64,000 nt of DNA, from NCBI RefSeq assembly GCF_015140235.1, contig NZ_AP023321.1, positions 1,540,501 through 1,604,500 on the forward strand, read 5' to 3'. Source of the DNA: Solibaculum mannosilyticum (GTDB lineage: Bacteria > Bacillota > Clostridia > Oscillospirales > Acutalibacteraceae). Below the pieces are notes generated by a model. The model worked only from the letters and a program-made list of their open reading frames with translations. It made no database searches and was not told where the DNA came from. Made by a program: the position numbers and the translations under genes. Every line of letters starts with the position of its first letter. Positions within the stretch are counted from its first letter, which is position 1. Positions 1 to 64,000 of the stretch are shown one piece after another.

Positions 1-1210
<1,210 letters not shown>

Positions 1211-1221
1211 CTAAAACAGGA

Positions 1222-1248
1222 ATTATATGTTCTGCAGAAATACGTTAT
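1222..1248 (-). promoter_or_regulatory. Possible SigE/SigK-type sporulation promoter
   Basis: On the minus strand, ATA is followed after 16 bases by CATATAAT, about 30 bases upstream of the GTG of the collagen-like gene. Mother-cell sigma factors use -10 boxes of the CATA-NNN-T kind. The match is short, so this is a suggestion that fits an exosporium role rather than a firm call. Confidence 0.3.
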
Positions 1249-1634
1249 TACTCCCATTATAATTGACACACGACTAACATTATCGCAAACTTAAAAACAT
1301 GCTAAAGTTAATCCACTTTTATACTATGCATTTTATCCATCATTGCCACTTTATTGTATTCAAAAGACCTTCTATTTTTATTTGTCTTTTTTCTTCAGCA
1401 AAATCAACGTCAAACAAAAGATATTACATAATATAGCCGTTGTGATTCAAGAACGTAAGAAAACTGTGATTTGTTGTTCCTAATATCTTATAAGGTTTTG
1501 CTGGTAAAACCTTAGAGTCACAATATCGATATGTTCAAAGATATCTGCACAGTTAAACTTGCTATATCGCTCAAACTAGTATCCTCTATAAAAGACTTTT
1601 CGTACTAATTCTTTTGTATACAGGCGCTTCCCCA
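1249..1634. other. Intergenic stretch without a gene
   Basis: AT-rich, with stops in all frames. The only structure I see is a TAAGGTTTT/AAAACCTTA hairpin at 1491-1513. It could end transcription of the lipoprotein gene at 1635-2150 but lacks a T-run. Confidence 0.4.
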
Positions 1635-2150
1635 TTACTCACAAGCAGATACTGTAATGGTTCCGCTTAAGCTTTGAATATTTTCCTTACCAGAAACAAC
1701 TGTTCCCAATTCATACAAACTGTTATTGGGAGTGCAGGGAGCATAGAACATCACTACATCGCCCCAGGGTGCATAATAGGACAAGGATCCAGTTTTCCCG
1801 CTGCTGAGCGGCGTATCCTCTGTATTTAACATCTCTGGATAGAACGTCATTTCATTATTGCTGAAGGGTTCCACTTCGGCTGTAAGCGGGAGCTGTTCAT
1901 AAAGTTCTTTTGCCGCCCGACTGTCATTTAACTCATAAATGATTTCATAGCCTTCCGATTTTACCAATATTTTCATTATTTCTTCCTCCGTGTTTACATT
2001 CTGCTCATCTGAAGGTATTTCCTGCCGCGATTGGCTGATGGCCGCTTCTTCTGGCACAGAAGAAAGCATTGTCGTATTGTCTATGCTTCCACATCCGACT
2101 AACCCAAATAGAAAAGTAGATATGAGAATAAAAAGGGCTATTTTTTTCAT
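1635..2150 (-). CDS. Cyclophilin-like-fold lipoprotein
   Basis: A 171-residue protein. The start at 2150 is chosen because AGGAGG lies 6 bases upstream and the next residues form a lipoprotein signal (MKKIALFILISTFLFGLVGC). After a Ser/Glu-rich linker, residues about 55-171 form a compact domain starting KILVKSEGYEIIYELNDSRAAKE and containing YAPWGDVVMFYAP and ELGTVVSGKENI. This is the pattern of the small cyclophilin_like2 family (a prolyl-isomerase-like fold, usually without proven activity). The same domain ends the flavodoxin lipoprotein at 30837-31957. It is probably anchored on the outer face of the membrane; its ligand is unknown. Confidence 0.7.
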   Translation of the reverse strand: MKKIALFILISTFLFGLVGCGSIDNTTMLSSVPEEAAISQSRQEIPSDEQNVNTEEEIMKILVKSEGYEIIYELNDSRAAKELYEQLPLTAEVEPFSNNEMTFYPEMLNTEDTPLSSGKTGSLSYYAPWGDVVMFYAPCTPNNSLYELGTVVSGKENIQSLSGTITVSACE

Positions 2151-2209
2151 AGCAATCCTCCTGTTTATGTTATAACAAAGGTAGGCTAAGGGTAAAACCA
2201 CATAACGGT

Positions 2210-3073
2210 TTATACGCTTGTCTTACAAAGATGCATGCAAGAACAAAGGATGATTTCTCCCTTGGATTTGGCATCATCCCGGATCACTTCCCTTACAGAC
2301 GGAGCACAAATTGTTCCAGAAAGCGGGTTTTTAATGCTGACGATCGGTGTGGTAATACTAGCCTCCACTGCAGATTTTTCAAAGCAGAGATCTGTGTCGA
2401 TCATTTCACATCCCAAAAGTTTGAGATTCTTGCAATAGCACAGCGGCTGTGTACCGATAATCTTGCAGTTTTCGAGGGTTAATCGGTCAGAATACCAGGC
2501 CAGATATTCGCCTTTTACAACACTGTTTCGAACAACTATATTTTCAGCATGCCAGAATGCATCCTTAGTATCCAGAATGCAGTTTTCAAAGACCGCATTT
2601 TTGATATACTGAAAAGAATACTTGCCCTTGAATACGATATTTCTAAAAATCAAGTTTTCAGCGCGCATCATGAAGTATTCGCCGGAAGCTGTTGTGTCTT
2701 CCATGCGGACATTGTTTGTGGACCATCCAAATTCTGGGGAAATAATATCGCAGTCCCGAATGATAACATCACTGCATTCCCGCAGGGCCTTTATACCGTA
2801 CATTTTTGTGTCCCTGACTTCAATGTGATCGGAATACCACAATGCTGCACGGCATAGATCTGTCATCTTGGAATCGGTGATTGTCAGCCCATGGCCATGC
2901 CAGAACGGATAGCGCAAATTAAAAAGACAGTCTTTTGCGGCAATGTCAGAACACTCCTTAAAAGCGCTTTCGCCGTCGGCAGGTCCATCAAAAGCACAAT
3001 GTCTAACTGCCAGATTCCGGCTGCCATAGAATGCCCGTTCTTTGTCAAACGTTTTATTTTCAATTGTAGTCAT
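2210..3073 (-). CDS. DUF3737 family right-handed beta-helix protein
   Basis: A 287-residue protein made of repeating short strands such as AFWHAENIVVRNSVVKGEY and SIVEC-like units (FENCIL, LENCKIIG, IRDCDII), the hallmark of a pectate-lyase-like beta-helix. Trp-His and Trp-Tyr pairs recur at the turns (PFWHGHG, ALWYSDH, AFWHAEN, AWYSD), as in DUF3737 proteins. Catalytic function is not known. It is divergent from the LysR gene at 3241 across 167 bp, a common arrangement in which the regulator controls its neighbour. Confidence 0.7.
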   Translation of the reverse strand: MTTIENKTFDKERAFYGSRNLAVRHCAFDGPADGESAFKECSDIAAKDCLFNLRYPFWHGHGLTITDSKMTDLCRAALWYSDHIEVRDTKMYGIKALRECSDVIIRDCDIISPEFGWSTNNVRMEDTTASGEYFMMRAENLIFRNIVFKGKYSFQYIKNAVFENCILDTKDAFWHAENIVVRNSVVKGEYLAWYSDRLTLENCKIIGTQPLCYCKNLKLLGCEMIDTDLCFEKSAVEASITTPIVSIKNPLSGTICAPSVREVIRDDAKSKGEIILCSCMHLCKTSV

Positions 3074-3240
3074 AGTATCCTCCCTATTCCCATCTGCTTA
3101 AGAATTATGCCTATTTTTCTATATATCAGTATACGGTGAACCTATATAAATTACAAACAGTTATTAATAATGGATTATGATCGTTTACAAGAATGATAAA
3201 AACAGGTACAATAAAGGAGAATATCCCAAAAGGAGGATCC

Positions 3241-4122
3241 ATGGCAATGATTGAAACAAGACTTCTGCATTATTTTCTTGCGATTGCCAGAGAGCAGAAT
3301 ATCACAAAAGCGGCAGAAACGCTTTATATAACACAGTCTACGTTGTCAAAGCAGATGATGGATTTGGAAAAGCAACTCGGCAAACAGCTTTTCCTACGCG
3401 GCAAGCGAAAATTGACGCTGACAGAAGAGGGCAATTTTCTACGCAACCGAGCGCAGGAAATTCTGGAGTTGATGGAAAACACGGAATCCGCATTCCGGAC
3501 AGATTCCGAAGCCCTAAGCGGCGATATTTCCATCGGCTGCGGCGAAACAATTGTGATGGATGAGATTGCAAAGCTATTGGCTGAATTCCATACGCAACAT
3601 CCTGACGTAAAGTTTCACACACACAGCGGAGATGCAGATACCGTATTGGAACGGCTGGATAAAGGTCTTGTGGATATGGGGCTTTTACTTGGTCCCATCC
3701 GGCAGGAGAAATACGATTATCTCAATCTTCATCAAAAGGACGTCTTTGGACTTTTGATGCCGAAAAACTGTCCTCTGGCCGAACAAAAATCTATCAACAT
3801 CGACCATCTCAAATCTCTGCCAATGATCCTGCCGGAACAGACCTTTTCAGGGCATCAAGAACTGGAGTGGTTCGGCTCTGATGTACTCCGTGTGGTTGCC
3901 ACCTATAATCTGATACACAACGCAACTTATCTGGTGGAGCATGGAATTGGTTATGCACTTTGCCTTGCCCGCTTGGTCAATACCGAAGGACGAAATTTAT
4001 CTTTTCGTCCCATCACACCGGAACTCCATGTGAATTTATACATTGTCACAAAGAAATACCAAACCTTTTCGCCTGCGGTGAAAGCTTTCCTATCGCAAGT
4101 CCAAGGCAGTGTATCTTCTTAA
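3241..4122 (+). CDS. LysR-family transcriptional regulator
   Basis: A 293-residue regulator. The start at 3241 follows AAAGGAGG and gives the normal LysR N-terminus (METR-like AMIETRLLHYFLAIAREQN). The winged helix covers residues 1-65 (ITKAAETLYITQSTLSKQ). The effector domain runs from about 90 to 290, with DISIGCGETIVMDEIAKLL and a DKGLVDMGLLLGPI segment. It is a close paralog of the LysR at 29409, sharing the GLLL-P-I-EKYD stretch. It probably regulates the divergent DUF3737 gene; the inducer cannot be read from sequence. Confidence 0.9.
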   Translation: MAMIETRLLHYFLAIAREQNITKAAETLYITQSTLSKQMMDLEKQLGKQLFLRGKRKLTLTEEGNFLRNRAQEILELMENTESAFRTDSEALSGDISIGCGETIVMDEIAKLLAEFHTQHPDVKFHTHSGDADTVLERLDKGLVDMGLLLGPIRQEKYDYLNLHQKDVFGLLMPKNCPLAEQKSINIDHLKSLPMILPEQTFSGHQELEWFGSDVLRVVATYNLIHNATYLVEHGIGYALCLARLVNTEGRNLSFRPITPELHVNLYIVTKKYQTFSPAVKAFLSQVQGSVSS

Positions 4123-4129
4123 GTAGATG

Positions 4130-4174
4130 AAAAAGCTGACGGTACTATATTAAATAGAACTGTCAGCTTTTTTG
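4130..4174. terminator. Bidirectional rho-independent terminator
   Basis: AAAAGCTGAC and GTCAGCTTTTTT form a stem around an AT-rich loop, with T-runs on both strands. It lies between the 3' ends of the LysR gene and bioA, so it can serve both. Confidence 0.85.
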
Positions 4175-4182
4175 TAGAATAT

Positions 4183-5385
4183 TCAGTTTTTTAAAAACCA
4201 TTCTTTTAATGTATCCAGAACTTTAATAAGCTCATCTTCTTTGATTACATATGGTACCATAGCGTACATGTAATTTAAAAAGGGACGGCTGAATACACCT
4301 CGCTCATAGGCAAACTGTTGATATCCATCTATTGTTGCAGGATCGTATACTTCAATGCAGATACAGGCACCCATGATCCTGACTTCTTTGATCCTGGGGT
4401 CAGAGAAGCCATTCATTTCACAGCGGGTGATCTCCTCAATTTTACGGATTTTAGATAAATAATCTCCTTTTTCAAACAGTTCAATGGATTTTAGCGCGAC
4501 ACTGCAAGCCAAAGCATTTCCCATAAAGGTGGGACCGTGCATAAAAGCGTGATCTGGGTTATCGTCATAAAACCCTTCGTATACCTTTCGGCTTGCTACT
4601 GTAACAGCGTGACCGATATACCCGCCTGTCAACGCCTTGCCAAGAACGAGGATATCCGGTAAAACTAAATCTGCAACAAAACGGTTTCCAGTACGGCCAA
4701 ATCCAGTGGCAACCTCATCGAAAATGAGAAGAACGCCATATTGGTTACAAAGTTCTCTTGCCCGTCGCAAAAACGAGACATCGTACATCCGCATGCCTCC
4801 TGCGCCTTGAAGCAAAGGTTCGACAATAAAACAATTGAAACGAGTATGATACTTTTCAAATGCCCTTTCCAATGCCCCAATTTCAGTCGGAATATGGATG
4901 ACATTTTGGCTTTTACCATATGCTTTCAATACAAAATGGTAGTCTTCATCGTCGCCTACCTCCATTGTCTTAAACGTATCGCCGTGGTAGGCATGTTCTA
5001 ACGCTAGAACCATTGTACGATGTGTTTCTTCCCGGTTTATATAATACTGCAAAGCCATTTTAAGAGCGACCTCGACAGCGACACTGCCGGAGTCAGAGAA
5101 AAAACAGTAGTCTAAATCTCCTGGAAGCCAGCTTTGTAATTTATCGGAAAGCTTTTGCACAGGTTCATGAGTCAGTCCGCCCAGCATCACGTGGGCAAAC
5201 TTTTTAAGCTGCGTCTCGATTGCGCGATTGAGTTCGGGATGCTTATAGCCATGGATTACGCTCCACCACGAGGACACCGAATCGATCAGCTCCTGATCTT
5301 CCGTATGGAGGGTAACCCCCTCAGCATCGATGATCTGATAGGGGGCCTTCATTGTTTTCATCTGTTCGTATGGATACCAAATCAT
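4183..5385 (-). CDS. bioA: Adenosylmethionine-8-amino-7-oxononanoate aminotransferase
   Basis: Transfers an amino group from S-adenosylmethionine to KAPA to make DAPA in biotin synthesis; cytosolic, PLP-dependent. Visible are the N-terminal IWYPYEQM motif, GSVAVEVALKMA, LIFDEVATGFGRTG with the PLP-contacting Asp, and the Schiff-base lysine in LGKALTGGY (about residue 250). At 400 residues it is a little shorter than the usual 420-450. It is the last gene of a bioY-bioB-bioD-bioA run, 15 bases after bioD, and is followed by a terminator. Confidence 0.95.
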   Translation of the reverse strand: MIWYPYEQMKTMKAPYQIIDAEGVTLHTEDQELIDSVSSWWSVIHGYKHPELNRAIETQLKKFAHVMLGGLTHEPVQKLSDKLQSWLPGDLDYCFFSDSGSVAVEVALKMALQYYINREETHRTMVLALEHAYHGDTFKTMEVGDDEDYHFVLKAYGKSQNVIHIPTEIGALERAFEKYHTRFNCFIVEPLLQGAGGMRMYDVSFLRRARELCNQYGVLLIFDEVATGFGRTGNRFVADLVLPDILVLGKALTGGYIGHAVTVASRKVYEGFYDDNPDHAFMHGPTFMGNALACSVALKSIELFEKGDYLSKIRKIEEITRCEMNGFSDPRIKEVRIMGACICIEVYDPATIDGYQQFAYERGVFSRPFLNYMYAMVPYVIKEDELIKVLDTLKEWFLKN

Positions 5386-5400
5386 CCTGATTTCCTTTCT

Positions 5401-6084
5401 CTATTCATACAATGATTCCAATAATTCAAACGGGATCTCTAAATCGGTGTCGCCATCCCTGACACAAGCCAACACCTTCAATCCAGTCAGAGATTCACAC
5501 ATCAGTAAATTATCCTCATGCAGCGTATTCCCTTGTTGATAACGATTGAAGATAATTCCTTTCACCGGAATCCCATGTGCTCTCATATATTCCGCTGTCA
5601 GCACAACCGAATTGATGGTGCCAAGTCCGGCATCCGCAACCATCAGGCAGCTCAAATTGCGTGCCTTGATAAAATCCTCCAGACGAATCTTGCAACGGTC
5701 AAAGCGAAGGGGACAAAGGATCCCACCGGAACCCTCTGCTGTAACATAATCGTATCTGTTGCAGACATCGTCGAAACACTCCAGAACCCGTTCCAATTCC
5801 ACCGGATTGCCCTCCATCTGAGCAGCTAAATGAGGGGAAACCGCAGCCTCATAAAGATATGGACACATCTCTTCCAACGGCTGTTCCAGTCCCGAAATGA
5901 ATTTCACAAATTGGGCGTCTCCCGGAATCAGACTGCCGTCAGGACGGCGGTCATTTCCGCTCATCGCCGCTTTATAATAGGCTGTTTTCTTTTTGTTTTC
6001 CCTCATTTTTTTAATCATCAGTGCTGATACATAGGTCTTTCCGACATCGGTTCCGGTTCCCGTGAGAAATAGATTCTTACTCAT
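5401..6084 (-). CDS. bioD: Dethiobiotin synthetase
   Basis: ATP-dependent closure of the ureido ring on DAPA. The 227-residue form starting MSKNLFLTGTGTDVGKT at 6084 is preferred because it puts the P-loop GTGTDVGKT at the N-terminus, as in the family. EGSGGIL (residues about 110-116) and VADAGLGTIN are also typical. The start overlaps the last 8 bases of bioB, indicating translational coupling. Confidence 0.95.
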   Translation of the reverse strand: MSKNLFLTGTGTDVGKTYVSALMIKKMRENKKKTAYYKAAMSGNDRRPDGSLIPGDAQFVKFISGLEQPLEEMCPYLYEAAVSPHLAAQMEGNPVELERVLECFDDVCNRYDYVTAEGSGGILCPLRFDRCKIRLEDFIKARNLSCLMVADAGLGTINSVVLTAEYMRAHGIPVKGIIFNRYQQGNTLHEDNLLMCESLTGLKVLACVRDGDTDLEIPFELLESLYE

Positions 6085-7048
6085 GACAAATTTTCGCCTC
6101 GTATCCAAGTTCCTTTATAAGTTCCATATCGGTTTGCGTTGTAATCCCTGCGGTCGTCAGCATATCCCCTGAAATTGCCGCATTGGCACCGGATGTAAAA
6201 CAACTTTTCCCTTGATCAGCAAGCAGCCCTCTGCCGCCTGCAAGACGAATGGATGCCTCTGGAAGAATAAATCGATATACAGCGACGATCCGACGCATAT
6301 CTTCTTCGGATAGTTTGGGATTGTTTTCAAAAGGGGTACCGGAAATAGGATTTAGCATATTAACCGGTACGCTTTTAATACCGAGTTCCCGAAGGCTAAA
6401 CGCCATATCAATTCTATCTTCAGCGGTTTCACCAAGACCCATGATACCACCGCTGCATACGGAAAGCCGTGCCGCTTGTGCCGCACGAATGGCACGTATT
6501 TTATCCTCAAAGGTATGCGTTGTACAGATGTTAGGGAAGTTTCGGCGCGATGTTTCAAGATTGTTATGGACTCTTGTGACACCTGCTTCTTTCAGTTTCC
6601 GGAACTGTTCCTCATTCAACAGTCCAAAGGATACACACACAGAAATACCAATTTCCTTTCTAATCCTCTCCACAACCTTGCACATTTCGTTTACCTCTGC
6701 ATCGGATAGACGTTTCCCTGACGTAACGATAGAATAGCGGAGAATGCCCTGTTGGTAGTTGGCTTTTGCCTGTGCAATTATTTCCTCCGGCGGAAGCAGA
6801 GGGTATTTTGCGGTACAAGTACGGTTGTGGGAGGATTGCGCGCAGAATTTACAATTTTCAGAACAGCAGCCGCTTTTGGCATTGATAATGGTACAAATAT
6901 CAAATCGGTTGGAACAAAAATGCCGCCGGATCTTATCGGCATGTTCACATAGTTCCTCCAGTGGACGTTCATACAAAGACATGGCTTCTGCTTTCGTGAT
7001 CTGCCCGCCGTTTAAAATCTTGCCGGTTAATAATGTCAAATTTCTCAT
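6077..7048 (-). CDS. bioB: Biotin synthase (radical SAM)
   Basis: Inserts sulfur into dethiobiotin. The radical-SAM CxxxCxxC motif is CSENCKFC. The family signatures NNLETS, SGGIMGLGE and PVNMLNPISGTP are present, and RLAGGRG lies near the C-terminus. The length of 323 residues is normal. The gene lies 6 bases after bioY and overlaps bioD, so the operon is tightly packed. Confidence 0.96.
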   Translation of the reverse strand: MRNLTLLTGKILNGGQITKAEAMSLYERPLEELCEHADKIRRHFCSNRFDICTIINAKSGCCSENCKFCAQSSHNRTCTAKYPLLPPEEIIAQAKANYQQGILRYSIVTSGKRLSDAEVNEMCKVVERIRKEIGISVCVSFGLLNEEQFRKLKEAGVTRVHNNLETSRRNFPNICTTHTFEDKIRAIRAAQAARLSVCSGGIMGLGETAEDRIDMAFSLRELGIKSVPVNMLNPISGTPFENNPKLSEEDMRRIVAVYRFILPEASIRLAGGRGLLADQGKSCFTSGANAAISGDMLTTAGITTQTDMELIKELGYEAKICHE

Positions 7049-7054
7049 TACAAA

Positions 7055-7603
7055 TCACACCCTGTTCTTGATAGGAATTAATCTTTTTCCGAGAATCGCC
7101 CCGATGATGCACAAGACAATATCTCCTGGTACGGCCAAAACAAAGCAATACAAAAACAGCGGCCATATTCCGATCGGCGTGCCAAGATATAAATTACTCA
7201 TAAGGTAGTAATAGATCATACCGAACAAATAGACAATCCCAAGGCCGATAAAGTTTGCAGCTATCAAACGCTTGTATCCCGGATTTGAGACACGATTGGC
7301 AATTGTTCCTGTCACATAGGCTGCGACTGCGAATCCAATAATATAACCAAAACTTGGTTTGAACACATAAGCGAACCCTCCGCCCTCTGCAAATACTGGA
7401 AGACCTGAAAGTCCCATAACGATATAAATACAAACCGATGCAGCGCCCAATTTGCCTCCCATCAAAAGTCCCGACAGCATAGTAAACAAAAATTGCAGAG
7501 TAAACGGGACAACCGGGATAGGGATGCGGATAAACGCGCCAACAGCAATAAGTGCTACAAACAGTGCGCATAAAATTAGATTTGTTGTTTTCTTTGTATT
7601 CAT
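7055..7603 (-). CDS. bioY: Biotin transporter BioY (ECF S-component)
   Basis: A 182-residue membrane protein of about six helices, with the BioY signatures RIPIPVVPFTLQ, GLLMGGKLGA and YIVMGLSGLPVFA, and AVPGDIV near the end. The start at 7603 has AGGAGGAAGAG upstream. No ECF ATPase or T-component is beside it, so it must use a shared energy module or work alone. As first gene it places uptake and synthesis under one promoter with a biotin operator. Confidence 0.93.
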   Translation of the reverse strand: MNTKKTTNLILCALFVALIAVGAFIRIPIPVVPFTLQFLFTMLSGLLMGGKLGAASVCIYIVMGLSGLPVFAEGGGFAYVFKPSFGYIIGFAVAAYVTGTIANRVSNPGYKRLIAANFIGLGIVYLFGMIYYYLMSNLYLGTPIGIWPLFLYCFVLAVPGDIVLCIIGAILGKRLIPIKNRV

Positions 7604-7730
7604 CTCTCTTCCTCCTGGTATCCCCATCGATTCTTATCCCAAAGCGCTGCGTAATCGGGCAATCCATTTTCAGAACGAAAAATATCCCGTACGATGAATG
7701 CATAGATTATCCATTTCCTGGACGATGATA

Positions 7731-7758
7731 AGTATATCATAACAATTTGTATTGTCAA
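7731..7758 (-). promoter_or_regulatory. SigA promoter of the biotin operon
   Basis: On the minus strand TTGACA (7753-7758) and TATACT (7731-7736) are separated by 16 bases and read toward bioY. The -35 box lies inside the left half of the BirA operator. Confidence 0.8.
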
Positions 7759-7784
7759 CTAATTTTCATAATTAAGTTTACATT
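7751..7784. promoter_or_regulatory. BirA biotin operator
   Basis: ATTGTCAAC (7751-7759) and GTTTACATT (7776-7784) form an inverted repeat with a 16-base spacer, matching the TTGTnAAC-N14-16-GTTnACAA BirA box of Bacillota. Binding would cover the -35 element. Confidence 0.8.
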
Positions 7785-7809
7785 ATAAAACAGTAAGTCG
7801 AAGACTCAA

Positions 7810-7842
7810 ATGGGCCAATCCACACAAGGCAGATTGACCCAT
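7810..7842 (-). terminator. Hairpin after the ABC-F gene
   Basis: ATGGGCCAATC and GATTGACCCAT pair (one G-T) around an 11-base loop just downstream of the ABC-F stop. The T-run is short, so termination is probable but not certain. Confidence 0.5.
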
Positions 7843-7929
7843 CTTGACAAGCAATATGTTTCAGAGATAATTGTTGCAACGCTGACTGAATAGCATGCCA
7901 ATGTGGAACCAGTATGAAACGCTATAAAA

Positions 7930-9468
7930 CTATAAAGCAGGTTTTTCAATGTGAATGACTCGTTGGGTCCAATCTCTATAGAATGCTTCTTCATGCGACA
8001 CAAGCAATACAGTGCCGGGGAAATTGCAAAGAGCGGTTTTCAAGGATTCTTTTGCCTGAATATCCAAGTGATTGGTCGGTTCGTCCAGGATTAGGAAGTT
8101 ACATGGAGTCAGCGTAAGCAGACACATTTTCACTTTGGCCTGTTCTCCTCCGCTCAATGTTCGGATAGGCTGCAGCGCATGTTCCCTTGAAATTCCACAT
8201 CTGGCTAAATTCCTGCGCACATCTTTTATTGCCAGATCCGGGTGCGCATCCAAAATAATCTGGATGGGTGTCTGTTCCGGTTCTTCCCATAATAGGTCCT
8301 GTTCAAAATATCCCAAAGTAACCTGATCAGAAAATTTACAGTGTCCTTGCAAAGGCGCAATTTGTCCAATCAATGTCTTGAGCAGCGTTGATTTTCCAAC
8401 CCCATTAAAACCGGTAATAACGACTTTTTCTCCCCCCTGAATACCAAACTCAATGCCGGACACAACAGGGTCATGGTAACCAACCGCTAAATGCTTTACT
8501 GACAGATGTTCTGTATTTGTCAGCGGTAAAACTGGAAAATGAAAACTGGGAATCATCTCTTTATGTTCCAATGCCTCCAGCTTGTCCATTCGATCGAGCT
8601 GTTTTTGCCGTCCCCTCGCCATCTTTGCTTTCCGGCCGGCAATATTTCTCCGTATGAATTCCTCTGTTTTTTTGATTTCCTTTTGTTGGGCGGCGTACTG
8701 ACGAATATAATCTTCCCGCAATAACGTCTTCTGCTGCTGGAATTCCGAATAGGCGCCGTAATATTTTGTAATGGTGTTATTGTCTATGTCACAGATCCGG
8801 TTAGCAATCCTGTCTAAGAAGCAGAGATCGTGGGAAACAACCAGAAAAGCGTTTTCTAAATCGGACAAGTATTCAGCTAACCACGTTACATGATCTTTGT
8901 CAAGAAAATTTGTAGGCTCGTCCAACAACAATACATCCGGTTTCTCAAGAAGCAGTTTGGCTAAAATCGCCTTTGCCCGTTGGCCTCCGCTCATTTCCCC
9001 GATGGGACGATCAAGTCCAACGGCAAGCAATCCTAATCCATTTGCAACCTGTTCTATTGCCGTATCAATCGTATAAAAGTCAGCCATCTCAAGCTGCTCC
9101 TGATAATAAGCTGCCCGCTCAAGGCTTTGGGGATGTCCGTCAGCAGCCTTTTCATAGAGCTGTATCATTTGGCGCTCCATGTCATAGAGCTTCGAAAAGG
9201 CCGTTTTTAGAAATTCTTTCATCGTGAAAGCACGATCGATTTCTGCATATTGATCTAGATATCCAATCGTGATATCAGGCTGCCAGATGATTTTGCCGTT
9301 GTCGGGGATGAGCTGTCCAGTACAAATCTTAATTAACGTACTTTTTCCGGCGCCGTTCTGTCCGACAATGCCAATATGTTCTCCCTTATTCAGTATCAGG
9401 CTGGCGTTTTTATAAAGTATATTCTCACCGAAAGAATGTGTAAGCCCTTCAACTTCTAATAAACTCAT
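7930..9468 (-). CDS. ABC-F ribosomal protection protein
   Basis: A 512-residue soluble protein with two ABC domains and no membrane part. Domain 1 has Walker A GQNGAGKST, signature MSGGQ and Walker B VLLLDEPTN. Domain 2 has GFNGVGKST, LSGGE and FLILDEPTNHLD. A basic linker of about 80 residues between them (RRNIAGRKAKMARGRQKQLDRM) is the interdomain arm that reaches the peptidyl-transferase centre in antibiotic-resistance ABC-F proteins. Such proteins displace lincosamides, pleuromutilins, streptogramins or macrolides. The attenuator-like leader upstream supports drug-induced expression. Which drugs it acts on cannot be read here. Confidence 0.85.
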   Translation of the reverse strand: MSLLEVEGLTHSFGENILYKNASLILNKGEHIGIVGQNGAGKSTLIKICTGQLIPDNGKIIWQPDITIGYLDQYAEIDRAFTMKEFLKTAFSKLYDMERQMIQLYEKAADGHPQSLERAAYYQEQLEMADFYTIDTAIEQVANGLGLLAVGLDRPIGEMSGGQRAKAILAKLLLEKPDVLLLDEPTNFLDKDHVTWLAEYLSDLENAFLVVSHDLCFLDRIANRICDIDNNTITKYYGAYSEFQQQKTLLREDYIRQYAAQQKEIKKTEEFIRRNIAGRKAKMARGRQKQLDRMDKLEALEHKEMIPSFHFPVLPLTNTEHLSVKHLAVGYHDPVVSGIEFGIQGGEKVVITGFNGVGKSTLLKTLIGQIAPLQGHCKFSDQVTLGYFEQDLLWEEPEQTPIQIILDAHPDLAIKDVRRNLARCGISREHALQPIRTLSGGEQAKVKMCLLTLTPCNFLILDEPTNHLDIQAKESLKTALCNFPGTVLLVSHEEAFYRDWTQRVIHIEKPAL

Positions 9469-9500
9469 TTTTCATAAATCCTTTCTTCCATGTATTCGGC

Positions 9501-9556
9501 AAAAAAGAAAAGGCAGAAGGTCGAGATACACAAAATGTACCTGCCTTCTGCCTTTT
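9501..9556 (-). terminator. Leader terminator 2 of the ABC-F gene
   Basis: On the minus strand AAAAGGCAGAAGG and CCTTCTGCCTTTT form a perfect 13-bp stem (23-base loop) followed by CTTTTTT, about 30 bases before the ABC-F start codon. Placed between promoter and gene, it must be bypassed for expression. Confidence 0.8.
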
Positions 9557-9567
9557 ACATAGGAACG

Positions 9568-9607
9568 CAAAAAACAAAAGGCTATGGACAAAACATTGTC
9601 CATAGCC
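9568..9607 (-). terminator. Leader terminator 1 of the ABC-F gene
   Basis: GGCTATGGACAA and TTGTCCATAGCC form a perfect 12-bp stem with a 4-base loop, followed on the minus strand by TTTTGTTTTTTG. The 5' arm overlaps a short reading frame, so a stalled ribosome could melt it. Confidence 0.8.
9582..9596 (-). CDS. Candidate four-residue leader peptide (MFCP)
   Basis: ATG TTT TGT CCA TAG lies 9 bases after AGGAGG and inside the hairpin of terminator 1. A ribosome stalled on it by a drug would keep the stem open, the mechanism known for vmlR and erm leaders. An alternative frame from ATG at 9603 (43 codons) ends 4 bases before the ABC-F ATG, but its start is only 2 bases from AGGAGG. Inference from position only. 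Confidence 0.45.
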   Translation of the reverse strand: MFCP

Positions 9608-9714
9608 TCCTACATACTAACCACTCGGAAAACCGTTGTTGGTACAATATCCTCAGATAGGTATACCTTCCCCTTGGTCTCCCGATGAAATCAAAATGCG
9701 GATTTATACGCTAT

Positions 9715-9753
9715 ACTCTGTACAATGTTTCATCGGTATGGATTGTACAGAGT
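9715..9753. repeat. Perfect 12-bp inverted repeat upstream of the ABC-F leader
   Basis: ACTCTGTACAAT (9715-9726) and ATTGTACAGAGT (9742-9753) flank a 15-base spacer. It may be an RNA hairpin at the 5' end of the leader or a DNA operator near the promoter. A TATAAA-like box on the minus strand lies at 9703-9708. Confidence 0.6.
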
Positions 9754-9868
9754 TGATTTTCTTTTTGCGTTGGTCTCTTAAATGGAAATTCATAGGTTTT
9801 CTCCTTTGAGATGTATCACTTTTTCTATAAGGATACTACAGGAAATTCTGTTTGTCAATCTATGAATT

Positions 9869-10365
9869 TTACTGCTTTAATGTATTGGACAAAGTCTTTA
9901 CAATATATAATCCAAATCCATTTTCGCCGTCCTTCTGATCTCTTGCAAAATCAGGACGACAGAAAGGTTCAAACAGGCGCATCAATTTTCTGCCAGGATT
10001 TGAAAGCAAATTGGAAAGAATCTTTTCCAAACTCCTCTTTGAGATACACACGGGACGCTTTTCCTGTATTTTGAAACAAAAGTCCAATTGTTTTGCTTTT
10101 GCAATCAACTAATATGGCCCGCAGATCTGGGGAAGTGTATCAGATAGGTCAAATGTCTCTGCATTTTGCTTTTCCTGCGTAACATCGAGCCGGGAAGTAT
10201 CCAAAATCTCCCCAATCATAGAAGAAATCCTCTCGGTAATCTCTTTGCATTCTAACAGGTAAACATCCCGTTCCTTATATTTTCAACGCCTAAAATCATG
10301 TTTTCTAAAATGGAATTTAAGGCTGTAATAGGCGTCTTCAATGACAAACCGTCATGGATTTAGGG
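9869..10365 (-). pseudogene. Remnant of a VanS-like sensor histidine kinase
   Basis: Kinase pieces appear in order on the minus strand. LKTPITALNSILENMI (dimerization box, near 10335-10290) comes first, then ITERISSMIGEILDTSRLDV (near 10245-10180), then LEKILSNLLSNP, LFEPFCRPDFARDQKDGENGFGLYIVK (ATPase domain). Frame changes, a stop after the CGPY segment and a missing base pair at the phosphorylated histidine show that the gene is dead. No partner regulator remains next to it. Confidence 0.75.
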
Positions 10366-10390
10366 TAAAATAATTTTTCCAAAACGACAA

Positions 10391-10435
10391 ACACCAAATG
10401 GTGTACACTCAAATGAACATAACACCATTCAGTGT
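10391..10435. promoter_or_regulatory. Two operator-like palindromes before the split XRE gene
   Basis: ACACCAAATGGTGT (10391-10404) and ACACCATTCAGTGT (10422-10435) are related palindromes in the upstream region of the small XRE gene at 10473, as expected for autoregulation. Confidence 0.55.
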
Positions 10436-10472
10436 ATTCTAATAATAGAATTCCGTTGACAGGAGGATTTAC

Positions 10473-10628
10473 GTGCCATACAGAAGAATTAGAGATCTGA
10501 GGGAAGACGCCGATTTAAGTCAAAAAGAGATTGCCCAAATTCTTCATATGCATAAGACCACTTATGTCCGGTATGAAAGCGGTGAAAGAGAGATCCCTTT
10601 CAATATTGCGATTTTGCTTGCGGATTAG
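10473..10628 (+). pseudogene. Small XRE regulator, 5' part (split by the mobile element)
   Basis: GTG start after AGGAGG; 51 codons encode a helix-turn-helix protein (REDADLSQKEIAQILHMHKTTYVRYESG) that stops at TAG exactly where the element begins. The missing end (YYDVSLDYIAGR) is found at 17876-17938, beyond the element. The joined protein would be about 72 residues, the usual size of this family. Confidence 0.85.
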
Positions 10629-10630
10629 GT

Positions 10631-10650
10631 CAGTTTACAAGGAACTACAC
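10631..10650 (+). repeat. Left terminal inverted repeat of the element
   Basis: CAGTTTACAAGGAACTACAC; the right end (17854-17873) is its reverse complement with one mismatch. These are likely the recombinase binding sites around the crossover. Confidence 0.85.
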
Positions 10651-11099
10651 GCAGACCACGAAACGGGGGCTGCTGACAACAAATAAAGGCTGAGTATCAA
10701 GCACCGAAAAAGTGCGAGATATTCAGCCTGTTTTGTTGTCCGGGGTTTCCAAAGGGGCTTGCCCCTTGGCACACGACTTTGCTTGCAAAGTGTAGTGTGT
10801 TATACGCTCTGTCGGCGTTGCTGCGAAAATGAGGTTGCCGCCGGGTCGGGCAAGGGCATTTGAAGCAGCAGGAAAACAGGGCTGTGATTGCGTGTCGTGG
10901 AGCCGCAAGCGCAGGGCTGGTTTCGTCAGCAGACAGGGCGTATATGAAAGCCCCCGTTCCTCGTCCCACGCCGGACTTCGGGACAAAATGTCCCGAACTT
11001 GTGGACACACTCACAAAAAGCAAACAGATTTTTCTCTCAAAATTGGAATGGGCGGGGAAGCCATTTTAGGGCTTTGCTATCTCCCTGATAAATGAGAAG
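10651..11099. other. Non-coding left arm of the element (oriT region)
   Basis: No convincing gene. It contains a short AAGGGGC/GCCCCTT hairpin at 10751-10766, the oriT at 10776-10805, a 21-base palindrome at 10977-10997 that recurs at 13792-13812, and the first copy of the cassette-flank repeat at 11047-11075. Open frames on both strands here overlap each other and have no ribosome sites. Confidence 0.6.
10776..10805 (+). other. oriT: Origin of transfer, pMV158/MobV type
   Basis: ACTTTGCTTGCAAAGT, a short hairpin, runs into GTAGTGTGTTATAC. This matches the layout and core of the pMV158 oriT, where a similar hairpin precedes TAGTGTG/TTA. By analogy the nick falls after position 10799. The relaxase that would cut it is encoded at 15011-15952. 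Confidence 0.8.
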
Positions 11100-11486
11100 T
11101 TAAGTTTCGTCCATATATATTTTTATCTCGATGTATTCATGATTTCTTGCATAAGCAAACGACGCTGATTTTCTGATATAGTCAAATATATTTTCGTCTA
11201 AATCTTCGTCCCATGTTGTTTCGCTGAAAATTTTATTTTCAGCGGTTGGCTTATACAAGATGACTACATGGATTTGATAAAACTCTTCATCATCATTTGA
11301 AAACTGTCGAACTAATGAAATTTGAAAAAATGGTTCTTTTGAAAAAGCAGTAAATGTTCCGGTTTCAAATAAAACCATATCTTCTTCAAGCGGTGTGCTG
11401 CACATCTGCTCAAAAACATCAACTATTTCTTCCACAGACATTTTATCCGTTATCTTATCTTCTAAAAACTTAATCAAGTTCTCCAT
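11100..11486 (-). CDS. Cargo protein of unknown function (128 aa)
   Basis: AGGAGG lies 8 bases before the ATG at 11486. The protein is acidic and soluble with no signal or membrane segment: a helical N-terminus (MENLIKFLEDKITDKMSVEEIVDVFEQM), then a probable beta region (FFQISLVRQFS, YQIHVVILYKP, YIEIKIYMDET). I do not recognise the family. Size, acidity and its place in a cargo cassette resemble orphan immunity proteins, but that is only an impression. The upstream bases copy the 3' end of the repressor gene. Confidence 0.6.
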   Translation of the reverse strand: MENLIKFLEDKITDKMSVEEIVDVFEQMCSTPLEEDMVLFETGTFTAFSKEPFFQISLVRQFSNDDEEFYQIHVVILYKPTAENKIFSETTWDEDLDENIFDYIRKSASFAYARNHEYIEIKIYMDET

Positions 11487-11514
11487 TGATTTTCCTCCTG
11501 TAAATTCTTATTTA

Positions 11515-11610
11515 TTGTTCTCTACTTCCGTCCCCGCTGTGGATTTGGATTTTTCAGCAAATCTGACTTATCAGTTCTTAGAAATGGGCGGGAAGCCATT
11601 TTAGGGCTTT
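11515..11610. repeat. Degenerate copy of the repressor 3' end plus cassette-flank repeat
   Basis: Bases 11515-11574 resemble 12079-12138, the last codons of the XRE repressor and the gap after it. Bases 11582-11610 repeat 11047-11075 (core GGAAGCCATTTTAGGGCTTT). The two cargo genes therefore sit in duplicated units. Confidence 0.65.
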
Positions 11611-11726
11611 CCCGCCTTGATTGCCCATTAGCAAAGACGGGCGGGGCTGTCAACGGCGGCGCATGAAATGCGCCGTTCATCTTGACCGTTGACTGGCTCG
11701 ACTGGCTTTGCTATCTCCCCAACAAG

Positions 11727-12059
11727 TTATTGTTTGTTGTTTTTCCAATTATCTAAACGGGCTTGCATAGTTTCTCGCCATTCTTCACTTGGACAAGCAG
11801 TAATCAATTTTCGATACTCTTCACTTGATGGCGCTTCTATCAAATAAGACTCTACCAATTTTAGCAAATCCCACTCTACTCCATACATTCCACCTTCGGG
11901 GAAAATGTCAATCAATACGCCTACTTCTTCTCTTGTCAATGGCGTTTTTACATTGGAGAGCAATTCGTCATACATGTTGATGGTTTCTACTGTAGGGTCA
12001 TCTTTCACTGCGTCTGGCATTTGACCGAGAAGTTTCAATTTTATAATTGCCTCCTGCAC
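11727..12059 (-). CDS. Cargo protein of unknown function (110 aa)
   Basis: The frame opens at GTG 12155 inside the repressor gene. A better start is GTG 12059, 8 bases after GGAGG and downstream of the repressor stop. The protein is acidic and helical (VQEAIIKLKLLGQMPDAV, LTREEVGVLIDIFPEGG, SSEEYRKLITACPSEEWRETM) with no membrane segment. No family is recognised. It occupies the second of two duplicated cassettes behind the element repressor. Confidence 0.6.
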   Translation of the reverse strand: MQEAIIKLKLLGQMPDAVKDDPTVETINMYDELLSNVKTPLTREEVGVLIDIFPEGGMYGVEWDLLKLVESYLIEAPSSEEYRKLITACPSEEWRETMQARLDNWKNNKQ

Positions 12060-12085
12060 CTTTACTCCCTCCAATTTCTCGTTCT

Positions 12086-12886
12086 CTATTTTCTCCCCCG
12101 CTGTGGGTTCGGATTTTTCAGCAAGTCCGACTTCTGTGCAATCTTTTTCAGCCACTTCTTTTCTTCCTCGGACAGCTTTTTCAAATTCAGCTTGAGCCGC
12201 TTACAGATAAACGCCAGCGACGCTTGCTCCGGGCCGCTGCCCTCTTTGGCGGTTTCCTCGGCGGTCTGCAAGAAATCTTCCAGTGGATTGTCCTCCGGGA
12301 CGCTGAAAAAATCGTCCTTATGTGCTTCCCGCAGGTCAAGAGCTATCTTGTTTATGTCCTGCTGTATCACATAGCGGCAAAAGCTGTCATCATCAATATG
12401 GGCGGCGATAAGCTGTCTTAACTGCGGGTCGGTCAAGCCGGGATTGTGCTGCTTCATAATGGTTGTACTCACAGCGTCTACAATGGCGTTTGCACTCTGC
12501 ACCTGTTTGCCAGCGATACCGTTTACATAGATTTCAAGGTCAGCCATGAGCCGGGGGAAATCCGGGTGTGCCGCCAGCTCACACAAGAGGGAATTATCCA
12601 CCCGCCCACTTTTCAATAGTTCAATCATATCATCGCTCAAACGCAGGTCTGCAAGATCGGCGTTTGGGTGATTTTTTGTTTGAGAACGCCCCAGCAGATA
12701 ATCAACAGTCACTTCATAAAACTTTGCCAACTCAATAAGGGCATAATGGCTGATGTCCTTGAAATTATCCCCCTCATAACTGCCCAACGCAGACTTGGAG
12801 AGGTGCGTCTGCTCCGCAAGCTGTTCCAGCGTCAACCCACGCTCCACACGCAGGTCTTTCAATCGTTCTTGTATGGATAGTTCCAT
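12086..12886 (-). CDS. XRE-family repressor of the mobile element
   Basis: A 266-residue protein with an N-terminal helix-turn-helix (residues 5-62: LTLEQLAEQTHLSKSALGSYEG, then FYEVTVDYLLGR) and a long helical C-terminal region found in regulators of gut Firmicutes transferable elements. AAGGAGGGGG precedes the ATG. It probably keeps the mobilization and recombination genes silent; the target operator is not evident. Confidence 0.85.
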   Translation of the reverse strand: MELSIQERLKDLRVERGLTLEQLAEQTHLSKSALGSYEGDNFKDISHYALIELAKFYEVTVDYLLGRSQTKNHPNADLADLRLSDDMIELLKSGRVDNSLLCELAAHPDFPRLMADLEIYVNGIAGKQVQSANAIVDAVSTTIMKQHNPGLTDPQLRQLIAAHIDDDSFCRYVIQQDINKIALDLREAHKDDFFSVPEDNPLEDFLQTAEETAKEGSGPEQASLAFICKRLKLNLKKLSEEEKKWLKKIAQKSDLLKNPNPQRGRK

Positions 12887-12924
12887 GCACTCCCCCTCCT
12901 TGTCTGTTTATGTTACCTGTTATA

Positions 12925-13560
12925 TCAAAGTTTGTTCAGATACCCGATTTCATCTAATTCTGCCTTAATCTCGTCCCATTCACTACGCTTGGGGTTTAAT
13001 GCAACAATCATCTCTTTTGTCACCGGCACCCCGTCTGCAAGCTGGCGCACAACTTCCAAAGGCAGGTCGGCGGGATAAAACCACTTCCCGTATTCCACAT
13101 AGGTCTGCGGATTACCATCAATCATAGAGAGTAAATCCTTGGAAGCGTCCTCACCAGCCATAGGATTACAGTGCCAAACAACGCCATCTTCCGTCCAGAC
13201 GCAAAAAGTGCTTTTCATCTTTTTGACTTCTCTGCTATTCATGAGCTTTTGCAAAGCGGAAGGCATCCCATTTGTCAAATCCTCTATCCGAGGGAGTTTT
13301 TCTTCCCAATCGTAAAGTTCAGAATCTACACCATTGATAACACAGCCTTCAGATGTGAACATGATAATCATGCTTTGCTCACTGCCATCGGTAGCCCAAA
13401 ATGCTTCTTTTCCCTTTCTCCATATGGGATTGTATGTATAGTGACGGATGAAACTCCATTCCTTCTCTAACATGATGATGTCCAAAGCTGCAAGCCCTTT
13501 GCAGAAAGCCTTTAGGCGATTTACATCAGGTAATCCAGACAAATTTTTCGTTGAAATCAT
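12925..13560 (-). CDS. Conserved hypothetical protein of the element (211 aa)
   Basis: Soluble, Trp-rich (EKEWSFIRHYTYNPIWRKGKEAFWA), with KSTFCVWTEDGVVWHCNP and a C-terminal helical part (PLEVVRQLADGVPVTKEMIV). No catalytic motif or membrane segment is visible. It lies 38 bases upstream of the repressor and on the same strand, so the two are probably cotranscribed. I do not recognise a function. Confidence 0.65.
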   Translation of the reverse strand: MISTKNLSGLPDVNRLKAFCKGLAALDIIMLEKEWSFIRHYTYNPIWRKGKEAFWATDGSEQSMIIMFTSEGCVINGVDSELYDWEEKLPRIEDLTNGMPSALQKLMNSREVKKMKSTFCVWTEDGVVWHCNPMAGEDASKDLLSMIDGNPQTYVEYGKWFYPADLPLEVVRQLADGVPVTKEMIVALNPKRSEWDEIKAELDEIGYLNKL

Positions 13561-13904
13561 ATCGCCACTCCTTTCAAACTTTAATTGCCATCCAAGTACT
13601 TTTATTTTACCACAATTCCGAGAGCGTGGAAATAGAGAGTTTTCCGAACTGATTTCCGACCTTATGGATATACGGGGCGGGCGGTCTTTTAGGTGTAGAC
13701 TTAGGGTAGTTCATCGATGAGCTGCACCTTGAAAAATGAATGACCGTCCGAAAAGGAATACCCAGGCAGGGGAAGCACCGCAACGAGCCACTTCGGGACA
13801 AAATGTCCCGAAGTCCGGGGAGCGTGCCAACGCCGGAACACGCCGCAGAAATGGGGCAGGAAGCTTTTTCGGGGAGAACGGCAAAGGAAAAATGGAGGGA
13901 ACAC
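13561..13904. other. Divergent control region inside the element
   Basis: No gene. Leftward (repressor side) and rightward (mobilization side) transcription must start here. It holds the second copy of the 21-base palindrome (13792-13812, an ACTTCGGGACA/TGTCCCGAAGT stem with an AAA centre), a candidate operator. Confidence 0.5.
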
Positions 13905-14318
13905 ATGAGAGAGAACCCATATAAACGACTGCCGCCCATAGAGCGCAAGCAGGACGGTTCCCTTTACCGCATGACACCGGCACAGAGGAAACAGGCAAAC
14001 GCCCTGATCCGCCGGGAGTGCTGCTGTTATGAGGACGGGAACTGTATGCTCCTTGACGATGGGGACACCCACACTTGCCCCCAAACCGTTTCTTTCTCGG
14101 TCTGCTGTAAGTGGTTCCGCTGGTCGGTCTTGCCGCAAATCGGGACGCTGGAAGCGGAGATTTTCCGGGATAAGGAGCTAAAACGCTGTGCGGTCTGCGG
14201 CAGAGTGTTCGTCCCAAAGTCCAACCGGGCGAAATACTGTCCCGACTGTGCCGCCAGAGTTCACAGGCGGCAGAAAACAGAAAGTGAACGGAAAAGGAGG
14301 TCTTGTGTGGACAGTTAG
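13905..14318 (+). CDS. Cysteine-rich VLP-domain protein
   Basis: A 137-residue protein. The start at 13905 follows GGAGGGAACAC. Three cysteine groups (RRECCCYEDGNC, CCKWF, then CAVCGRVF and KYCPDCAARVHR) suggest zinc binding, and the tail is Arg/Lys-rich. Members of the Cys-rich VLP family regularly sit before the replication and relaxase genes of Firmicutes mobilizable elements; the job is not established. The C-terminal CxxC pair looks like a zinc ribbon. Confidence 0.8.
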   Translation: MRENPYKRLPPIERKQDGSLYRMTPAQRKQANALIRRECCCYEDGNCMLLDDGDTHTCPQTVSFSVCCKWFRWSVLPQIGTLEAEIFRDKELKRCAVCGRVFVPKSNRAKYCPDCAARVHRRQKTESERKRRSCVDS

Positions 14319-14429
14319 GGGCTGAAAAGTCCTTGATTTACAAGGCTTTACAAGCACAGAACAGGGGCAGGCAATAGAAACTACCGTCTGCCTCCGAAAA
14401 CGGACTTCTAACCGTCCACAAAACACAAT

Positions 14430-14825
14430 ATGACAAACACCATTTATATCCATCAGCCGGAAAAAGCGGTCAGCTTTACCCGGCTTCCCAATTTCCTTTT
14501 TGAAGCCCCCACATTCATGCCCCTGTCCAACGAAGCAAAGGTACTGTATGCCTTTATCCTGCGCCGGACAGACCTGTCACGAAAAAACGGGTGGGTGGAC
14601 GAATACGGGCGGATTTACCTCTACTATCCCATCAACGAGGTAGTGGAGCTGCTCCACTGCGGGCGGCAGAAAGCGGTCAACACCCTGCGGGAGCTGCAAT
14701 ACGCCGGATTGGTAGAGATTCAGAAGCAGGGCTGTGGAAAACCCAATCGCATTTACCCAAAATCCTACGAAGCGGTTCCAAACACCGACTTCAAGAAATA
14801 CGGTTATGGAACGCCGGAGGACTGA
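14430..14825 (+). CDS. RepA N-terminal-like replication initiator (131 aa)
   Basis: Has the RepA-N signature: FTRLPNFLFEAPTFMPLSNEAKVLYAFILRR, GWVDEYGRIYLYYPINEVVELLHCGRQKAVNTLREL, a winged helix-turn-helix. Full plasmid RepA-N proteins are 250-350 residues; this is only the DNA-binding N-terminal part. It may help replicate the excised circle or act as an accessory DNA-binding protein. Confidence 0.8.
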   Translation: MTNTIYIHQPEKAVSFTRLPNFLFEAPTFMPLSNEAKVLYAFILRRTDLSRKNGWVDEYGRIYLYYPINEVVELLHCGRQKAVNTLRELQYAGLVEIQKQGCGKPNRIYPKSYEAVPNTDFKKYGYGTPED

Positions 14826-15010
14826 AAACCGCACTCCACAAGTACGATAATCAATCCTCTTGAAGTACGAAAATCGGACGGTATATAGAAATACAGAGAT
14901 TAAAACGATTTTATTTATATCTTATCCATTCCTATCCGATCCGAGATATTTTCTGCGGGATTTTCCTGTGGAAAAGTCCCGGAAAGGAACGGAACGGGGA
15001 AAGGAGTTTC

Positions 15011-15952
15011 ATGGCACAACACGCAATTTTGCGATTTGAAAAACACAAGGGCAATCCGGCAAGACCGCTGGAAGCCCATCACGAACGGCAAAAGGAACAG
15101 TACGCCAGCAATCCCGACATTGACACCAGCCGGAGCAAGTACAATTTCCACATCGTCAAGCCGGAGGGACGCTATTACCACTTCATTCAAAGCCGCATTG
15201 AACAAGCTGGCTGCCGCACCCGCAGGGACAGCACCCGTTTTGTGGATACGCTGATTACCGCCAGCCCGGAATTTTTTAAGAAGAAGTCCCCAAAGGAGAT
15301 ACAGGAATTTTTCCAGAGGGCGGCTGATTTCTTAATCGGGCGTGTAGGGAAAGAAAATATCGTGTCGGCGGTGGTACACATGGACGAGAAAACGCCCCAC
15401 CTGCATTTGGTCTTTGTCCCTCTGACAGAGGACAACCGCCTGTGTGCAAAGGAGATTATAGGGAATAGAGCCAACCTCACAAAATGGCAGGACGATTTTC
15501 ACGCCTATATGGTGGAGAAATATCCCGACTTGGAGCGTGGGGAAAGTGCCAGCAAGACAGGCAGGAAGCATATCCCCACCCGTCTGTTCAAGCAGGCGGT
15601 CAATCTCTCCAAACAGGCAAGAGCCATTGAAGCCACGCTGGGCGATATTACCCCGTTCAACGCCGGAAAGAAAAAAGAGGAAGCCCTCTCCCTGCTGAAA
15701 AAATGGTTTCCGCAGATGGAGAACTTCTCCGGTCAGCTCAAAAAATACAAGGTTACAATAAACGACCTTTTAGCAGAAAATGAACAGTTGGAAGCCAGAG
15801 CCAAAGCCAGCGAAAAGGGCAAGATGAAAGATACGATGGAACGGGCAAAGCTGGAAAGCGAGCTGAAAGACATTCAGCGGCTGGTAGACCGTATCCCGCC
15901 GGAGGTGCTGGCAGAACTGAAACGGCAACAGCGGCACACAAGGGAACGGTGA
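15011..15952 (+). CDS. mobV: MobV-family relaxase (Mob/Pre)
   Basis: A 313-residue relaxase. It starts MAQHAILRFEKHKGNP (motif I region), and has the metal-binding motif HMDEKTPHLHLVFVP (residues about 122-136) and a coiled-coil C-terminus (ENEQLEARAKASEKGK). It would nick the oriT at 10776-10805 and lead single-strand transfer with a helper conjugation system. It is followed by a small gene and the recombinase. Confidence 0.92.
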   Translation: MAQHAILRFEKHKGNPARPLEAHHERQKEQYASNPDIDTSRSKYNFHIVKPEGRYYHFIQSRIEQAGCRTRRDSTRFVDTLITASPEFFKKKSPKEIQEFFQRAADFLIGRVGKENIVSAVVHMDEKTPHLHLVFVPLTEDNRLCAKEIIGNRANLTKWQDDFHAYMVEKYPDLERGESASKTGRKHIPTRLFKQAVNLSKQARAIEATLGDITPFNAGKKKEEALSLLKKWFPQMENFSGQLKKYKVTINDLLAENEQLEARAKASEKGKMKDTMERAKLESELKDIQRLVDRIPPEVLAELKRQQRHTRER

Positions 15953-16022
15953 TTGATGGCAGAAAACATTTCACGCCGCAGCATGGCGGCACTGCACTTT
16001 GAAAATTAAATACGGAGGTACT

Positions 16023-16214
16023 ATGGAGCATATCAGATACAAGAAAGAAACCGAAGTCGTGACTTTTCAGGGAAAGGAAATCACGCTGGAAAATCTCTCT
16101 CCGGTGTTCACGCCGGAGCAGGAAGCGGCAAAACGCCGGGAGCTGGAACAGCAGCTTTATGAGGTGTTCCGCAAGTATGCCGACAAACGGCAGAGTGAGG
16201 AAGCCGGGGCATAA
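16023..16214 (+). CDS. Small element protein (63 aa)
   Basis: ATG at 16023 after CGGAGG. Charged, helical: EHIRYKKETEVVTFQGKEITLENLSPVF then TPEQEAAKRRELEQQLYEVFRKYADKR. Position between relaxase and recombinase suggests a recombination directionality or accessory factor, but there is no motif to prove it. Confidence 0.65.
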   Translation: MEHIRYKKETEVVTFQGKEITLENLSPVFTPEQEAAKRRELEQQLYEVFRKYADKRQSEEAGA

Positions 16215-16308
16215 GGTTTTCCGAAGCCATCGTTGATTTGCGGGGCTGCTGGCGGTATAATAAAACTGTCAGCAGCTCCGTTTCTTTTTTAAGAAAAGGA
16301 GCGACAAT

Positions 16309-17820
16309 ATGAACAATCGAATAGACGCAATCTATGCAAGACAATCGGTAGACAAAAAGGATAGCATTTCCATTGAAAGCCAGATTGAATTTTGCAAATA
16401 TGAGTTGAAAGGCGGTAACTGCAAGGAATACACAGACAAGGGGTACAGCGGCAAGAACACAGAACGTCCGAAGTTTCAAGAACTGGTGCGGGACATCAAG
16501 CGGGGCTTGATTGCAAAAGTCGTGGTTTACAAACTCGACCGTATCAGCCGTTCCATTCTGGACTTCGCAAACATGATGGAGCTGTTCCAGCAGTACAATG
16601 TAGAGTTTGTGTCCTCTACGGAAAAGTTTGATACCTCCACCCCGATGGGGCGGGCGATGCTGAATATCTGTATCGTGTTCGCCCAGCTTGAACGGGAAAC
16701 CATACAGAAGCGGGTAACGGACGCTTATTACTCCCGCAGCCAACGTGGTTTCAAAATGGGTGGGAAAGCCCCCTACGGCTTCCATACCGAGCCGATCAAG
16801 ATGGACGGTATCAACACAAAAAAGCTGGTGGTAAACCCGGAGGAAGCGGCAAATATCCGGCTGATGTTTGAGATGTACGCCCAGCCCACCACCTCCTACG
16901 GGGACATTACCCGGTACTTTGCCGAACAGGGGATTTTATTCAACGGTAAAGAACTGATACGCCCCACGCTGGCGCAGATGTTACGCAATCCCGTCTATGT
17001 GCAGGCAGACCTTGATGTGTACGAGTTTTTCAAAAGTCAAGGGGCAGTCCTGGTCAATGACGCTGCCGATTTTACCGGCATGAATGGCTGCTATCTGTAT
17101 CAAGGGCGGGATGTGAAGCCCAGCAAAAAGAACGACTTGAAAGACCAAATGCTGGTGCTGGCTCCCCATGAGGGCATTGTCCCCTCCGAAATCTGGCTGA
17201 CCTGCCGCAAGAAGCTGATGAACAACATGAAAATCCAGTCTGCCCGAAAAGCCACCCATACATGGCTGGCGGGAAAAATCAAGTGCGGGAACTGCGGGTA
17301 TGCCCTTATGAGCATTAACAATCCTGTGGGAAAGCAATATCTCCGCTGCACAAAACGGCTGGATAACAAGAGCTGTGCCGGGTGTGGGAAAATCATCACT
17401 TCGGAACTGGAAGCGGTTGTTTATCAGCAGATGGTAAAGAAGCTGGCAAGCTACAAGACATTGACAGGCAGAAAGAAAGCGGCAAAGGCAAACCCGAAAA
17501 TCGCCGCCCTGCAAGTGGAGCTTGCTCATGTGGACGGCGAGATTGAAAAGCTGGTGGACAGTCTAACGGGCGCAAACAATGTCCTGCTCTCCTATGTGAA
17601 TGTGAAGATAGCAGAACTGGACGGGCGCAAGCAGGAACTTCTGGCGAGGATAGCGGAACTAACGGTGGAAGCCATTAGCCCGGAACAGGTCAACCAGATT
17701 TCCGGCTACCTCGACACTTGGGAGAATGTATCCTTTGACGACAAGCGGCGGGTGGTAGACTTGATGATTACCACCATAGCCGCCACAAGCGACAGCTTGA
17801 ATATCACATGGAAAATCTGA
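16309..17820 (+). CDS. Large serine recombinase (integrase of the element)
   Basis: A 503-residue recombinase. The catalytic serine is in IYARQSVDKKDSIS (about residue 12); VYKLDRISRS, FDTSTPMGRAMLNICIVFAQLERE and GGKAPYGF complete the resolvase domain and start of the recombinase domain. A zinc ribbon (KCGNCGYAL ... CGKII) and a coiled coil follow. Such enzymes cut the element out as a circle and insert it elsewhere using short crossover sites. It ends 33 bases inside the right terminal repeat. Confidence 0.95.
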   Translation: MNNRIDAIYARQSVDKKDSISIESQIEFCKYELKGGNCKEYTDKGYSGKNTERPKFQELVRDIKRGLIAKVVVYKLDRISRSILDFANMMELFQQYNVEFVSSTEKFDTSTPMGRAMLNICIVFAQLERETIQKRVTDAYYSRSQRGFKMGGKAPYGFHTEPIKMDGINTKKLVVNPEEAANIRLMFEMYAQPTTSYGDITRYFAEQGILFNGKELIRPTLAQMLRNPVYVQADLDVYEFFKSQGAVLVNDAADFTGMNGCYLYQGRDVKPSKKNDLKDQMLVLAPHEGIVPSEIWLTCRKKLMNNMKIQSARKATHTWLAGKIKCGNCGYALMSINNPVGKQYLRCTKRLDNKSCAGCGKIITSELEAVVYQQMVKKLASYKTLTGRKKAAKANPKIAALQVELAHVDGEIEKLVDSLTGANNVLLSYVNVKIAELDGRKQELLARIAELTVEAISPEQVNQISGYLDTWENVSFDDKRRVVDLMITTIAATSDSLNITWKI

Positions 17821-17853
17821 CGGGTGGAACCCCTCCCGTCAGATACCTACCCT

Positions 17854-17873
17854 GTGTAGTCCCTTGTAAACTG
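17854..17873 (-). repeat. Right terminal inverted repeat of the element
   Basis: Reverse complement reads CAGTTTACAAGGGACTACAC, differing at one base from the left end at 10631-10650. Confidence 0.85.
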
Positions 17874-17875
17874 TA

Positions 17876-17938
17876 CTTTATTACGATGTAAGCTTGGATT
17901 ATATCGCGGGTCGAACCAATCGTCGGAATCTGAAATGA
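17876..17938 (+). pseudogene. Small XRE regulator, 3' part
   Basis: Reads LYYDVSLDYIAGRTNRRNLK then TGA. The YYxVSLDYxxGR ending is the usual C-terminus of small XRE repressors and continues the fragment that stops at 10628. Separated from it by the mobile element. Confidence 0.8.
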
Positions 17939-18089
17939 GAATTAATGGTCCTTTACCGCACAAGGCAAAACAGTTGGCTGCAATATTTACCGTAAACGAT
18001 CTGTATTGATTGCGCTACAAGCATGGAATCTAATATATGATTTAGACTTGGAAAGGTTGACTATCTTACTTAGGGATAAGGAGAAAACT

Positions 18090-18638
18090 ATGAAAAGAAT
18101 ATTTCTTTTTCTATTGTTAGCTGCGCTTTCATTGTGTTTCACCTCCTGTTATTTTTCATTGACAGGTCTTACAGGGCCACATAAACTGGAACGTTTTTTT
18201 GACAATGACGCTCAAGTTGCCGAGGATACTCTTGAGAAATTACTCAGCGCTATTGAAAACAAAGACGAGGCAGGTTTAAAAGAACTGTTTTCACAAAAAG
18301 CTATCGCAGAGGATCCTGATCTGGACGAAAGCATTTTAAGGCTATTCGATTTTTTCCAAGGAGAAATATTGTCATATGATGATTGGGGCGGGCCTTTCTC
18401 TGGAATGAGCAGGAATGGTGATGGAAATAGTTATAAGTATTTGGAGTCGACCTGTGACGTCGAAACAAGCAAGCAAAACTATCGTTTTGCAGTCCAACAG
18501 TTCACCATTGACACAGCTAATCCAGATAATATTGGTATTTCATCCTTGTATGTCATTCTTTTCGAGGATACGGACGAGCAATATGCCTATTTGGGTGATG
18601 GTGAATGGGCACCGGGAATTAATGTAGTAACTGAATAG
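18090..18638 (+). CDS. DUF5104-type lipoprotein
   Basis: A 182-residue protein. The start at 18090 has AAGGAG upstream and begins a lipoprotein signal ending LCFTSC. The mature part (EDTLEKLLSAIENKDEAGLKELFSQKA, then a beta-rich part with YVILFEDTDEQYAYLG) is a NTF2-like small fold as in DUF5104 proteins. It is exported and membrane-anchored; function unknown. A strong terminator follows. Confidence 0.7.
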   Translation: MKRIFLFLLLAALSLCFTSCYFSLTGLTGPHKLERFFDNDAQVAEDTLEKLLSAIENKDEAGLKELFSQKAIAEDPDLDESILRLFDFFQGEILSYDDWGGPFSGMSRNGDGNSYKYLESTCDVETSKQNYRFAVQQFTIDTANPDNIGISSLYVILFEDTDEQYAYLGDGEWAPGINVVTE

Positions 18639-18644
18639 TAAGTG

Positions 18645-18685
18645 AAAACAGCTCCTGGAAGATAATCCAGGAGCTGTTTCCGTTT
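18645..18685 (+). terminator. Rho-independent terminator
   Basis: AAACAGCTCCTGGA and TCCAGGAGCTGTTT form a perfect 14-bp stem just after the DUF5104 gene, followed by CCGTTT. Confidence 0.85.
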
Positions 18686-18822
18686 CCATATATTCTTCTG
18701 ATTTCATCGTTTTGAAGGCTCTTTGTTTTTAGCCAACCCTTGTAGCTTTTGTGCGGACAAGGCATAGGAAAAACGTCTAAATGCGAATCCATCCACAAGG
18801 CTGTTATAAAAAGTTCATGTTG

Positions 18823-19359
18823 CTATGAGCAAGAATTCATAGACTTTACACCGATCTTATTTGTAACAAAAACAGCCACCCATCCAAGCATAATTCCAAT
18901 CATTGCGCCAGCCAAAACGTCGCTCGGATAATGCACATAAAGATAAAGCCGAGAAAAAGCGATCAATACGGCAATCACTCCCGCCGGAATCCACAATCTT
19001 TTTTTCTCAAAGTATAATACAGACACTGCGGCAAACGAGGCTCCTGCATGGCCCGATGGAAAAGAAAAATCTGTAGGTCTGTTCACCAGGAGTTGTACAG
19101 CCGTATCTATATCACAGGGACGGATTCGAGCGACCAGCGGTTTCAAAATTATATTACAGCAAATTACCTCTAAAGCAAGGCTCACTGCCATTGCCAATCC
19201 AATTCTACGAGTTTTCGGGATCATAAGAAATACTACCGTACAGACGATCCAAAGGATCCCTCCATTGCCGAGCTTTGTAATAAACGGCAGCACTGTATCC
19301 AGAAAGCCACACTTCAGATGTTCCTGAATAAAATCAAGAATTTGTGATTCAGCTCCCAT
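18823..19359 (-). CDS. PAP2-family phosphatase
   Basis: A 178-residue membrane protein with the three phosphatase motifs KPLVARIRP, PSGHAGAS and SRLYLYVHYPSD on membrane-facing loops. It probably dephosphorylates undecaprenyl-pyrophosphate or a phosphatidyl lipid. Start at 19359 is chosen because AGAAGG precedes it; a GTG at 19380 in frame is possible. The next gene upstream encodes a DUF368 protein. DUF368 (PopT-like) proteins translocate undecaprenyl phosphate, so both may serve lipid-carrier recycling. Confidence 0.88.
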   Translation of the reverse strand: MGAESQILDFIQEHLKCGFLDTVLPFITKLGNGGILWIVCTVVFLMIPKTRRIGLAMAVSLALEVICCNIILKPLVARIRPCDIDTAVQLLVNRPTDFSFPSGHAGASFAAVSVLYFEKKRLWIPAGVIAVLIAFSRLYLYVHYPSDVLAGAMIGIMLGWVAVFVTNKIGVKSMNSCS

Positions 19360-19388
19360 TTCAAGCCTTCTTTCTATCACAGTCTCAA

Positions 19389-20270
19389 TCAGATTGCAGG
19401 TATTTCGATTTTTCTATTGAATCTATCGAGTGCAAGTGCAGCAACAATTCCAACTGCCATACAGCTTAGATTAATACCGCCGGAGGCGGCGCTTTCCACA
19501 AAACTCCTGAATGGTATGATGACAATAGTTGCAGCTATAACAACACCGATAATTCCATGAAAAACTAAACTATAATGATGTTCCATCAGTCCATTTACCG
19601 CTTTTGCCAGCAAAATCACCGTCAAGATTGCTCCTACTCCAGACGGAATCAAAATATCCAAATCCAAGTTTCCAATTCCCGTTACCAGAGGCGTATAAAG
19701 TCCCAACGGCATTAGCAACGTGGAAAAGCTCATTCCCGGAGCAATTATGCTTAACGCAATACAAAAGCCACAAAACAGATACCATATAAAGTTCGGCATT
19801 ATCGTTATGTGAATCATATTAAGACTCAAAAGCAGTATAAACACAACCGCAAAGCAAATACCAAAGGAAATCAAGGAGCCTTTGCTTCTACCTTTTTCCT
19901 CAGCTTCCCGAAAGAGCGATAGCAGCATTCCTCCAATCAGTCCCACAAACAGGCACACAGAGGGATTGGGATATCTATCCAGCAAAAATCCCAGCAACTT
20001 CGCAACGACAACAAACCCAAATCCGCCTCCTAAAATCAGTGGGATCAACACTCTATACTGTTTTTTAAACGTTTGGATTGGATTTGAGAGCAGTTTCATG
20101 ATGGTTCTGTAAATGCCGAAGACAACACATAGGACTCCTCCGGATATCCCCGGAAGAACCGCACCCAGTCCAATCAGTGCACCTTGTAGCAATCGGAGCC
20201 CCACTGCCGTTGGAACGCCCTTTTTTCTCTCTTTGGCTGTGGGCTCTGTTTTATACACGCTATCTTCCAT
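19389..20270 (-). CDS. DUF368 membrane protein (putative undecaprenyl-phosphate translocase)
   Basis: A 293-residue multi-helix protein with the family glycine-rich motifs GALIGLGAVLPGISGG and SIIAPGMSFSTLLMPLGLY, which are two related half-sites. AGGAGG precedes the ATG at 20270. DUF368 (PopT-type) proteins are reported to flip undecaprenyl phosphate. The PAP2 phosphatase gene follows at 29 bases, making a plausible two-gene unit for carrier-lipid recycling. Confidence 0.85.
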   Translation of the reverse strand: MEDSVYKTEPTAKERKKGVPTAVGLRLLQGALIGLGAVLPGISGGVLCVVFGIYRTIMKLLSNPIQTFKKQYRVLIPLILGGGFGFVVVAKLLGFLLDRYPNPSVCLFVGLIGGMLLSLFREAEEKGRSKGSLISFGICFAVVFILLLSLNMIHITIMPNFIWYLFCGFCIALSIIAPGMSFSTLLMPLGLYTPLVTGIGNLDLDILIPSGVGAILTVILLAKAVNGLMEHHYSLVFHGIIGVVIAATIVIIPFRSFVESAASGGINLSCMAVGIVAALALDRFNRKIEIPAI

Positions 20271-20289
20271 GATAAGTCCTCCTATCCTA

Positions 20290-20721
20290 TTAATCTCTTG
20301 CTTCTCCTGTGTCATACAGTTTTCTACCGCAGTTGGAGCAGTAAAGAGTGCCGTTTCTATATATGGCTTCACAGTCAGGACAGCTATCAAACATCGCCGT
20401 TCCGCAGGAAATACAATATTTATTTTTTCTGTCCTGCCATCTACCGCATCCATCGCATTTTGAACAGAGTATACTCCTTACCAACACAAATAAAATGACT
20501 GCAAATAAGTTTCCGATCAGTGCCAATAGAAACCATAAAAATCCGTGGAAACCGATCTTATCTGCCGCCTGATACAGCCATGCGGAAACTGTCAGCCAAT
20601 AAATTCCGAATGCTGCAAGGCAAATCATCCCGAAAATACCCAGCGTGATTTTCGCGCCTGCCGTTGGTTGCGTAACCGGTAAATCCTCAAAGTCTCTGCG
20701 GGATCTTTCCTGATTGTCCAT
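20290..20721 (-). CDS. Zinc-ribbon membrane protein
   Basis: From ATG 20721 (AGAAGGGG just upstream) the protein has 143 residues: two membrane helices (GIFGMICLAAFGIYWLTV, GFLWFLLALIGNLFAVILFVLV), then cytosolic zinc ribbons CDGCGRW ... YCISCGTAMF, CPDCEAIY ... YCSNCGRKLY. An earlier in-frame ATG at 20802 would overlap the small gene upstream. Function unknown; it is 19 bases before the DUF368 gene and may belong to the same transcript. Confidence 0.7.
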   Translation of the reverse strand: MDNQERSRRDFEDLPVTQPTAGAKITLGIFGMICLAAFGIYWLTVSAWLYQAADKIGFHGFLWFLLALIGNLFAVILFVLVRSILCSKCDGCGRWQDRKNKYCISCGTAMFDSCPDCEAIYRNGTLYCSNCGRKLYDTGEARD

Positions 20722-20764
20722 CCCCTTCTCTCCGCTCTGATCGGGAACCGATTCTCCATATTTT

Positions 20765-20959
20765 TTATCGAAGCCATTGACTTTTTGATTTTCTATTTTC
20801 ATTGAATGCTTGCAGGAAAATAACTTCCGTAATCTGTGTCCGAAATGCAATTCCAGTTGCAACGCCACTCAAAAGGATGGCAAAAACTGTTATCATAACC
20901 ATCTTTCGAAAAAATTTCGGGAAGTTCGTCTGTATAACCTTATTTCTAATCTTGTCCAT
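20765..20959 (-). CDS. Small membrane protein (64 aa)
   Basis: ATG at 20959 preceded by AAGGAGGCGTTCTT, a strong ribosome site. Basic N-terminus, one membrane helix (MVMITVFAILLSGVATGIAF), basic C-terminus. No family recognised. First gene of the run that continues with the zinc-ribbon protein, DUF368 and PAP2 genes. Confidence 0.6.
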   Translation of the reverse strand: MDKIRNKVIQTNFPKFFRKMVMITVFAILLSGVATGIAFRTQITEVIFLQAFNENRKSKSQWLR

Positions 20960-21062
20960 AAGAACGCCTCCTTGTTCTTTTACTGCGTTCAGTATAAAAT
21001 GGAGACATAAACTGATCTTAATCCAAAGTTAAACAGGAGATAAAATGTGAGGAAAATATAAT

Positions 21063-21101
21063 AAGGCATATGCTGTCTTAAAATCACAGCATATACCTTT
21101 T
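21063..21101. terminator. Terminator downstream of the DMT transporter gene
   Basis: AAGGCATATGCTGT and ACAGCATATACCTTTT form a near-perfect stem between the transporter 3' end and the neighbouring operon start. Confidence 0.75.
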
Positions 21102-21124
21102 GCAATAATCGATGAAGCTTTACT

Positions 21125-22000
21125 TTATCTGAACAGACTCGGAATCAGCATAACCGCCGTTCCGGCAACAATGTCTGCAAGCCCAAAGATGGATTTTTTT
21201 GAAAGCTTCTCGTGAAATACCAAGCGGGAAAAAACAATTGTCACAAGAATACTCATCTTATCGATGGAAGTCACTACACTGGCAAGTCCGTCCTGCAGTG
21301 CTTTGTAATAGCAGAGCCATGAGCCTCCGGTGGCAAGTCCGGATAGACAGATAAAGCCAAATTCCTTTCCAGGGATTCGCTTGAACTCCTTCTGTTTTCC
21401 TGTTACAAATACCATAACCCACGACACAATCAACACCACGCCAGTACGGATGGCCGTCCCCAGATTTGACTCTATACCAGAAATACCGATCTTACCAAGG
21501 ATGGAGGTTAGGCTAGCAAAGACGGCGGAACCGATTGCATAAAAAAGCCAGCTCTTCCCTTCTTTCACAGGTTTCTGAATATCCTTTTTCTCAACCATCA
21601 TAAATGTGCCGACGCCTATCAAAATGACACCGATACCGCTATACACCGTAATGCTCTCCTGTAAAAAGACAAATGCCAGAATAATCGTCAGAATCGTGCT
21701 GGATTTATTAATGGGAACTACCTTATTGACATCGCCAATCTGAAGCGCCCTGAAATAGCACAGCCATGATGCTCCGGTTGCCAATCCGGACAGGAGCAAG
21801 AATATCAGTGTTTTGCTGTCGATGGAGGCAGTCTGTAATTGTGAGTCAGCAAGGAATACCATGAGCCATGAAAATAGAAGCACTACAATGGTACGGATTG
21901 CTGTTGCCATGGTGAAATCCGTTTTTTGGATACCGCATTTTGCAAGAATAGAAGTCAGTCCAGCAAACAGCGCCGAACCAAACGCAAACAGAATTCGCAT
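21125..22000 (-). CDS. EamA/DMT-family transporter
   Basis: A 291-residue membrane protein of about ten helices built from two copies of the EamA unit: FAFGSALFAGLTSILAKCGI and AIGSAVFASLTSILGKIGI start the halves, and SGLATGASWLCYFRALQ / SGLATGGSWLCYYKALQ repeat. It exports or imports a small metabolite; substrate unknown. ATG 22000 lies 8 bases after GAGGG and 3 bases after the restored stop of the upstream response-regulator gene, so it was the last gene of that operon. Confidence 0.85.
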   Translation of the reverse strand: MRILFAFGSALFAGLTSILAKCGIQKTDFTMATAIRTIVVLLFSWLMVFLADSQLQTASIDSKTLIFLLLSGLATGASWLCYFRALQIGDVNKVVPINKSSTILTIILAFVFLQESITVYSGIGVILIGVGTFMMVEKKDIQKPVKEGKSWLFYAIGSAVFASLTSILGKIGISGIESNLGTAIRTGVVLIVSWVMVFVTGKQKEFKRIPGKEFGFICLSGLATGGSWLCYYKALQDGLASVVTSIDKMSILVTIVFSRLVFHEKLSKKSIFGLADIVAGTAVMLIPSLFR

Positions 22001-22002
22001 AC

Positions 22003-22286
22003 TTACTGCCCTCGAAACCGGTATCTGGCCCCCATACTGTTTCAATGTAGTGGGGATTCGCCGGGTCTTTTTCGATCTTCTCCCGCAGTCTCCGGCAGAC
22101 CTCAAATCCGTCCATTCCCGGCAACATCAAGTCCAGCAGAATGAGGTCGTAAGAACCCGTGCACCCTTTTGTAAACCCTAATTGTCCATTCTCTGCGATC
22201 TCCACTTCAAATCCATCGATGGTGAGATAGTCCCGCTCGATGGAGGCAATAGCAGTGTCATCTTCCACGATCAGTATTTTTGCCAT
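22003..22286 (-). pseudogene. OmpR-type response regulator, internally deleted
   Basis: Starts MAKILIVEDDTAIASIERDY and keeps phospho-acceptor LLDLMLPGMDG. After CRRLREK it jumps straight to IEKDPANPHYIETVWG, the last part of the DNA-binding domain. About 130 residues are lost. One missing G after TVWG then shifts the frame; in the shifted frame the natural end ARYRFRGQ-stop appears (stop at 22003-22005). The product could not bind DNA. Confidence 0.85.
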
Positions 22287-23718
22287 CTGATTCACTCCCT
22301 TCCTCACAGGACAGACAGATTTCAATCTTCAGCCCACCAAACTCACTTCTCTTTGCCTGAATGCTTCCCCCGGCGTGCGTAATAATGCTCTTCACAATTG
22401 CCAGACCCAGACCGCTGCCTTTTTGCGGATTCTGTCTGGCAGGATCGCTGCGGTAAAATGCCTCAAACAGATGTGGCAATGCCTCTTCTGGGACGCCGGG
22501 GCCGTCGTCATCAAATGTCAGCGTACAGGTTGCACCGTTTTTTATCAAGGAAATACGAAGCAGACCTTTTTCCTGTTCCTTATATTTCAGACTGTTCCCC
22601 ATGACATTGGATATCACACGTTCAAGCTGGATCGGATCTGCTGTTACTGTCACGGGTGTCAGATCTGTTATCAGCTGCAGGCCGTGTTCCTTGTATTCTT
22701 CTTTCGCTTCTAAAACCGCTGCCTCTATCTTTTCATCCAACCGCAGCCGGATACTGTTTTCCGGATAGTCCCCCAGCTCCATCTTAGAAAACAGAAACAA
22801 CTGAGATACCATACGATCCAGATCCTCCACCTTTGTCTTGATGGTGGCAAGATAGCTCCTTTGTACCTTGGGCGTCCTTGCTACGCCGTCCATCAGCCCC
22901 TCTACATACGCTTGAATGGAAGTCAAGGGTGAGCGAATATCGTGGGAGATTCCGGCAAGAAGTTCCTTCCGATTTTGTTCCTGCTGTTGGATTTTAGTGA
23001 CGGATTCCTTTAAACGTACAGCCATCTCATTGAAGTCTTCACATATCGGCAAAAACTCATCCTGACGGTCATATTGGATACGAAAATTCAAATTTCCATC
23101 CCGTATCTCATGGACACCGGCTGTCAGAATATCTAACGGCTCCTCGATCCTCCGAAAAACAAACTTCGTCAGGAAACGGTTTGTCAACAAAACGGAGAGA
23201 AAGATGGCAAATAGAATAAAAACAGCAGAGGTAATCAGCGCAGCTTTAAGATTTGCATAGGCGATCTCGCTGTGGTTTCCGCCCAGCAGATAAATGATGT
23301 ATTCCTCACCGTTTACCGTCTCGTAGGCTTTATACAGGCTCCGGCCATTTTAAGATACGACGGAATTACCTGTGAGCATTTACGCTGCTTCCTTGAGCGC
23401 ATCATCATTTTTATCTGTCTCTCCAAAGGAATAAATAACGTTCTCTTTGTAAAACACCTGCGCTGTCATTCCGTTATTCTCCAGCAGTGTATTTAGAGAG
23501 GACAAATCCGTTCCTTTGTACAGCTTATGCTCAAAGGTCTCGGTAACGGCGAGGCAGACCCGGTTGAAATCCTCCGTGTCGTGCATGTCCAATCCTGCAC
23601 CGCCTATAACGGAAATCCAGATGATACCCACACAAAGCAAACCTATCAATACCGTGGATATGACCGGCACAAAAATCATTAGAATATTGGATAAAAACAG
23701 TCGCTTGCGAATTGTCAT
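22258..23718 (-). pseudogene. Sensor histidine kinase broken by in-frame stops
   Basis: The N-terminal half (23718 down to 23380) has a membrane helix and sensor segment. The C-terminal half has a second helix, HAMP, the H-box LAGISHDIRSPLTSIQAYVEG, N-box NVMGNSLKYKEQ and G-boxes DDDGPGVPEE, GSGLGLAIVKSI. Both are in one frame but TAA codons at 23380-23382 and near 23350 interrupt it. The intact second half could still be translated from an internal start as a soluble or partly anchored kinase. It overlaps the ruined response regulator by 29 bases. Confidence 0.85.
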
Positions 23719-23865
23719 GCTTCTACCTCCCTTCTCTCACTTTCAAATTTATTATATCATAGATTTCACAGCATTCTTAAACAAGGGATAAACTGCCCGG
23801 AATTTATTCGATTCGTTTTAATATTCAAATCTTATCCATCAACCTAATAAGTAAGTGGATTAATT

Positions 23866-23909
23866 TATGGAAAAGAAAAAGCGGTATAGCACATCAAATG
23901 CCATACCGC
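23866..23909 (-). terminator. Terminator of the hcp transcript
   Basis: GCGGTATGGC and GCTATACCGC pair on the minus strand, followed by TTTTTCTTTT, about 80 bases after the hcp stop. Confidence 0.85.
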
Positions 23910-23989
23910 AAATCTTCAGCGGGAGAGATATTCTTGTATCTATATTTTGTTCTTTGATTTGTTCGCCGTATATAAAAGATACCCGCGAG

Positions 23990-25564
23990 TTATTTCCTGC
24001 CTAGAATGGCATCCATATCCTGTTCCGGAGCCGTGATCGGCTGCAAATCATAGGTGTCAACCAATACTTTTACAACACTTTCTGAGAGGAAAGCGGGAAG
24101 AGTCGGTCCAAGATACATGTTCTTAATTCCCAAGGAAAGCAGAGTCAAAAGAATGCAAACTGCTTTTTGTTCATACCAGGATAGAACTAATGTCAGCGGC
24201 AGATCGTTGACACTGCATTCAAATGCATCTGCGAGGGCAAGCGCTACTTTAATTGCACTGTATGCATCGTTGCATTGACCCATATCCAAAATACGGGGTA
24301 GTCCTCCGATTTCGCCTAAATCCAAATCGTTAAAACGGTATTTGCCGCAGGCAAGTGTCAAAACCAACGTATCCATTGGTGTTTGCTTTACAAACTCTGT
24401 ATAATAATTCCGTCCAGGATGCGCGCCGTCACACCCGCCGACAAGGAAAATATGCTTGATTGCTCCCTCTTTGATTGCGCCTACGACCTTTTCCGCATTG
24501 GCAAGAACAGCCCCATGTGCAAAACCCGTAGTGAGCATATGTCCACCGTTGATACCGCTCATGCTGCGGTCGTGCTCATATCCTCCCAGTTCCAGCGCCT
24601 GTTCGATCAGCGGCGTAAAATCCTTGTTGCCGTGTTCATCTGCTGTAATGTGGGTCAATCCATCATAGCCCACTACAGAAGTCGTATAGATGCGGTCTCG
24701 ATAGCTGGGACGCTGTGGCATCAGACAGTTGGTGGTAAACAGCACAGGAGCCGGAATGTTTTCAAACTCTTTCTGCTGGCTTTGCCATGCGGTTCCAAAA
24801 TTCCCTGCTAAATGAGAATACTTCTTCAGTTCTGGATATCCGTGTGCAGGCAGCATTTCGCCGTGGGTATAAATATTGATTCCCTTGTCCTTCGTTTGCT
24901 CCAGCAACTGTGCCAGATCCTTTAGATCATGGCCGGATATCACAATAAACGGTCCTGCTTTGATATCGACGTTCACTCTGGTGGGGACAGGCGTTCCAAA
25001 AGCTCCCGTATTGGCACTGTCCAGCAGCTCCATACATCTGAGGTTGACTTTGCCGAATTCCATGATAAGAGCAAGCCATTCCTCCACTGTGTGTTCCTCA
25101 TTGACCGCACAAAGTCCCTTATAGAACCAAGCAGTCACCTCATCATCTTCATAGCCCAGATTCATGCTGTGATGGGCGTAGGCCGCCATGCCTTTCATTC
25201 CGAAAAGCAGCGTGGAACGAAGGGAAACAATATCAGTTTCTCCTTTCCACAATTCCAATTTTGGACAATCCTGCGTACCGCCAAGTTTTTTTCTCTCTGA
25301 AACAATGCGATCAATAAAACGGCGGATAGAAGCATTATCAAAATTCACATTGGTCAGTGTAGTAAATAAACCGTCCACCAAAAGTCGATCGGATGTTTTG
25401 GTTCGGCACTCATTTTTCATTGCGGTTTCCGCAAGGTGGATTAGCTCACAAATAAGCTCATCTTGTAAATTGGCGGTTTCCGGCTGCTTACCGCAAACAC
25501 CGACTCGGGTACAGCCTTTATTGCCCGCGGTCTGCTGGCATTGAAAACAAAACATTTCAGACAT
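23990..25564 (-). CDS. hcp: Hydroxylamine reductase / hybrid-cluster protein
   Basis: A 524-residue cytosolic iron-sulfur protein that reduces hydroxylamine or nitric oxide. The N-terminal cysteines FCFQCQQTAGNKGCTRVGVCGK bind the [4Fe-4S] cluster. Later hybrid-cluster ligands are in the HGEMLPAHGYPEL, TNCLMPQR and LVGGCDGAHPGRNYYTEF regions. AGGAGG precedes the ATG. A stub ferredoxin gene lies 39 bases upstream and probably stems from its electron donor. Confidence 0.95.
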   Translation of the reverse strand: MSEMFCFQCQQTAGNKGCTRVGVCGKQPETANLQDELICELIHLAETAMKNECRTKTSDRLLVDGLFTTLTNVNFDNASIRRFIDRIVSERKKLGGTQDCPKLELWKGETDIVSLRSTLLFGMKGMAAYAHHSMNLGYEDDEVTAWFYKGLCAVNEEHTVEEWLALIMEFGKVNLRCMELLDSANTGAFGTPVPTRVNVDIKAGPFIVISGHDLKDLAQLLEQTKDKGINIYTHGEMLPAHGYPELKKYSHLAGNFGTAWQSQQKEFENIPAPVLFTTNCLMPQRPSYRDRIYTTSVVGYDGLTHITADEHGNKDFTPLIEQALELGGYEHDRSMSGINGGHMLTTGFAHGAVLANAEKVVGAIKEGAIKHIFLVGGCDGAHPGRNYYTEFVKQTPMDTLVLTLACGKYRFNDLDLGEIGGLPRILDMGQCNDAYSAIKVALALADAFECSVNDLPLTLVLSWYEQKAVCILLTLLSLGIKNMYLGPTLPAFLSESVVKVLVDTYDLQPITAPEQDMDAILGRK

Positions 25565-25603
25565 TGAACTTCCTCCTGTTGTTCGCTAATATTTATAGTA
25601 AGT

Positions 25604-25693
25604 CTATTCCTCAACCCTGATTACTGAGACAGGACAGGTTTCGACACATAAGCCGCAGCCAATACATCCATCACGATCAATTGTAACGTTCAA
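25604..25693 (-). CDS. Very short [4Fe-4S] ferredoxin (29 aa)
   Basis: TTG start 8 bases after GGAGGAGGTG. The product MNVTIDRDGCIGCGLCVETCPVS... has one CxxCxxCxxxCP cluster motif and ends six residues later. Normal clostridial ferredoxins are about 55-60 residues with two clusters, so this is half-size. The strong ribosome site and place beside hcp suggest that it is still made and may pass electrons to Hcp; it could instead be a decayed gene. Confidence 0.6.
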   Translation of the reverse strand: MNVTIDRDGCIGCGLCVETCPVSVIRVEE

Positions 25694-25753
25694 TTTTTAC
25701 ACCTCCTCCGGAAATTTAACGATCTATAGTTCTTAGGTAAATACAATGTCCGG

Positions 25754-26086
25754 TTAGAACACGACAACCAACATCATTTTAAATGCTTCTTCCCCAAACA
25801 CGGCATGGGGATGTCCGGCAGGCATTATAATGGATTCCCCCTCATGAAGCAGGTAATCTACGCCGTCAATGGTAATCTTGCCAACACCATCCAGGCAGGT
25901 AACGAATGCATCCCCACCGGATTCATGAGTACTGATCTCCTCGCCCTTGGCAAAAGAAAACAAGGTGATACTTACAGCCTTATTTTGCGCCAATGTTTTA
26001 CTGATAACCTGATCTTCTTGATAGGATAGTTGCTCCTTTAATACATGAACCTCTGCCTGACTGATATTTTTAATTTTTACGCTCAT
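25754..26086 (-). CDS. Cupin-domain protein
   Basis: A 110-residue single-cupin protein. Motif 1 is HESGGDAFVTCLDG, motif 2 GESIIMPAGHPHAVF, giving the usual metal-binding His and Glu/Asp residues. Start at 26086 follows GGGAGG. Such small cupins bind ligands or metals; the reaction is not predictable. It is upstream of hcp on the same strand and may be co-regulated in response to oxidative or nitrosative stress (inference from context). Confidence 0.8.
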   Translation of the reverse strand: MSVKIKNISQAEVHVLKEQLSYQEDQVISKTLAQNKAVSITLFSFAKGEEISTHESGGDAFVTCLDGVGKITIDGVDYLLHEGESIIMPAGHPHAVFGEEAFKMMLVVVF

Positions 26087-26122
26087 AAAAACCTCCCGAT
26101 TTGTAGATTTAAATAGTTTCAT

Positions 26123-26455
26123 ACTTTTACCTACAGTTTATTCCATCCAAACAAAAATTCGCATGGACCTTATATTTTTATAATGCCATACTCAATTTAA
26201 AATGTATGTTGTAAAAACAACAAACTCGATTATGGACAAAATAAAATTTATATTTCTCATACTGGCAGTGTTTGTATCCCGCCAGATTATTCTGAAGATA
26301 GAAAAAGCCTGGAAAGCCAGTAATACTAGGACTTTCTGGACATAGATACAAAAACAGCCTTCCATTTTGGGAGGCTGTTTTTGTATCTATATTCCTTCTT
26401 TAATTTTTGTCTATCTCAGGAAAAAATAAAAGCACTTAATGTTCAGTATACAGAA
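26123..26455. other. Intergenic region with a long palindromic hairpin
   Basis: No gene. Bases 26344-26388 form an almost perfect 20-bp stem (AGATACAAAAACAGCC... and its complement) with T-runs on both sides, a terminator for the MerR gene. The cupin promoter should lie at 26090-26250. Confidence 0.6.
26344..26388. terminator. Bidirectional terminator after the MerR gene
   Basis: ACAGCCTTCC and GGGAGGCTGT with flanking AAAAA/TTTTT arms; lies downstream of the MerR stop at 26456. Confidence 0.8.
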
Positions 26456-26857
26456 CTATTTTTCTCCTTGAATTAAGTTACTTACATAAGGTCGTTTTCC
26501 CGAAAGTACTTCATCATAAAACCCCTGCTTCCATTCAATATAGGCAACGCTGTCCTCTAACTCTTTAATAGACGCACGCAATGCCTCCTGTTTTTTCGCC
26601 AGCATTTCTTTACGCTGGAGAATGGTGGATTCCCCCTGAAGACACAGATCTAGGTATTTCTTCATCTCCTGAATGCTCATACCACACTTTTTCAAACAGG
26701 TAAGGTCTTTAATCCATTTTACATCCTTTTCGTCGAAAATCCGGCGGTTGTTTCCATCCCGCTTGACATTGGGAACCAACCCCTCGTTGCAATAAAATTT
26801 CAAGGTCTGATAGGTCATATCCAATTCTCTACAAACCTGCATCATTGTATATATCAT
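26456..26857 (-). CDS. MerR-family regulator
   Basis: A 133-residue protein with N-terminal winged helix (YTMMQVCRELDMTYQTLKFYCNEGLVPNVKRDGNNRRIFDEKDVKWI) and a C-terminal dimerization helix. No metal-binding cysteine pair at the end, so a small organic or redox signal is more likely. It is divergent from the FMN reductase at 27022, whose promoter has a 19-base spacer and two MerR-type palindromes. It is a paralog of the MerR at 33675. Confidence 0.9.
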   Translation of the reverse strand: MIYTMMQVCRELDMTYQTLKFYCNEGLVPNVKRDGNNRRIFDEKDVKWIKDLTCLKKCGMSIQEMKKYLDLCLQGESTILQRKEMLAKKQEALRASIKELEDSVAYIEWKQGFYDEVLSGKRPYVSNLIQGEK

Positions 26858-26910
26858 GAGGGCACCTCTTCTCTTGTCACAAAAAAAATTTTATTTTTTC
26901 TAAAAAGCAC

Positions 26911-26970
26911 TTGACCGATTGTAACAACCGGATAATATAATCGGAAGTGCAAAGCGGTTGTAATAACCGG
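26911..26970 (+). promoter_or_regulatory. MerR-controlled promoter with two operators
   Basis: TTGACC (26911-26916) and TATAAT (26936-26941) are 19 bases apart, the unusual spacing of MerR-activated promoters. A palindrome CCGATTGTAACAACCGG (26915-26931) fills the spacer. A second related site, GCGGTTGTAATAACCGG, lies downstream at 26954-26970. Confidence 0.85.
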
Positions 26971-27021
26971 ATTGTAACACACAAAAATAAAAAATGCAAT
27001 GAAGAAAGGAATTGATTGCAG

Positions 27022-27639
27022 ATGAAAGTGTTACTTGTCAATGGCAGTTCTCGAAAAAAGGGTTGCACCAATACAGCCTTATGCGAAGTGGAACGCGCCT
27101 TACTGGAAGAAGGGATTCAAACCGAACAGTTTTTTATTGGCAACGAAGCTCTGCCGGATTGTATCGCCTGCCATAAATGCAAAGAAAGCGGAAACTGTAT
27201 TTTTCATGATAAAGTCAATGCATTCGTGGAAATGGCAAAATCTGCGGATGGTTTTGTATTTGGCTCACCAGTATATTTCGCTCATCCCAGCGGCAGGCTG
27301 CTCACCTTTATGGATCGGGCCTTTTACTCTGGCGGCAACGCTTTCGCTTTTAAACCTGCCGCCGCCGTGTTGAGCGCAAGGCGGGCTGGTACAACAGCTT
27401 CCTTTGATGTCATCAACAAATATTTTACAATCTGCTCTATGCCGGTCGTATCCTCTACCTACTGGAATCACGTGTATGGACAACAGCCGCAGGAAGTTCA
27501 AACGGACAAAGAGGGATTGATGACCATGTATAACATCGGCAAGAATATGGCATGGATGTTGAAATGTATCGACTTTGGGAAGCGGAATGGCTTAAATCAT
27601 CCTGAAAATCAAAAGGTCTTGACCAATTTTATACGATAA
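27022..27639 (+). CDS. NADPH-dependent FMN reductase (iron-sulfur flavoprotein-like)
   Basis: A 205-residue flavodoxin-fold protein. N-terminus MKVLLVNGSSRKKGCTNTAL is the FMN phosphate loop. CIACHKCKESGNC gives closely spaced cysteines as in ISF-type reductases, although spacing is that of the wider FMN-reductase family. GSPVYFAHPSGRL contacts the flavin. ATG 27022 is preferred over TTG 27016. It is switched by the divergent MerR, so it likely reduces a quinone, nitro or other electrophile. Confidence 0.85.
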   Translation: MKVLLVNGSSRKKGCTNTALCEVERALLEEGIQTEQFFIGNEALPDCIACHKCKESGNCIFHDKVNAFVEMAKSADGFVFGSPVYFAHPSGRLLTFMDRAFYSGGNAFAFKPAAAVLSARRAGTTASFDVINKYFTICSMPVVSSTYWNHVYGQQPQEVQTDKEGLMTMYNIGKNMAWMLKCIDFGKRNGLNHPENQKVLTNFIR

Positions 27640-27685
27640 GCGACTTGAAAAAATCCACGACTAACTACGAAAGAGCAAATCTACT

Positions 27686-28039
27686 ATGGAAAATTTTATC
27701 TATAACTATCCCATTCATGTTTGCTTTGGAGAGAACGCCGTTCAAAAGTCTTCAAAAGTAGATAGGAAAAACAATCGTTGATTTCTCCGGTATTATTCCG
27801 CCCCCACCTATACGAAGGTACAGGAGGGCGCAGCGCAGGCAAAACCCGAAGAAGATTCTGAAACATAGAGTTTGTCCAGCACAAGCTGTGCACAGATACG
27901 ATTCCCCTTGGCACCGCTGTCACCGCTTCTGAAACTGGGACTGAGATGAACGGCGGTGCAGTAATTACCAATAAGGCATTGCAAATCAAAAGCAATCCCT
28001 GCAAACTCAGCCGGGATGAAATTTACGGGATTCTTTAAT
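27686..28039 (+). pseudogene. Remnant of an iron-containing alcohol dehydrogenase
   Basis: Starts MENFIYNYPIHVCFGENAVQK, the usual N-terminus of butanol-dehydrogenase-type enzymes. Then come DFSGIIPPPTYTKVQEGAAQAK and, in another frame, TIPLGTAVTASETGTEMNGGAVITN. Large internal deletions and frameshifts remove the metal site. It fills the stretch between the FMN reductase and the first flavodoxin lipoprotein. Confidence 0.8.
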
Positions 28040-28074
28040 AAGATCTACAAATAAAAGAAAGTGAGGAAACTACA

Positions 28075-28758
28075 GTGTTCAAAAAAATTCTTGGCCTGAT
28101 GATGGCCACTATGATGACCCTCTCTCTCGTTGCCTGCGGACAGACACCAGCCAGCAGCAATATTTCCGCTGCTTCTTCTGAATCTGCAGTCAGTGGTAGA
28201 GCATCCGAGTCGCAAGCACCAGTCTCTTCTGAAGATGAAACTTCTGTTCCTGCTCAAATAGAAACCCCGGAAACGACAGATACCAACACATTGGTTGTGT
28301 ACTTCTCCTGGTCTGGAAATACCGAGGAAATGGCTTCCTATATTGCCGAGCAGACTGGTAGCGACCTGTATGAGATCGTACCTCAAACACCTTACCCCGA
28401 GGATTACAACAAAACTGGAGAGATTGCGGAGAAAGAGCGGGACGACAATGCCCGTCCAGCGATTGCCAACCTGCCGGATTCCATCGAGCAGTACGATACC
28501 ATCATGGTGGGCTACCCCATCTGGTGGCATACGGCCCCCATGATTATCGGCACTTTCCTGGAAAGTTACGATCTGACCGGCAAAGAGATTTATCCATTTA
28601 CTCAGTCGGCTTCCATGGATACAGAGCAGTTCGATAGCTCCATTGAATTCGTCAGAGAGAATGCTAACGGTGCTACTGTACATGACGGTTTGTTTGCAAG
28701 GTCCTCTGATACTGCCGCGATAGATGCTTATCTCTCCGAAAACGGGATCACAGAGTGA
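28075..28758 (+). CDS. Flavodoxin-domain lipoprotein A
   Basis: A 227-residue exported protein, GTG start after GTGAGG. Signal ends SLVAC. A Ser/Glu linker precedes a flavodoxin_4 domain from about residue 80: TLVVYFSWSGNTEEMASYIAEQ is a regular FMN phosphate loop, MVGYPIWWHTAPM contacts the ring. The domain is outside the membrane, unlike normal cytosolic flavodoxins. First of four such genes; unlike the others it has the canonical uninterrupted loop. Confidence 0.88.
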   Translation: MFKKILGLMMATMMTLSLVACGQTPASSNISAASSESAVSGRASESQAPVSSEDETSVPAQIETPETTDTNTLVVYFSWSGNTEEMASYIAEQTGSDLYEIVPQTPYPEDYNKTGEIAEKERDDNARPAIANLPDSIEQYDTIMVGYPIWWHTAPMIIGTFLESYDLTGKEIYPFTQSASMDTEQFDSSIEFVRENANGATVHDGLFARSSDTAAIDAYLSENGITE

Positions 28759-28793
28759 GAAGTTTGGTTAAAAATCCCCTTAATAGATGAGAT

Positions 28794-29180
28794 CTATTCG
28801 CTTTTTCTTCTAATTTTTTTCGTTTTTAAAGAGGTTAGTTCAAAACTTATATCAAGAAGTGTTTTAATTTTATCATCTGGTACACTTCCGTCTAATGCAA
28901 CCGTAATCCAATTTTCTTTGCTCATGTGATATGCTGGAAAAAATCCTGGTTCTAAGCGTAAAGAACCGATCATAATAGGCTCACATTTTAAATTTACTAC
29001 ATTCAAGACATCCTTACCAGATAGCCCTAATTTCTCTTTCGGGACATCCATTATCAAGGCAAACCATTTTCGGTTATTGTGGTGACGGAAAACCTCGTAA
29101 TTAGGATATTCGCTCCAAGGAAAATCGACAGCTGCGTTGTAAGTTTCTGTTATGAATTTCTTCAGTTCTATACGGTCCAT
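28794..29180 (-). CDS. MmcQ/YjbR-family protein
   Basis: A 128-residue double-wing protein: NRKWFALIMDVP, LNLKC-like VVNLKCEP, PAYHMSKENWITVALDG match the family. These are thought to bind DNA, but the role is unproven. It lies alone on the minus strand between two redox genes. Confidence 0.85.
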   Translation of the reverse strand: MDRIELKKFITETYNAAVDFPWSEYPNYEVFRHHNNRKWFALIMDVPKEKLGLSGKDVLNVVNLKCEPIMIGSLRLEPGFFPAYHMSKENWITVALDGSVPDDKIKTLLDISFELTSLKTKKIRRKSE

Positions 29181-29408
29181 ATTCTACCTCCATAAATCTG
29201 CACTTGCATTTCGATATATCAAAATATTAAAACAAATCAGTGATTATATACTGTATTATAGTGGAGGACGTCAAAACGGGCAAGTATCATATGTTTACCG
29301 CTAAAACAACCATTGGCAAAAATCCATGTCTAAAACAAACAACGGTCTTCTGTTTTGCCTTTTAAGCATTTGCGTGTTAAAATAATGCCAACAAGGTATG
29401 GAGGTGCC

Positions 29409-30299
29409 ATGATGGAAATCCGAGTGCTTCGCTACTTTCTCACTGTAGTACGGGAAGAAAGCATTACCAAAGCCGCAGATGTTTTGCATATCACACAGCC
29501 GACTTTAAGCCGTCAGCTGGCACAGATGGAAGATGAAATGGGCGTAAAGCTGTTTGACCGTGGAACACGAAAAATTGTACTGACAAATGAGGGATTGCTG
29601 CTGCGCCGCCGGGCGGAAGAAATTCTGGAGTTGGTGGATAAAACAGAACGGGAATTGACCGAGCAAGAGGAAGCAGTTGAAGGTACCGTATCCGTTGGCT
29701 GCGGCGATTTTGGAGCGGTGCAAATGCTTCCAGAACTGTTTCAGTCGTTTCATGAGCGTTATCCAGCCGTTATCTTTGATTTATATACCGCCACAGCCGA
29801 TCATGTAAGAGATCAGATGGAACGTGGACTGATCGATGTGGGGCTTTTGCTGGAACCCATTAATATGGAGAAATATGATTTTATTCGTTTGAACCAAAAA
29901 GAGCAATGGGTTGTTGTCATGCCTGCGGATGCACCTTTGGCCAGTAGGCAGTCTGTCACACCTGCGGACTTGAAAGGTTTGCCGTTAATTTTACCACGAC
30001 GGCTGAATATTCAAAGCGAGCTGGCCAGTTGGTTTGGAGATGAATTTGACAAACTGAATGTCCTATTTACCAGCAATCTTCCCTCAAATGGTTCGGTCAT
30101 GGTCTGTCATAAACTTGCATATGCGATTGTGATTAAAGGAAGTATATCTTTGTGGAATCAAGAAAAAATTACTTATCGTCCGCTGAATCCTGAACTGTCA
30201 GCCAGCAGTGTGCTTGCCTGGAGAAGACAACAACCATTTGGTTTAGCAGCATCTAAGTTTATTGAACATATTAAGCGTACTTTTACTCATTTGGAGTGA
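29409..30299 (+). CDS. LysR-family transcriptional regulator
   Basis: A 296-residue regulator starting MMEIRVLRYFLTVVREESITKAADVLHITQPTLSRQ after GGAGG. The effector domain has VSVGCGDFGAVQMLPELF and ERGLIDVGLLLEPINMEKYDF. It is a near paralog of the regulator at 3241. It lies upstream of MerR and three flavodoxin lipoprotein genes and may control this redox block. Confidence 0.9.
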   Translation: MMEIRVLRYFLTVVREESITKAADVLHITQPTLSRQLAQMEDEMGVKLFDRGTRKIVLTNEGLLLRRRAEEILELVDKTERELTEQEEAVEGTVSVGCGDFGAVQMLPELFQSFHERYPAVIFDLYTATADHVRDQMERGLIDVGLLLEPINMEKYDFIRLNQKEQWVVVMPADAPLASRQSVTPADLKGLPLILPRRLNIQSELASWFGDEFDKLNVLFTSNLPSNGSVMVCHKLAYAIVIKGSISLWNQEKITYRPLNPELSASSVLAWRRQQPFGLAASKFIEHIKRTFTHLE

Positions 30300-30391
30300 G
30301 AAAAGTGCCAGTACGCCCGCCATATCCATGCCTGAAAAGCATTTATTTTTATAAAAGTTAAGTATTAGACATAGTATATCCCTTGACCTAT

Positions 30392-30445
30392 AATGTAAGT
30401 GTAGTCAAATCGAGTGCGTCACTCTTTTATGACCACACTTACATT
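30392..30445. repeat. 16-bp inverted repeat before the MerR gene
   Basis: AATGTAAGTGTAGTCA (30392-30407) and TGACCACACTTACATT (30430-30445) differ at one position and flank 22 bases. A TTGACC box precedes it at 30383. It is either an operator pair for the MerR at 30473 or a 5' RNA hairpin. Confidence 0.6.
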
Positions 30446-30472
30446 ATTTTTTTGCCAAATGGGAGGCTCATA

Positions 30473-30832
30473 ATGACATTACAAGAAGCAAGTAAATGTT
30501 TAAATTTAAAAATAGAAACCCTAAATTTTTACGAAAATAACGGTCTGCTAAAAGGAGCAAAATCAGACGATGACAGTACTGATTATCAAGAAACAGAGTT
30601 GCGGCGTACTATTCAATTTCACTTTCTGTTGAAAGCAGGAATGGACTTGAATACCTTAAAGCATCTAATTACGCTGATGAATGCAAAAAGCAATACAGAT
30701 GCTGACCAGGTACGAATTCTTCGTAAATGCCGATATCAGCTGCTGGAAGAAATTCACGAAAAACAACAGCTGCTGGATCAGGTAGATTATCTGATCCACG
30801 AGATAAACGGCCGAAAAGTCAAAGGAGGATAA
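30473..30832 (+). CDS. MerR-family regulator
   Basis: A 119-residue protein, start after GGGAGG. LQEASKCLNLKIETLNFYENNGLLKG is a MerR winged helix with a divergent second part (DDDSTDYQETELRR). The dimer helix QVRILRKCRYQLLEEIHEKQQLLDQVDYLI ends the protein. The next gene, a flavodoxin lipoprotein, begins 4 bases after the stop, so they form an operon. Confidence 0.85.
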   Translation: MTLQEASKCLNLKIETLNFYENNGLLKGAKSDDDSTDYQETELRRTIQFHFLLKAGMDLNTLKHLITLMNAKSNTDADQVRILRKCRYQLLEEIHEKQQLLDQVDYLIHEINGRKVKGG

Positions 30833-30836
30833 ATAT

Positions 30837-31957
30837 ATGAAAAAATTGTATCCGCTTTGCTGGCAATGGCGATGATGATTTCCATGTCAGCCTGTCAATC
30901 ACAGACACAATCTCAGTTACAACCGGAAAGCAGTAAACCATCCATGCCGCAAAGCCAAACAACTGTTGAACTGGAAAGCAGTACAACTGACCAGGGAGAA
31001 AACACAGATGAAAGCCGTGTATTGATTGCGTATTTTTCCCTTGGGCGTAATGCAGAATATCCTGACGATGTAGATGCCAGCACTTCTGCCAGTTTGGTAT
31101 TGGAAAACGGACAACAGTACGGAACCACAGAGTATATGGCAAATTTGATTCAGCAAAACGTGGGCGGAGACATCCATATGATTCAAACGATAAACCCTTA
31201 TCCCACCGATTTTGATGCAGTAGTAGATCGGAATCACGCAGAAATGGATGCAGACACATTACCCGAGCTGGTGGAAAGCGATTTGGATATTTCTCAGTAT
31301 GATACAGTATTCATCGGTTATCCAATTTGGGCCACCAATGCCCCGCAAGCTATTTTCTCTTTCCTATCGGAATACGATTTAGCCGACAAGACGATAATCC
31401 CGTTCTGTACCCATGACGGTTATGGCGCTGGCAGCAGCTATACCGATATTGCAGAGGCTGTTCCCGGAGCAGCACAGGTTTTGGACGGCCTTGCTATTCA
31501 AGCACCGGATGTTTCCGGGGCAGCAGGTACGGTAGCACAGTGGCTGCAAGAGATTGGTGTGGACAAGAAATCGGATGAAAATGTACAGGCCAAAGGAACG
31601 GCCATTACCATTGCTGTCGGAGATACTGTTTTAGACGGAGTCATTTATGATACGGAATTGGCAAAGGAAATACAAGAGTATTTTCCATTAACCATCTCAG
31701 CTGTGGGCTTTGGAGGGCGTGAGTTTTACGGTGGAGTAGATTTCTATCCGGAAAATCTGGAAGGCGGGCAAAGAACATTTGAAAATGGCGACATTACCTA
31801 TTGCGAAGCCCATCACAACATGGCAATTTTTTACGCACAGACAGATAATCCCGTGCTTTCCGTGGATGTTATTCCCATCGGCAAGGTTACGTCTGATTTA
31901 AGTATTTTTGACGAACTCCCCAACAATGTGGATATTACCTTTGCTTTGGCAGGATAA
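30837..31957 (+). CDS. Flavodoxin plus cyclophilin-like lipoprotein, frameshifted in the signal peptide
   Basis: AAAGGAGG precedes ATG 30837, but this frame stops after 12 codons. One more A in the six-A run at 30840-30845 restores MKKIVSALLAMAMMISMSAC, a perfect lipoprotein signal, in frame with the rest. The mature part has a flavodoxin domain (RVLIAYFSLGRNAEYPDDVDAS ... FIGYPIWATNAP) and then a cyclophilin_like2 domain from about residue 245 (TAITIAVGDTVLDGVIYDTELAKE, ENGDITYCEAHHNMAIFYAQ). A TTG at 30857 would give a signal without its basic start. Sequencing error, slippage-corrected or off-phase gene are all possible. Confidence 0.8.
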
Positions 31958-31994
31958 TTCTCACGCTATATCAAACTATTGGAGGTAATTTACA

Positions 31995-32756
31995 ATGAAA
32001 CGAATTCTGGCATTTTTATTAGCGGGAATGATGGCTGTCTCCCTGGCAGCATGTGGAGAATCCGATAACCAGGAAAACTCTCAGCCAAGTTCAGCATCGA
32101 GTCTTTCTCAGTCTTCTGAACCGGAACAAGCTCCTTCATCTGAGCAATCGCAGCCCACATCTTCCGCCACAGAAGAAACACCGGAGGAAAGCGGCAACAG
32201 TACCAATATGTTGGTTGCTTATTTCAGCTATGCCGAAAATGCAGATCTACCGGATGGTGTTGACGCTTCCGCAACGGCGAGTATTCAAACCTGGAACAAT
32301 ACGCTTACCGGAAACACCGGCGTTATCGCCAATATGATTGCCGAATCCACTGGAGCGGAGCTGTTTTCCATCCAGACAGTGGAAAAATACCCGGCTTCCT
32401 ATGATGAAACCGTTGACCAGGGACAACAGGAGCGTAATGCAGACGTACGCCCTGAGCTTACTACGCTCCCGGAAAATTTGGACGCCTATGATGTGATTTT
32501 CCTGGGTTTTCCTAATTGGTGGGGCGATATGCCTATGGCAATGTACAGCTTTCTGGAACAGGTTGATCTCTCCGGCAAAACCATCGTTCCTTTTGTCACT
32601 TCCGGTGGCAGCGGATTTTCCAGCACCATCAGCACGATAGAAGATATGGAATCCGGCGCAACTGTCCAAGAGGGGCTTTCCCTTCGGGATTCCAGTGCGG
32701 CCGGCGCACAGCAACAAGTGAACGAGTGGCTGTCTGGTTTGGGTTACGCGGGGTAA
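31995..32756 (+). CDS. Flavodoxin-domain lipoprotein C
   Basis: A 253-residue exported protein, start after GGAGG. Signal MKRILAFLLAGMMAVSLAAC; a Ser/Gln/Glu-rich linker to about residue 70; flavodoxin domain starting MLVAYFSYAENADLPDGVDASATAS, with the GNT part of the phosphate loop delayed to LTGNTGVIANM, and FLGFPNWWGDMPMA. The roughly 20-residue insert in the loop is shared with the genes at 30837 and 32872. Confidence 0.88.
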   Translation: MKRILAFLLAGMMAVSLAACGESDNQENSQPSSASSLSQSSEPEQAPSSEQSQPTSSATEETPEESGNSTNMLVAYFSYAENADLPDGVDASATASIQTWNNTLTGNTGVIANMIAESTGAELFSIQTVEKYPASYDETVDQGQQERNADVRPELTTLPENLDAYDVIFLGFPNWWGDMPMAMYSFLEQVDLSGKTIVPFVTSGGSGFSSTISTIEDMESGATVQEGLSLRDSSAAGAQQQVNEWLSGLGYAG

Positions 32757-32871
32757 GAAGGAGTAAGCAGGGAACAACTGGAAACAAGTCTCTTACCAAA
32801 TGTCATTCTTTTTAGGCATTAATCTTTTCTCAACCTATAATAGAGATAAAGGAAGAAAGAAGGGATTACAT

Positions 32872-33609
32872 ATGAAAAAACAAACAACATTGCTTTTAGC
32901 GCTTTTGCTGGCATTATCTTTAACTGCCTGTAATTCCAACAACGAAACAACGGTATCGTCGAGCGGAACCCTACAAAATAGGCAGTCGGCGATTTCCGAA
33001 TCTGTGGTTTCTGGTGAGGTAAGTTCAAGCGAAGAAGAATCTGCTCCATCACGGGAATCTGAGCAGCAGAGCCGTGTTCTGGTGGCTTACTTTTCCTGGG
33101 CAGATAATGCTGTAATTGAGGGTGAAGTAGATGCAGTTGCTTCTCCCAGTGTAGTGGCTCCCGGCAATGTTCAGCAACTTGCAGGCTGGGTACAGGAACA
33201 AACCGGCGGCGATCTGTTTTCGATTCAAGTGACAGAGCCTTATCCCAGCGATTGGGACGAATGTCTTGCCCGCGCCAATGAGGAACGATCTGAAAACGCA
33301 CGTCCTGCATTGACAGAAACGGTCGAAGCAATGAGCGACTATGATGTGGTGTTTCTGGGGTACCCCAACTGGTGGTATGGCTCGCCAATGGCCTTGCTGT
33401 CTTTTATCGAGCAGAATGACTTATCGGGAAAACAGATCTATCTGTTTTGCTCTCATGGAACAGGCGGTCTTGCCAAAAGTGTAGATGAAATCGCATCAGC
33501 ATTGCCGGAAAGCGCCGTGCTTTCTGAAAACGTATTTGACGTTTACGAGGAGGACGCAGCTTCCTCCGAAAATGATATTTTGAACTGGCTGAAAGGCGTC
33601 GGATATTAG
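32872..33609 (+). CDS. Flavodoxin-domain lipoprotein D
   Basis: A 245-residue exported protein, start after AGAAGGG. Signal ends LSLTAC, then a Ser/Glu linker. Domain starts RVLVAYFSWADNAVIEGEVDAVASPS, continues APGNVQQLAGWVQEQTGGDLFSI, with FLGYPNWWYGSPMALLSF and FCSHGTGGLAKS near the flavin. It closes a run of three consecutive flavodoxin lipoprotein genes. Confidence 0.88.
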   Translation: MKKQTTLLLALLLALSLTACNSNNETTVSSSGTLQNRQSAISESVVSGEVSSSEEESAPSRESEQQSRVLVAYFSWADNAVIEGEVDAVASPSVVAPGNVQQLAGWVQEQTGGDLFSIQVTEPYPSDWDECLARANEERSENARPALTETVEAMSDYDVVFLGYPNWWYGSPMALLSFIEQNDLSGKQIYLFCSHGTGGLAKSVDEIASALPESAVLSENVFDVYEEDAASSENDILNWLKGVGY

Positions 33610-33674
33610 TGCCCATACGGATCCCTTGGATCACATAAAACGGCCCAGATAGTCACCTGCTGTTAGGTAGAATA

Positions 33675-34100
33675 TCAGTGTTTTGGGGGCCGTGTATTGG
33701 TTGTCCAATTTTCCGGGTTTGTATCATCTGGAATGACCCCAGCTAAAACTTTTTCGTAATGCTTTACCTTTTCATCCATATAAGCAGCAGTTGCTTTTGC
33801 CTCTTCAATCCGTTGGTATGCCTGTTCCCGTTGACGAAGAATAATTTGATAACGTGCCAAAAGAGTTGCTCTGGATTCCGGCAAACGGCACAATTCACAA
33901 TATTCTTTAATATCCTCGATCGACGCATCGCATCCCTTGAGACATACGATCCCCTGCATCCAGTTTACAGATTCTTCGTTGAAAATACGTCGATTGCCTT
34001 TATCACGTTCACAAGGCAGCAAATTAATATCTGTGTAGTAACGAATGGTGTGTTCTGTGGTTTGGAACATTTTTGCAAACTGCTTAAGTGTGTAAATCAT
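33675..34100 (-). CDS. MerR-family regulator
   Basis: A 141-residue protein with YTLKQFAKMFQTTEHTIRYYTDINLLPCERDKGNRRIFNEESVNWM and a long dimer helix. Start at 34100 follows CAGGAG. It is paralogous to the regulator at 26456 and divergent from an aldo/keto reductase operon whose promoter has the 19-base MerR spacing. Confidence 0.9.
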   Translation of the reverse strand: MIYTLKQFAKMFQTTEHTIRYYTDINLLPCERDKGNRRIFNEESVNWMQGIVCLKGCDASIEDIKEYCELCRLPESRATLLARYQIILRQREQAYQRIEEAKATAAYMDEKVKHYEKVLAGVIPDDTNPENWTTNTRPPKH

Positions 34101-34140
34101 AGCATTTCTCCTGATTTTTAAAAAATTTCTCAAGAAAGCA

Positions 34141-34171
34141 TTGACTTCGGGTTACTCGAACTTAATACAAT
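34141..34171 (+). promoter_or_regulatory. MerR-type promoter of the reductase operon
   Basis: TTGACT (34141-34146) and TACAAT (34166-34171) are 19 bases apart; the spacer holds the palindrome TTCGGGTTACTCGAA. It is activated presumably by the divergent MerR. Confidence 0.8.
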
Positions 34172-34231
34172 GATGTTAGCACAAAAGAAGATACTTCTCA
34201 AGCGCTGAAAATGCAATATGGAGGAATGAAT

Positions 34232-35065
34232 ATGAACGCAATCACTTTGAATAATGGCATCCAAATGCCTATCCTGGGATTTGGTACATTTTTAATGAAC
34301 GGAAAGGAATGTGAGAAAAGTGTTCTTGCAGCAATCCGCAATGGCTACCGTTTAATTGATACGGCAGAAGCTTATGGCAATGAGGAGGCTGTCGGAAACG
34401 CAATTTTGAAAAGTTCTGTTTCACGCAAAGAGCTGTTTCTTGTTACAAAAGTCAATTTCCGCTCTTATGAAAATGTACGTGAGACCATAGAAAAATCTCT
34501 TAAACTGCTGCATACAGACTATCTGGATATGGTACTGCTTCACTGGCCGTTCGGGAATTACTATGCTGCATGGCGTGAATTGGAAAAACTGTATGACGAG
34601 GGAAAAATCAGAGCAATCGGCGTATCAAACTTTGAGTTTGACCGTCTGATTGACCTGATTGAATTTAACAAAATTGTTCCGGCCGTCAATCAGATCGAAA
34701 CCCACCTGTTCTGCCAGCGTAAAGAGGAACACAAATGGTTGGAAAAATATCATGTGCAACATATGGCGTATGCCCCATTAGGGCAAGGACATAAAAATGA
34801 GATGTTTTCGTCTTCAGAGGTATCTGTACTTGCACAAAAATACGGAAAAACTCCGGCGCAAATCCTGCTGCGCTTTTTCATCCAACAAAATGTGGTTGTT
34901 ATTCCAAAAAGTGTACATGAAAATCGGATTGTAGAAAATATCAATGTTTTTGATTTTATACTTTCTGAGGAAGATCAGGAGATTTTAAGAAAGCTGGATA
35001 CAAAGAGGCCGCTAATCGGAACGCCGGAGAATCCGGAACTGGTGGAAAGTGCTATGAAATGGTGA
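34232..35065 (+). CDS. Aldo/keto reductase
   Basis: A 277-residue NADPH-dependent carbonyl reductase of the AKR5-like group. Catalytic tetrad: Asp and Tyr in DTAEAYGNEEAVG, Lys in LVTKVNF, His in VLLHWPFGNYY. GVSNFEFDRL and IPKSVHENRI bind the cofactor. ATG 34232 lies 7 bases after GGAGG. First gene of a three-gene operon. Confidence 0.93.
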   Translation: MNAITLNNGIQMPILGFGTFLMNGKECEKSVLAAIRNGYRLIDTAEAYGNEEAVGNAILKSSVSRKELFLVTKVNFRSYENVRETIEKSLKLLHTDYLDMVLLHWPFGNYYAAWRELEKLYDEGKIRAIGVSNFEFDRLIDLIEFNKIVPAVNQIETHLFCQRKEEHKWLEKYHVQHMAYAPLGQGHKNEMFSSSEVSVLAQKYGKTPAQILLRFFIQQNVVVIPKSVHENRIVENINVFDFILSEEDQEILRKLDTKRPLIGTPENPELVESAMKW

Positions 35066-35075
35066 GGTGAATTTT

Positions 35076-35696
35076 ATGAAAAACATTTTGATCTTGGGTG
35101 CTACCGGCACCTTTGGAATGGCGTTGACTCAAAGACTGATGCAGGAAGATGAGAACAGGCTTACTCTATTCTCCCGGCACGCAAGTAGTACCTACACAGA
35201 TCATGAAAATATATCTGTGATAGACGGCGACGCACTATCATTGTCCGACTTAAAAGCGGCTATGAAAGGAACAGAGGTTGTTTACTGTACAATCTCTGGC
35301 GATAGGCTCCCTCAAATAGCTGAAAATCTTGTTTCTGCTATGACTGAAATTGGGATTTCACGTCTACTGTTTATGGGGGCAGTTGGTATCTACAATGAAA
35401 TTCCTGATGAGCTTGACGGAGAGGATAATCTGGACAATGAGCCTGCGCAAATTCCTAACCGAAAAGCTGTTGATATCATTGAAGCAAGTAGCCTGAATTA
35501 CACCATTCTTCGTCCCGGCCATTTGAGAGAGGGAGCAGAAAATGATTTTGTTTTGACTGTCAAAGGAGAACCGGCAAAAGGATATATCACAACCATTCCT
35601 TCTCTTGTAAATTTTGCAGTTCAGCTCATTCAGGACGAAACTTTATATTCGAGAGAAAGTATTTGTATCACAAAAGACATCGGAAAAGAGGCATAA
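35076..35696 (+). CDS. NAD(P)-binding NmrA-like protein
   Basis: A 206-residue Rossmann protein: ILILGATGTFGMALTQRLM is the dinucleotide loop, VIDGDALSLSDLKAAMKGTEVVY follows, and ILRPGHLREGAEND marks the substrate side. It is an atypical short-chain dehydrogenase lacking an obvious YxxxK site. It lies 10 bases after the first reductase and 4 bases before the next. Confidence 0.88.
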   Translation: MKNILILGATGTFGMALTQRLMQEDENRLTLFSRHASSTYTDHENISVIDGDALSLSDLKAAMKGTEVVYCTISGDRLPQIAENLVSAMTEIGISRLLFMGAVGIYNEIPDELDGEDNLDNEPAQIPNRKAVDIIEASSLNYTILRPGHLREGAENDFVLTVKGEPAKGYITTIPSLVNFAVQLIQDETLYSRESICITKDIGKEA

Positions 35697-35700
35697 AACA

Positions 35701-36717
35701 ATGGCAGAAAAACGAAAATTGCGGAATTTAGAAGTTTCGCCAATCGGTATGGGCTGTATGGGATTTTCGCATGGCTATGGTAAAGTACCAGAGCGGAATT
35801 ACAGCATTCAGGCAATCCGCAAAGCCGCAAATTTTGGCTGCACATTTTTTGATACAGCGGAAAGCTACGGGAAAGAGCAGTTTTATCCGGGTCATAACGA
35901 GGAATTAGTTGGAGAGGCCTTAGAACCATTCAGAAAAGATGTGATTCTTGCAACCAAACTGCACCTTGATACTGCCGAGATTTCAGCTGGAAACACGCTG
36001 TATGAGGTTATGCGGCGGCATTTGGAATTGTCCATGCAGCGATTAAAAACAGACTATATTGACCTTTATTACTTGCACAGATTGAATGAGCAAATTCCTA
36101 TTGAAGATGTGGCAGAAGTCATGGGTAAGTTTATTCAAAATGGCTTCATTCGCGGATGGGGGCTTTCACAGGTTTCTATTCAGACGCTTGACACCGCAAA
36201 TCAGGTCACGCCAGTAACTGCGGTTCAGAGCCTTTATTCAATGGTGGAACGAGGACTTGAACAGGAAATTATCCCGTACTGTCTGGAACACGATATTGGC
36301 CTTGTACCATTTTCCCCGATTGCCAGCGGTTTTCTCTCCGGTAAAGTGACTGCGAAAACTAAATTTGAGGGAGATGATGTGCGGAAATTTGTCCCTCAGC
36401 TTTCCAAAGAAAACCTCGCAGCAAACCAGCCTATTCTGGATATTTTAGCAGAACTTTCAGCAAAGAAAAATGCAACCAGCGCACAAATTTCGTTGGCGTG
36501 GATGCTGTACAAATATCCCAATGTTGTTCCCATTCCGGGATCAAAAAACCAAGAGCGCATTTTAGAAAACCTTGCAAGCTGGAATGTAAACTTAAGTGCT
36601 GCGGAATTTCAGGCATTGGAAACCGCTCTTGATCATTGTACCGTTTATGGACAGCGTGGATATGTAGAATCAGAACAAAACAGTTTTGGACACAATTGGA
36701 GCAAAAAGAATTATTAA
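35701..36717 (+). CDS. Aldo/keto reductase
   Basis: A 338-residue reductase of the YajO/YhdN-like group: GMGCMGFSHGYG, DTAESYGKEQF (Asp, Tyr), ILATKLHL (Lys), LYYLHRLNE (His), VPIPGSKNQERILENL for NADPH. ATG 35701. Third gene of the operon. Confidence 0.93.
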   Translation: MAEKRKLRNLEVSPIGMGCMGFSHGYGKVPERNYSIQAIRKAANFGCTFFDTAESYGKEQFYPGHNEELVGEALEPFRKDVILATKLHLDTAEISAGNTLYEVMRRHLELSMQRLKTDYIDLYYLHRLNEQIPIEDVAEVMGKFIQNGFIRGWGLSQVSIQTLDTANQVTPVTAVQSLYSMVERGLEQEIIPYCLEHDIGLVPFSPIASGFLSGKVTAKTKFEGDDVRKFVPQLSKENLAANQPILDILAELSAKKNATSAQISLAWMLYKYPNVVPIPGSKNQERILENLASWNVNLSAAEFQALETALDHCTVYGQRGYVESEQNSFGHNWSKKNY

Positions 36718-36882
36718 ACGGCTTGCTACAAATCTTATTGTACATGGAGACACTGTTTCCTCACTTAAAAGAGGCCGATATAGTTTGTATCCGTGATGCC
36801 ATTTTACTATTTTGGTAACCTTTGCGCTGCAGGAACCAATGGGCGTATGTGTGATTACAATTACTGACAGTTCTGCTCCATA

Positions 36883-36990
36883 GCTTTAGATGTTGGCCTA
36901 ATCAATAAGTATTACGACTTGGTGCAAGCTGGGGATGAATTGTCAAAAAGCCATTATGCCAATCTGAAAAAGAACCGGAGGCTGTATCGG
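36883..36990 (+). pseudogene. Fragment of a 4Fe-4S-type aldo/keto reductase
   Basis: Reads ALDVGLINKYYDLVQAGDE then LSKSHYANLKK, the segment that in this family precedes the CxxCxxC cluster motif. No start and no cluster follow. Homology judged by eye only. Confidence 0.45.
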
Positions 36991-37015
36991 ATACAGATGA
37001 TTCAATCCTATCAAA

Positions 37016-37056
37016 CAGAAAAGCTGCTGGACAATATCCAGCAGCTTTTCTGTTTT
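37016..37056 (+). terminator. Rho-independent terminator
   Basis: CAGAAAAGCTGCTGGA and TCCAGCAGCTTTTCTG form a perfect 16-bp stem followed by TTTTC; it probably ends the reductase operon transcript. Confidence 0.85.
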
Positions 37057-37273
37057 CAATAAAGTTCTTTGTCATTATGCGAGCTCCAGCGCAACTTTCA
37101 TATCACCGGCTCCCTTGAACACTTCATATCCTGAATGGATTATGCCCTATGGATCCTAACACCTACTATTTTGGAGGCTTCTGCCTTGTCCATTGTAATG
37201 GGTCCAACCATCCCGTCCGGAAGTCATTGTGATGTCTTCATGCGGCATCAAAAATCTCTCCATTCTTTTGCCG

Positions 37274-38311
37274 TCAGATGGTTTGATCTCCAGTAGACCA
37301 GACATGCTTCCCTTTTGAAGCCGCTGCTGTATTCTGTGCCATGACTCCCACCAGCTTGTGGGGAACATAAGGTTCTTCCAGATAGGTGCATTCTTCTTGC
37401 GTCAGCTCCAGATCGGATGCTTTTGCTGCATCCTCAATGTGGTGCAGTTTTGTAGCTCCCACTATAGGGGCCGTCACCTTAGTAAGCAGCCATGCCAAAG
37501 AAATCTCGGTCATGGACACGCCGTGATTTTCCGCCAATTCTTCTACCCGTTTGATGACGGCTTCGTCTTGTTGGGCAGTAGCGTCATATTTAAATCGGGC
37601 ATAGCTATCCTCTTGCAGACGCCTGGTCATTTCACCTGGATGCCTGGAAAGCCGGCCTCCTGCTAAAGCACTGTAAGGAGTCAAGGCAATGTTTTCCTCT
37701 AAACAGAAGGGAGTCATCTCCCGTTCTTCCTCCCGGAAAATTAGATTATAATGCCCTTGAACTGATACAAACTTTGCAAATCCTTCTTTTTCCGCCAACG
37801 CGTTGGCCTTAGAAAGCTGCCATGCAAAGCAGTTGGAAATTCCGATATACCGAGCCTTCCCTGCTTTGACCGCATTGTTCAATCCCTCTAGAATCTCAAA
37901 AAGGGGTGTCTGGTGATCCCACATATGGTAGATATACAGATCCACATAATCCATTCCAAGGTTTTGCAGGCTCTTGTCCAGCATCCGACGGATATGTTCC
38001 TGTCCGGTAATTCCGGATTCGATTTCTTCCGGTGTACGGGGTAGGAATTTGGTAGCGACCACTACGTCCTCCCGCCGAGTAAAATCCCGCAGGGCCCGGC
38101 CCAGATATTGTTCACTAGTGCCACTCTGGTAAGCGATGGCGGTATCAAAGAAATTGATACCCAGATCCAGTCCCCGCTGGATGATCTTACGGGAATGTTC
38201 CTCATCGATGGTCCAGCTGTGTTGATCGTAAGCGGCATCGCCAAATCCCATACAACCCATACAGATGCAGGAGACGTTTAAATCAGAATCTCCCAGTTTT
38301 GTATATTGCAT
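37274..38311 (-). CDS. Aldo/keto reductase
   Basis: A 345-residue reductase: MQYTKLGDSDLNVSCICMGCMGFGD, DTAIAYQSGTSEQYLG (Asp, Tyr), VVATKFLPR (Lys), LYIYHMWDH (His), APIVGATKLHHIEDA. ATG 38311 follows AAGGAGG. The frame continues upstream without a stop into a MerR-like helix-turn-helix. Confidence 0.92.
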   Translation of the reverse strand: MQYTKLGDSDLNVSCICMGCMGFGDAAYDQHSWTIDEEHSRKIIQRGLDLGINFFDTAIAYQSGTSEQYLGRALRDFTRREDVVVATKFLPRTPEEIESGITGQEHIRRMLDKSLQNLGMDYVDLYIYHMWDHQTPLFEILEGLNNAVKAGKARYIGISNCFAWQLSKANALAEKEGFAKFVSVQGHYNLIFREEEREMTPFCLEENIALTPYSALAGGRLSRHPGEMTRRLQEDSYARFKYDATAQQDEAVIKRVEELAENHGVSMTEISLAWLLTKVTAPIVGATKLHHIEDAAKASDLELTQEECTYLEEPYVPHKLVGVMAQNTAAASKGKHVWSTGDQTI

Positions 38312-38419
38312 CCTACCATCCCTCCTTAAAGTGATTGTTTCTTTTCCGCAGTTTTCATACTCCCGAAGGATCTCAAAAGGAATATGATATGTTTGACTTG
38401 CTTCTCCGATTCCCTGCAT
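38312..38419 (-). pseudogene. MerR helix-turn-helix remnant in frame with the reductase
   Basis: Reads MQGIGEASQTYHIPFEILREYENCGK, the first helix pair of a MerR regulator, then runs open into the aldo/keto reductase start. The MerR wing and dimer helix are missing. Either a relic left by deletion or an N-terminal fusion; the ribosome site of the reductase favours relic. Confidence 0.55.
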
Positions 38420-38424
38420 TTAGG

Positions 38425-38460
38425 CAAAAAATATAGGCGTCCTTTTCGGACACCTATATT
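38425..38460 (-). terminator. Terminator between the HEPN-motif gene and the MerR remnant
   Basis: AATATAGGTGTCC and GGACGCCTATATT form a hairpin with a short loop, followed on the minus strand by TTTTTT. Confidence 0.8.
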
Positions 38461-38523
38461 GTATTGCTTTTGAACGACTATGTCTAATACTTATATCCTA
38501 TTTAAATATAAATTATCTATTTA

Positions 38524-38974
38524 TTAATATAAAGTATTCAAATAGAAGCTGAAAATACCTCCATTACTGATTAACTTCCTTATATTTTTTTCTGTATTGA
38601 AATGGTTGGATACATTAGGACTATCTCCATACGTCTCTTGTACAGAAGAAGCTTTATCAGTTGCGTGTAACCTTGTTGCTTTATAATAAAGCCCAAGAGG
38701 ATCTTCTTGAGTCATAATGCGTTGATAAAAAGCTCTAAGCCAAATCTCATCTTGGTCAGAACATATGTCGAATTCATCGATATCATTCTCATGCGCGATC
38801 CGATTACGTATATGGCGGTATCGTTTCAGTTGGAGATAATTCTTCTTTCCATCCATGCACATAATAGGCTCCGTTTGCAGCAATTTTCATATCTTCAATA
38901 TAACCAGTAATCCCTATCCTGTTCATATCTCGGCACAGATTATCAAACCGCTTATAGGAATTCATAAATTCCAT
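38524..38974 (-). pseudogene. Frameshifted small protein with RNxxxH (HEPN-like) motif
   Basis: GGAGG precedes ATG 38974. The first frame gives MNSYKRFDNLCRDMNRIGITGYIEDMKIAANGAYYVHGWK; after one base shift near 38850 the second continues NYLQLKRYRHIRNRIAHENDIDE ... EIWLRAFYQRIMTQEDPLGLYYKATR. Together they form a known small family of gut Firmicutes (DUF6548-like by memory). RNRIAH matches the R-x4-H RNase motif of HEPN proteins, but a HEPN fold is not proven. The single shift could be a mutation or a sequencing error. Confidence 0.6.
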
Positions 38975-39055
38975 AATGACCTCCAAAAAGAGCTACATGC
39001 AAAAAGGATGACAACTCATCACGAATCGTCAGCCTTTGGTGTGGGTTTACGCTAC

Positions 39056-39084
39056 AAAAAAAGATGCCCGCTGCAAACGCGGGC
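39056..39084 (-). terminator. Tandem terminator 3 after the tRNA
   Basis: GCCCGC/GCGGGC stem followed by TTTTTTT on the minus strand. Third of three consecutive terminators downstream of the tRNA-Leu 3' end. Confidence 0.75.
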
Positions 39085-39101
39085 GGCAAAATTGCCAAAA
39101 G

Positions 39102-39135
39102 AAAAACCTGCGGTGCGCGACTTGCTCACCGCAGG
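39102..39135 (-). terminator. Tandem terminator 2 after the tRNA
   Basis: CCTGCGGTG/CACCGCAGG 9-bp stem followed by TTTTTCTTTT on the minus strand. Confidence 0.85.
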
Positions 39136-39169
39136 TGTGGTGCGAAGCCTCATAAGGGGCAAAAGGGAT

Positions 39170-39196
39170 AAAAAAATCGAGTACCCATATGGGTAC
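39170..39196 (-). terminator. Tandem terminator 1 after the tRNA
   Basis: GTACCCATATGGGTAC palindrome followed by TCGATTTTTTT on the minus strand, 7 bases after the tRNA CCA end. Confidence 0.8.
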
Positions 39197-39202
39197 CCGA
39201 AG

Positions 39203-39262
39203 TGGTGCGGATAACAGGACTTGAACCTGCATGGACTTGCATCCATTAGAACCTGAATCTAT
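39203..39262 (-). tRNA. 3' fragment of tRNA-Leu(CAG), prophage attL core
   Basis: On the minus strand: TAGATTCAGGTTCTAA (anticodon arm with CAG), a TGGA-TGCAAG-TCCA variable arm, GCAGGTTCAAGTCCTGT T-arm, then TATCCGCA plus CCA. The 5' half (acceptor, D-arm) is absent; the sequence to the right is prophage. This is the displaced 3' end left by integration, with crossover near the anticodon arm. The intact gene should lie at the other end of the prophage, outside the window. Confidence 0.8.
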
Positions 39263-39396
39263 TTTGGGACGGTGTATTATATCAAGATACAGCGCGTTAC
39301 ACCGCATGAAATGGGACTTCTTTATTTTGCTTGTAACTATAATTTGATAAAAAACGAGCTGAAATGTCGTAAAAATGTCGTAGTAAATTCAAGCTG

Positions 39397-40488
39397 TTAT
39401 AGGACATCTTTTAACGCTTCCCGCAATGTATCGATCTCATTGTGAACATAGATTTCACTGGTCATTTTGATGTCTTTATGCCCCATTATCTTCTGGATTG
39501 TGTAGATGTCTACGCCGGCACGGCGCAACCTCGTACCGTATGTATGCCTTAATTCATGCGCCGTCAGCATTGGTATTTCCGGATAATCTCGATTGAGAGC
39601 TATCATGAAACGTTTTAAGCGTTGAGACCACGTATTGGGATGTTGAGGCCCTCCATCCCGCCCAGGGAACAAATACCCAGATGATTGGCATCTCCATTTC
39701 AACACGGTAATGGCTCTATCCGATAATGGATTGGTTCTGTAGCTCCCCCATTTGGGCGGGTTGATCAGTATACCTCCTCCCCGTTTGTCGGCGACAGAAC
39801 GATTTACCGACAGATCTCTATTTCTTAAATCTATATCTTCATCGGAGAGACCCAACAACTCCCCCCGGCGTAATCCAGTCTCTAATAATATGATTACTTC
39901 AGGCATTCGAGTCATCGCATATTTTTCTACTATTTCGATCTGCTCGTCAGTATACACTTGCTTTTTCGCTTTAATAACATGCGACGAAAACGATATCTTT
40001 TTTGCCGGATTTTTATAGCACAGATCATTATCGATTGCTGATTCAAAAATGCCATTTAAACACATATGCATTTTGGACAACATGGATTTAGACATGTTCG
40101 CCTTACTGGCAAAAAATTCTTTGATATTGATGGGATGTATAGATGTAATAGGCACATCGCCAAAATAGGATAGCAAATGTTTTTTGACCGTGTGTTCATA
40201 GGTGATACGGTAGGTATTTTCGTCTACCTCTCCCCTCTTATATGTTTCCAACCACCTGATCGCCCACTGTCTAAACGTGACATCTTTTTCGACGAACGTG
40301 TTTCCGGTCAGGTTGGCGATCTGCATATCCTGGATATACTTCTGCCCTTGCCGGCGGGCATCGTCCTTACTGACATGGCTGTAGAATGATTTCCGGATGG
40401 GGCTGCCGTCCATTTTCTTGCCTACCGTCATTTTGACCTCGTAGAGGCCGTCAGCACGGTTTGGCTGTTCTTTTTTCTTTCTCGGCAT
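39397..40488 (-). CDS. int: Tyrosine integrase of the prophage
   Basis: A 363-residue phage integrase: N-terminal arm-binding domain (YEVKMTVGKKMDG), SAM-like core-binding domain, and catalytic residues R in TGLRRGELLGL, HELRHTYGTRLRRAG (H, R), GHKD and the tyrosine in TSEIYVHNE. Start 40488 follows AGGGAGG. It lies beside attL, as expected, and reads toward it. Two AAATGTCGTA repeats at 39362 and 39373 may be arm sites. Confidence 0.95.
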   Translation of the reverse strand: MPRKKKEQPNRADGLYEVKMTVGKKMDGSPIRKSFYSHVSKDDARRQGQKYIQDMQIANLTGNTFVEKDVTFRQWAIRWLETYKRGEVDENTYRITYEHTVKKHLLSYFGDVPITSIHPINIKEFFASKANMSKSMLSKMHMCLNGIFESAIDNDLCYKNPAKKISFSSHVIKAKKQVYTDEQIEIVEKYAMTRMPEVIILLETGLRRGELLGLSDEDIDLRNRDLSVNRSVADKRGGGILINPPKWGSYRTNPLSDRAITVLKWRCQSSGYLFPGRDGGPQHPNTWSQRLKRFMIALNRDYPEIPMLTAHELRHTYGTRLRRAGVDIYTIQKIMGHKDIKMTSEIYVHNEIDTLREALKDVL

Positions 40489-40528
40489 ATTGTACCTCCC
40501 TAAAATTGGGCATAACAATGCCCGGGAC

Positions 40529-40558
40529 TTGATTTTCCCGGGCCTGTCGTGGTACAAT
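40529..40558 (+). promoter_or_regulatory. Orphan rightward promoter near int
   Basis: TTGATT (40529-40534), 18-base spacer, TACAAT (40553-40558). No rightward gene follows; a terminator is reached about 85 bases later. The -35 box lies in a GCCCGGGA/TCCCGGGC hairpin (40520-40543). Confidence 0.6.
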
Positions 40559-40564
40559 GTAATT

Positions 40565-40645
40565 GTGAGGTACTTTGTACCAGGATAGGCCCAGGCTTAT
40601 CCACCAGCCGTTCTCCTGCGCCAACAGGAGGGCGGCTTTTCTTTT
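40565..40645 (+). ncRNA. Candidate small RNA between int and yoeB
   Basis: Bounded by the promoter above and the terminator AGCCG-tt-CTCCTG/CAGGAG-gg-CGGCT with TTTTCTTTT (40606-40645). The body contains two further short hairpins (GGTAC-TTT-GTACC, and GGATA...TATCC). No reading frame with a ribosome site is visible. Its end touches the yoeB stop codon on the other strand. Inferred only. Confidence 0.45.
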
Positions 40646-40904
40646 ATTCGTAATGTGTCCACATTCTTAACACATGAACGGCTTGTTCTTCTTCCTTTAC
40701 GGCATAAACGAGGCAATGCTGGATATTGATCCGGCGTGAATAGAACCCTGATAGATTTCCAATTAGCTTTTCATATGGCGGAGGATTCTGGAATGGATCG
40801 ACTTTGACAATATCCAATAGCTTTTTGGCTTTGGGAAGCATTCCAGCAGCTTTTAGTTTTTCATAATCCTTCATAGCCTGCTTGGATAAAATCACTTTAT
40901 ACAT
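40644..40904 (-). CDS. yoeB: Toxin of the YoeB/RelE family
   Basis: An 86-residue ribosome-dependent mRNA endonuclease: MYKVILSKQAMKDYEKLKAAG, NPFQNPPPYEKLIGNLSGFYSRRINIQHCLVYAV, and the C-terminal MWTHYE typical of YoeB. Start 40904 overlaps the antitoxin gene by 8 bases. It probably stabilises the prophage or acts against other phages. Confidence 0.92.
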   Translation of the reverse strand: MYKVILSKQAMKDYEKLKAAGMLPKAKKLLDIVKVDPFQNPPPYEKLIGNLSGFYSRRINIQHCLVYAVKEEEQAVHVLRMWTHYE

Positions 40905-41151
40905 CCCAATCCAGATCCTCCATATCGGTCCCCTCATCCAGTGGTTCTTTTGCTGCCTCTAGAATACTTTCTGCCATGCCAGGAATATTGACCAAATATA
41001 GGGTCTCCATGATGGCGTCCCAATCTTCTGAGGAAACCAACACAGCAGCTGCATTTTTGCCTATAATTTGCACTGGCTCATGAGAATCTTGTGTTCGTGC
41101 AACTAAATTATATAAATCTTTGCGGGCATTTGTAATATTAATGCTATCCAT
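40897..41151 (-). CDS. yefM: Antitoxin of the Phd/YefM family
   Basis: An 84-residue protein starting MDSINITNARKDLYNLV with the AAVLVSSEDWDAIMETLYL segment; it neutralises YoeB and binds its own promoter. The C-terminal acidic tail (EGTDMEDLDWDV) would wrap the toxin. GGAGG precedes the ATG. Confidence 0.92.
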   Translation of the reverse strand: MDSINITNARKDLYNLVARTQDSHEPVQIIGKNAAAVLVSSEDWDAIMETLYLVNIPGMAESILEAAKEPLDEGTDMEDLDWDV

Positions 41152-41175
41152 TGGGCCGACCTCCTTTCTACCCCT

Positions 41176-41221
41176 ATTTTACCATACGCAATAACGTACG
41201 TCAATGTATAGGTACGTTATT
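41176..41221 (-). promoter_or_regulatory. Promoter and operator of yefM-yoeB
   Basis: On the minus strand TTGACG (41199-41204), 17-base spacer, TAAAAT (41176-41181). A perfect inverted repeat AATAACGTAC (41190-41199) / GTACGTTATT (41212-41221) overlaps the -35 box, fitting autorepression by the toxin-antitoxin complex. Confidence 0.85.
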
Positions 41222-41226
41222 ATGTC

Positions 41227-41907
41227 TTACGGATTACATTTTTTACAGGGTACATAGCCGTTATTAATAGCAGACTCACGACTGTTTGTTTCGCTATAAT
41301 TCTCCGGCTTTATTTTTTTGACTTCTTTGCAACTCGAAGAATGGAATTTTTTCGTATTGGTATTTAGAACATAGGTTGTATTTTCTTCTGGTTCATCAAC
41401 AACTTCTGTCTCAGGTGCTTTTGCTGGACTTTTACTTTCTACCTTTGCCGGAGCTTTTGATGGTGTCACAGGTTCCTCTTTAACTGGAGCCTCAGACGGT
41501 ACTACTTCTTCCACTTCAGATACTATTTCTTCTGGTTCTGAAGAAGCTACTGCACTGGATTCTGGCATACTAGGTGCTTTCGAAGATACTGCCCTGCTGG
41601 ATACAGGTGTTTTTGAACTTGCTTCTGCCGTCGTCCAGCTGGACGATACTGCCGAAGACTCTGGTGTTGTAGAGGCCGGCTCAACTTTATTGTCTGTCAT
41701 GACTCCAATAAAGATCACCAGTGATACTACGAACACTGCCGCTCCAGCTCCCAATATCTTCTTGTCCAAATTTTTTTGATTCTTTCGGCACCAAAGCCAA
41801 TAAACCAAGATTCCGATAGGTGCTACAACCCATCCAATGATCAGTAGAATACATGCTCCTATAATGCCCAGAAGCACTTTCCACCACATTTTGTTCTGCC
41901 CTCTCAT
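41227..41907 (-). CDS. Prophage membrane protein with Ada-like zinc tail
   Basis: A 226-residue protein. Two membrane helices (residues about 9-38 and 50-68), a long Ser/Glu/Pro/Thr-rich linker (about 70-170), and a C-terminal domain YVLNTNTKKFHSSSCKEVKKIKPEN ... GYVPCKKCNP. The H-x3-C ... CxxC pattern is the Ada/ComE-associated zinc domain. Its place in the lysogeny block suggests a lysogenic-conversion role such as exclusion of other phages; this is inference. GGAGG precedes the start. Confidence 0.75.
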   Translation of the reverse strand: MRGQNKMWWKVLLGIIGACILLIIGWVVAPIGILVYWLWCRKNQKNLDKKILGAGAAVFVVSLVIFIGVMTDNKVEPASTTPESSAVSSSWTTAEASSKTPVSSRAVSSKAPSMPESSAVASSEPEEIVSEVEEVVPSEAPVKEEPVTPSKAPAKVESKSPAKAPETEVVDEPEENTTYVLNTNTKKFHSSSCKEVKKIKPENYSETNSRESAINNGYVPCKKCNP

Positions 41908-41924
41908 TTTGTCTCCTCCTATAA

Positions 41925-41953
41925 TTGACTTCCTTTGTCAAGAAAGTATAATA
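41925..41953 (+). promoter_or_regulatory. Strong orphan rightward promoter
   Basis: TTGACT (41925-41930), 17-base spacer, TATAAT (41948-41953), near consensus, reading away from the membrane protein gene into a region without a rightward gene. Confidence 0.75.
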
Positions 41954-41959
41954 ATTTTG

Positions 41960-42038
41960 GAGGAAACAAAAGCATAATACGCTATTTACTCTCCGCTTCC
42001 CCGCTTAGAGGTACCAGCTCTAGGCGGGGATTTTTTTA
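41960..42038 (+). ncRNA. Candidate small RNA next to the MNT-HEPN gene
   Basis: The promoter above and a strong terminator (CCCCGCTTAGAG/CTCTAGGCGGGG then ATTTTTTT, 42000-42038) delimit about 80 bases. A GGAGG near the 5' end has no ATG, GTG or TTG at proper distance, so it is probably untranslated or an anti-Shine-Dalgarno target. The terminator reads only rightward, while both flanking genes run leftward, so it must serve this transcript. Confidence 0.55.
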
Positions 42039-42755
42039 TCGCTTCAAACTCTCGATCAAACTACAAAAAGCGGGGTAATAAGTACCTTTGATCTTTTCAA
42101 ATACCTCGTTTGCAGTACCTTCATCGTAGATATGCGAAGTGGAATTTCGGGCGTTGAGCAAATCAATCCATACGGATTCATCGTCGATCAATCCATCGGC
42201 ATAAGCCTTTTTCATAACAGACTTTGGGCTATTAATATCGGTGTACCCCTGGTTAAGAAGATACTCTCGTGCAGTTTTCCATGACAGTTCTGTGCAGAAC
42301 TCAAAACGCTGGATTACGCCATCCCGAATAGAAGTAATTTTTAAGCGGCCATAATCATCTAAAGCTTCCTTTAGCCTCTCAACCGCTTCAACCAATTTTT
42401 GGAACTTTTCTCCTAACTTATCCATAATAATAATTCCATCCCGTTTGATATTTTGTTTTAAGCTTTCACTGGTCTGATCGGTGATAAAAACTGCGTCGAA
42501 GTCCAATAGGGTGGGAAGATCTTCAAGCGCCGACTGAAAAAGAGGTTGCCTATCAGAAGGCATCCCATAAATAGCGAGATCAATATCACTGCGTTCTCGG
42601 TGATCCCCTCGGGCCCGGGAACCAAATAGAACGATTGTATCAGCTTGATATTTTTCTCCCAATTCTGCAATTTGACGATATAGAGCTTTCACTCGGAACA
42701 CCTTCTTTTCCTGTTTAGAGCCAATACCGCTAAACAGGGATTTTTTATTGTTCAT
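42036..42755 (-). CDS. Single-chain MNT nucleotidyltransferase - HEPN protein
   Basis: A 239-residue protein. The N-terminal half (about 25-110) is a minimal nucleotidyltransferase: VLFGSRARGDHRERSDIDLAIYG gives the GSxxxG and DxD active site, with DFDAVFI as third acidic strand. The C-terminal half (about 115-239) is a HI0074-type four-helix HEPN domain with LLNARNSTSHIYDE (R-x4-H). Normally these are two genes, MntA antitoxin and HepT toxin; here they are one chain. It overlaps the repressor stop by 11 bases. A GTG at 42692, 8 bases after AGAAGG, is an alternative start that keeps both domains. Confidence 0.85.
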   Translation of the reverse strand: MNNKKSLFSGIGSKQEKKVFRVKALYRQIAELGEKYQADTIVLFGSRARGDHRERSDIDLAIYGMPSDRQPLFQSALEDLPTLLDFDAVFITDQTSESLKQNIKRDGIIIMDKLGEKFQKLVEAVERLKEALDDYGRLKITSIRDGVIQRFEFCTELSWKTAREYLLNQGYTDINSPKSVMKKAYADGLIDDESVWIDLLNARNSTSHIYDEGTANEVFEKIKGTYYPAFCSLIESLKR

Positions 42756-43386
42756 CCTCTTGATCTTTCAAGTAATCCTCAATAGCCAGACCTACTTCGG
42801 TATTGGTAGGTTGAGCAATCCTTAATGCTCGTTCCTGCCCGACTGTAAAACCTAGTTGTTCCAGCTTCTCATAGACTTCTCGTGTGACCAGATCGTAACC
42901 TACTATCTTACCGTCAGAATCATACACCGCCACACGTACTATATCCTCATTACCGCTTTCATCCTGTAGTGATGTTACTTCACACTCTCTTTCCCCTTTT
43001 TTGCCGACCTCTTGGATTTGTTTCCTTCGGTTGGCTTCATTGTTGAGGATATAATCAGTGTATTTATCTACATCGTCCTTACCGGTCTCGTTTAGGGACT
43101 GGTATTTTTTTATGTGCTTTCGATCTCGGAATGTGAGAACATCTCCATCTTTTTCGACAAGTTTAGGGACAAAGCAGCTTTGCACAAGCTCTGCAAATGA
43201 TATGTCGTACATTTGACATAGTCTCGCCAAGGTTTCTATGTCAATTTTATTTTTTCCATTTTCCCAAGCACTTACAGTTTGAGGGGTTACCCCGAGAATA
43301 TCACATATATATTTTTGAGTATACGAATGGCTTTCTCTACCCTCTTTTAGTTTCTGGCCAATTTTTTCATAATCTATAGAAACCAT
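42745..43386 (-). CDS. Prophage CI-like repressor (XRE)
   Basis: A 213-residue protein: helix-turn-helix in residues 8-65 (YTQKYICDILGVTPQTVSAWENGKNKIDIETLARLC). The C-terminal half (ESGNEDIVRVAVYDSDGKIVGYDLV) has no S24 peptidase Ser-Lys pair that I can see, so it is not a LexA-type self-cleaving repressor. Induction may then rely on the antirepressor at 44295. It is transcribed leftward with the MNT-HEPN gene. Confidence 0.88.
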   Translation of the reverse strand: MVSIDYEKIGQKLKEGRESHSYTQKYICDILGVTPQTVSAWENGKNKIDIETLARLCQMYDISFAELVQSCFVPKLVEKDGDVLTFRDRKHIKKYQSLNETGKDDVDKYTDYILNNEANRRKQIQEVGKKGERECEVTSLQDESGNEDIVRVAVYDSDGKIVGYDLVTREVYEKLEQLGFTVGQERALRIAQPTNTEVGLAIEDYLKDQEDEQ

Positions 43387-43407
43387 GTTTTCACCTCTTT
43401 ATAGATA

Positions 43408-43436
43408 ATTATAATTGATTTTTTGGAAATTGTCAA
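43408..43436 (-). promoter_or_regulatory. Repressor promoter (leftward)
   Basis: Minus strand TTGACA (43431-43436), 17-base spacer, TATAAT (43408-43413), a perfect consensus promoter; the -35 box overlaps operator O1. Confidence 0.85.
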
Positions 43437-43524
43437 TTTCAAATTTATAAATTTAAAATTTATTTTTATATTGACAGTAAATCTAAAATTGATTATAATA
43501 TGCTCATAGTCAATTTTAAATTGA
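43433..43524. promoter_or_regulatory. Three operator sites of the lysis-lysogeny switch
   Basis: O3 at 43510-43524 is a perfect 15-base palindrome TCAATTT-T-AAATTGA. O2 (43478-43492, TAAATCTAAAATTGA) and O1 (43433-43447, TCAATTTCAAATTTA) are half-degenerate copies. O1 overlaps the leftward -35 box, O2 the rightward spacer, and O3 the start of the rightward transcript. Confidence 0.8.
43471..43499 (+). promoter_or_regulatory. Early lytic promoter (rightward)
   Basis: TTGACA (43471-43476), 17-base spacer, TATAAT (43494-43499), perfect consensus, with O2 in the spacer. Confidence 0.87.
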
Positions 43525-43540
43525 TACGGAGGTGAATATC

Positions 43541-43750
43541 ATGTCGGTGGCAAGACAGATCAAAGAATATATTGACTCCAACAATATTCCGCAGAATCGA
43601 TTAGCCAAAAGAGCAGGAATGGATGAGGTACAGTTATGCCGCTCACTAAGCGGCAAGCGAAAACTGACTGTCGAAGAATACGCAAATATCTGCGATGCGC
43701 TGTGTGTACCATTAGAACGTTTTATTCGACAATCCAACCAAGTCAGTTAA
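43541..43750 (+). CDS. Cro-like regulator
   Basis: A 69-residue XRE protein: RLAKRAGMDEVQLCRSLSGKRKLTVEEYANICDAL. ATG 43541 follows GGAGG. First rightward gene opposite the repressor, the place and size of Cro. Confidence 0.85.
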   Translation: MSVARQIKEYIDSNNIPQNRLAKRAGMDEVQLCRSLSGKRKLTVEEYANICDALCVPLERFIRQSNQVS

Positions 43751-43799
43751 AAGAAAGGTGTGTGAAAAATATTCACACAGCAGGAAAGGAGGTAATGAG

Positions 43800-43994
43800 A
43801 TGCAAGCAAATGCAGAAAAGCAAAAATATCTGAACTGGTATTTTGAAAAGAAGATTCGTGAAATGTTTTATAAAGGCATCCCGCAAGACGAACAGGAGGT
43901 TTACGACAAAAAAATATCGTATGCCGAAGCAGTGATAGTGCTTCAACATACGATGGATCGTTTGAGGGACATTCCGCTGGACTTTAGTTTTTAG
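43800..43994 (+). CDS. Small early prophage protein (64 aa)
   Basis: ATG at 43800 after AAAGGAGG. Charged helical protein (KYLNWYFEKKIREMFYKGIPQDEQEVYDKKISYAEAVIVLQHTMDRL). No recognised family. Its 3' end overlaps the convergent zinc-ribbon gene by 11 bases. Confidence 0.65.
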   Translation: MQANAEKQKYLNWYFEKKIREMFYKGIPQDEQEVYDKKISYAEAVIVLQHTMDRLRDIPLDFSF

Positions 43995-44202
43995 TTGAGT
44001 CGATGATCTGGATTTCGTATAAGTCGCAGGCATTCATCTTCTTTTTCAAAGTGTTGTACGCAGATATCAACGTTTTTATATCTGTGGACATTTCATTCGG
44101 TAACTCTACTCCGCAACTGGGGCACACAATTGGCCCTCTGTTTTTTAATGTGGCCAAAATGTCAAACTCGGAGCCGCATCTGCAAGTTATTTTAAGTTTC
44201 AC
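43984..44202 (-). CDS. Leftward zinc-ribbon protein inside the early region
   Basis: A 72-residue protein from GTG 44202, 8 bases after AAGGAGG. CRCGSEFDI and CPSCGVELP form a zinc ribbon; the rest is helical. It is encoded against the early lytic genes. Because ribosome site, cysteine pattern and length all agree, I take it as real; it may be expressed in the lysogen or act by antisense on the early transcript. Confidence 0.6.
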   Translation of the reverse strand: MKLKITCRCGSEFDILATLKNRGPIVCPSCGVELPNEMSTDIKTLISAYNTLKKKMNACDLYEIQIIDSTKN

Positions 44203-44294
44203 ATCAATCACCTCCTTCCCAGTGAAAGTCTATCACTAGAAGGAGAGAAATTCAATCTACCCCCGCAAGGGAGCGATGAAAGGAGATGGAGAAA

Positions 44295-45011
44295 ATGAAC
44301 CAACTAATCAAAGTGGATTATTCAACAGACCGTCCAACAGTTTCAGCAAGAGAACTGCATGAGTTCTTGGAGGTAAACACGAAATTTCAAGACTGGTTTC
44401 CCAGAATGCGCGAGTATGGGTTTACCGAAGGGCAGGATTTCAACCCGCTCAAAATTGAGAATGTACCTTCTCAAAAAAGAGAACGTACCTACTCTTTGAC
44501 CGATTTCCAGCTCACTATCGACATGGCAAAGGAAATATGCATGCTCCAGCGTAACGAACGGGGCAAACAGGCACGGCAATACTTCATCCAGCTGGAGAAG
44601 GATTGGGACAGCCCGGAAAAGGTAATGGCGCGGGCCCTGCAAATCGCTGATCGAAGGCTGCATATGCTGGAAGCGCAAATTGAACAAGACCAGCCAAAAG
44701 TGCTTTTTGCTAATGCAGTAGCAACATCCCACACATCAATCCTGATTGGGGAGTTGGCGAAACTCTTAAAACAAAATGGCGTGGACATGGGGCAAAACCG
44801 GTTGTTTGACTGGATGAGGAAAAGCGGCTATCTGATTTCAAGAAAGGGAACCGACTACAATATGCCCACTCAGAGGAGCATGGAATTGGGGCTGATGGAA
44901 ATCAAGGAAACCAGTATCAGCCATGCCGATGGACATGTAAGCATCAGTAAAACCCCGAAAATCACCGGTAAGGGACAACAATATTTCATCGGGAAATTCT
45001 TGAAGCAATAA
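44295..45011 (+). CDS. Antirepressor (AntA/AntB plus KilA-C type)
   Basis: A 238-residue protein. N-terminal AntA/B domain: VSARELHEFLEVNTKFQDWFPRMREYGFTEGQDF; C-terminal KilA-C domain: IGELAKLLKQNGVDMGQNRLFDWMRKSGYLI, GLMEIKETSISHADGHV, ITGKGQQYFI. ATG 44295 (9 bases after AAGGAG) is preferred over 44286. It would inactivate the non-cleavable repressor to start the lytic cycle. Confidence 0.9.
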   Translation: MNQLIKVDYSTDRPTVSARELHEFLEVNTKFQDWFPRMREYGFTEGQDFNPLKIENVPSQKRERTYSLTDFQLTIDMAKEICMLQRNERGKQARQYFIQLEKDWDSPEKVMARALQIADRRLHMLEAQIEQDQPKVLFANAVATSHTSILIGELAKLLKQNGVDMGQNRLFDWMRKSGYLISRKGTDYNMPTQRSMELGLMEIKETSISHADGHVSISKTPKITGKGQQYFIGKFLKQ

Positions 45012-45030
45012 CAGAAAGGAGATAACCCAA

Positions 45031-45342
45031 ATGAGTACAAACCTAACAATCCCGCCGGTAATTATGCGGCAGTACGAGCAGCTGTATAACCTGGTGGAGT
45101 ATCAGACGCAGGATGGACTGCTGACCGCCAAGCAGGTAGCGGAGTTCTTACATAAGGATCCGGCGTGGCTGTTGCGCGCCACCTACGACGGCATGTGCCC
45201 CTTCGCATTCGGAAGCAATAAGGGTGTAGGCCGTGGGACAAGCTGTTTCCACTCCCTCCCCTTCTTTTTCTACATGACCCAGGGAGTCTTGTTCCGGCCA
45301 GCGACCGACAAGGATAGTCTCCCCGAACTATTACAGATATAA
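45031..45342 (+). CDS. Prophage DNA-binding-like protein (103 aa)
   Basis: LLTAKQVAEFLHKDPAWLLRATYDGMCPFAFGSNKGVGRGTSCFHSLPFFFYMTQGVLF looks like a helix-turn-helix of the excisionase/MerR-like kind in the phage early region. GAAAGGAG precedes the ATG. Specific role not determinable. Confidence 0.6.
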   Translation: MSTNLTIPPVIMRQYEQLYNLVEYQTQDGLLTAKQVAEFLHKDPAWLLRATYDGMCPFAFGSNKGVGRGTSCFHSLPFFFYMTQGVLFRPATDKDSLPELLQI

Positions 45343-45354
45343 GGAGGTGACAAC

Positions 45355-45543
45355 ATGTGGACGAATAACCTGATCACAGCCGTATTAGGGGTTGGCCTGC
45401 TGTTGGTATTGGCAGTTGTATTGGCATTGGCGGCCGAGATCATCCGGCAGGTCGTACTTGACAAGCAGGACAAGCCGATACAGCGCAGCGTTGATGAGCT
45501 AGCCAAGAGGAGGGGTAACAATGACACAACAAGAGTTGGATAA
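45355..45543 (+). CDS. Small prophage membrane protein (62 aa)
   Basis: AAGGAGG precedes ATG. One membrane helix (NLITAVLGVGLLLVLAVVLALAAEII) then a charged cytosolic tail (DKQDKPIQRSVDELAKRR). Overlaps the next gene by 23 bases. Function unknown. Confidence 0.6.
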   Translation: MWTNNLITAVLGVGLLLVLAVVLALAAEIIRQVVLDKQDKPIQRSVDELAKRRGNNDTTRVG

Positions 45544-46153
45544 TCTATCGCGGCTTCCTACCGTCACCTATGAGCAATTTCTGAAATTTAAACCATGTTG
45601 GCTTAACGATAGAAAAAGAGCCGCTCAATTAAAAGAGATTGGAAGCCGTAAAAGGGAATGGAATGCGCTGGATGTGCTCCGGTTAGAGGAAGTTACTATA
45701 GCAGACCGGATGTGGGCGGTGCTAAGGGAAGAATTTTTGCCCGCACATCTTTTGCACGAGTATGCATGCCGGTGTGCAGATTATGCCCTCAGCAAGATCG
45801 ATAACCCCGATCCCAGGAGTGTTAGAGCAATTGAGGCCAAGCGGAAATGGTTACGCGGGGAAATATCAAACAAAGAGTTGATCACAGCACGGAACGAAGC
45901 ACGGGCTGCATCATGGAGCATAGGATGGGGCGCAGCACGGGCTGCAGCATGGGGCGCAGCACGGGACGCAGCATGGGGCGCAGCACGGGACGCAGCATGG
46001 GGCGCAGCACGGGATGCAGCACGGAAAGACATATTAGATACCCTCATCAGCCTCATAAAAGAAGCCGCCCGCGATGCTGGCACATCGACGAGCGGCAAGC
46101 AGAAATTATCCGCTGTTATTGTAACAAAAAAGGAGCGGGAAATCAATGGGTAA
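45521..46153 (+). CDS. Repeat-containing prophage protein (Ala/Trp/Arg repeats)
   Basis: A 210-residue protein, start after AGAGGAGGGG. Residues 1-125 are ordinary (LPTVTYEQFLKFKPCWLNDR ... RLEEVTIADRMWAVLREEFLP). Residues about 126-168 consist of the 8-residue unit WGAARDAA, four near-identical copies, encoded by 24-bp DNA repeats (45925-46020). Similar Ala-Trp-Ala repeat helices occur in phage proteins annotated as putative immunity proteins. It precedes the recombination genes; function unknown. Confidence 0.65.
   Translation: MTQQELDNLSRLPTVTYEQFLKFKPCWLNDRKRAAQLKEIGSRKREWNALDVLRLEEVTIADRMWAVLREEFLPAHLLHEYACRCADYALSKIDNPDPRSVRAIEAKRKWLRGEISNKELITARNEARAASWSIGWGAARAAAWGAARDAAWGAARDAAWGAARDAARKDILDTLISLIKEAARDAGTSTSGKQKLSAVIVTKKEREING
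45925..46020 (+). repeat. Four tandem 24-bp repeats within a gene
   Basis: Units 45925-45948, 45949-45972, 45973-45996, 45997-46020, each beginning ATGGGGCGCAGCACGGG and differing at one or two bases. The multiple of 3 keeps the frame, so copy number can vary without breaking the protein. Confidence 0.9.
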
Positions 46154-47132
46154 GATCACTCGAATTTCAACCAGCAACATGTCCCACACAGATTGGCTAG
46201 AAGAACGAAGAAAGACTATCGGCGGCAGCGATGCTTCAGCAGTGCTTGGGCTTAATCCTTACGTCACTCCTTATACCTTATGGGCCAATAAGACAGGACG
46301 TCTTCCTGATCTAGATGACAACGAGGCTATGCGCCAAGGCAGAGACCTGGAGCCATATGTAGTCCAGAGATTTGAGGAGGCAAGCGGCAAGCGGTGTCGG
46401 CGGATCCACGCCATCCTACGCAACTCTGACTATCCCTGGGCATCAGCCAATATTGACCGCGCTGTTATTGGAGAGTCTGCCGGCCTGGAGTGCAAGACCA
46501 CCAGCGTCCTCAACCTGAGGAAGTTCCGAGGTGGAGAGTTTCCCGACACCTATTACTGCCAGTGTGTGCATTATTTGGCCGTTACACACTGGCGGCGGTG
46601 GTATCTGGCGGTATTGGTGCTCAACAAGGCTCTGATGATCTATCAACTCACCCGCGTCCCCGATGACATTAATCCGCCTTGGTGCGAATCGTCAGTCTAT
46701 GTATCTGACGATGAGATCCAAGCCTTAATGCAGGCCGAGAGTAGCTTCTGGACGCAGCACGTCCTTACCGATGTCCCGCCTCCTGTGGACGGACTAGAGC
46801 CCACATCGCGTACGCTGTCCGACCTCTACCCCACCGCCCAGGATGATGATGTCCTGGAACTGGATTGCGGGGACACCATTCTCGAATATTCAGCCCTTAA
46901 ACGACAGATCAAAGAGCTTAAGACTCAGCAAGAACGGTGCGAACAGATAATTAAGGAGAGGCTTGGTCACCATTGTTCCGGCCAATGTGGTAATACAACA
47001 ATCAAGTGGGAAAACACCTCCCGCCGTACCTTTGACCACTTCCGCTTCGGACGTGAAAATCCTGATATTGACCTTAGCCCCTACTACAGCATTACACAAT
47101 CCAGACGATTTACAGTTAAGGAGGCCAAATAA
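46146..47132 (+). CDS. YqaJ-type viral exonuclease
   Basis: A 328-residue lambda-exonuclease-like enzyme: WLEERRKTIGGSDASAVLGLNPYVTPYTLWANKTG, SANIDRAV (Asp) and GLECKTTS (Glu-x-Lys) are the PD-(D/E)xK residues. It resects double-strand ends for the RecT annealing protein that follows directly. Confidence 0.92.
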   Translation: MGKITRISTSNMSHTDWLEERRKTIGGSDASAVLGLNPYVTPYTLWANKTGRLPDLDDNEAMRQGRDLEPYVVQRFEEASGKRCRRIHAILRNSDYPWASANIDRAVIGESAGLECKTTSVLNLRKFRGGEFPDTYYCQCVHYLAVTHWRRWYLAVLVLNKALMIYQLTRVPDDINPPWCESSVYVSDDEIQALMQAESSFWTQHVLTDVPPPVDGLEPTSRTLSDLYPTAQDDDVLELDCGDTILEYSALKRQIKELKTQQERCEQIIKERLGHHCSGQCGNTTIKWENTSRRTFDHFRFGRENPDIDLSPYYSITQSRRFTVKEAK

Positions 47133-47133
47133 C

Positions 47134-48045
47134 ATGGGAAAGATTCAGACAGCATTACAGGCCCGGGAGACGGAGACCGTACAAGCCGCTAACCCCGCTT
47201 CTAAGAGCGTGACCGCTATGCTCAATTCCATGCTGGACAGCGACGGTTATCGCAGACGGTTTGACGAGCTTTTGGGCCGCCGGGCCCCTCAATTTATTTC
47301 ATCGATTATTTCACTAGTCAACGCCGACGCCAATCTACAGCGGGCGTTTTATGAGGCTCCGGTAACCATTATCCAAGCGGCACTCAAGGCCGCCACCTAT
47401 GATCTGCCGATCGATCCAGCCTTGGGATATGCCTATATCATTCCTTTTAATAATGGATCAAAACAGCCTGACGGCAGCTGGATAAATCGGATGGAAGCCT
47501 CTTTTATTCTTGGCTACAAGGGCATGAATCAACTAGCCCTTCGCACAGGTGCCTACAAAACAATTAATGTCCTTGACATCCGAGAAGGCGAGCTTAAATC
47601 GTATAACCGTCTCACAGAAGAGATTCAATTTGAGTTCATTGAGGATGAAGAAGAGCGAGATAAATTGCCCATCATTGGCTGGGCTGGGTATTTCCGCCTT
47701 ATCAATGGCACAGAAAAAACCATCTACATGACTCGTAAACAAATTGAAACCCATGAACAAAAACATCGAAAAGGCAGAAATATGAGTAAGGGATGGCGCG
47801 ATAATTTTGACGAAATGGCTGCCAAGACTGTCTTCCGGCGTCTTATTGGGAAATGGGGCTTGATGTCCATTGACTACCAGCACGCCGATGCTTCTACTCT
47901 TGCGGCAGCGGATGCTATTGCCACCGGACAATTCGACGACGATGACCAGATCCCGTCCAGCGCAATTGAAATCGATCAGGAAACCGGAGAGGTGATTGAA
48001 ACATCCAAGGAAGGAGAGTCTCAAGATGAACAACTATCTCTGTGA
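47134..48045 (+). CDS. recT: RecT single-strand annealing protein
   Basis: A 303-residue protein starting MGKIQTALQARE. RecT core: RRAPQFISSIISLVNADANLQ, AATYDLPIDPALGYAYIIPF, EASFILGYKGMNQLALRTGAYKTIN, DNFDEMAAKTVFRRLI. Acidic C-terminal tail. One base after the exonuclease stop, forming a Red-like recombination pair. Confidence 0.93.
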   Translation: MGKIQTALQARETETVQAANPASKSVTAMLNSMLDSDGYRRRFDELLGRRAPQFISSIISLVNADANLQRAFYEAPVTIIQAALKAATYDLPIDPALGYAYIIPFNNGSKQPDGSWINRMEASFILGYKGMNQLALRTGAYKTINVLDIREGELKSYNRLTEEIQFEFIEDEEERDKLPIIGWAGYFRLINGTEKTIYMTRKQIETHEQKHRKGRNMSKGWRDNFDEMAAKTVFRRLIGKWGLMSIDYQHADASTLAAADAIATGQFDDDDQIPSSAIEIDQETGEVIETSKEGESQDEQLSL

Positions 48046-48175
48046 ACAATGCGGGGCCGCCGTAGAGGGTGAGCCCCCTGCATGTGGCGCGGAAGTGTGT
48101 CACGATTGCTGTGAGTATTGCCATGCAGAGGGTATGTTTTGCGAATGCCCTTACTACCAGGCTGACGATGAATAG
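48026..48175 (+). CDS. Cysteine-rich mini protein (49 aa)
   Basis: ATG 48026 after AAGGAGAG, overlapping recT by 20 bases. MNNYLCEQCGAAVEG then CGAEVCHDCCEYCHAEGMFCECPYY: nine cysteines in CxxC-like pairs, so a compact zinc-binding fold. Unknown role in phage recombination/replication. Confidence 0.65.
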   Translation: MNNYLCEQCGAAVEGEPPACGAEVCHDCCEYCHAEGMFCECPYYQADDE

Positions 48176-48186
48176 GCGGTGGTGGT

Positions 48187-48408
48187 ATGAAAATCCCAGA
48201 GTATTTGATGCCCTATATCATAGAGCGATATACCACAAAACTGCGCAAATATCCACCGGATCAGTTGGACGAAGAGCTATGCGACATACTACTGAATGAA
48301 TCAGCCTACGAAGCATTAGCGGCGGAAGAAATCAATCAGAAGTACAGGGAGAGAAGGATTACCAATGGCCTGGATCGAATTGCACCAGTCGATATGGACG
48401 CACCCTAA
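48187..48408 (+). CDS. Small prophage protein (73 aa)
   Basis: Starts MKIPEYLMPYIIERYTTKLRKYPPDQLDEELCDILLN; helical and acidic. The ribosome site (GGTGGT) is weak. It overlaps the replication gene by 44 bases. No recognised family. Confidence 0.55.
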   Translation: MKIPEYLMPYIIERYTTKLRKYPPDQLDEELCDILLNESAYEALAAEEINQKYRERRITNGLDRIAPVDMDAP

Positions 48409-49135
48409 GACTTACCGTCTTGCCAAAGAGCTTAAGATTGAGCCTATGTATGCTGCGTCCCATTTGATCCGGTTCTGGTGCTGGGCCTTAGACGTAGTAG
48501 ATGAATCCGGGGATATCTCCTACCTGCCGGACGAAGAGATTGCAGCAGGGGCTGGATGGCGTAAGCAAGCCCATACATTTGTTTGCGCCTTAATTTCCAC
48601 AGGATGGATTGATACGGATGTCAGTGGGAAGTACATCCATGATTGGGAGGATTATGCCGGGAAGCTCCTGTCCAAAAGAAAGGCAGACAGGGAACGGAAA
48701 AGAACGAGAAATAACCATAGAAATTCCAATGGAATTCCAATGGAAAGTCCACAGGAAAACCTAGAGAATTCCAATCGTAACCGTACCCTAACCGTACCGT
48801 ACCATATTGAGAGAGAGAAAGATGCGCGCGCGTGCGTGGAACTTTGGGAGACGATTACCGGGGGTACTATCCCCAGAGATATGGCCCAGGAAATCATAAC
48901 TCGCTTGAACATGGATACGGATGTTGAGTTGGTCAAGGAGGGAATTCGGCTGTCTGCCGGGAAATCCAACCCCACCGCCTACATGCGAAAATGTCTGCAA
49001 AACTGGACGGCAGATGGGATCAAGACATACCAGGACTACTGCAAGCGCAATAAGTCCAGCAATGCTCCCAAGCCGAAGGCGGATCTATCCAGCCCGGAAA
49101 CCTATGCCGATGTGGAAGGAGATGACCTGGATTGA
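48365..49135 (+). CDS. Phage replisome organizer-like protein
   Basis: A 256-residue protein. N-terminal winged-helix region: MAWIELHQSIWTHPKTYRLAKELKIEPMYAASHLIRFWCWALD, PDEEIAAGAGW. A basic linker (SKRKADRERKRTRNN) follows, then a DnaD-like C-terminal part (ITRLNMDTDVELVKEGIRLSAGKSNPTAYMRKCLQNW). It should bind the phage origin and load the helicase with the DnaC-like protein downstream. GGAGAG precedes the start. Confidence 0.8.
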   Translation: MAWIELHQSIWTHPKTYRLAKELKIEPMYAASHLIRFWCWALDVVDESGDISYLPDEEIAAGAGWRKQAHTFVCALISTGWIDTDVSGKYIHDWEDYAGKLLSKRKADRERKRTRNNHRNSNGIPMESPQENLENSNRNRTLTVPYHIEREKDARACVELWETITGGTIPRDMAQEIITRLNMDTDVELVKEGIRLSAGKSNPTAYMRKCLQNWTADGIKTYQDYCKRNKSSNAPKPKADLSSPETYADVEGDDLD

Positions 49136-49878
49136 GTGCTGAAAAAATGGAGAAATACGATTCTGGAAGGGTGTGCCCCCATTGTGGACGTCCAATCTAC
49201 TGCTATGATATCCCGTTTTTTGAGATTCCTGTTGCTATCACTTGCCAGTGCATTCTTGACCAAGATGCAGCCACCGAGAAGCAACGGGAAGCAGTTAAGA
49301 AGCAACGCCGCATAGAAGAACTGACAGCCAAAAGCCAGATGCCTCCACGGTTGAGAGCATGCACTTTTGACGTCTTCCAGCGCCGGGAAGGCACGGAAAA
49401 GGCCATGGACACCTGTCGTACATATGCCGATAGATTCCCGGAAATGCGAGAGAAAGGGCTGGGCCTGATTTTAGTTGGCAATACCGGAAGCGGCAAGACC
49501 CATTTGGCCGCCGCTATTGTTAACTCTGTGATCCAGCAGTGCTATTCGGCGGTATTCTACAAGGCAGCTAAGTTATTCGATTTTGCGGCTGAGAACCACG
49601 CCGCATTGCCGGATGGATGTGAGAGGTCCTCCCTACTGGTACTGGACGACTTTGGGGCTTCCAACGATACCGAGTCTCGGAAGGCGACCCTGCAAAAGAT
49701 CCTGGATTACCGCATTGACGGCATGAGACCCACCATCTTGACTACCAACATACCGCCCAAGGAGTGGGCCAGTCGCTTAGACGTTCGCACGGTTGACCGG
49801 CTGATGGATAAGAGCTTGTTCCGAGTAATTTCCATTACTGCCCCATCCATGCGCCAGGAAAGGAGGCGGTCAGAATGA
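49132..49878 (+). CDS. DnaC-like helicase loader
   Basis: A 248-residue AAA+ ATPase: zinc-finger-like CPHCGRPIYC at the N-terminus, Walker A GNTGSGKTHLAAAIV, Walker B LLVLDDFGA, sensor LTTNIPPKEW, arginine finger DRLMDKSLFRVI. TTG 49132 overlaps the previous stop; GAAGGAG is 10 bases upstream. Confidence 0.9.
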   Translation: MSAEKMEKYDSGRVCPHCGRPIYCYDIPFFEIPVAITCQCILDQDAATEKQREAVKKQRRIEELTAKSQMPPRLRACTFDVFQRREGTEKAMDTCRTYADRFPEMREKGLGLILVGNTGSGKTHLAAAIVNSVIQQCYSAVFYKAAKLFDFAAENHAALPDGCERSSLLVLDDFGASNDTESRKATLQKILDYRIDGMRPTILTTNIPPKEWASRLDVRTVDRLMDKSLFRVISITAPSMRQERRRSE

Positions 49879-50231
49879 CAGAAGGCCAAGAGCAACAAGC
49901 AATTATGCAGTGGGCGAATATGTTCCAGGGTAAATACCCGGAACTGGCCCTCCTGCATCACATTCCCAACGGCGGGAAACGGGACAAGGTAACTGCCTCT
50001 ATCCTCAAACGCGAGGGGGTTAAACCCGGGGTGCCTGACTTGTGCTTACCTATTCCGCGTGGCGGATATCATGGGCTATACCTGGAGCTTAAGGCTGGCA
50101 ACAACGTCCCAACGGACAACCAGTTATGGTGGTTGGAGCGATTATCTGAGCAAGGATATTGGGCCGGCTGGTGTGTGGGGGCGGATGAGGCGATCAAAAC
50201 CATTAAAAAATATTTGGAGGGAGAAAAGTAA
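49875..50231 (+). CDS. VRR-NUC domain nuclease
   Basis: A 118-residue nuclease of the PD-(D/E)xK type: ALLHHIPNGGKRD, GVKPGVPDLCLPIPRGGYHGLYLELKAGNN, TDNQLWWLERL. Starts in an ATGA overlap with the loader gene. These phage enzymes cut branched DNA. Confidence 0.9.
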   Translation: MTEGQEQQAIMQWANMFQGKYPELALLHHIPNGGKRDKVTASILKREGVKPGVPDLCLPIPRGGYHGLYLELKAGNNVPTDNQLWWLERLSEQGYWAGWCVGADEAIKTIKKYLEGEK

Positions 50232-50389
50232 AAGTTGTACTCATAAAGATCGAAGCAAGGTGTGAAAATTGCAAATGCGATTTTGATCTAGATATTAGAT
50301 GCAAAAATCCGGAAGATATCCGACTGGCTAGAGATATGATTGAAAATTATCTTACCGTATTGGCTGACCAAAAAGAGGAACAACAATGA
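50228..50389 (+). CDS. Small zinc-binding protein without a normal start codon (53 aa)
   Basis: The frame reads KVVLIKIEARCENCKCDFDLDI then RCKNPEDIRLARDMIENYLTVLAD. GGAGG lies 7 bases before GTA 50228, in a GTAA overlap where ATGA or GTGA would be expected. Coding-like residue pattern and overlap with the next ATGA support a real gene; the start codon may be mutated. Confidence 0.5.
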   Translation, partial: VKVVLIKIEARCENCKCDFDLDIRCKNPEDIRLARDMIENYLTVLADQKEEQQ

Positions 50390-50800
50390 CAGACCTTGAG
50401 AGACGTGCTTTGATGGGTGACAAGCAAGCACAGGAAGAATGCACAGCGAAAGGGATTGTCCTTCCATGCCCTTGTTGTGGTGGACAAGCCAAAATGAAAA
50501 AAGGATTCCCAAATAGGCAAATGGCACATTGCAGACAAGCTGTAGTGCAATGCAAGAAATGTGGGGTCAGGACTGGCATATACATGCAATTACCTATGGG
50601 GGTACCGGCAGGACGTTGACAAGATGGCTTTGAAAACCTGGAACTCCCGTGCATCTATCGCTTTTGATAATTGCTATACGTGTAGATATTGCGTGGGTGA
50701 CGGATATATCCATTGTACAAATAAGAAAAGAATGTCCGATATCAAGGACTACGGAGTCCGTATGTGTTGCAGCAGACATGAACCAGAGGAGGGATCATGA
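50386..50800 (+). pseudogene. Lar-like restriction alleviation protein, frameshifted
   Basis: First frame (50386-50619): LPCPCCGGQAKMKKG, VVQCKKCGVRTGIYMQL. A shift at the GGGGG run near 50599 leads to the second frame: YRQDVDKMALKTWNSRAS, the usual Lar ending, then a further zinc part NCYTCRYCVGDGYIHCTNKKR ... CCSRHEPEEGS to 50800. Together they make about 138 residues. Slippage at the G-run, a real mutation or an error are all possible. Confidence 0.65.
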
Positions 50801-50889
50801 TGCTATGGAACCTATTATGCCTAGTCCTGGGCGTATGCCTGGGGGTGTCCTTGACCGCTATACTGGTTGGAGGGCGTGACGATGGCTGA
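50797..50889 (+). CDS. Tiny membrane protein (30 aa)
   Basis: GAGGAGGG precedes ATG 50797. MMLWNLLCLVLGVCLGVSLTAILVGG is a single membrane helix; ends GRDDG. Overlaps its neighbours in ATGA style. Resembles DUF3789-type phage mini proteins in size and place. Confidence 0.55.
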   Translation: MMLWNLLCLVLGVCLGVSLTAILVGGRDDG

Positions 50890-51247
50890 TGCGAGATACA
50901 TACTGCTAGATATATGCCGTCGCGCAGAGATCGAGCAGTGGCAGCTCGCCAGACTCCTGTGCGTTGGACCATCTACCCTCAACAATTGGATGGGCGGTCG
51001 TAAGCAACCGGGAGATGATCGGCTGCGAGACATCAAGGCTATTGCGTCATTGACCTCTCGCGAAATCAACCAGCGTCTTGCTGATCTAGATCGTCCCCAC
51101 ACGGTGCGACAGTACATTGTATATCGTAACGGTAAGATGTATTGCACTGTCAAGCGATGCATATGGCGGACCCAGGAGGGTGTCTGCCCTGGGGCTGGAT
51201 GCCTAATGGATAACCTACGGAGAGGAGCACGTAACAATGACCGCTAA
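50882..51247 (+). CDS. Phage helix-turn-helix protein (121 aa)
   Basis: ADARYILLDICRRAEIEQWQLARLLCVGPSTLNNWMGGRKQPGDDRL is a helix-turn-helix; the C-terminal part has cysteines (CTVKRCIWRTQEGVCPGAGC) that may bind zinc. GGAGGGCGTGACG precedes ATG 50882. Confidence 0.65.
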   Translation: MADARYILLDICRRAEIEQWQLARLLCVGPSTLNNWMGGRKQPGDDRLRDIKAIASLTSREINQRLADLDRPHTVRQYIVYRNGKMYCTVKRCIWRTQEGVCPGAGCLMDNLRRGARNNDR

Positions 51248-51638
51248 GGAGTATCTGAGTCGGTACCTTGTGGCAAAACGCGAAATCGACATCTTACTGG
51301 ATCAACGACAACAACTATGGGAAATGATGACCAAGGTCACTCCTACCCTACAAGCCGATCGTGTCCAGGGCGGGAAGCCTGGTAAGACAGAAGAGATCAG
51401 GGCGATGTATAGTGATCTCGAAAATGAGATATTCGAGCGTTACAAAAAGATGGCAGACCTCATGCTTGAAGTCAAACACGCGATTTACGGTGTACAGAAT
51501 GATGCCCAAAGACGAGTTTTAGAATATCGTTATATTAATGGGATGACGTTTGAAAAAATTGCTGTGAAGACGGATTATAGTTGGCGTCAGGTGTGCCGCA
51601 TTCATGGAAAAGCATTGCAAAAAATAAAGATGTCATAG
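51237..51638 (+). CDS. Late transcription regulator, DUF1492/sigma-like
   Basis: A 133-residue protein with a coiled N-terminus and a sigma-4-like C-terminus (QRRVLEYRYINGMTFEKIAVKTDYSWRQVCRIHGKALQKI). In phages of Firmicutes this position, just before HNH and terminase, belongs to the activator of late genes. Confidence 0.8.
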   Translation: MTAKEYLSRYLVAKREIDILLDQRQQLWEMMTKVTPTLQADRVQGGKPGKTEEIRAMYSDLENEIFERYKKMADLMLEVKHAIYGVQNDAQRRVLEYRYINGMTFEKIAVKTDYSWRQVCRIHGKALQKIKMS

Positions 51639-51755
51639 AATGTCATATTGATCCTGTGCTATCATTAAGCTAGAAGAAATGGGACAAATACTCTTCCATG
51701 TTACATCTCCTTCCTTTGTTGACCGCCGGGCATCTTCTCCCCCGGCGGTACATAT

Positions 51756-51812
51756 GCGGTAGGCGAAGCCAGCCAACCATAGGGGCCAGGGAGGTCGCTC
51801 CTCCCATACCGC
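51756..51812 (+). ncRNA. tRNA-like element A
   Basis: Closing stem GCGGTA/TACCGC, a GGC-GAA-GCC hairpin in D-arm position and GGGAG-loop-CTCCC in T-arm position. No regular anticodon arm and no CCA. Shares its upstream 16 bases with element B. Confidence 0.3.
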
Positions 51813-51929
51813 GCACTACAATGTGGCTCCTGGGTAGCGCCTAGGAACCACACATCATCAGAGGTTAGTGGATTACCCTTTGATGATGAAATCCACTCCC
51901 GCCCTTGCCATTAAGAGGGCGGTACATAT

Positions 51930-52000
51930 GCGGCGCATAGTGTGATTTCCGGGATCCCAACTTGGGAATCAATCTGGTGCAAATCCAGTTCGCCGCTCCA
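51930..52000 (+). ncRNA. tRNA-like element B
   Basis: 71 bases: closing stem GCGGCG/CGCCGC followed by TCCA, a T-arm-like CTGG-TGCAAAT-CCAG, and a CCCA-ACT-TGGG stem in place of an anticodon arm. The anticodon and D-arm are irregular, so this is not a functional tRNA by eye; it could be a degenerate phage tRNA or a mimic. Confidence 0.35.
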
Positions 52001-52107
52001 ACATCCTTCATAGCAATCCTTTCTTGCCGGCCTCCAGTGTAACAGCTGGGGGCCAAAATTATGCCAGAGGTAAACGATAAAATGTTAAAGAAGAAGGCGA
52101 AAAGGAA

Positions 52108-52362
52108 ATGCCAAGAGCCCCAATCTACAACGATAAAAGATATAAGCGCGCCCGGCTAACTGCATTGCGCCGGGACAAATATCTGTGTCAAAGATGCCTT
52201 AGATATGGCCGGTACACCCCGGCAAACACTACTCATCATAAGATACCGATTACGGAACGACCGGACTTGGCTTTTGACCCTGATAATCTGGAATCTATAT
52301 GCCCTGCGTGCCATAATAAAGATCATCCTGAAAAAGGAGGAAGCCGGTCAACTAATTGGTGA
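52108..52362 (+). CDS. HNH endonuclease
   Basis: An 84-residue phage HNH enzyme: KRARLTALRRDKYLCQRCLRYGRYTPANTTHHKIP, NLESICPACHNKDHPEK, with both zinc CxxC pairs. It assists the terminase in packaging and lies directly upstream of it. Confidence 0.93.
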   Translation: MPRAPIYNDKRYKRARLTALRRDKYLCQRCLRYGRYTPANTTHHKIPITERPDLAFDPDNLESICPACHNKDHPEKGGSRSTNW

Positions 52363-52455
52363 CCCCCCTACCCTATTAACTAAAATTTTAAGAACCGAAA
52401 GACCGGAGGGAGGCCCCTTTCACACGCAGGGCCTTTCCCACAATTTTTTTGTTGG

Positions 52456-52830
52456 ATGGTGATCTGCGTGACATTAAAACAGCAAACAATAGAAGCCATG
52501 CGGATTCTTGGGGTGTACAAGCCGCAGTTCGACCCCATGATTGAGACGTATTGCGGCCTAAAAGAGCAATATAAAAAGCTCCAAAAAGAAGTGAAAAAGA
52601 GAGGGTTTCAAATGGTAGTGCCTACCGGTATGGGTGGGTTAAAGAAAAATCCGATCATCGGGATCATGGAAAGTCTACGTAAAGATATTTTGATATATTC
52701 AGACCGACTATGCTTGAATCCGAAGGCGTTGGATGCTGTAAAAATAGTTCAACCGGCAGCCGCATCAAAGGAGGATGAGGCATTGAGTAAAGCGGAAGAG
52801 TTGATGAATGGAAATGGAGGGCAAATATAA
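52456..52830 (+). CDS. Terminase small subunit (P27 family)
   Basis: A 124-residue protein: RILGVYKPQFDPMIETYCGLKEQYKKLQKEV, NPIIGIMESLRKDILIYSDRLCLNP. GTG 52456 or GTG 52468 may start it. Overlaps the large subunit by 23 bases. Binds phage DNA for packaging. Confidence 0.85.
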   Translation: MVICVTLKQQTIEAMRILGVYKPQFDPMIETYCGLKEQYKKLQKEVKKRGFQMVVPTGMGGLKKNPIIGIMESLRKDILIYSDRLCLNPKALDAVKIVQPAAASKEDEALSKAEELMNGNGGQI

Positions 52831-54520
52831 AAATTATGAAGTAGTATTTGGATATGCTCAGGGGATCATTGATGGAACGATCATAGCAAACGAGGATCGT
52901 GTTCTAGCCTGCAAACGGTTCTTCCGAGACCTAAAGAATCCGGACTATGATTTCCGGCCGCAGGTGGCCGAGTACATCATATTTTTAATCGAAAACACTT
53001 TAGTCCACGTTAAGGGAAAAATGAAAGGGAAGCCCTTTCTTTTGCTTCCGTGGGAAAAATTCATTATATATAATCTGGCGGGTTTTTGGCTTCATGGAAC
53101 CGAAAAAAGGCGATTCCGTGAGGCTTTCATTTTTGTCCCGCGCAAAAACGGGAAGACACCTTTTGCTGCCGCCCTCATGTGGGCATTCGGGATGATGGAT
53201 CGTCAGTACGGGTCTACCGTATACCTGGTGGGCAACGCGCTTAAACAGGCGTTGGAGAGTTTTACTGTACTGGTAAAAAACGTCCGAAGCATGGGGAACC
53301 CAGGAGCATATAAAATCCATGAATCCCAGAATGATCATAGTATTGAACGGGTGTGGAGAGATTCGACAGGAAAAGAAACTGGATTCCTCTCAGTACAAGC
53401 TTTGGCCGCAAACCCAGACAGTCAGGATTCCTTTAACTGTAATTATGCTGTATGTGACGAAATTCACGCGTATAAGAAGGCAAAACAATACACTCTCTTC
53501 AAAGAAGCCATGATTGCATACGAGAATAAGCTGCTTATCGGTATTACGACGGCTGGGGACAACACCAATTCATTCTGCTTTAAACGACTCAATTATTGCA
53601 AGCAGGTCCTCCGACAGGAGTGCCCGGACGAACAATATTTCATCTGGATTTGCCAGGCTGACAACCCGGATGATTATACCAACCCAATTGAGCATGAGAA
53701 GGCCAACCCCTCCTATGGGGTCACGGTTAATTCAAAAGAAATTGAAGAGAACGCTATCCAAGCACAAAACGATCCGTCCGTCAGGGCGGATTTTTTAGCA
53801 AAGCAGTTAAATGTCTATGTACACAACACCAAGACATATTTTGACATGGCGTTGGTGACCGCATCAGACGGACAATACAATTGGACGTTGGACGAACTAG
53901 CAAAACTGCCCATCAAATGGTATGGCGGCGCTGACCTGTCTAAGATGTATGACTTAACGGGCGCGGCGCTTCATGGACAATATGGAGACGTTCACATCGT
54001 CATTTCTCATGGATTCATCCCGGTCACTCAGGCGTATAAAAAAGCCGATGAGGATAACATCCCGCTGTTCTACTGGAAAGACAATGGCTGGCTTACCTTA
54101 TGCAACGACGAAGTCATTGATTACAACGACGTGGTCAATTGGTATATAAGTCTAAAAGAAATGGGGTTCAAAATCAAATGGATTGGGTATGACAGGCGAT
54201 ACAGTCGTGAGTTTGTAAAATTGGCTAAGGCCAAAGGGTTTCGCGTGCGTGATCAGTCTCAACGGTATGTGGAAAAGACGGAATCTTTCCGCGAAATTGA
54301 AAATGCCATTCGCAAAGGCAATTACTATTACCTACACAACCAGGCATTTGAGTATTGCATTGGCAACGTATTTGCTGTCGAAGATTCAGATGAGTTTGTT
54401 CGATTTCGAAAGGTCGAGGATCATTTGCGCATCGACCTTTTTGACGCCGACGTCATTGCCTGCAAACAGATGCTAATCGGCGAAGAACGAGCGTCGGCCG
54501 GCAAAGGCTGGTGGGATTAA
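52808..54520 (+). CDS. Terminase large subunit
   Basis: A 570-residue packaging motor and nuclease: LLPWEKFIIYNLAGF, Walker A-like FVPRKNGKTPFAAALMW, Walker B AVCDEIHAYKK, GITTAGDNTNS coupling motif; the nuclease acidic residues include GGADLSKMYDLTG and FDADVIA. HK97-type. Confidence 0.95.
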   Translation: MEMEGKYKNYEVVFGYAQGIIDGTIIANEDRVLACKRFFRDLKNPDYDFRPQVAEYIIFLIENTLVHVKGKMKGKPFLLLPWEKFIIYNLAGFWLHGTEKRRFREAFIFVPRKNGKTPFAAALMWAFGMMDRQYGSTVYLVGNALKQALESFTVLVKNVRSMGNPGAYKIHESQNDHSIERVWRDSTGKETGFLSVQALAANPDSQDSFNCNYAVCDEIHAYKKAKQYTLFKEAMIAYENKLLIGITTAGDNTNSFCFKRLNYCKQVLRQECPDEQYFIWICQADNPDDYTNPIEHEKANPSYGVTVNSKEIEENAIQAQNDPSVRADFLAKQLNVYVHNTKTYFDMALVTASDGQYNWTLDELAKLPIKWYGGADLSKMYDLTGAALHGQYGDVHIVISHGFIPVTQAYKKADEDNIPLFYWKDNGWLTLCNDEVIDYNDVVNWYISLKEMGFKIKWIGYDRRYSREFVKLAKAKGFRVRDQSQRYVEKTESFREIENAIRKGNYYYLHNQAFEYCIGNVFAVEDSDEFVRFRKVEDHLRIDLFDADVIACKQMLIGEERASAGKGWWD

Positions 54521-54544
54521 AAGATTAAAAAAGGATGTGATAAC

Positions 54545-55759
54545 TTGTGGGGAAAACAAAATAAAAAGAGCAATACCGCAAGGGATAAGCCTAAAAAGTC
54601 CACTGTAGGCTGGTTATGTTCCAACAGCGGATATGACACATTGTGCATTCCAGGATATACCCGGTTTCTAGATTGCCCGGAAGTGCAAATGGCAATCAAC
54701 AAGATTGCTGACCTTGTATCATCCATGACCATCTACCTAATGGAGAATACCGACGATGGCGACGTCCGAATCGTCAATGACCTGTCACGAAAGATTGATA
54801 TCAATCCCAATCGGCATATGACGCGCAAGACCTTTATTTCCTGTGTCGTCCGTACCCTCTTGGGGGAAGGTGACGGAAATGCGGTCATTTTGCCAAAAAC
54901 ACGTGGCGGTTATTTAGATGACCTCATCCCCCTCCCCCCGTCTCAGGTAACATTTCAGGAGTCTGGGGATTCTTACGTGATCCAATACAGCGGGAAAGCA
55001 TATAACCCGGATGAGTTGATTCATATTTGCATCAATCCCAGCCCGGAAAATCCATTCTGGGGACAGGGGTATCGAGTGGCATTGAAAGATGTTGCTCAGA
55101 GCTTGAAACAGGCAACCGCAACCAAGAAGGGATTTATGGCTGACAAATGGAAACCGTCCCTCATTGTTAAGGTAGAAGCCACAGCCGATGAGTTTTCCAA
55201 CAAAGAGGCCCGCCGTAAATTTGCAGATGAATATTTGAGTACTCAGGAGGCAGGAGAACCATGGATTATTCCCTCTGACTTATTAGCTATAGAACAAGTC
55301 AAACCATTGTCTCTCAATGACCTGGCCATCAATGACGCGGTAACATTGGACAAAAAGACGGTAGCGGCAATCCTCGATGTGCCGTCATTTGTGGTTGGCG
55401 CAGGCTCATACAACAAAGACGAGTACAACAACCTCATTTCCACCAAGATCCTGTCCATTGCTCGTGCCATCGAACAGGAATTCACAAAAAAACTGCTCTC
55501 TTCACGGCATTGGTATTTCAGGTTTAATCCCCGCGCTCTCTACGCCTACAACATCAATGAGCTTGCAAGCGTGGGCAAGGAGATGTTTGTCCGCGGGATC
55601 ATGACAGGAAATGAGGTGCGTGATTGGATCGGGTTGTCACCTAAGCCTGGATTGTCCCAATTGACCATCCTGGAAAACTACATTCCACTTGACAAAATCG
55701 CAAACCAAAGCAAGCTGATGGGAGGTGATGAAAATGGATCGGAAAATGAGACAATTTAG
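54545..55759 (+). CDS. Portal protein (HK97 family)
   Basis: A 404-residue protein with LVSSMTIYLMEN, RTLLGEGDGNAVILPKTRGGYLDDLIPLPPSQV, DELIHICINPSPENPFWGQGY, PSFVVGAGSYNKDEYNNL. TTG 54545 after AAGGATG is the likely start. Forms the dodecamer through which DNA enters the head. Confidence 0.93.
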   Translation: MWGKQNKKSNTARDKPKKSTVGWLCSNSGYDTLCIPGYTRFLDCPEVQMAINKIADLVSSMTIYLMENTDDGDVRIVNDLSRKIDINPNRHMTRKTFISCVVRTLLGEGDGNAVILPKTRGGYLDDLIPLPPSQVTFQESGDSYVIQYSGKAYNPDELIHICINPSPENPFWGQGYRVALKDVAQSLKQATATKKGFMADKWKPSLIVKVEATADEFSNKEARRKFADEYLSTQEAGEPWIIPSDLLAIEQVKPLSLNDLAINDAVTLDKKTVAAILDVPSFVVGAGSYNKDEYNNLISTKILSIARAIEQEFTKKLLSSRHWYFRFNPRALYAYNINELASVGKEMFVRGIMTGNEVRDWIGLSPKPGLSQLTILENYIPLDKIANQSKLMGGDENGSENETI

Positions 55760-56315
55760 ATGCCATCCTACCGATTTCAAAACCCGCGAAGAGGATACCG
55801 GAGATCTGTACATCGAAGGATATTTTTCGGTGTTCAATTCAGACTATGAGCTTTGGCCAGGGTGTACGGAAAGCATTGCACCAAAGGCATTTTCTCATAC
55901 ATTGGATGGGGATATTCGGGCATTGGTGGATCATGAGACCAGGCTGGTGTTGGGACGTAATACAGCAGGAACATTAGAGCTTAAGGAAGACGAAAAAGGA
56001 CTATGGGGACGCATCAAGATCAATCGAGAAGATCAAGACGCTATGAACCTGTATGCCCGCGTCCAGCGCGGCGACGTCAACCAATGCTCTTTTGGATTTG
56101 ACATTTTAGATGAAGATTTCCAAACTCGTGAAGACGGAGACAACCACTGGATTATCCGGGAAGTCGAGTTGTATGAGGTGTCGGTAGTCACCTTTCCAGC
56201 TTATACAGACACCAGTGTGGCAGCCAGAAAAAGAGATTGGGAACAAATTCAAAAACGAAAAATGGATCTCTGGCGGGAAACATGCCGCCTGAAACTAAAG
56301 CACAAGGAGGATTAA
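55734..56315 (+). CDS. Prohead protease (HK97 family)
   Basis: A 193-residue serine protease: LYIEGYFSVFNSDYELWPGCTESI, LVDHETRLVLGR (catalytic His), QCSFGFDI (Ser), VSVVTFPAY. ATG 55734 is 8 bases after GGAGG. It removes the N-terminal part of the capsid protein. Confidence 0.93.
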   Translation: MDRKMRQFRCHPTDFKTREEDTGDLYIEGYFSVFNSDYELWPGCTESIAPKAFSHTLDGDIRALVDHETRLVLGRNTAGTLELKEDEKGLWGRIKINREDQDAMNLYARVQRGDVNQCSFGFDILDEDFQTREDGDNHWIIREVELYEVSVVTFPAYTDTSVAARKRDWEQIQKRKMDLWRETCRLKLKHKED

Positions 56316-56316
56316 T

Positions 56317-57762
56317 ATGGCACTGAAAGTAATTATGTTGAGGAAAAAACTGGACGATAAGCTAACAGAGCTTAGATCTTTGGAGAGCTCTAAATCAGAA
56401 TTGCGCCGCCGAGAACAAGATCTGGAACGGGCCATTGAAGAAGCCCAGACCGAAGAGGAAAAGAAGGTTGTAGAAGAAAACGTGGATCAATTCCAGAAGG
56501 ATCAAGACGCCAACGAGACATCTATTGAGGATATCAAAAAAGAAATCGAAGATATCAAAAAACAGATCAAGGCGGTTGAAGAAAAAATTCAGGAGGAAGA
56601 ACCGGTAGCCGAGGAACCTTCTAAAGACCCCGATAACGATACAGAAAAAAGAGAACAAGGAGTTGGTACAATGACAAAAAGATTCCATGGTCAGACCCCG
56701 GAACAGCGCAGTGCATATTTAGGAAGATCCGATGTCAAAGAATTCTATCAAAGAGTATCCGATCTTATCCGAGAAAAAAGAGCTGTCTCCGGTTCGGAGT
56801 TGTTGATTCCTGATGTGGTATTGGATCTGTTGCGCGATAACATGGACCAATATTCAAAATTGATTAAGTATGTACGCCTCCGCCGGGTGGGTGGCAAAGC
56901 CCGTCAGACTATTGCAGGCGATATCCCGGAAGCTATCTGGACAGAAGCAACCGGAAAACTTAACGAGCTGAATTTGGATTTCTCAGCTGTCGAGGTAGAC
57001 GGCTATAAAGTGGGAGGATTTATCCCTGTACATAATTCCATTTTGGAGGATAGTGTGCTGGTTTCCCTTGCCAATGAGATTGAGACTATGCTCGGCCTTG
57101 CTATTGGCCTGGCTCTGGATAAGGCCATTATCTACGGTACAGGGACCAAGATGCCTCTTGGATTTGCCGCTCGTCTCGCTCAGACAACGGCGCCCGATGG
57201 AAAAGAAGAGGGCTGGGTCAATCTTTCCGTCAGCAACATCAAAAAAATTGATGGAACTACCAAAACAGGAATTGACCTATTCAAGGAAGTCCTCAAAGCT
57301 CTTGCCAATGCCAAAAGCCGTCACTCTCGGAACGGTATGGTGCTGTGCATGAATGAAACTACCTGGAACTCTGTCATTCTGCCGGAGAGTTTGAACATCA
57401 ATTCCGCAGGTGCCATGGTAGCGGCAACTAACGGGACTTTTCCGGCCATTGGTGCGAAAGTCGAGTTCTTGGATTTCATCCCTGATGGCGATGTGGTAGG
57501 TGGATATCTCGAAAAATATCTTTTGGCCGAACGTGCCGGAGGGTCCATCAAAGTGTCCGAGCATGCACGCTTTATCGAAGACCAAACAGTGTTCCGTGGA
57601 ACGGCGCGTTATGATGGATTACCGGTCCGAGCTGATAGCTTTATTGTTTTAAATTTACAGAATAAAGCGCCTACTACATCCGTAACATTCGGTACCGACA
57701 CAGCTAACACAGTAACGGAAGATGACAGCGAATCGCAGTCCTTGGAAAAAGCAAAAAAATAA
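56317..57762 (+). CDS. Major capsid protein with scaffolding N-terminus
   Basis: A 481-residue HK97-type capsid protein. Residues 1-105 are a Lys/Glu coiled coil (delta domain), removed by the protease. The coat fold follows: IPDVVLDLLRDNMDQYSKLIKYVRLR, DFSAVEVDGYKVGGFIPVHNSILEDS, KAIIYGTGTKMPLGF, LAERAGGSIKVSEHARFIEDQTVFRGTARYDG. An internal ATG at 56671 (residue 119) has AAGGAG 8 bases upstream and could start a coat-only form. Confidence 0.93.
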   Translation: MALKVIMLRKKLDDKLTELRSLESSKSELRRREQDLERAIEEAQTEEEKKVVEENVDQFQKDQDANETSIEDIKKEIEDIKKQIKAVEEKIQEEEPVAEEPSKDPDNDTEKREQGVGTMTKRFHGQTPEQRSAYLGRSDVKEFYQRVSDLIREKRAVSGSELLIPDVVLDLLRDNMDQYSKLIKYVRLRRVGGKARQTIAGDIPEAIWTEATGKLNELNLDFSAVEVDGYKVGGFIPVHNSILEDSVLVSLANEIETMLGLAIGLALDKAIIYGTGTKMPLGFAARLAQTTAPDGKEEGWVNLSVSNIKKIDGTTKTGIDLFKEVLKALANAKSRHSRNGMVLCMNETTWNSVILPESLNINSAGAMVAATNGTFPAIGAKVEFLDFIPDGDVVGGYLEKYLLAERAGGSIKVSEHARFIEDQTVFRGTARYDGLPVRADSFIVLNLQNKAPTTSVTFGTDTANTVTEDDSESQSLEKAKK

Positions 57763-57780
57763 AGGCGGAGGTGAACGCCG

Positions 57781-58071
57781 GTGAAAAAAGAAGTGCTGAT
57801 GTCCCTCCTCAAGCAAGACCTTAACCGTACCGGCGTGACGCTGGACGATGACTACTTATCGGCACTGATCCAGGCGGCAATCTCTCGCTTGGTGCGGCAG
57901 GGCATCCGCCTGGAAAATAATGAGGAATATCAGATATTAATAGTAGGGACAGCCGCATGGATGTATCGGAAGCGCATCAACGGAGAGGCTATGCCCATGT
58001 ATTTGCGAGCCATGCGCAATGATATCTTAGTCTCTCAAAAGATGAGGGTGGTTGGAACCTATGATGGATGA
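57781..58071 (+). CDS. Head-tail connector protein
   Basis: A 96-residue helical protein (SLLKQDLNRTGVTLDDDYLSALIQAAISRLVRQGI) in the place and size of HK97 gp6-type connectors. GGAGG precedes GTG 57781. Confidence 0.75.
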   Translation: MKKEVLMSLLKQDLNRTGVTLDDDYLSALIQAAISRLVRQGIRLENNEEYQILIVGTAAWMYRKRINGEAMPMYLRAMRNDILVSQKMRVVGTYDG

Positions 58072-58408
58072 CGGACTATGCAGCATCTACAAAGTTAAAA
58101 ATGTTGCTGAAAAAGGAAATAAACCAGTTAAAGGGCTCACCAAATTGGTGGGCCCTGTGTGTTATGAAGAGCGGACAGTTGGGATTACACGGTACTATAC
58201 CGCCATGCAGGCACACGTGAGAGTGGACCGCGTCTTAAGGATCTGGAAGAACACAGAAATCAGTTCTCAAGATGTATGCATCCCCGCCGATGGGCAACAG
58301 TATACCATCCAACAGATACAACACACTACAGATGATGACGGACTGCCGGTTTCAGACTTGACCTTGGAGCGGCTGGAGGTAACCTATGACGTTACAAGAT
58401 CTACGTGA
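58061..58408 (+). CDS. Head closure / head-tail adaptor
   Basis: A 115-residue beta-rich protein: SIYKVKNVAEKGNKPVKGLTKL, CYEERTVGITRYYTAM, DVCIPADGQQYTIQQIQHT, fitting SPP1 gp16-like closure proteins. ATG 58061 chosen after GAGGGTGG. Overlaps both neighbours. Confidence 0.7.
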   Translation: MMDDGLCSIYKVKNVAEKGNKPVKGLTKLVGPVCYEERTVGITRYYTAMQAHVRVDRVLRIWKNTEISSQDVCIPADGQQYTIQQIQHTTDDDGLPVSDLTLERLEVTYDVTRST

Positions 58409-58700
58409 CCTATTAGGGACAATCGGGCTGCCTATTGCTCATTATGAAATGTTGGATCAACCGGATCGGTATATTGTGTGGGCCGAGTACATATGCTCTC
58501 CTCTCTGCGCCGACAACAACCAGTCTGAAATCTTATGGAAGGTACAGATAGATCTATTCACCAAAACGGAATATGATCCGGCAGCAGAAAGCGTTGTAGA
58601 AGCGTTGTTGAAAAATGAAGTAGCTATCATAGATCGATCCACAACCTACGAAACCGACACCGGATACATCCATCATATCTATGATGTGGAGGTAACGTGA
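58386..58700 (+). CDS. Tail terminator-like protein (104 aa)
   Basis: LRDLLGTIGLPIAHYEMLDQPDRYIVWAEY, WKVQIDLFTKTEYDPAAESVVEALLKN: size and pattern fit small tail-completion proteins. Gene order (before gp10) is slightly unusual, so the name is tentative. Confidence 0.55.
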   Translation: MTLQDLRDLLGTIGLPIAHYEMLDQPDRYIVWAEYICSPLCADNNQSEILWKVQIDLFTKTEYDPAAESVVEALLKNEVAIIDRSTTYETDTGYIHHIYDVEVT

Positions 58701-59116
58701 TGGCAAATTTCAGCGTCGTTGGATTGGAATCTTGGTCGGCGGATATGGCGGATGTGGCGGCGCTTCCGGACGATGTGGCGGAACGTATGCTGGACGCTGG
58801 ATGCGATGTGCTGGAAAACGCTCAAAAAGCGGAGGCGGCTAGTCTCGGAATTAAGGACACAGGAGATTTCATTTCTTCAATTAAGCGGACAAAAATGAAG
58901 GCCGACACCAATGGAAGCCGAACCAAAGACGTATATCCACAAGGGAAAGACCGCAAAGGCATCCGAAATGCGGAAAAGGGTTTTATTGCAGAATACGGTA
59001 CTTCAAAACAGCCTGCTCGGCCTTGGATGCGCCGGGCAAACCAGAAATCGGAAACCGCTGTCCAAAACGCAATGGAAGCGGTGTACGACGATTACATTCA
59101 AAAATCAGGAGGTTGA
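58700..59116 (+). CDS. HK97 gp10-family protein
   Basis: A 138-residue protein ending in GFIAEYGTSKQPARPWMRRANQKSE, the gp10 signature. ATG 58700, 7 bases after GGAGG. Acts at the head-tail joint. Confidence 0.85.
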   Translation: MANFSVVGLESWSADMADVAALPDDVAERMLDAGCDVLENAQKAEAASLGIKDTGDFISSIKRTKMKADTNGSRTKDVYPQGKDRKGIRNAEKGFIAEYGTSKQPARPWMRRANQKSETAVQNAMEAVYDDYIQKSGG

Positions 59117-59121
59117 TTGTT

Positions 59122-59709
59122 ATGGCATTTATCGGGCTTAGATATCCGGTTTTTGCACCTATTGCATCGGAGCCGGAATTAGCAGCTCCTACTTATTCTA
59201 AAGGCGTTGTTCTAGGCAAGGCCGTTAGCGCAGATGTAAAGTTGGAATTCAACGACGAATCCTTGTATGCCGACGATGCCTTGGCTGAATCGGAGACATC
59301 CTTCAAAAGTGGGACCATCGAAATGGGGCTTGACGACATATCAAGCGAAAATGAAGCTGTTGTGTTTGGCGTAACAGCAGAAGACGCTACAGAGGAAGAC
59401 GGACAGAAAACAGTTACCTATTCCGCGTCCGACACTCCCCCGTTTGGCGGCCTTGGATTCTTTAAAACACGTCAAAAAGACGGTAAAAAGAGCTATCGGG
59501 CGTACTGGTATCTTAAAACCAAATTTAAGTTGGGCGATGATTCCGCCAGCACCAATGGTGATAAGATCGAGTGGCAGACCCCTACAGTATCAGGAACTAT
59601 CTACAAAGCCAACAATGATGTGTGGAGAGAATACACCGATTTTGATACGGTAGAAGATGCGATTGCCTATCTAAATAAAAAGGCGATGATTACTAGCGGA
59701 GGTGCATAA
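59122..59709 (+). CDS. Major tail tube protein
   Basis: A 195-residue beta-rich protein: FIGLRYPVFAPIASEPEL, GKAVSADVKLEFNDESLYADDALAE, GTIEMGLDDIS, GGLGFFKTRQKDGKKSYRAYWYLKTKF, in the phi13-type tail family. ATG 59122 after AGGAGG. Confidence 0.88.
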   Translation: MAFIGLRYPVFAPIASEPELAAPTYSKGVVLGKAVSADVKLEFNDESLYADDALAESETSFKSGTIEMGLDDISSENEAVVFGVTAEDATEEDGQKTVTYSASDTPPFGGLGFFKTRQKDGKKSYRAYWYLKTKFKLGDDSASTNGDKIEWQTPTVSGTIYKANNDVWREYTDFDTVEDAIAYLNKKAMITSGGA

Positions 59710-59712
59710 TCG

Positions 59713-60141
59713 ATGGAAAAGAATGTACCTACAGTAACTCTGGGAGGTCAAGAATTTGAACTCGCGTTTACAACTGAAGCTATGTTGCAATTTTCGAAAA
59801 AATATGGTGGCGTTGAAAACGCGGGAAAGATGATGCAAGAAGGCGATGCAGAGGAAAAGATCCGGGTCATGATCTGGATCATAACCCTCATGATTAATCA
59901 AGGAATAGAAAAACAAAACATGCTGAATCTATTGACTGGATCGCCAGAAAAACCAAGGCGGTTGGTCACCGAACAGATAGTCCGGGTGCTTCTCCCTCTT
60001 AATGACATCCGGGAACTCAAACAAAAAATTATGACAGCCATATGTATCGGGATGGGAAGAGAAATTCCGGAAGAACTCGTGGATGAAGATCTAGCAGAAA
60101 TCCAAGCAGAAAAAAACGTAACAAGCGGGACGACTCAATAA
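59713..60141 (+). CDS. Tail assembly chaperone (G protein)
   Basis: A 142-residue helical protein: TVTLGGQEFELAFTTEAMLQFSKKYGGVEN, RVMIWIITLMINQGIEK. Near its end the slippery heptamer A-AAA-AAC leads a fraction of ribosomes into the T frame. Confidence 0.88.
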   Translation: MEKNVPTVTLGGQEFELAFTTEAMLQFSKKYGGVENAGKMMQEGDAEEKIRVMIWIITLMINQGIEKQNMLNLLTGSPEKPRRLVTEQIVRVLLPLNDIRELKQKIMTAICIGMGREIPEELVDEDLAEIQAEKNVTSGTTQ

Positions 60142-60308
60142 GTCGTGCCCGCTTGTTGTATATTGGTGTCACATTGCTGAAGCTTACAGTACAAGAGACA
60201 CTATTGATGTACCCTGGCCTGCTCCTTGACATGTTCCATTGTTATAAGGAGCAACATGACCAGGTGAGCCGTCAGGACGCTGAAATGCTTGCCATATTAG
60301 GGGGGTGA
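59713..60308 (+). CDS. Tail chaperone G-T fusion by -1 frameshift
   Basis: At 60111-60117 A AAA AAC lies in the correct phase for a -1 slip. Directly after it AACAAGCGGG and CCCGCTTGTT (60120-60160) make a strong stem. The -1 frame then stays open to TGA at 60306-60308, encoding KRDDSISRARLLYIGVTLLKL and LMYPGLLLDMFHCYKEQHDQ. This matches the lambda G-GT arrangement between tail tube and tape measure. Confidence 0.88.
60120..60160 (+). promoter_or_regulatory. Frameshift-stimulating RNA stem-loop
   Basis: A 10-bp outer stem (AACAAGCGGG/CCCGCTTGTT) with an inner GACT/AGTC stem, starting 2 bases after the slippery site. It also overlaps the zero-frame stop. Confidence 0.8.
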
Positions 60309-60312
60309 CCAA

Positions 60313-63060
60313 ATGGCAAAACGCACAATATCTACCCGGCTGGCTGTAGACGGAGAAAAAGAATTTAAGAAGGCGTTGGACGATATTGGCCGCAATATGC
60401 GAGTGCTCGGAAGCGAGATGCAGAAGGTCACTGCCGAGTATGGCAAAAACGATCAGTCCATAGATGGCCTAACTGCCAAAAACCGTGTATTGTCCCAGCA
60501 GGTCGAGCAACAGGAAGAAATGGTCCGTGCATTAAGCCAAGCAGTAGCCGACGCTGCGGATGCCTATGGCGAAAATGATAAAAAGACCGACAGCTACCGC
60601 ATCCAACTGAATCGAGCAGAAGCCGCCCTGGCCTCCATGCAGAGAGAACTCTCGGAAAATGAATCTGCCCTCAATGAAGCCCGAAGCAGTACGAACAAAG
60701 AGGAAGACGCCGTAGATGAGTTGTCCTCCGCGTTAGGAGAAAGTGTAAGAAGTCACCAAGAGGCCGGAGCTGCCGCAGAAGATGCAGGTGAGAAGGCTGA
60801 CGGGGCTGGTATAAGCTGGGAAGGATTAGGATCTGTTGTAAGCGGATCGGTTAAGACGATCGGCGCAGCAGCGGCGGGTGTCGCTACTGCAGTCGGAGGC
60901 GCAATCGGATATTCGATCGATTTTTACGATGAATATCGAGGGGCCCTAAATGATTTTTATGCATCTACCGGCGCAGCTAATGATGAATTAAGTAATTACG
61001 AGAATATCATGAAATCCATCTACGCTAATAACTATGGCGAGTCCTTTGATGATATTGGCGAAGCTATGTCGACTATTAGGCAGCAAATCGGCCCGGTCGT
61101 TGATGCCTGGGATGACACGGATCTACAAGAGTTTACGGAATCTGCATTTGTATTAAGGGACTCATTTGGATATGATATGCCAGAATCCATCAGGGCAGTT
61201 AATACCATGATGGAACAATTTTCCATGGACGGTCAAGATGCAATGGACTTGATTGCCTCCGGCGCACAAAATGGCCTGGATTATTCTGGCGAATTACTTG
61301 ATAGCATTAACGAATACTCTGTCCAGTTTTCTAAGGTTGGCTTAGATGCCGACGACATGTTTCAAATTTTTCAAAATGGCGCTGATAGCGGTGCTTTCAA
61401 TCTCGATAAAGTGGGCGATGCAGTTAAAGAATTGTCTGTCAAGGTAGTCGATGGATCAGAAACGACAAAAGCTGGATTTGAAGCAATCGGATTAAACGCC
61501 GACGAAATGGCTAAAAAATTTGCAGCCGGAGGAGAATCTGCCAGGGAAGCCTTCATTGAGACAAATAAAGCGTTGGCCGATATAGATGACCCCCTTGCCC
61601 AAAGCACAGCTGGCGTTAACCTCTATGGAACCATGTGGGAAGACCTTGGCCCCGATGTAGTAACCCAACTTGCAGACATCACCGATGCTGTATATGGCAC
61701 AGAAGACGCAATGAACGAACTGAAAGAAATCAAATATGATGATTTCGGCTCAGCCATTCAAGGCGTTGGACGACAGCTACAAACTGAATTTTTGGTACCA
61801 TTGTCTGAAAACATGCTCCCGATTTTTGATGAATTATCTAATGGGTTACAAGATGCTGGCGGAGATTTCGAAAAGATTGGCGAAGTGGTTGGCACGGCAG
61901 GAGGTAAAATTGCTGCTGAAGTATCTAAAATGCTGCCTCAGCTCATACAAGCTGGTGGGAATATCCTCAAAGGTCTGGTATCTGGTATTGGGGCTAATAT
62001 GTCGTCGATCACAACCGCCATTTCCCAAGTAATTCCAGAAATCGTATCTGTTATTGTCCAGATGCTCCCCCAATTAATTCCCGCTGCAATGCAGATTATA
62101 TCCGCGCTGGGGCAAGCCTTACTAGACAACCTCCCCCAAATTATCGATGCAGGTATACAGCTATTAATGGCTATCATTAACGGGATCATTGAAGCGTTGC
62201 CACAGCTCATTGACGCTGCTATCCAAGTTATTATGGCCCTAGCTAATGGCCTAGTGGACGCTCTACCCCAACTGATCCCTGCACTGGTCGATGCCGTTCT
62301 CTACATTGTTGAGACGTTGATCGATAATGTAGACATGCTCATCGACGCGGCCATCGAGATTATTATGGCGCTGGCTCAAGGTCTTATTAACTCCATTCCC
62401 AGATTGATTGAGCGCCTGCCAGAAATCATCGACAAGCTTGTCAATGCACTGATTAACAATTCGTGGAAATTACTAGAGGCAGGACTACAGATTATCCTTG
62501 CATTGGCCCAAGCTCTAGTCGATAATGTCCCTCGACTTATCGACAAAATCCCACAGATCCTAATGTCTCTCGTTAATGGATTTGCCCAGCAGGTAAGCAG
62601 AGTGTGGGAAATCGGAAGAGGAATCGTAGAAGGTATCTGGGATGGCATCAAAAACGCCGCTGGATGGCTGTGGGATCAAATCACCGGATGGTTTGGAGGG
62701 ATTATCGACGGCGCAAAAGACTTCTTAGGGATCCACTCCCCATCAACAGTGTTTGCAGAAATGGGACGTTACATGGCCCAAGGTATTGGCGTTGGATTTG
62801 ATGGTGAAATGGACGATGTAAGCCGCCAAATGCAAAGGGCCATCCCTACAAGTTTCGATACCCGGCCCAACATATCGGCTGGATACGCTGGAGGATATGG
62901 TACAACATTGCGCGGAATCCCTGCTCTTGCTGGAACAGATAAAATCAGTATGACGACCGTTATTAATTATCCCAAATATGGCACACCAGCAGAGACAGCG
63001 CGTCTAACCCGTAATGCGCAGCGTGCCACCATCCAGTCGTTGCTTGTCGGAAGTAGGTGA
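60313..63060 (+). CDS. Tail tape measure protein
   Basis: A 915-residue protein. N-terminal coiled coil (residues 1-160: EFKKALDDIGRNMRVLGSEMQKVTAEYG), a Gly/Ala membrane-like segment (IGAAAAGVATAVGGAIGYSI), an HK97-like central domain, then repeated amphipathic segments (LPQLIDAAIQVIMALANGLVDALPQLI) and C-terminal IHSPSTVFAEMGRYMAQGIGVGFDGEM. Its length sets the tail length, about 130-140 nm by the usual 0.15 nm per residue. Confidence 0.95.
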   Translation: MAKRTISTRLAVDGEKEFKKALDDIGRNMRVLGSEMQKVTAEYGKNDQSIDGLTAKNRVLSQQVEQQEEMVRALSQAVADAADAYGENDKKTDSYRIQLNRAEAALASMQRELSENESALNEARSSTNKEEDAVDELSSALGESVRSHQEAGAAAEDAGEKADGAGISWEGLGSVVSGSVKTIGAAAAGVATAVGGAIGYSIDFYDEYRGALNDFYASTGAANDELSNYENIMKSIYANNYGESFDDIGEAMSTIRQQIGPVVDAWDDTDLQEFTESAFVLRDSFGYDMPESIRAVNTMMEQFSMDGQDAMDLIASGAQNGLDYSGELLDSINEYSVQFSKVGLDADDMFQIFQNGADSGAFNLDKVGDAVKELSVKVVDGSETTKAGFEAIGLNADEMAKKFAAGGESAREAFIETNKALADIDDPLAQSTAGVNLYGTMWEDLGPDVVTQLADITDAVYGTEDAMNELKEIKYDDFGSAIQGVGRQLQTEFLVPLSENMLPIFDELSNGLQDAGGDFEKIGEVVGTAGGKIAAEVSKMLPQLIQAGGNILKGLVSGIGANMSSITTAISQVIPEIVSVIVQMLPQLIPAAMQIISALGQALLDNLPQIIDAGIQLLMAIINGIIEALPQLIDAAIQVIMALANGLVDALPQLIPALVDAVLYIVETLIDNVDMLIDAAIEIIMALAQGLINSIPRLIERLPEIIDKLVNALINNSWKLLEAGLQIILALAQALVDNVPRLIDKIPQILMSLVNGFAQQVSRVWEIGRGIVEGIWDGIKNAAGWLWDQITGWFGGIIDGAKDFLGIHSPSTVFAEMGRYMAQGIGVGFDGEMDDVSRQMQRAIPTSFDTRPNISAGYAGGYGTTLRGIPALAGTDKISMTTVINYPKYGTPAETARLTRNAQRATIQSLLVGSR

Positions 63061-63064
63061 ACTA

Positions 63065-63922
63065 ATGTCCATAAGACGAAAAATCATCTGTGAAAACTCC
63101 AAGGGCCAACGAATCACCATTGGATACCAAAAGCCCTATTGGTTGACAAGCGTAGACGGCATTGGATCTCCACAATTTACAGTCTACACCAGCAAAGGCG
63201 CTTATCAGGACGGAGAAATTTACACAGGTACCACGGCGGAAAAGCGCAATATCTTGTTGTCTATTGGAATCTGCGGAAATTTTGTGGACAATTGGGACTA
63301 TCTATGCTCTGTTTTGCGCCCTAATGATAAGGGTACCTTGTATTATTTCCACGGCAACACCGTTCGAAAAATTAACTACTACCTTGAATCCCTCAGCCTT
63401 GCCGACAGCAACACCGTTGTGAAAGCGGTGACGGCATCTCTAATCTGTCCCAATCCATTTTTTGAGGCGCTGGAAGAACAACAGGCAGATTTGTCCACGT
63501 GGCGTGGGAATATTACATTCCCCCTAAGGTTACATAACCCATTTACGGTTGGCCAAAAGGTCAACAGTCTGATTACTAACGTATACAACCCTGGCGATGT
63601 AGCCGTAGGAATGAAAGTGCGCATGGTGGCAAATGCGTCTGTATCCAATCCGTCATTGCTTAATGTCGATACCGGAGAGACTATGCGGATTTCCGTCGAC
63701 ATGGGGATTGGTGATCAGATTATTGTCACCACTCACATGGGAAATAAGGAAGTCGCTCTGATCCGCAATGGTCAACAGACCGAAATCAATCAATATTGGG
63801 ACTACACATCCACGTGGATACAATTGCGGGAAGGTGATAATGTCCTGAAATATGATGCAGAGAGCGGCGCGGACAACCTCAGCGTATCAATCTATTTTAC
63901 GCCTGCCTATTGGGAGGTGTAA
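63065..63922 (+). CDS. Distal tail protein (Dit)
   Basis: A 285-residue protein of the siphovirus tail family: WLTSVDGIGSPQFTVYTSKGAYQDGEIYTGTTAEKRNILLS, DKGTLYYFHGNTVRKINYYLESL, CPNPFFEAL. ATG 63065 after AGGTG. Forms the baseplate hub between tape measure and tail lysin. Confidence 0.9.
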   Translation: MSIRRKIICENSKGQRITIGYQKPYWLTSVDGIGSPQFTVYTSKGAYQDGEIYTGTTAEKRNILLSIGICGNFVDNWDYLCSVLRPNDKGTLYYFHGNTVRKINYYLESLSLADSNTVVKAVTASLICPNPFFEALEEQQADLSTWRGNITFPLRLHNPFTVGQKVNSLITNVYNPGDVAVGMKVRMVANASVSNPSLLNVDTGETMRISVDMGIGDQIIVTTHMGNKEVALIRNGQQTEINQYWDYTSTWIQLREGDNVLKYDAESGADNLSVSIYFTPAYWEV

Positions 63923-63925
63923 TTT

Positions 63926-64000
63926 TTGGAGCTCTATGTATTTAACCCTCAACTGAATTTTTTGGGCGTGATCGATACATTTTCTTCCTTACGCTGGCGG
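63926..64000 (+). CDS. Tail-associated protein, start only
   Basis: TTG 63926 lies about 9 bases after GGGAGG. The 25 visible codons read MELYVFNPQLNFLGVIDTFSSL, the N-terminus of prophage endopeptidase tail (Tal) proteins. The rest is beyond the window. Confidence 0.75.
   Translation, partial: MELYVFNPQLNFLGVIDTFSSLRWR

Follow-up and report, generated by a model that had tools for sequence, protein, structure and literature searches.

A prophage gene joining MNT and HEPN domains keeps conserved start signals for a predicted free HEPN toxin

The window, the whole stretch of 64,000 nucleotides analysed here (Solibaculum mannosilyticum, contig NZ_AP023321.1, positions 1,540,501 to 1,604,500), contains a phage-like region with an MNT-HEPN gene between a repressor and an integrase (Table 1). 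The order on the minus strand is repressor, MNT-HEPN, membrane protein, YefM/YoeB and integrase; antirepressor, terminase, portal, protease, capsid and tail genes lie to the right of MNT-HEPN. Perfect-consensus promoter patterns face both directions from the repressor region. A pattern search found no minus-strand terminator between the repressor and MNT-HEPN, and the promoter together with this terminator-free gap makes co-transcription of the two genes likely on sequence patterns, as a preliminary description of the locus had proposed. The lysogeny module contains a second toxin-antitoxin pair, YefM/YoeB (40644-41151, minus strand), placed between the genes of the membrane protein and the integrase. 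The membrane protein (41227-41907) has a Ser/Pro/Glu-rich stalk, and its paralog at the prophage locus L147 has a near-identical N-terminal part and a different tail. The ORF at 45521-46153 (plus strand) carries a repeated WGAARDAA motif, in alanine-rich repeats of about 8 residues.

Table 1. Features of the MNT-HEPN locus (positions in the window)
Feature	Position	Strand	Basis or remark
Tyrosine integrase	39397..40557	-	PF00589, phrog_1
YoeB toxin	40644..40937	-	TIGR02116, 1.4e-25
YefM/Phd antitoxin	40897..41151	-	Profile search
Membrane protein with C-terminal Ada-type Zn-binding segment	41227..41907	-	Paralog at empty site L147
Hairpin repeat copy 2, directly 3' of MNT-HEPN	41998..42030		Pattern search
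MNT-HEPN long form	42036..42692	-	218 aa from GTG 42692
HEPN half; also predicted free HEPN toxin, 129 aa	42036..42425	-	PF08780/TIGR01987; conservation of start and SD
RX4HXY, R203-Y210 (RNSTSHIY)	42126..42149	-	R203, H208 and Y210 invariant in 25 rows
Q149-E152, counterpart of Mg-binding Q44/E47 in L. pneumophila HEPN	42300..42311	-	Alignment; invariant in 25 rows
Codon 111 ATG: ancestral start codon of HEPN, predicted to act as an internal start	42423..42425	-	Met in 33/35 rows; site where split pairs begin HEPN
MNT (adenylyltransferase, MntA-like) half, residues 22-110	42426..42692	-	PF18765/PF01909
Internal Shine-Dalgarno-like sequence CGGGATGGA	42435..42443	-	Clade-wide synonymous excess, z -5.6 to -6.2
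GSX10DXD catalytic motif, residues 45-59	42579..42623	-	G45, S46, D57 and D59 invariant in 25-row alignment
Hairpin repeat copy 1, between repressor and MNT-HEPN	42708..42740		2 mismatches
HTH repressor, first operon gene	42745..43386	-	PF01381
Consensus promoter TTGACA-17-TATAAT of the repressor operon	43408..43436	-	12/12 matches; pattern only

The MNT-HEPN gene is a single open frame of 239 codons (42036-42755, minus strand). In profile searches, residues 28-113 matched Polbeta and NTP_transf_2 (8e-15 and 8e-10), which by sequence identifies a polymerase-beta-type minimal nucleotidyltransferase; residues 117-238 matched NTase_sub_bind (PF08780, 2e-36) and the HI0074 family (TIGR01987, 5e-31). 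The curated cut-offs of the latter family were passed (TIGR01987, 107.2 bits against 55.8; PF08780, 125.1 against 31.8), and the NCBIfam equivalog cut-offs of 60 were missed for both MntA (NF047752, 47.9 bits) and HepT (NF047751, 17.5 bits). The catalytic residue sets of both halves (GSX10DXD; Q149, E152, R203, H208 and Y210) do not vary among 25 fused proteins. Residue Y210 is the predicted AMPylation site; the role of this tyrosine, like the RNase activity of HEPN and the AMPylation by MNT, is carried over from characterized relatives (PMC7641770, PMC11586414).

The preliminary description had reported a fusion of MNT and HEPN in one chain, which agrees with these results; its start codon needs revision. 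No ribosome-binding site precedes the first codon, ATG 42755 (aSD -0.2), and codons 1-21 of this longer frame are a copy of the hairpin repeat, so this ATG was rejected as the true start. The GTG at 42692 is preceded by the SD AAGAAGG (42701-42707, aSD -7.8) and lies 23 residues ahead of GSRAR, a motif ahead of which most relatives begin by 23-27 residues. Translation is thus likely to start at GTG 42692 and to give a product of about 218 aa, which also removes the overlap with the repressor gene.

The AlphaFold2 model, built with 25 relatives, has two folded domains (pLDDT 92.9) and almost no linker, since the final MNT strand (108-112) leads straight into the first HEPN helix (113-138). The HEPN helical fold is present: the predicted HEPN half superposed on the HEPN toxin 8xdj with a target TM of 0.92 (1.2 A), and on 1jog with a target TM of 0.80. 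The MNT half matched the MNT antitoxin 8xeo with a target TM of 0.77. No solved two-domain relative was found among the top structural matches.

With up to 3 mismatches allowed, the 33-bp hairpin repeat has exactly four occurrences in the genome of 2.54 Mb; the reversed control pattern gave 0 matches. Two copies flank MNT-HEPN, and the other two lie directly after the stop of paralogous repressors at the prophage loci L147 and L148, which have one hairpin each and no MNT-HEPN. L147 runs from the repressor through the hairpin into the paralog of the membrane protein, and it thus represents a natural empty site; by this comparison, the MNT-HEPN gene was inserted between two hairpins as a segment of about 0.7 kb. 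Other small cargo was found at L147 (DUF2442) and at L148 (DUF2442/DUF4160), and these genes near the hairpin suggest that the slot beside the repressor swaps small toxin-antitoxin-like cargo. An exact 31-nt scan of the viral contigs for the hairpin gave no match.

The region 41925-42037 on the plus strand has a TTGACT-16-TATAAT promoter pattern (11/12), followed after 45 bp by a strong hairpin and a T-run (fold z -5.0). From this unit, an RNA of some 80 nt could be transcribed that would extend into the 3' end of MNT-HEPN. The unit is present again at L147, and at L148 it lacks the -35 element. A search of the unit against Rfam returned nothing above the cut-off. A small RNA gene is not claimed here, because the hairpin at L147 and L148 simply follows the repressor stop.

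Both genome and viral contigs contain fused relatives, at 51-63% identity. PF08780 was detected in 40 of the 292 genomes of the class, and only about 5 of 57 matches lie in ORFs long enough for a fusion, which bears out the earlier remark that MntA and HepT are usually separate. A quick tree of 89 rows requires at least four changes between fused and split forms. It places the window gene in one fused clade of 33 rows, with the Selenomonas-type and alphaproteobacterial fusions apart; a fusion conserved throughout such a clade is no sequencing error.

Of the fused-clade loci, 29 have 1.4 kb or more of downstream sequence; 14 of these have a site-specific recombinase (tyrosine or serine type) within 2.5 kb downstream on the same strand, versus 4 of 64 for split relatives. 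In the genome collection alone, the counts are 7/18 and 2/41 (Fisher p 0.002). The later-found L128 also has a serine recombinase downstream. The phage position is not unique to fused forms, as the split pairs L055, L064, L090 and L091 share it, and some clade members (L013, L019, L024 and L026) lie in ordinary chromosomal contexts. The loci L004 and L017 share a block of 1,679 bp with 98% identity that includes the fused gene; this block ends about 60 bp past the stop of the gene, and different integrases lie beyond, which indicates that the gene is passed between phages as a module. In both loci, the fused gene is immediately preceded by the gene of a 163-aa protein (L004:5489-5980, L017:468-959; PHROG 33519, function unassigned). 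A ToxN-like assignment of this protein, made by eye, was dropped, since Pfam gave no match and PHROG 33519 was the only one.

The junction of the two domains was compared with that of split pairs. There, the ATG of HEPN lies in most cases within the terminal Tyr-Glu codons of MNT (TAT GAG), in another frame, and an SD-like K-[E/D]-G stretch precedes it. The junction of the fused clade reads DGxxL-ATG-[D/N/S]K, and the frames merge exactly at the HEPN ATG of split pairs, which is what one base lost before that ATG would give. Judging from these junctions, the fused family arose by frame-merging of an overlapping MNT/HEPN pair.

Codon 111 is ATG in 32 of the first 33 clade rows and TTG in the other; further members also have ATG, except L129 (CTG). 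Over 35 distinct rows, column 111 thus has Met 33 times and Leu twice, whereas the Met column 65 drifts freely. The residue at this HEPN-start position is Tyr in split MNTs and in most cases Phe in other fusions. The start-like TTG and CTG are weak evidence, because both are single-step changes from ATG.

The SD-like stretch before codon 111 has a mean aSD of -8.17 kcal/mol versus -5.84 in synonymous recodings, none of which (0/300) was as strong; the clade rows are related, so that the shuffle counts in these tests are no exact probabilities. Windows 110-114 are the five strongest among 200 positions (z -5.0 to -6.3), with an all-position mean near 0. Residue 105 is encoded by AAG in 16/20 rows, compared with a baseline of 36% elsewhere (p 9e-5). 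The synonymous excess was weaker in further clade members (4/200) and not significant in clade B alone (45/300). The internal SD of the window gene itself is moderate (-6.5). The mean is -8.1 in the fused clade versus -5.8 in split pairs, as expected once stop-start coupling is lost. By these codon comparisons, the SD-like stretch is kept beyond protein-coding need.

Independent fusions also have AGGAGG-type sites with ATG or GTG at the HEPN start, including L040 (GCAGGAGGGACATCACTTATG), L045 (AAGGGAGGAGCATCCATTATG) and L034 (AAGGAGATCATATG); L035 has the HEPN-start sequence of L034 but with GTG. No start was found at the MNT/HEPN boundary of the independent fusion L036, and the sequences of L036 and L129 indicate that the internal start is not universal. 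The retained start codon and the strongest SD signal in the gene suggest that it probably makes both the fused chain and a free HEPN of 129 aa from ATG 42425. The single chain reported earlier is thus real as an ORF and is probably half of the output. A purely single-chain mechanism acting only in cis becomes less likely with this conserved start.

Several known systems are comparable. The type VII HepT/MntA systems of S. oneidensis and A. flos-aquae likewise combine a GSX10DXD adenylyltransferase with an RX4HXY HEPN, with the MNT gene first (PMC7641770, PMC3710099); however, they are two separate proteins without fusion or internal start, whereas here one ORF has a predicted second toxin start. 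The HEPN of S. oneidensis belongs to the DUF86 family, and its MNT has a long C-terminal helix which is absent from the MNT of the window. The closest solved complex is the L. pneumophila HEPN-MNT (8xdj, 8xeh, 8xeo; PMC11586414), whose HEPN is alignable by sequence. It shares with the window gene a short MNT without helix 4, the Q/E metal site and the AMPylated Tyr (predicted here), but it is encoded by two genes and forms a 1:4 complex. In the L. pneumophila HEPN, Q44 and E47 bind Mg2+; R98A and H103A had a negligible effect on RNase activity and did not abolish toxicity, whereas Q44A/E47A did (PMC11586414). The H. influenzae HI0073/HI0074 pair has the same HEPN family (TIGR01987) and a minimal NTase, but in two genes. 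Fusions of PF08780 with MNT have been on record since 2013 as occasional and have the same architecture as the window gene; their HEPN domains were described as typically without the RNase residues (PMC3710099), whereas the clade of the window gene keeps them and the toxin start. In the Cas11 case, a small subunit likewise comes from in-frame internal translation of a larger cas defence gene; the proteins are unrelated, and there the internal product was demonstrated by experiment (PMC11899642), whereas the product here is predicted from sequence. A search of open-access papers for toxin-antitoxin fusions with an internal start gave no match. What appears to be new is a fused clade that looks active, has preserved its toxin start and has spread as phage cargo.

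On balance, the gene is best regarded, with moderate confidence, as a prophage-borne single-gene derivative of type VII HepT/MntA that would be read twice, with fused and free HEPN co-assembling and MNT holding the RNase off. The analysis establishes which domains the gene has, that their catalytic residues are intact and that internal start signals are conserved, as well as its place in a prophage and its insertion between repeats; the two products, the trigger and the benefit are only what we infer. One mRNA would have two starts, GTG 42692 for the MNT-HEPN chain and ATG 42425, the ancestral toxin start, for free HEPN; the two ribosome-binding sites would set the ratio of antitoxin-toxin chain to free toxin. 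The HEPN domains of both products would assemble via the known HEPN dimer interface, and the fused chain would be an antitoxin with a built-in docking domain. The target of the MNT half would be Tyr210 of HEPN subunits, adenylylated either in cis or in trans, which would keep the RNase off in the lysogen. When fresh fused protein or the modification is lost, unmodified HEPN would cut RNA and growth would stop. The benefit would be prophage maintenance, possibly also defence against other phages.

The MNT:HEPN ratio is 1:4 in L. pneumophila and 2:6 in S. oneidensis (PMC11586414), and 2:2 in A. flos-aquae; a mixed assembly of fused and free products would fit the unequal ratios, which a pure fusion could not supply. 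Since the MNT is without the long docking helix, like that of Legionella, the fused HEPN may act as its dock. The locus L031 (5887-6423), in which HEPN is intact and MNT mostly deleted, is a natural antitoxin loss that bears on HEPN toxicity; it argues against strong toxicity, as a strong toxin should not allow that.

The same biochemistry might serve only prophage addiction or selfish cargo, with no anti-phage role, which is a serious though lesser possibility. The YefM/YoeB pair in the same module and the insertion as a separate unit between hairpin repeats are in line with it. The open-access literature yielded no phage-defence link for HepT/MntA, and matches to the known anti-phage defence models of PADLOC were weak, the best being the candidate PDC-S09 (40.5 bits over 40 residues only). 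However, lactococcal prophages hold exclusion genes between repressor and integrase (PMC7693887), the very interval occupied here, and the phages among which the gene moves have unrelated integrases.

Rather unlikely is a single chain only, the reading of the preliminary description, with its own HEPN AMPylated in cis or across a homodimer, and with codon 111 and the SD-like stretch as fossils from the split ancestor or aids to pausing between the domains. The one open frame with almost no linker would suit such a protein; the SD-like stretch also encodes a conserved K-D-G turn, and L129 and L036 persist without a standard internal start. Yet a fossil SD should be gone at about 55% protein identity, whereas AAG is strongly preferred, the internal SD signal is the strongest in the gene, Met occupies a position that is Tyr or mostly Phe elsewhere, and separate fusions retained start sites at other junction sequences.

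It is improbable that the gene is a domesticated nucleotidyltransferase with HEPN as a mere substrate-binding domain for another protein, RNA or small molecule: MNT-fused HEPN domains typically act in substrate binding without RNase residues (PMC3710099) and Foldseek weakly matched AAD(9)-type enzymes (E 4e-4, rmsd 18 A), but the five HEPN residues Q149, E152, R203, H208 and Y210 are invariant here, unlike in domesticated fusions, the HEPN half matched the structure of an active toxin best (8xdj), and a conserved separate HEPN start is of no obvious use to a pure binding domain.

The two-product reading may thus be put more generally as a gene within a gene, which we consider somewhat probable: selection would keep the ribosome-binding site and start of the toxin inside the fused frame, several independent fusions would have done alike, and one such gene would be handed on by temperate phages as a cassette within the repressor-integrase interval. 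In a joined pair, decay of the antitoxin can no longer release the toxin in the usual way, and how the toxin is freed becomes the real question. If the reading is true, the conserved internal toxin start would answer it simply, as free toxin would be made throughout and must stay modified. It would also predict a measurable ratio of the two products, and a 1:1 fusion could satisfy unequal complexes. Genome annotation would then miss a second protein in such fused genes, and the hidden second start would change how joined toxin-antitoxin genes are thought to work.
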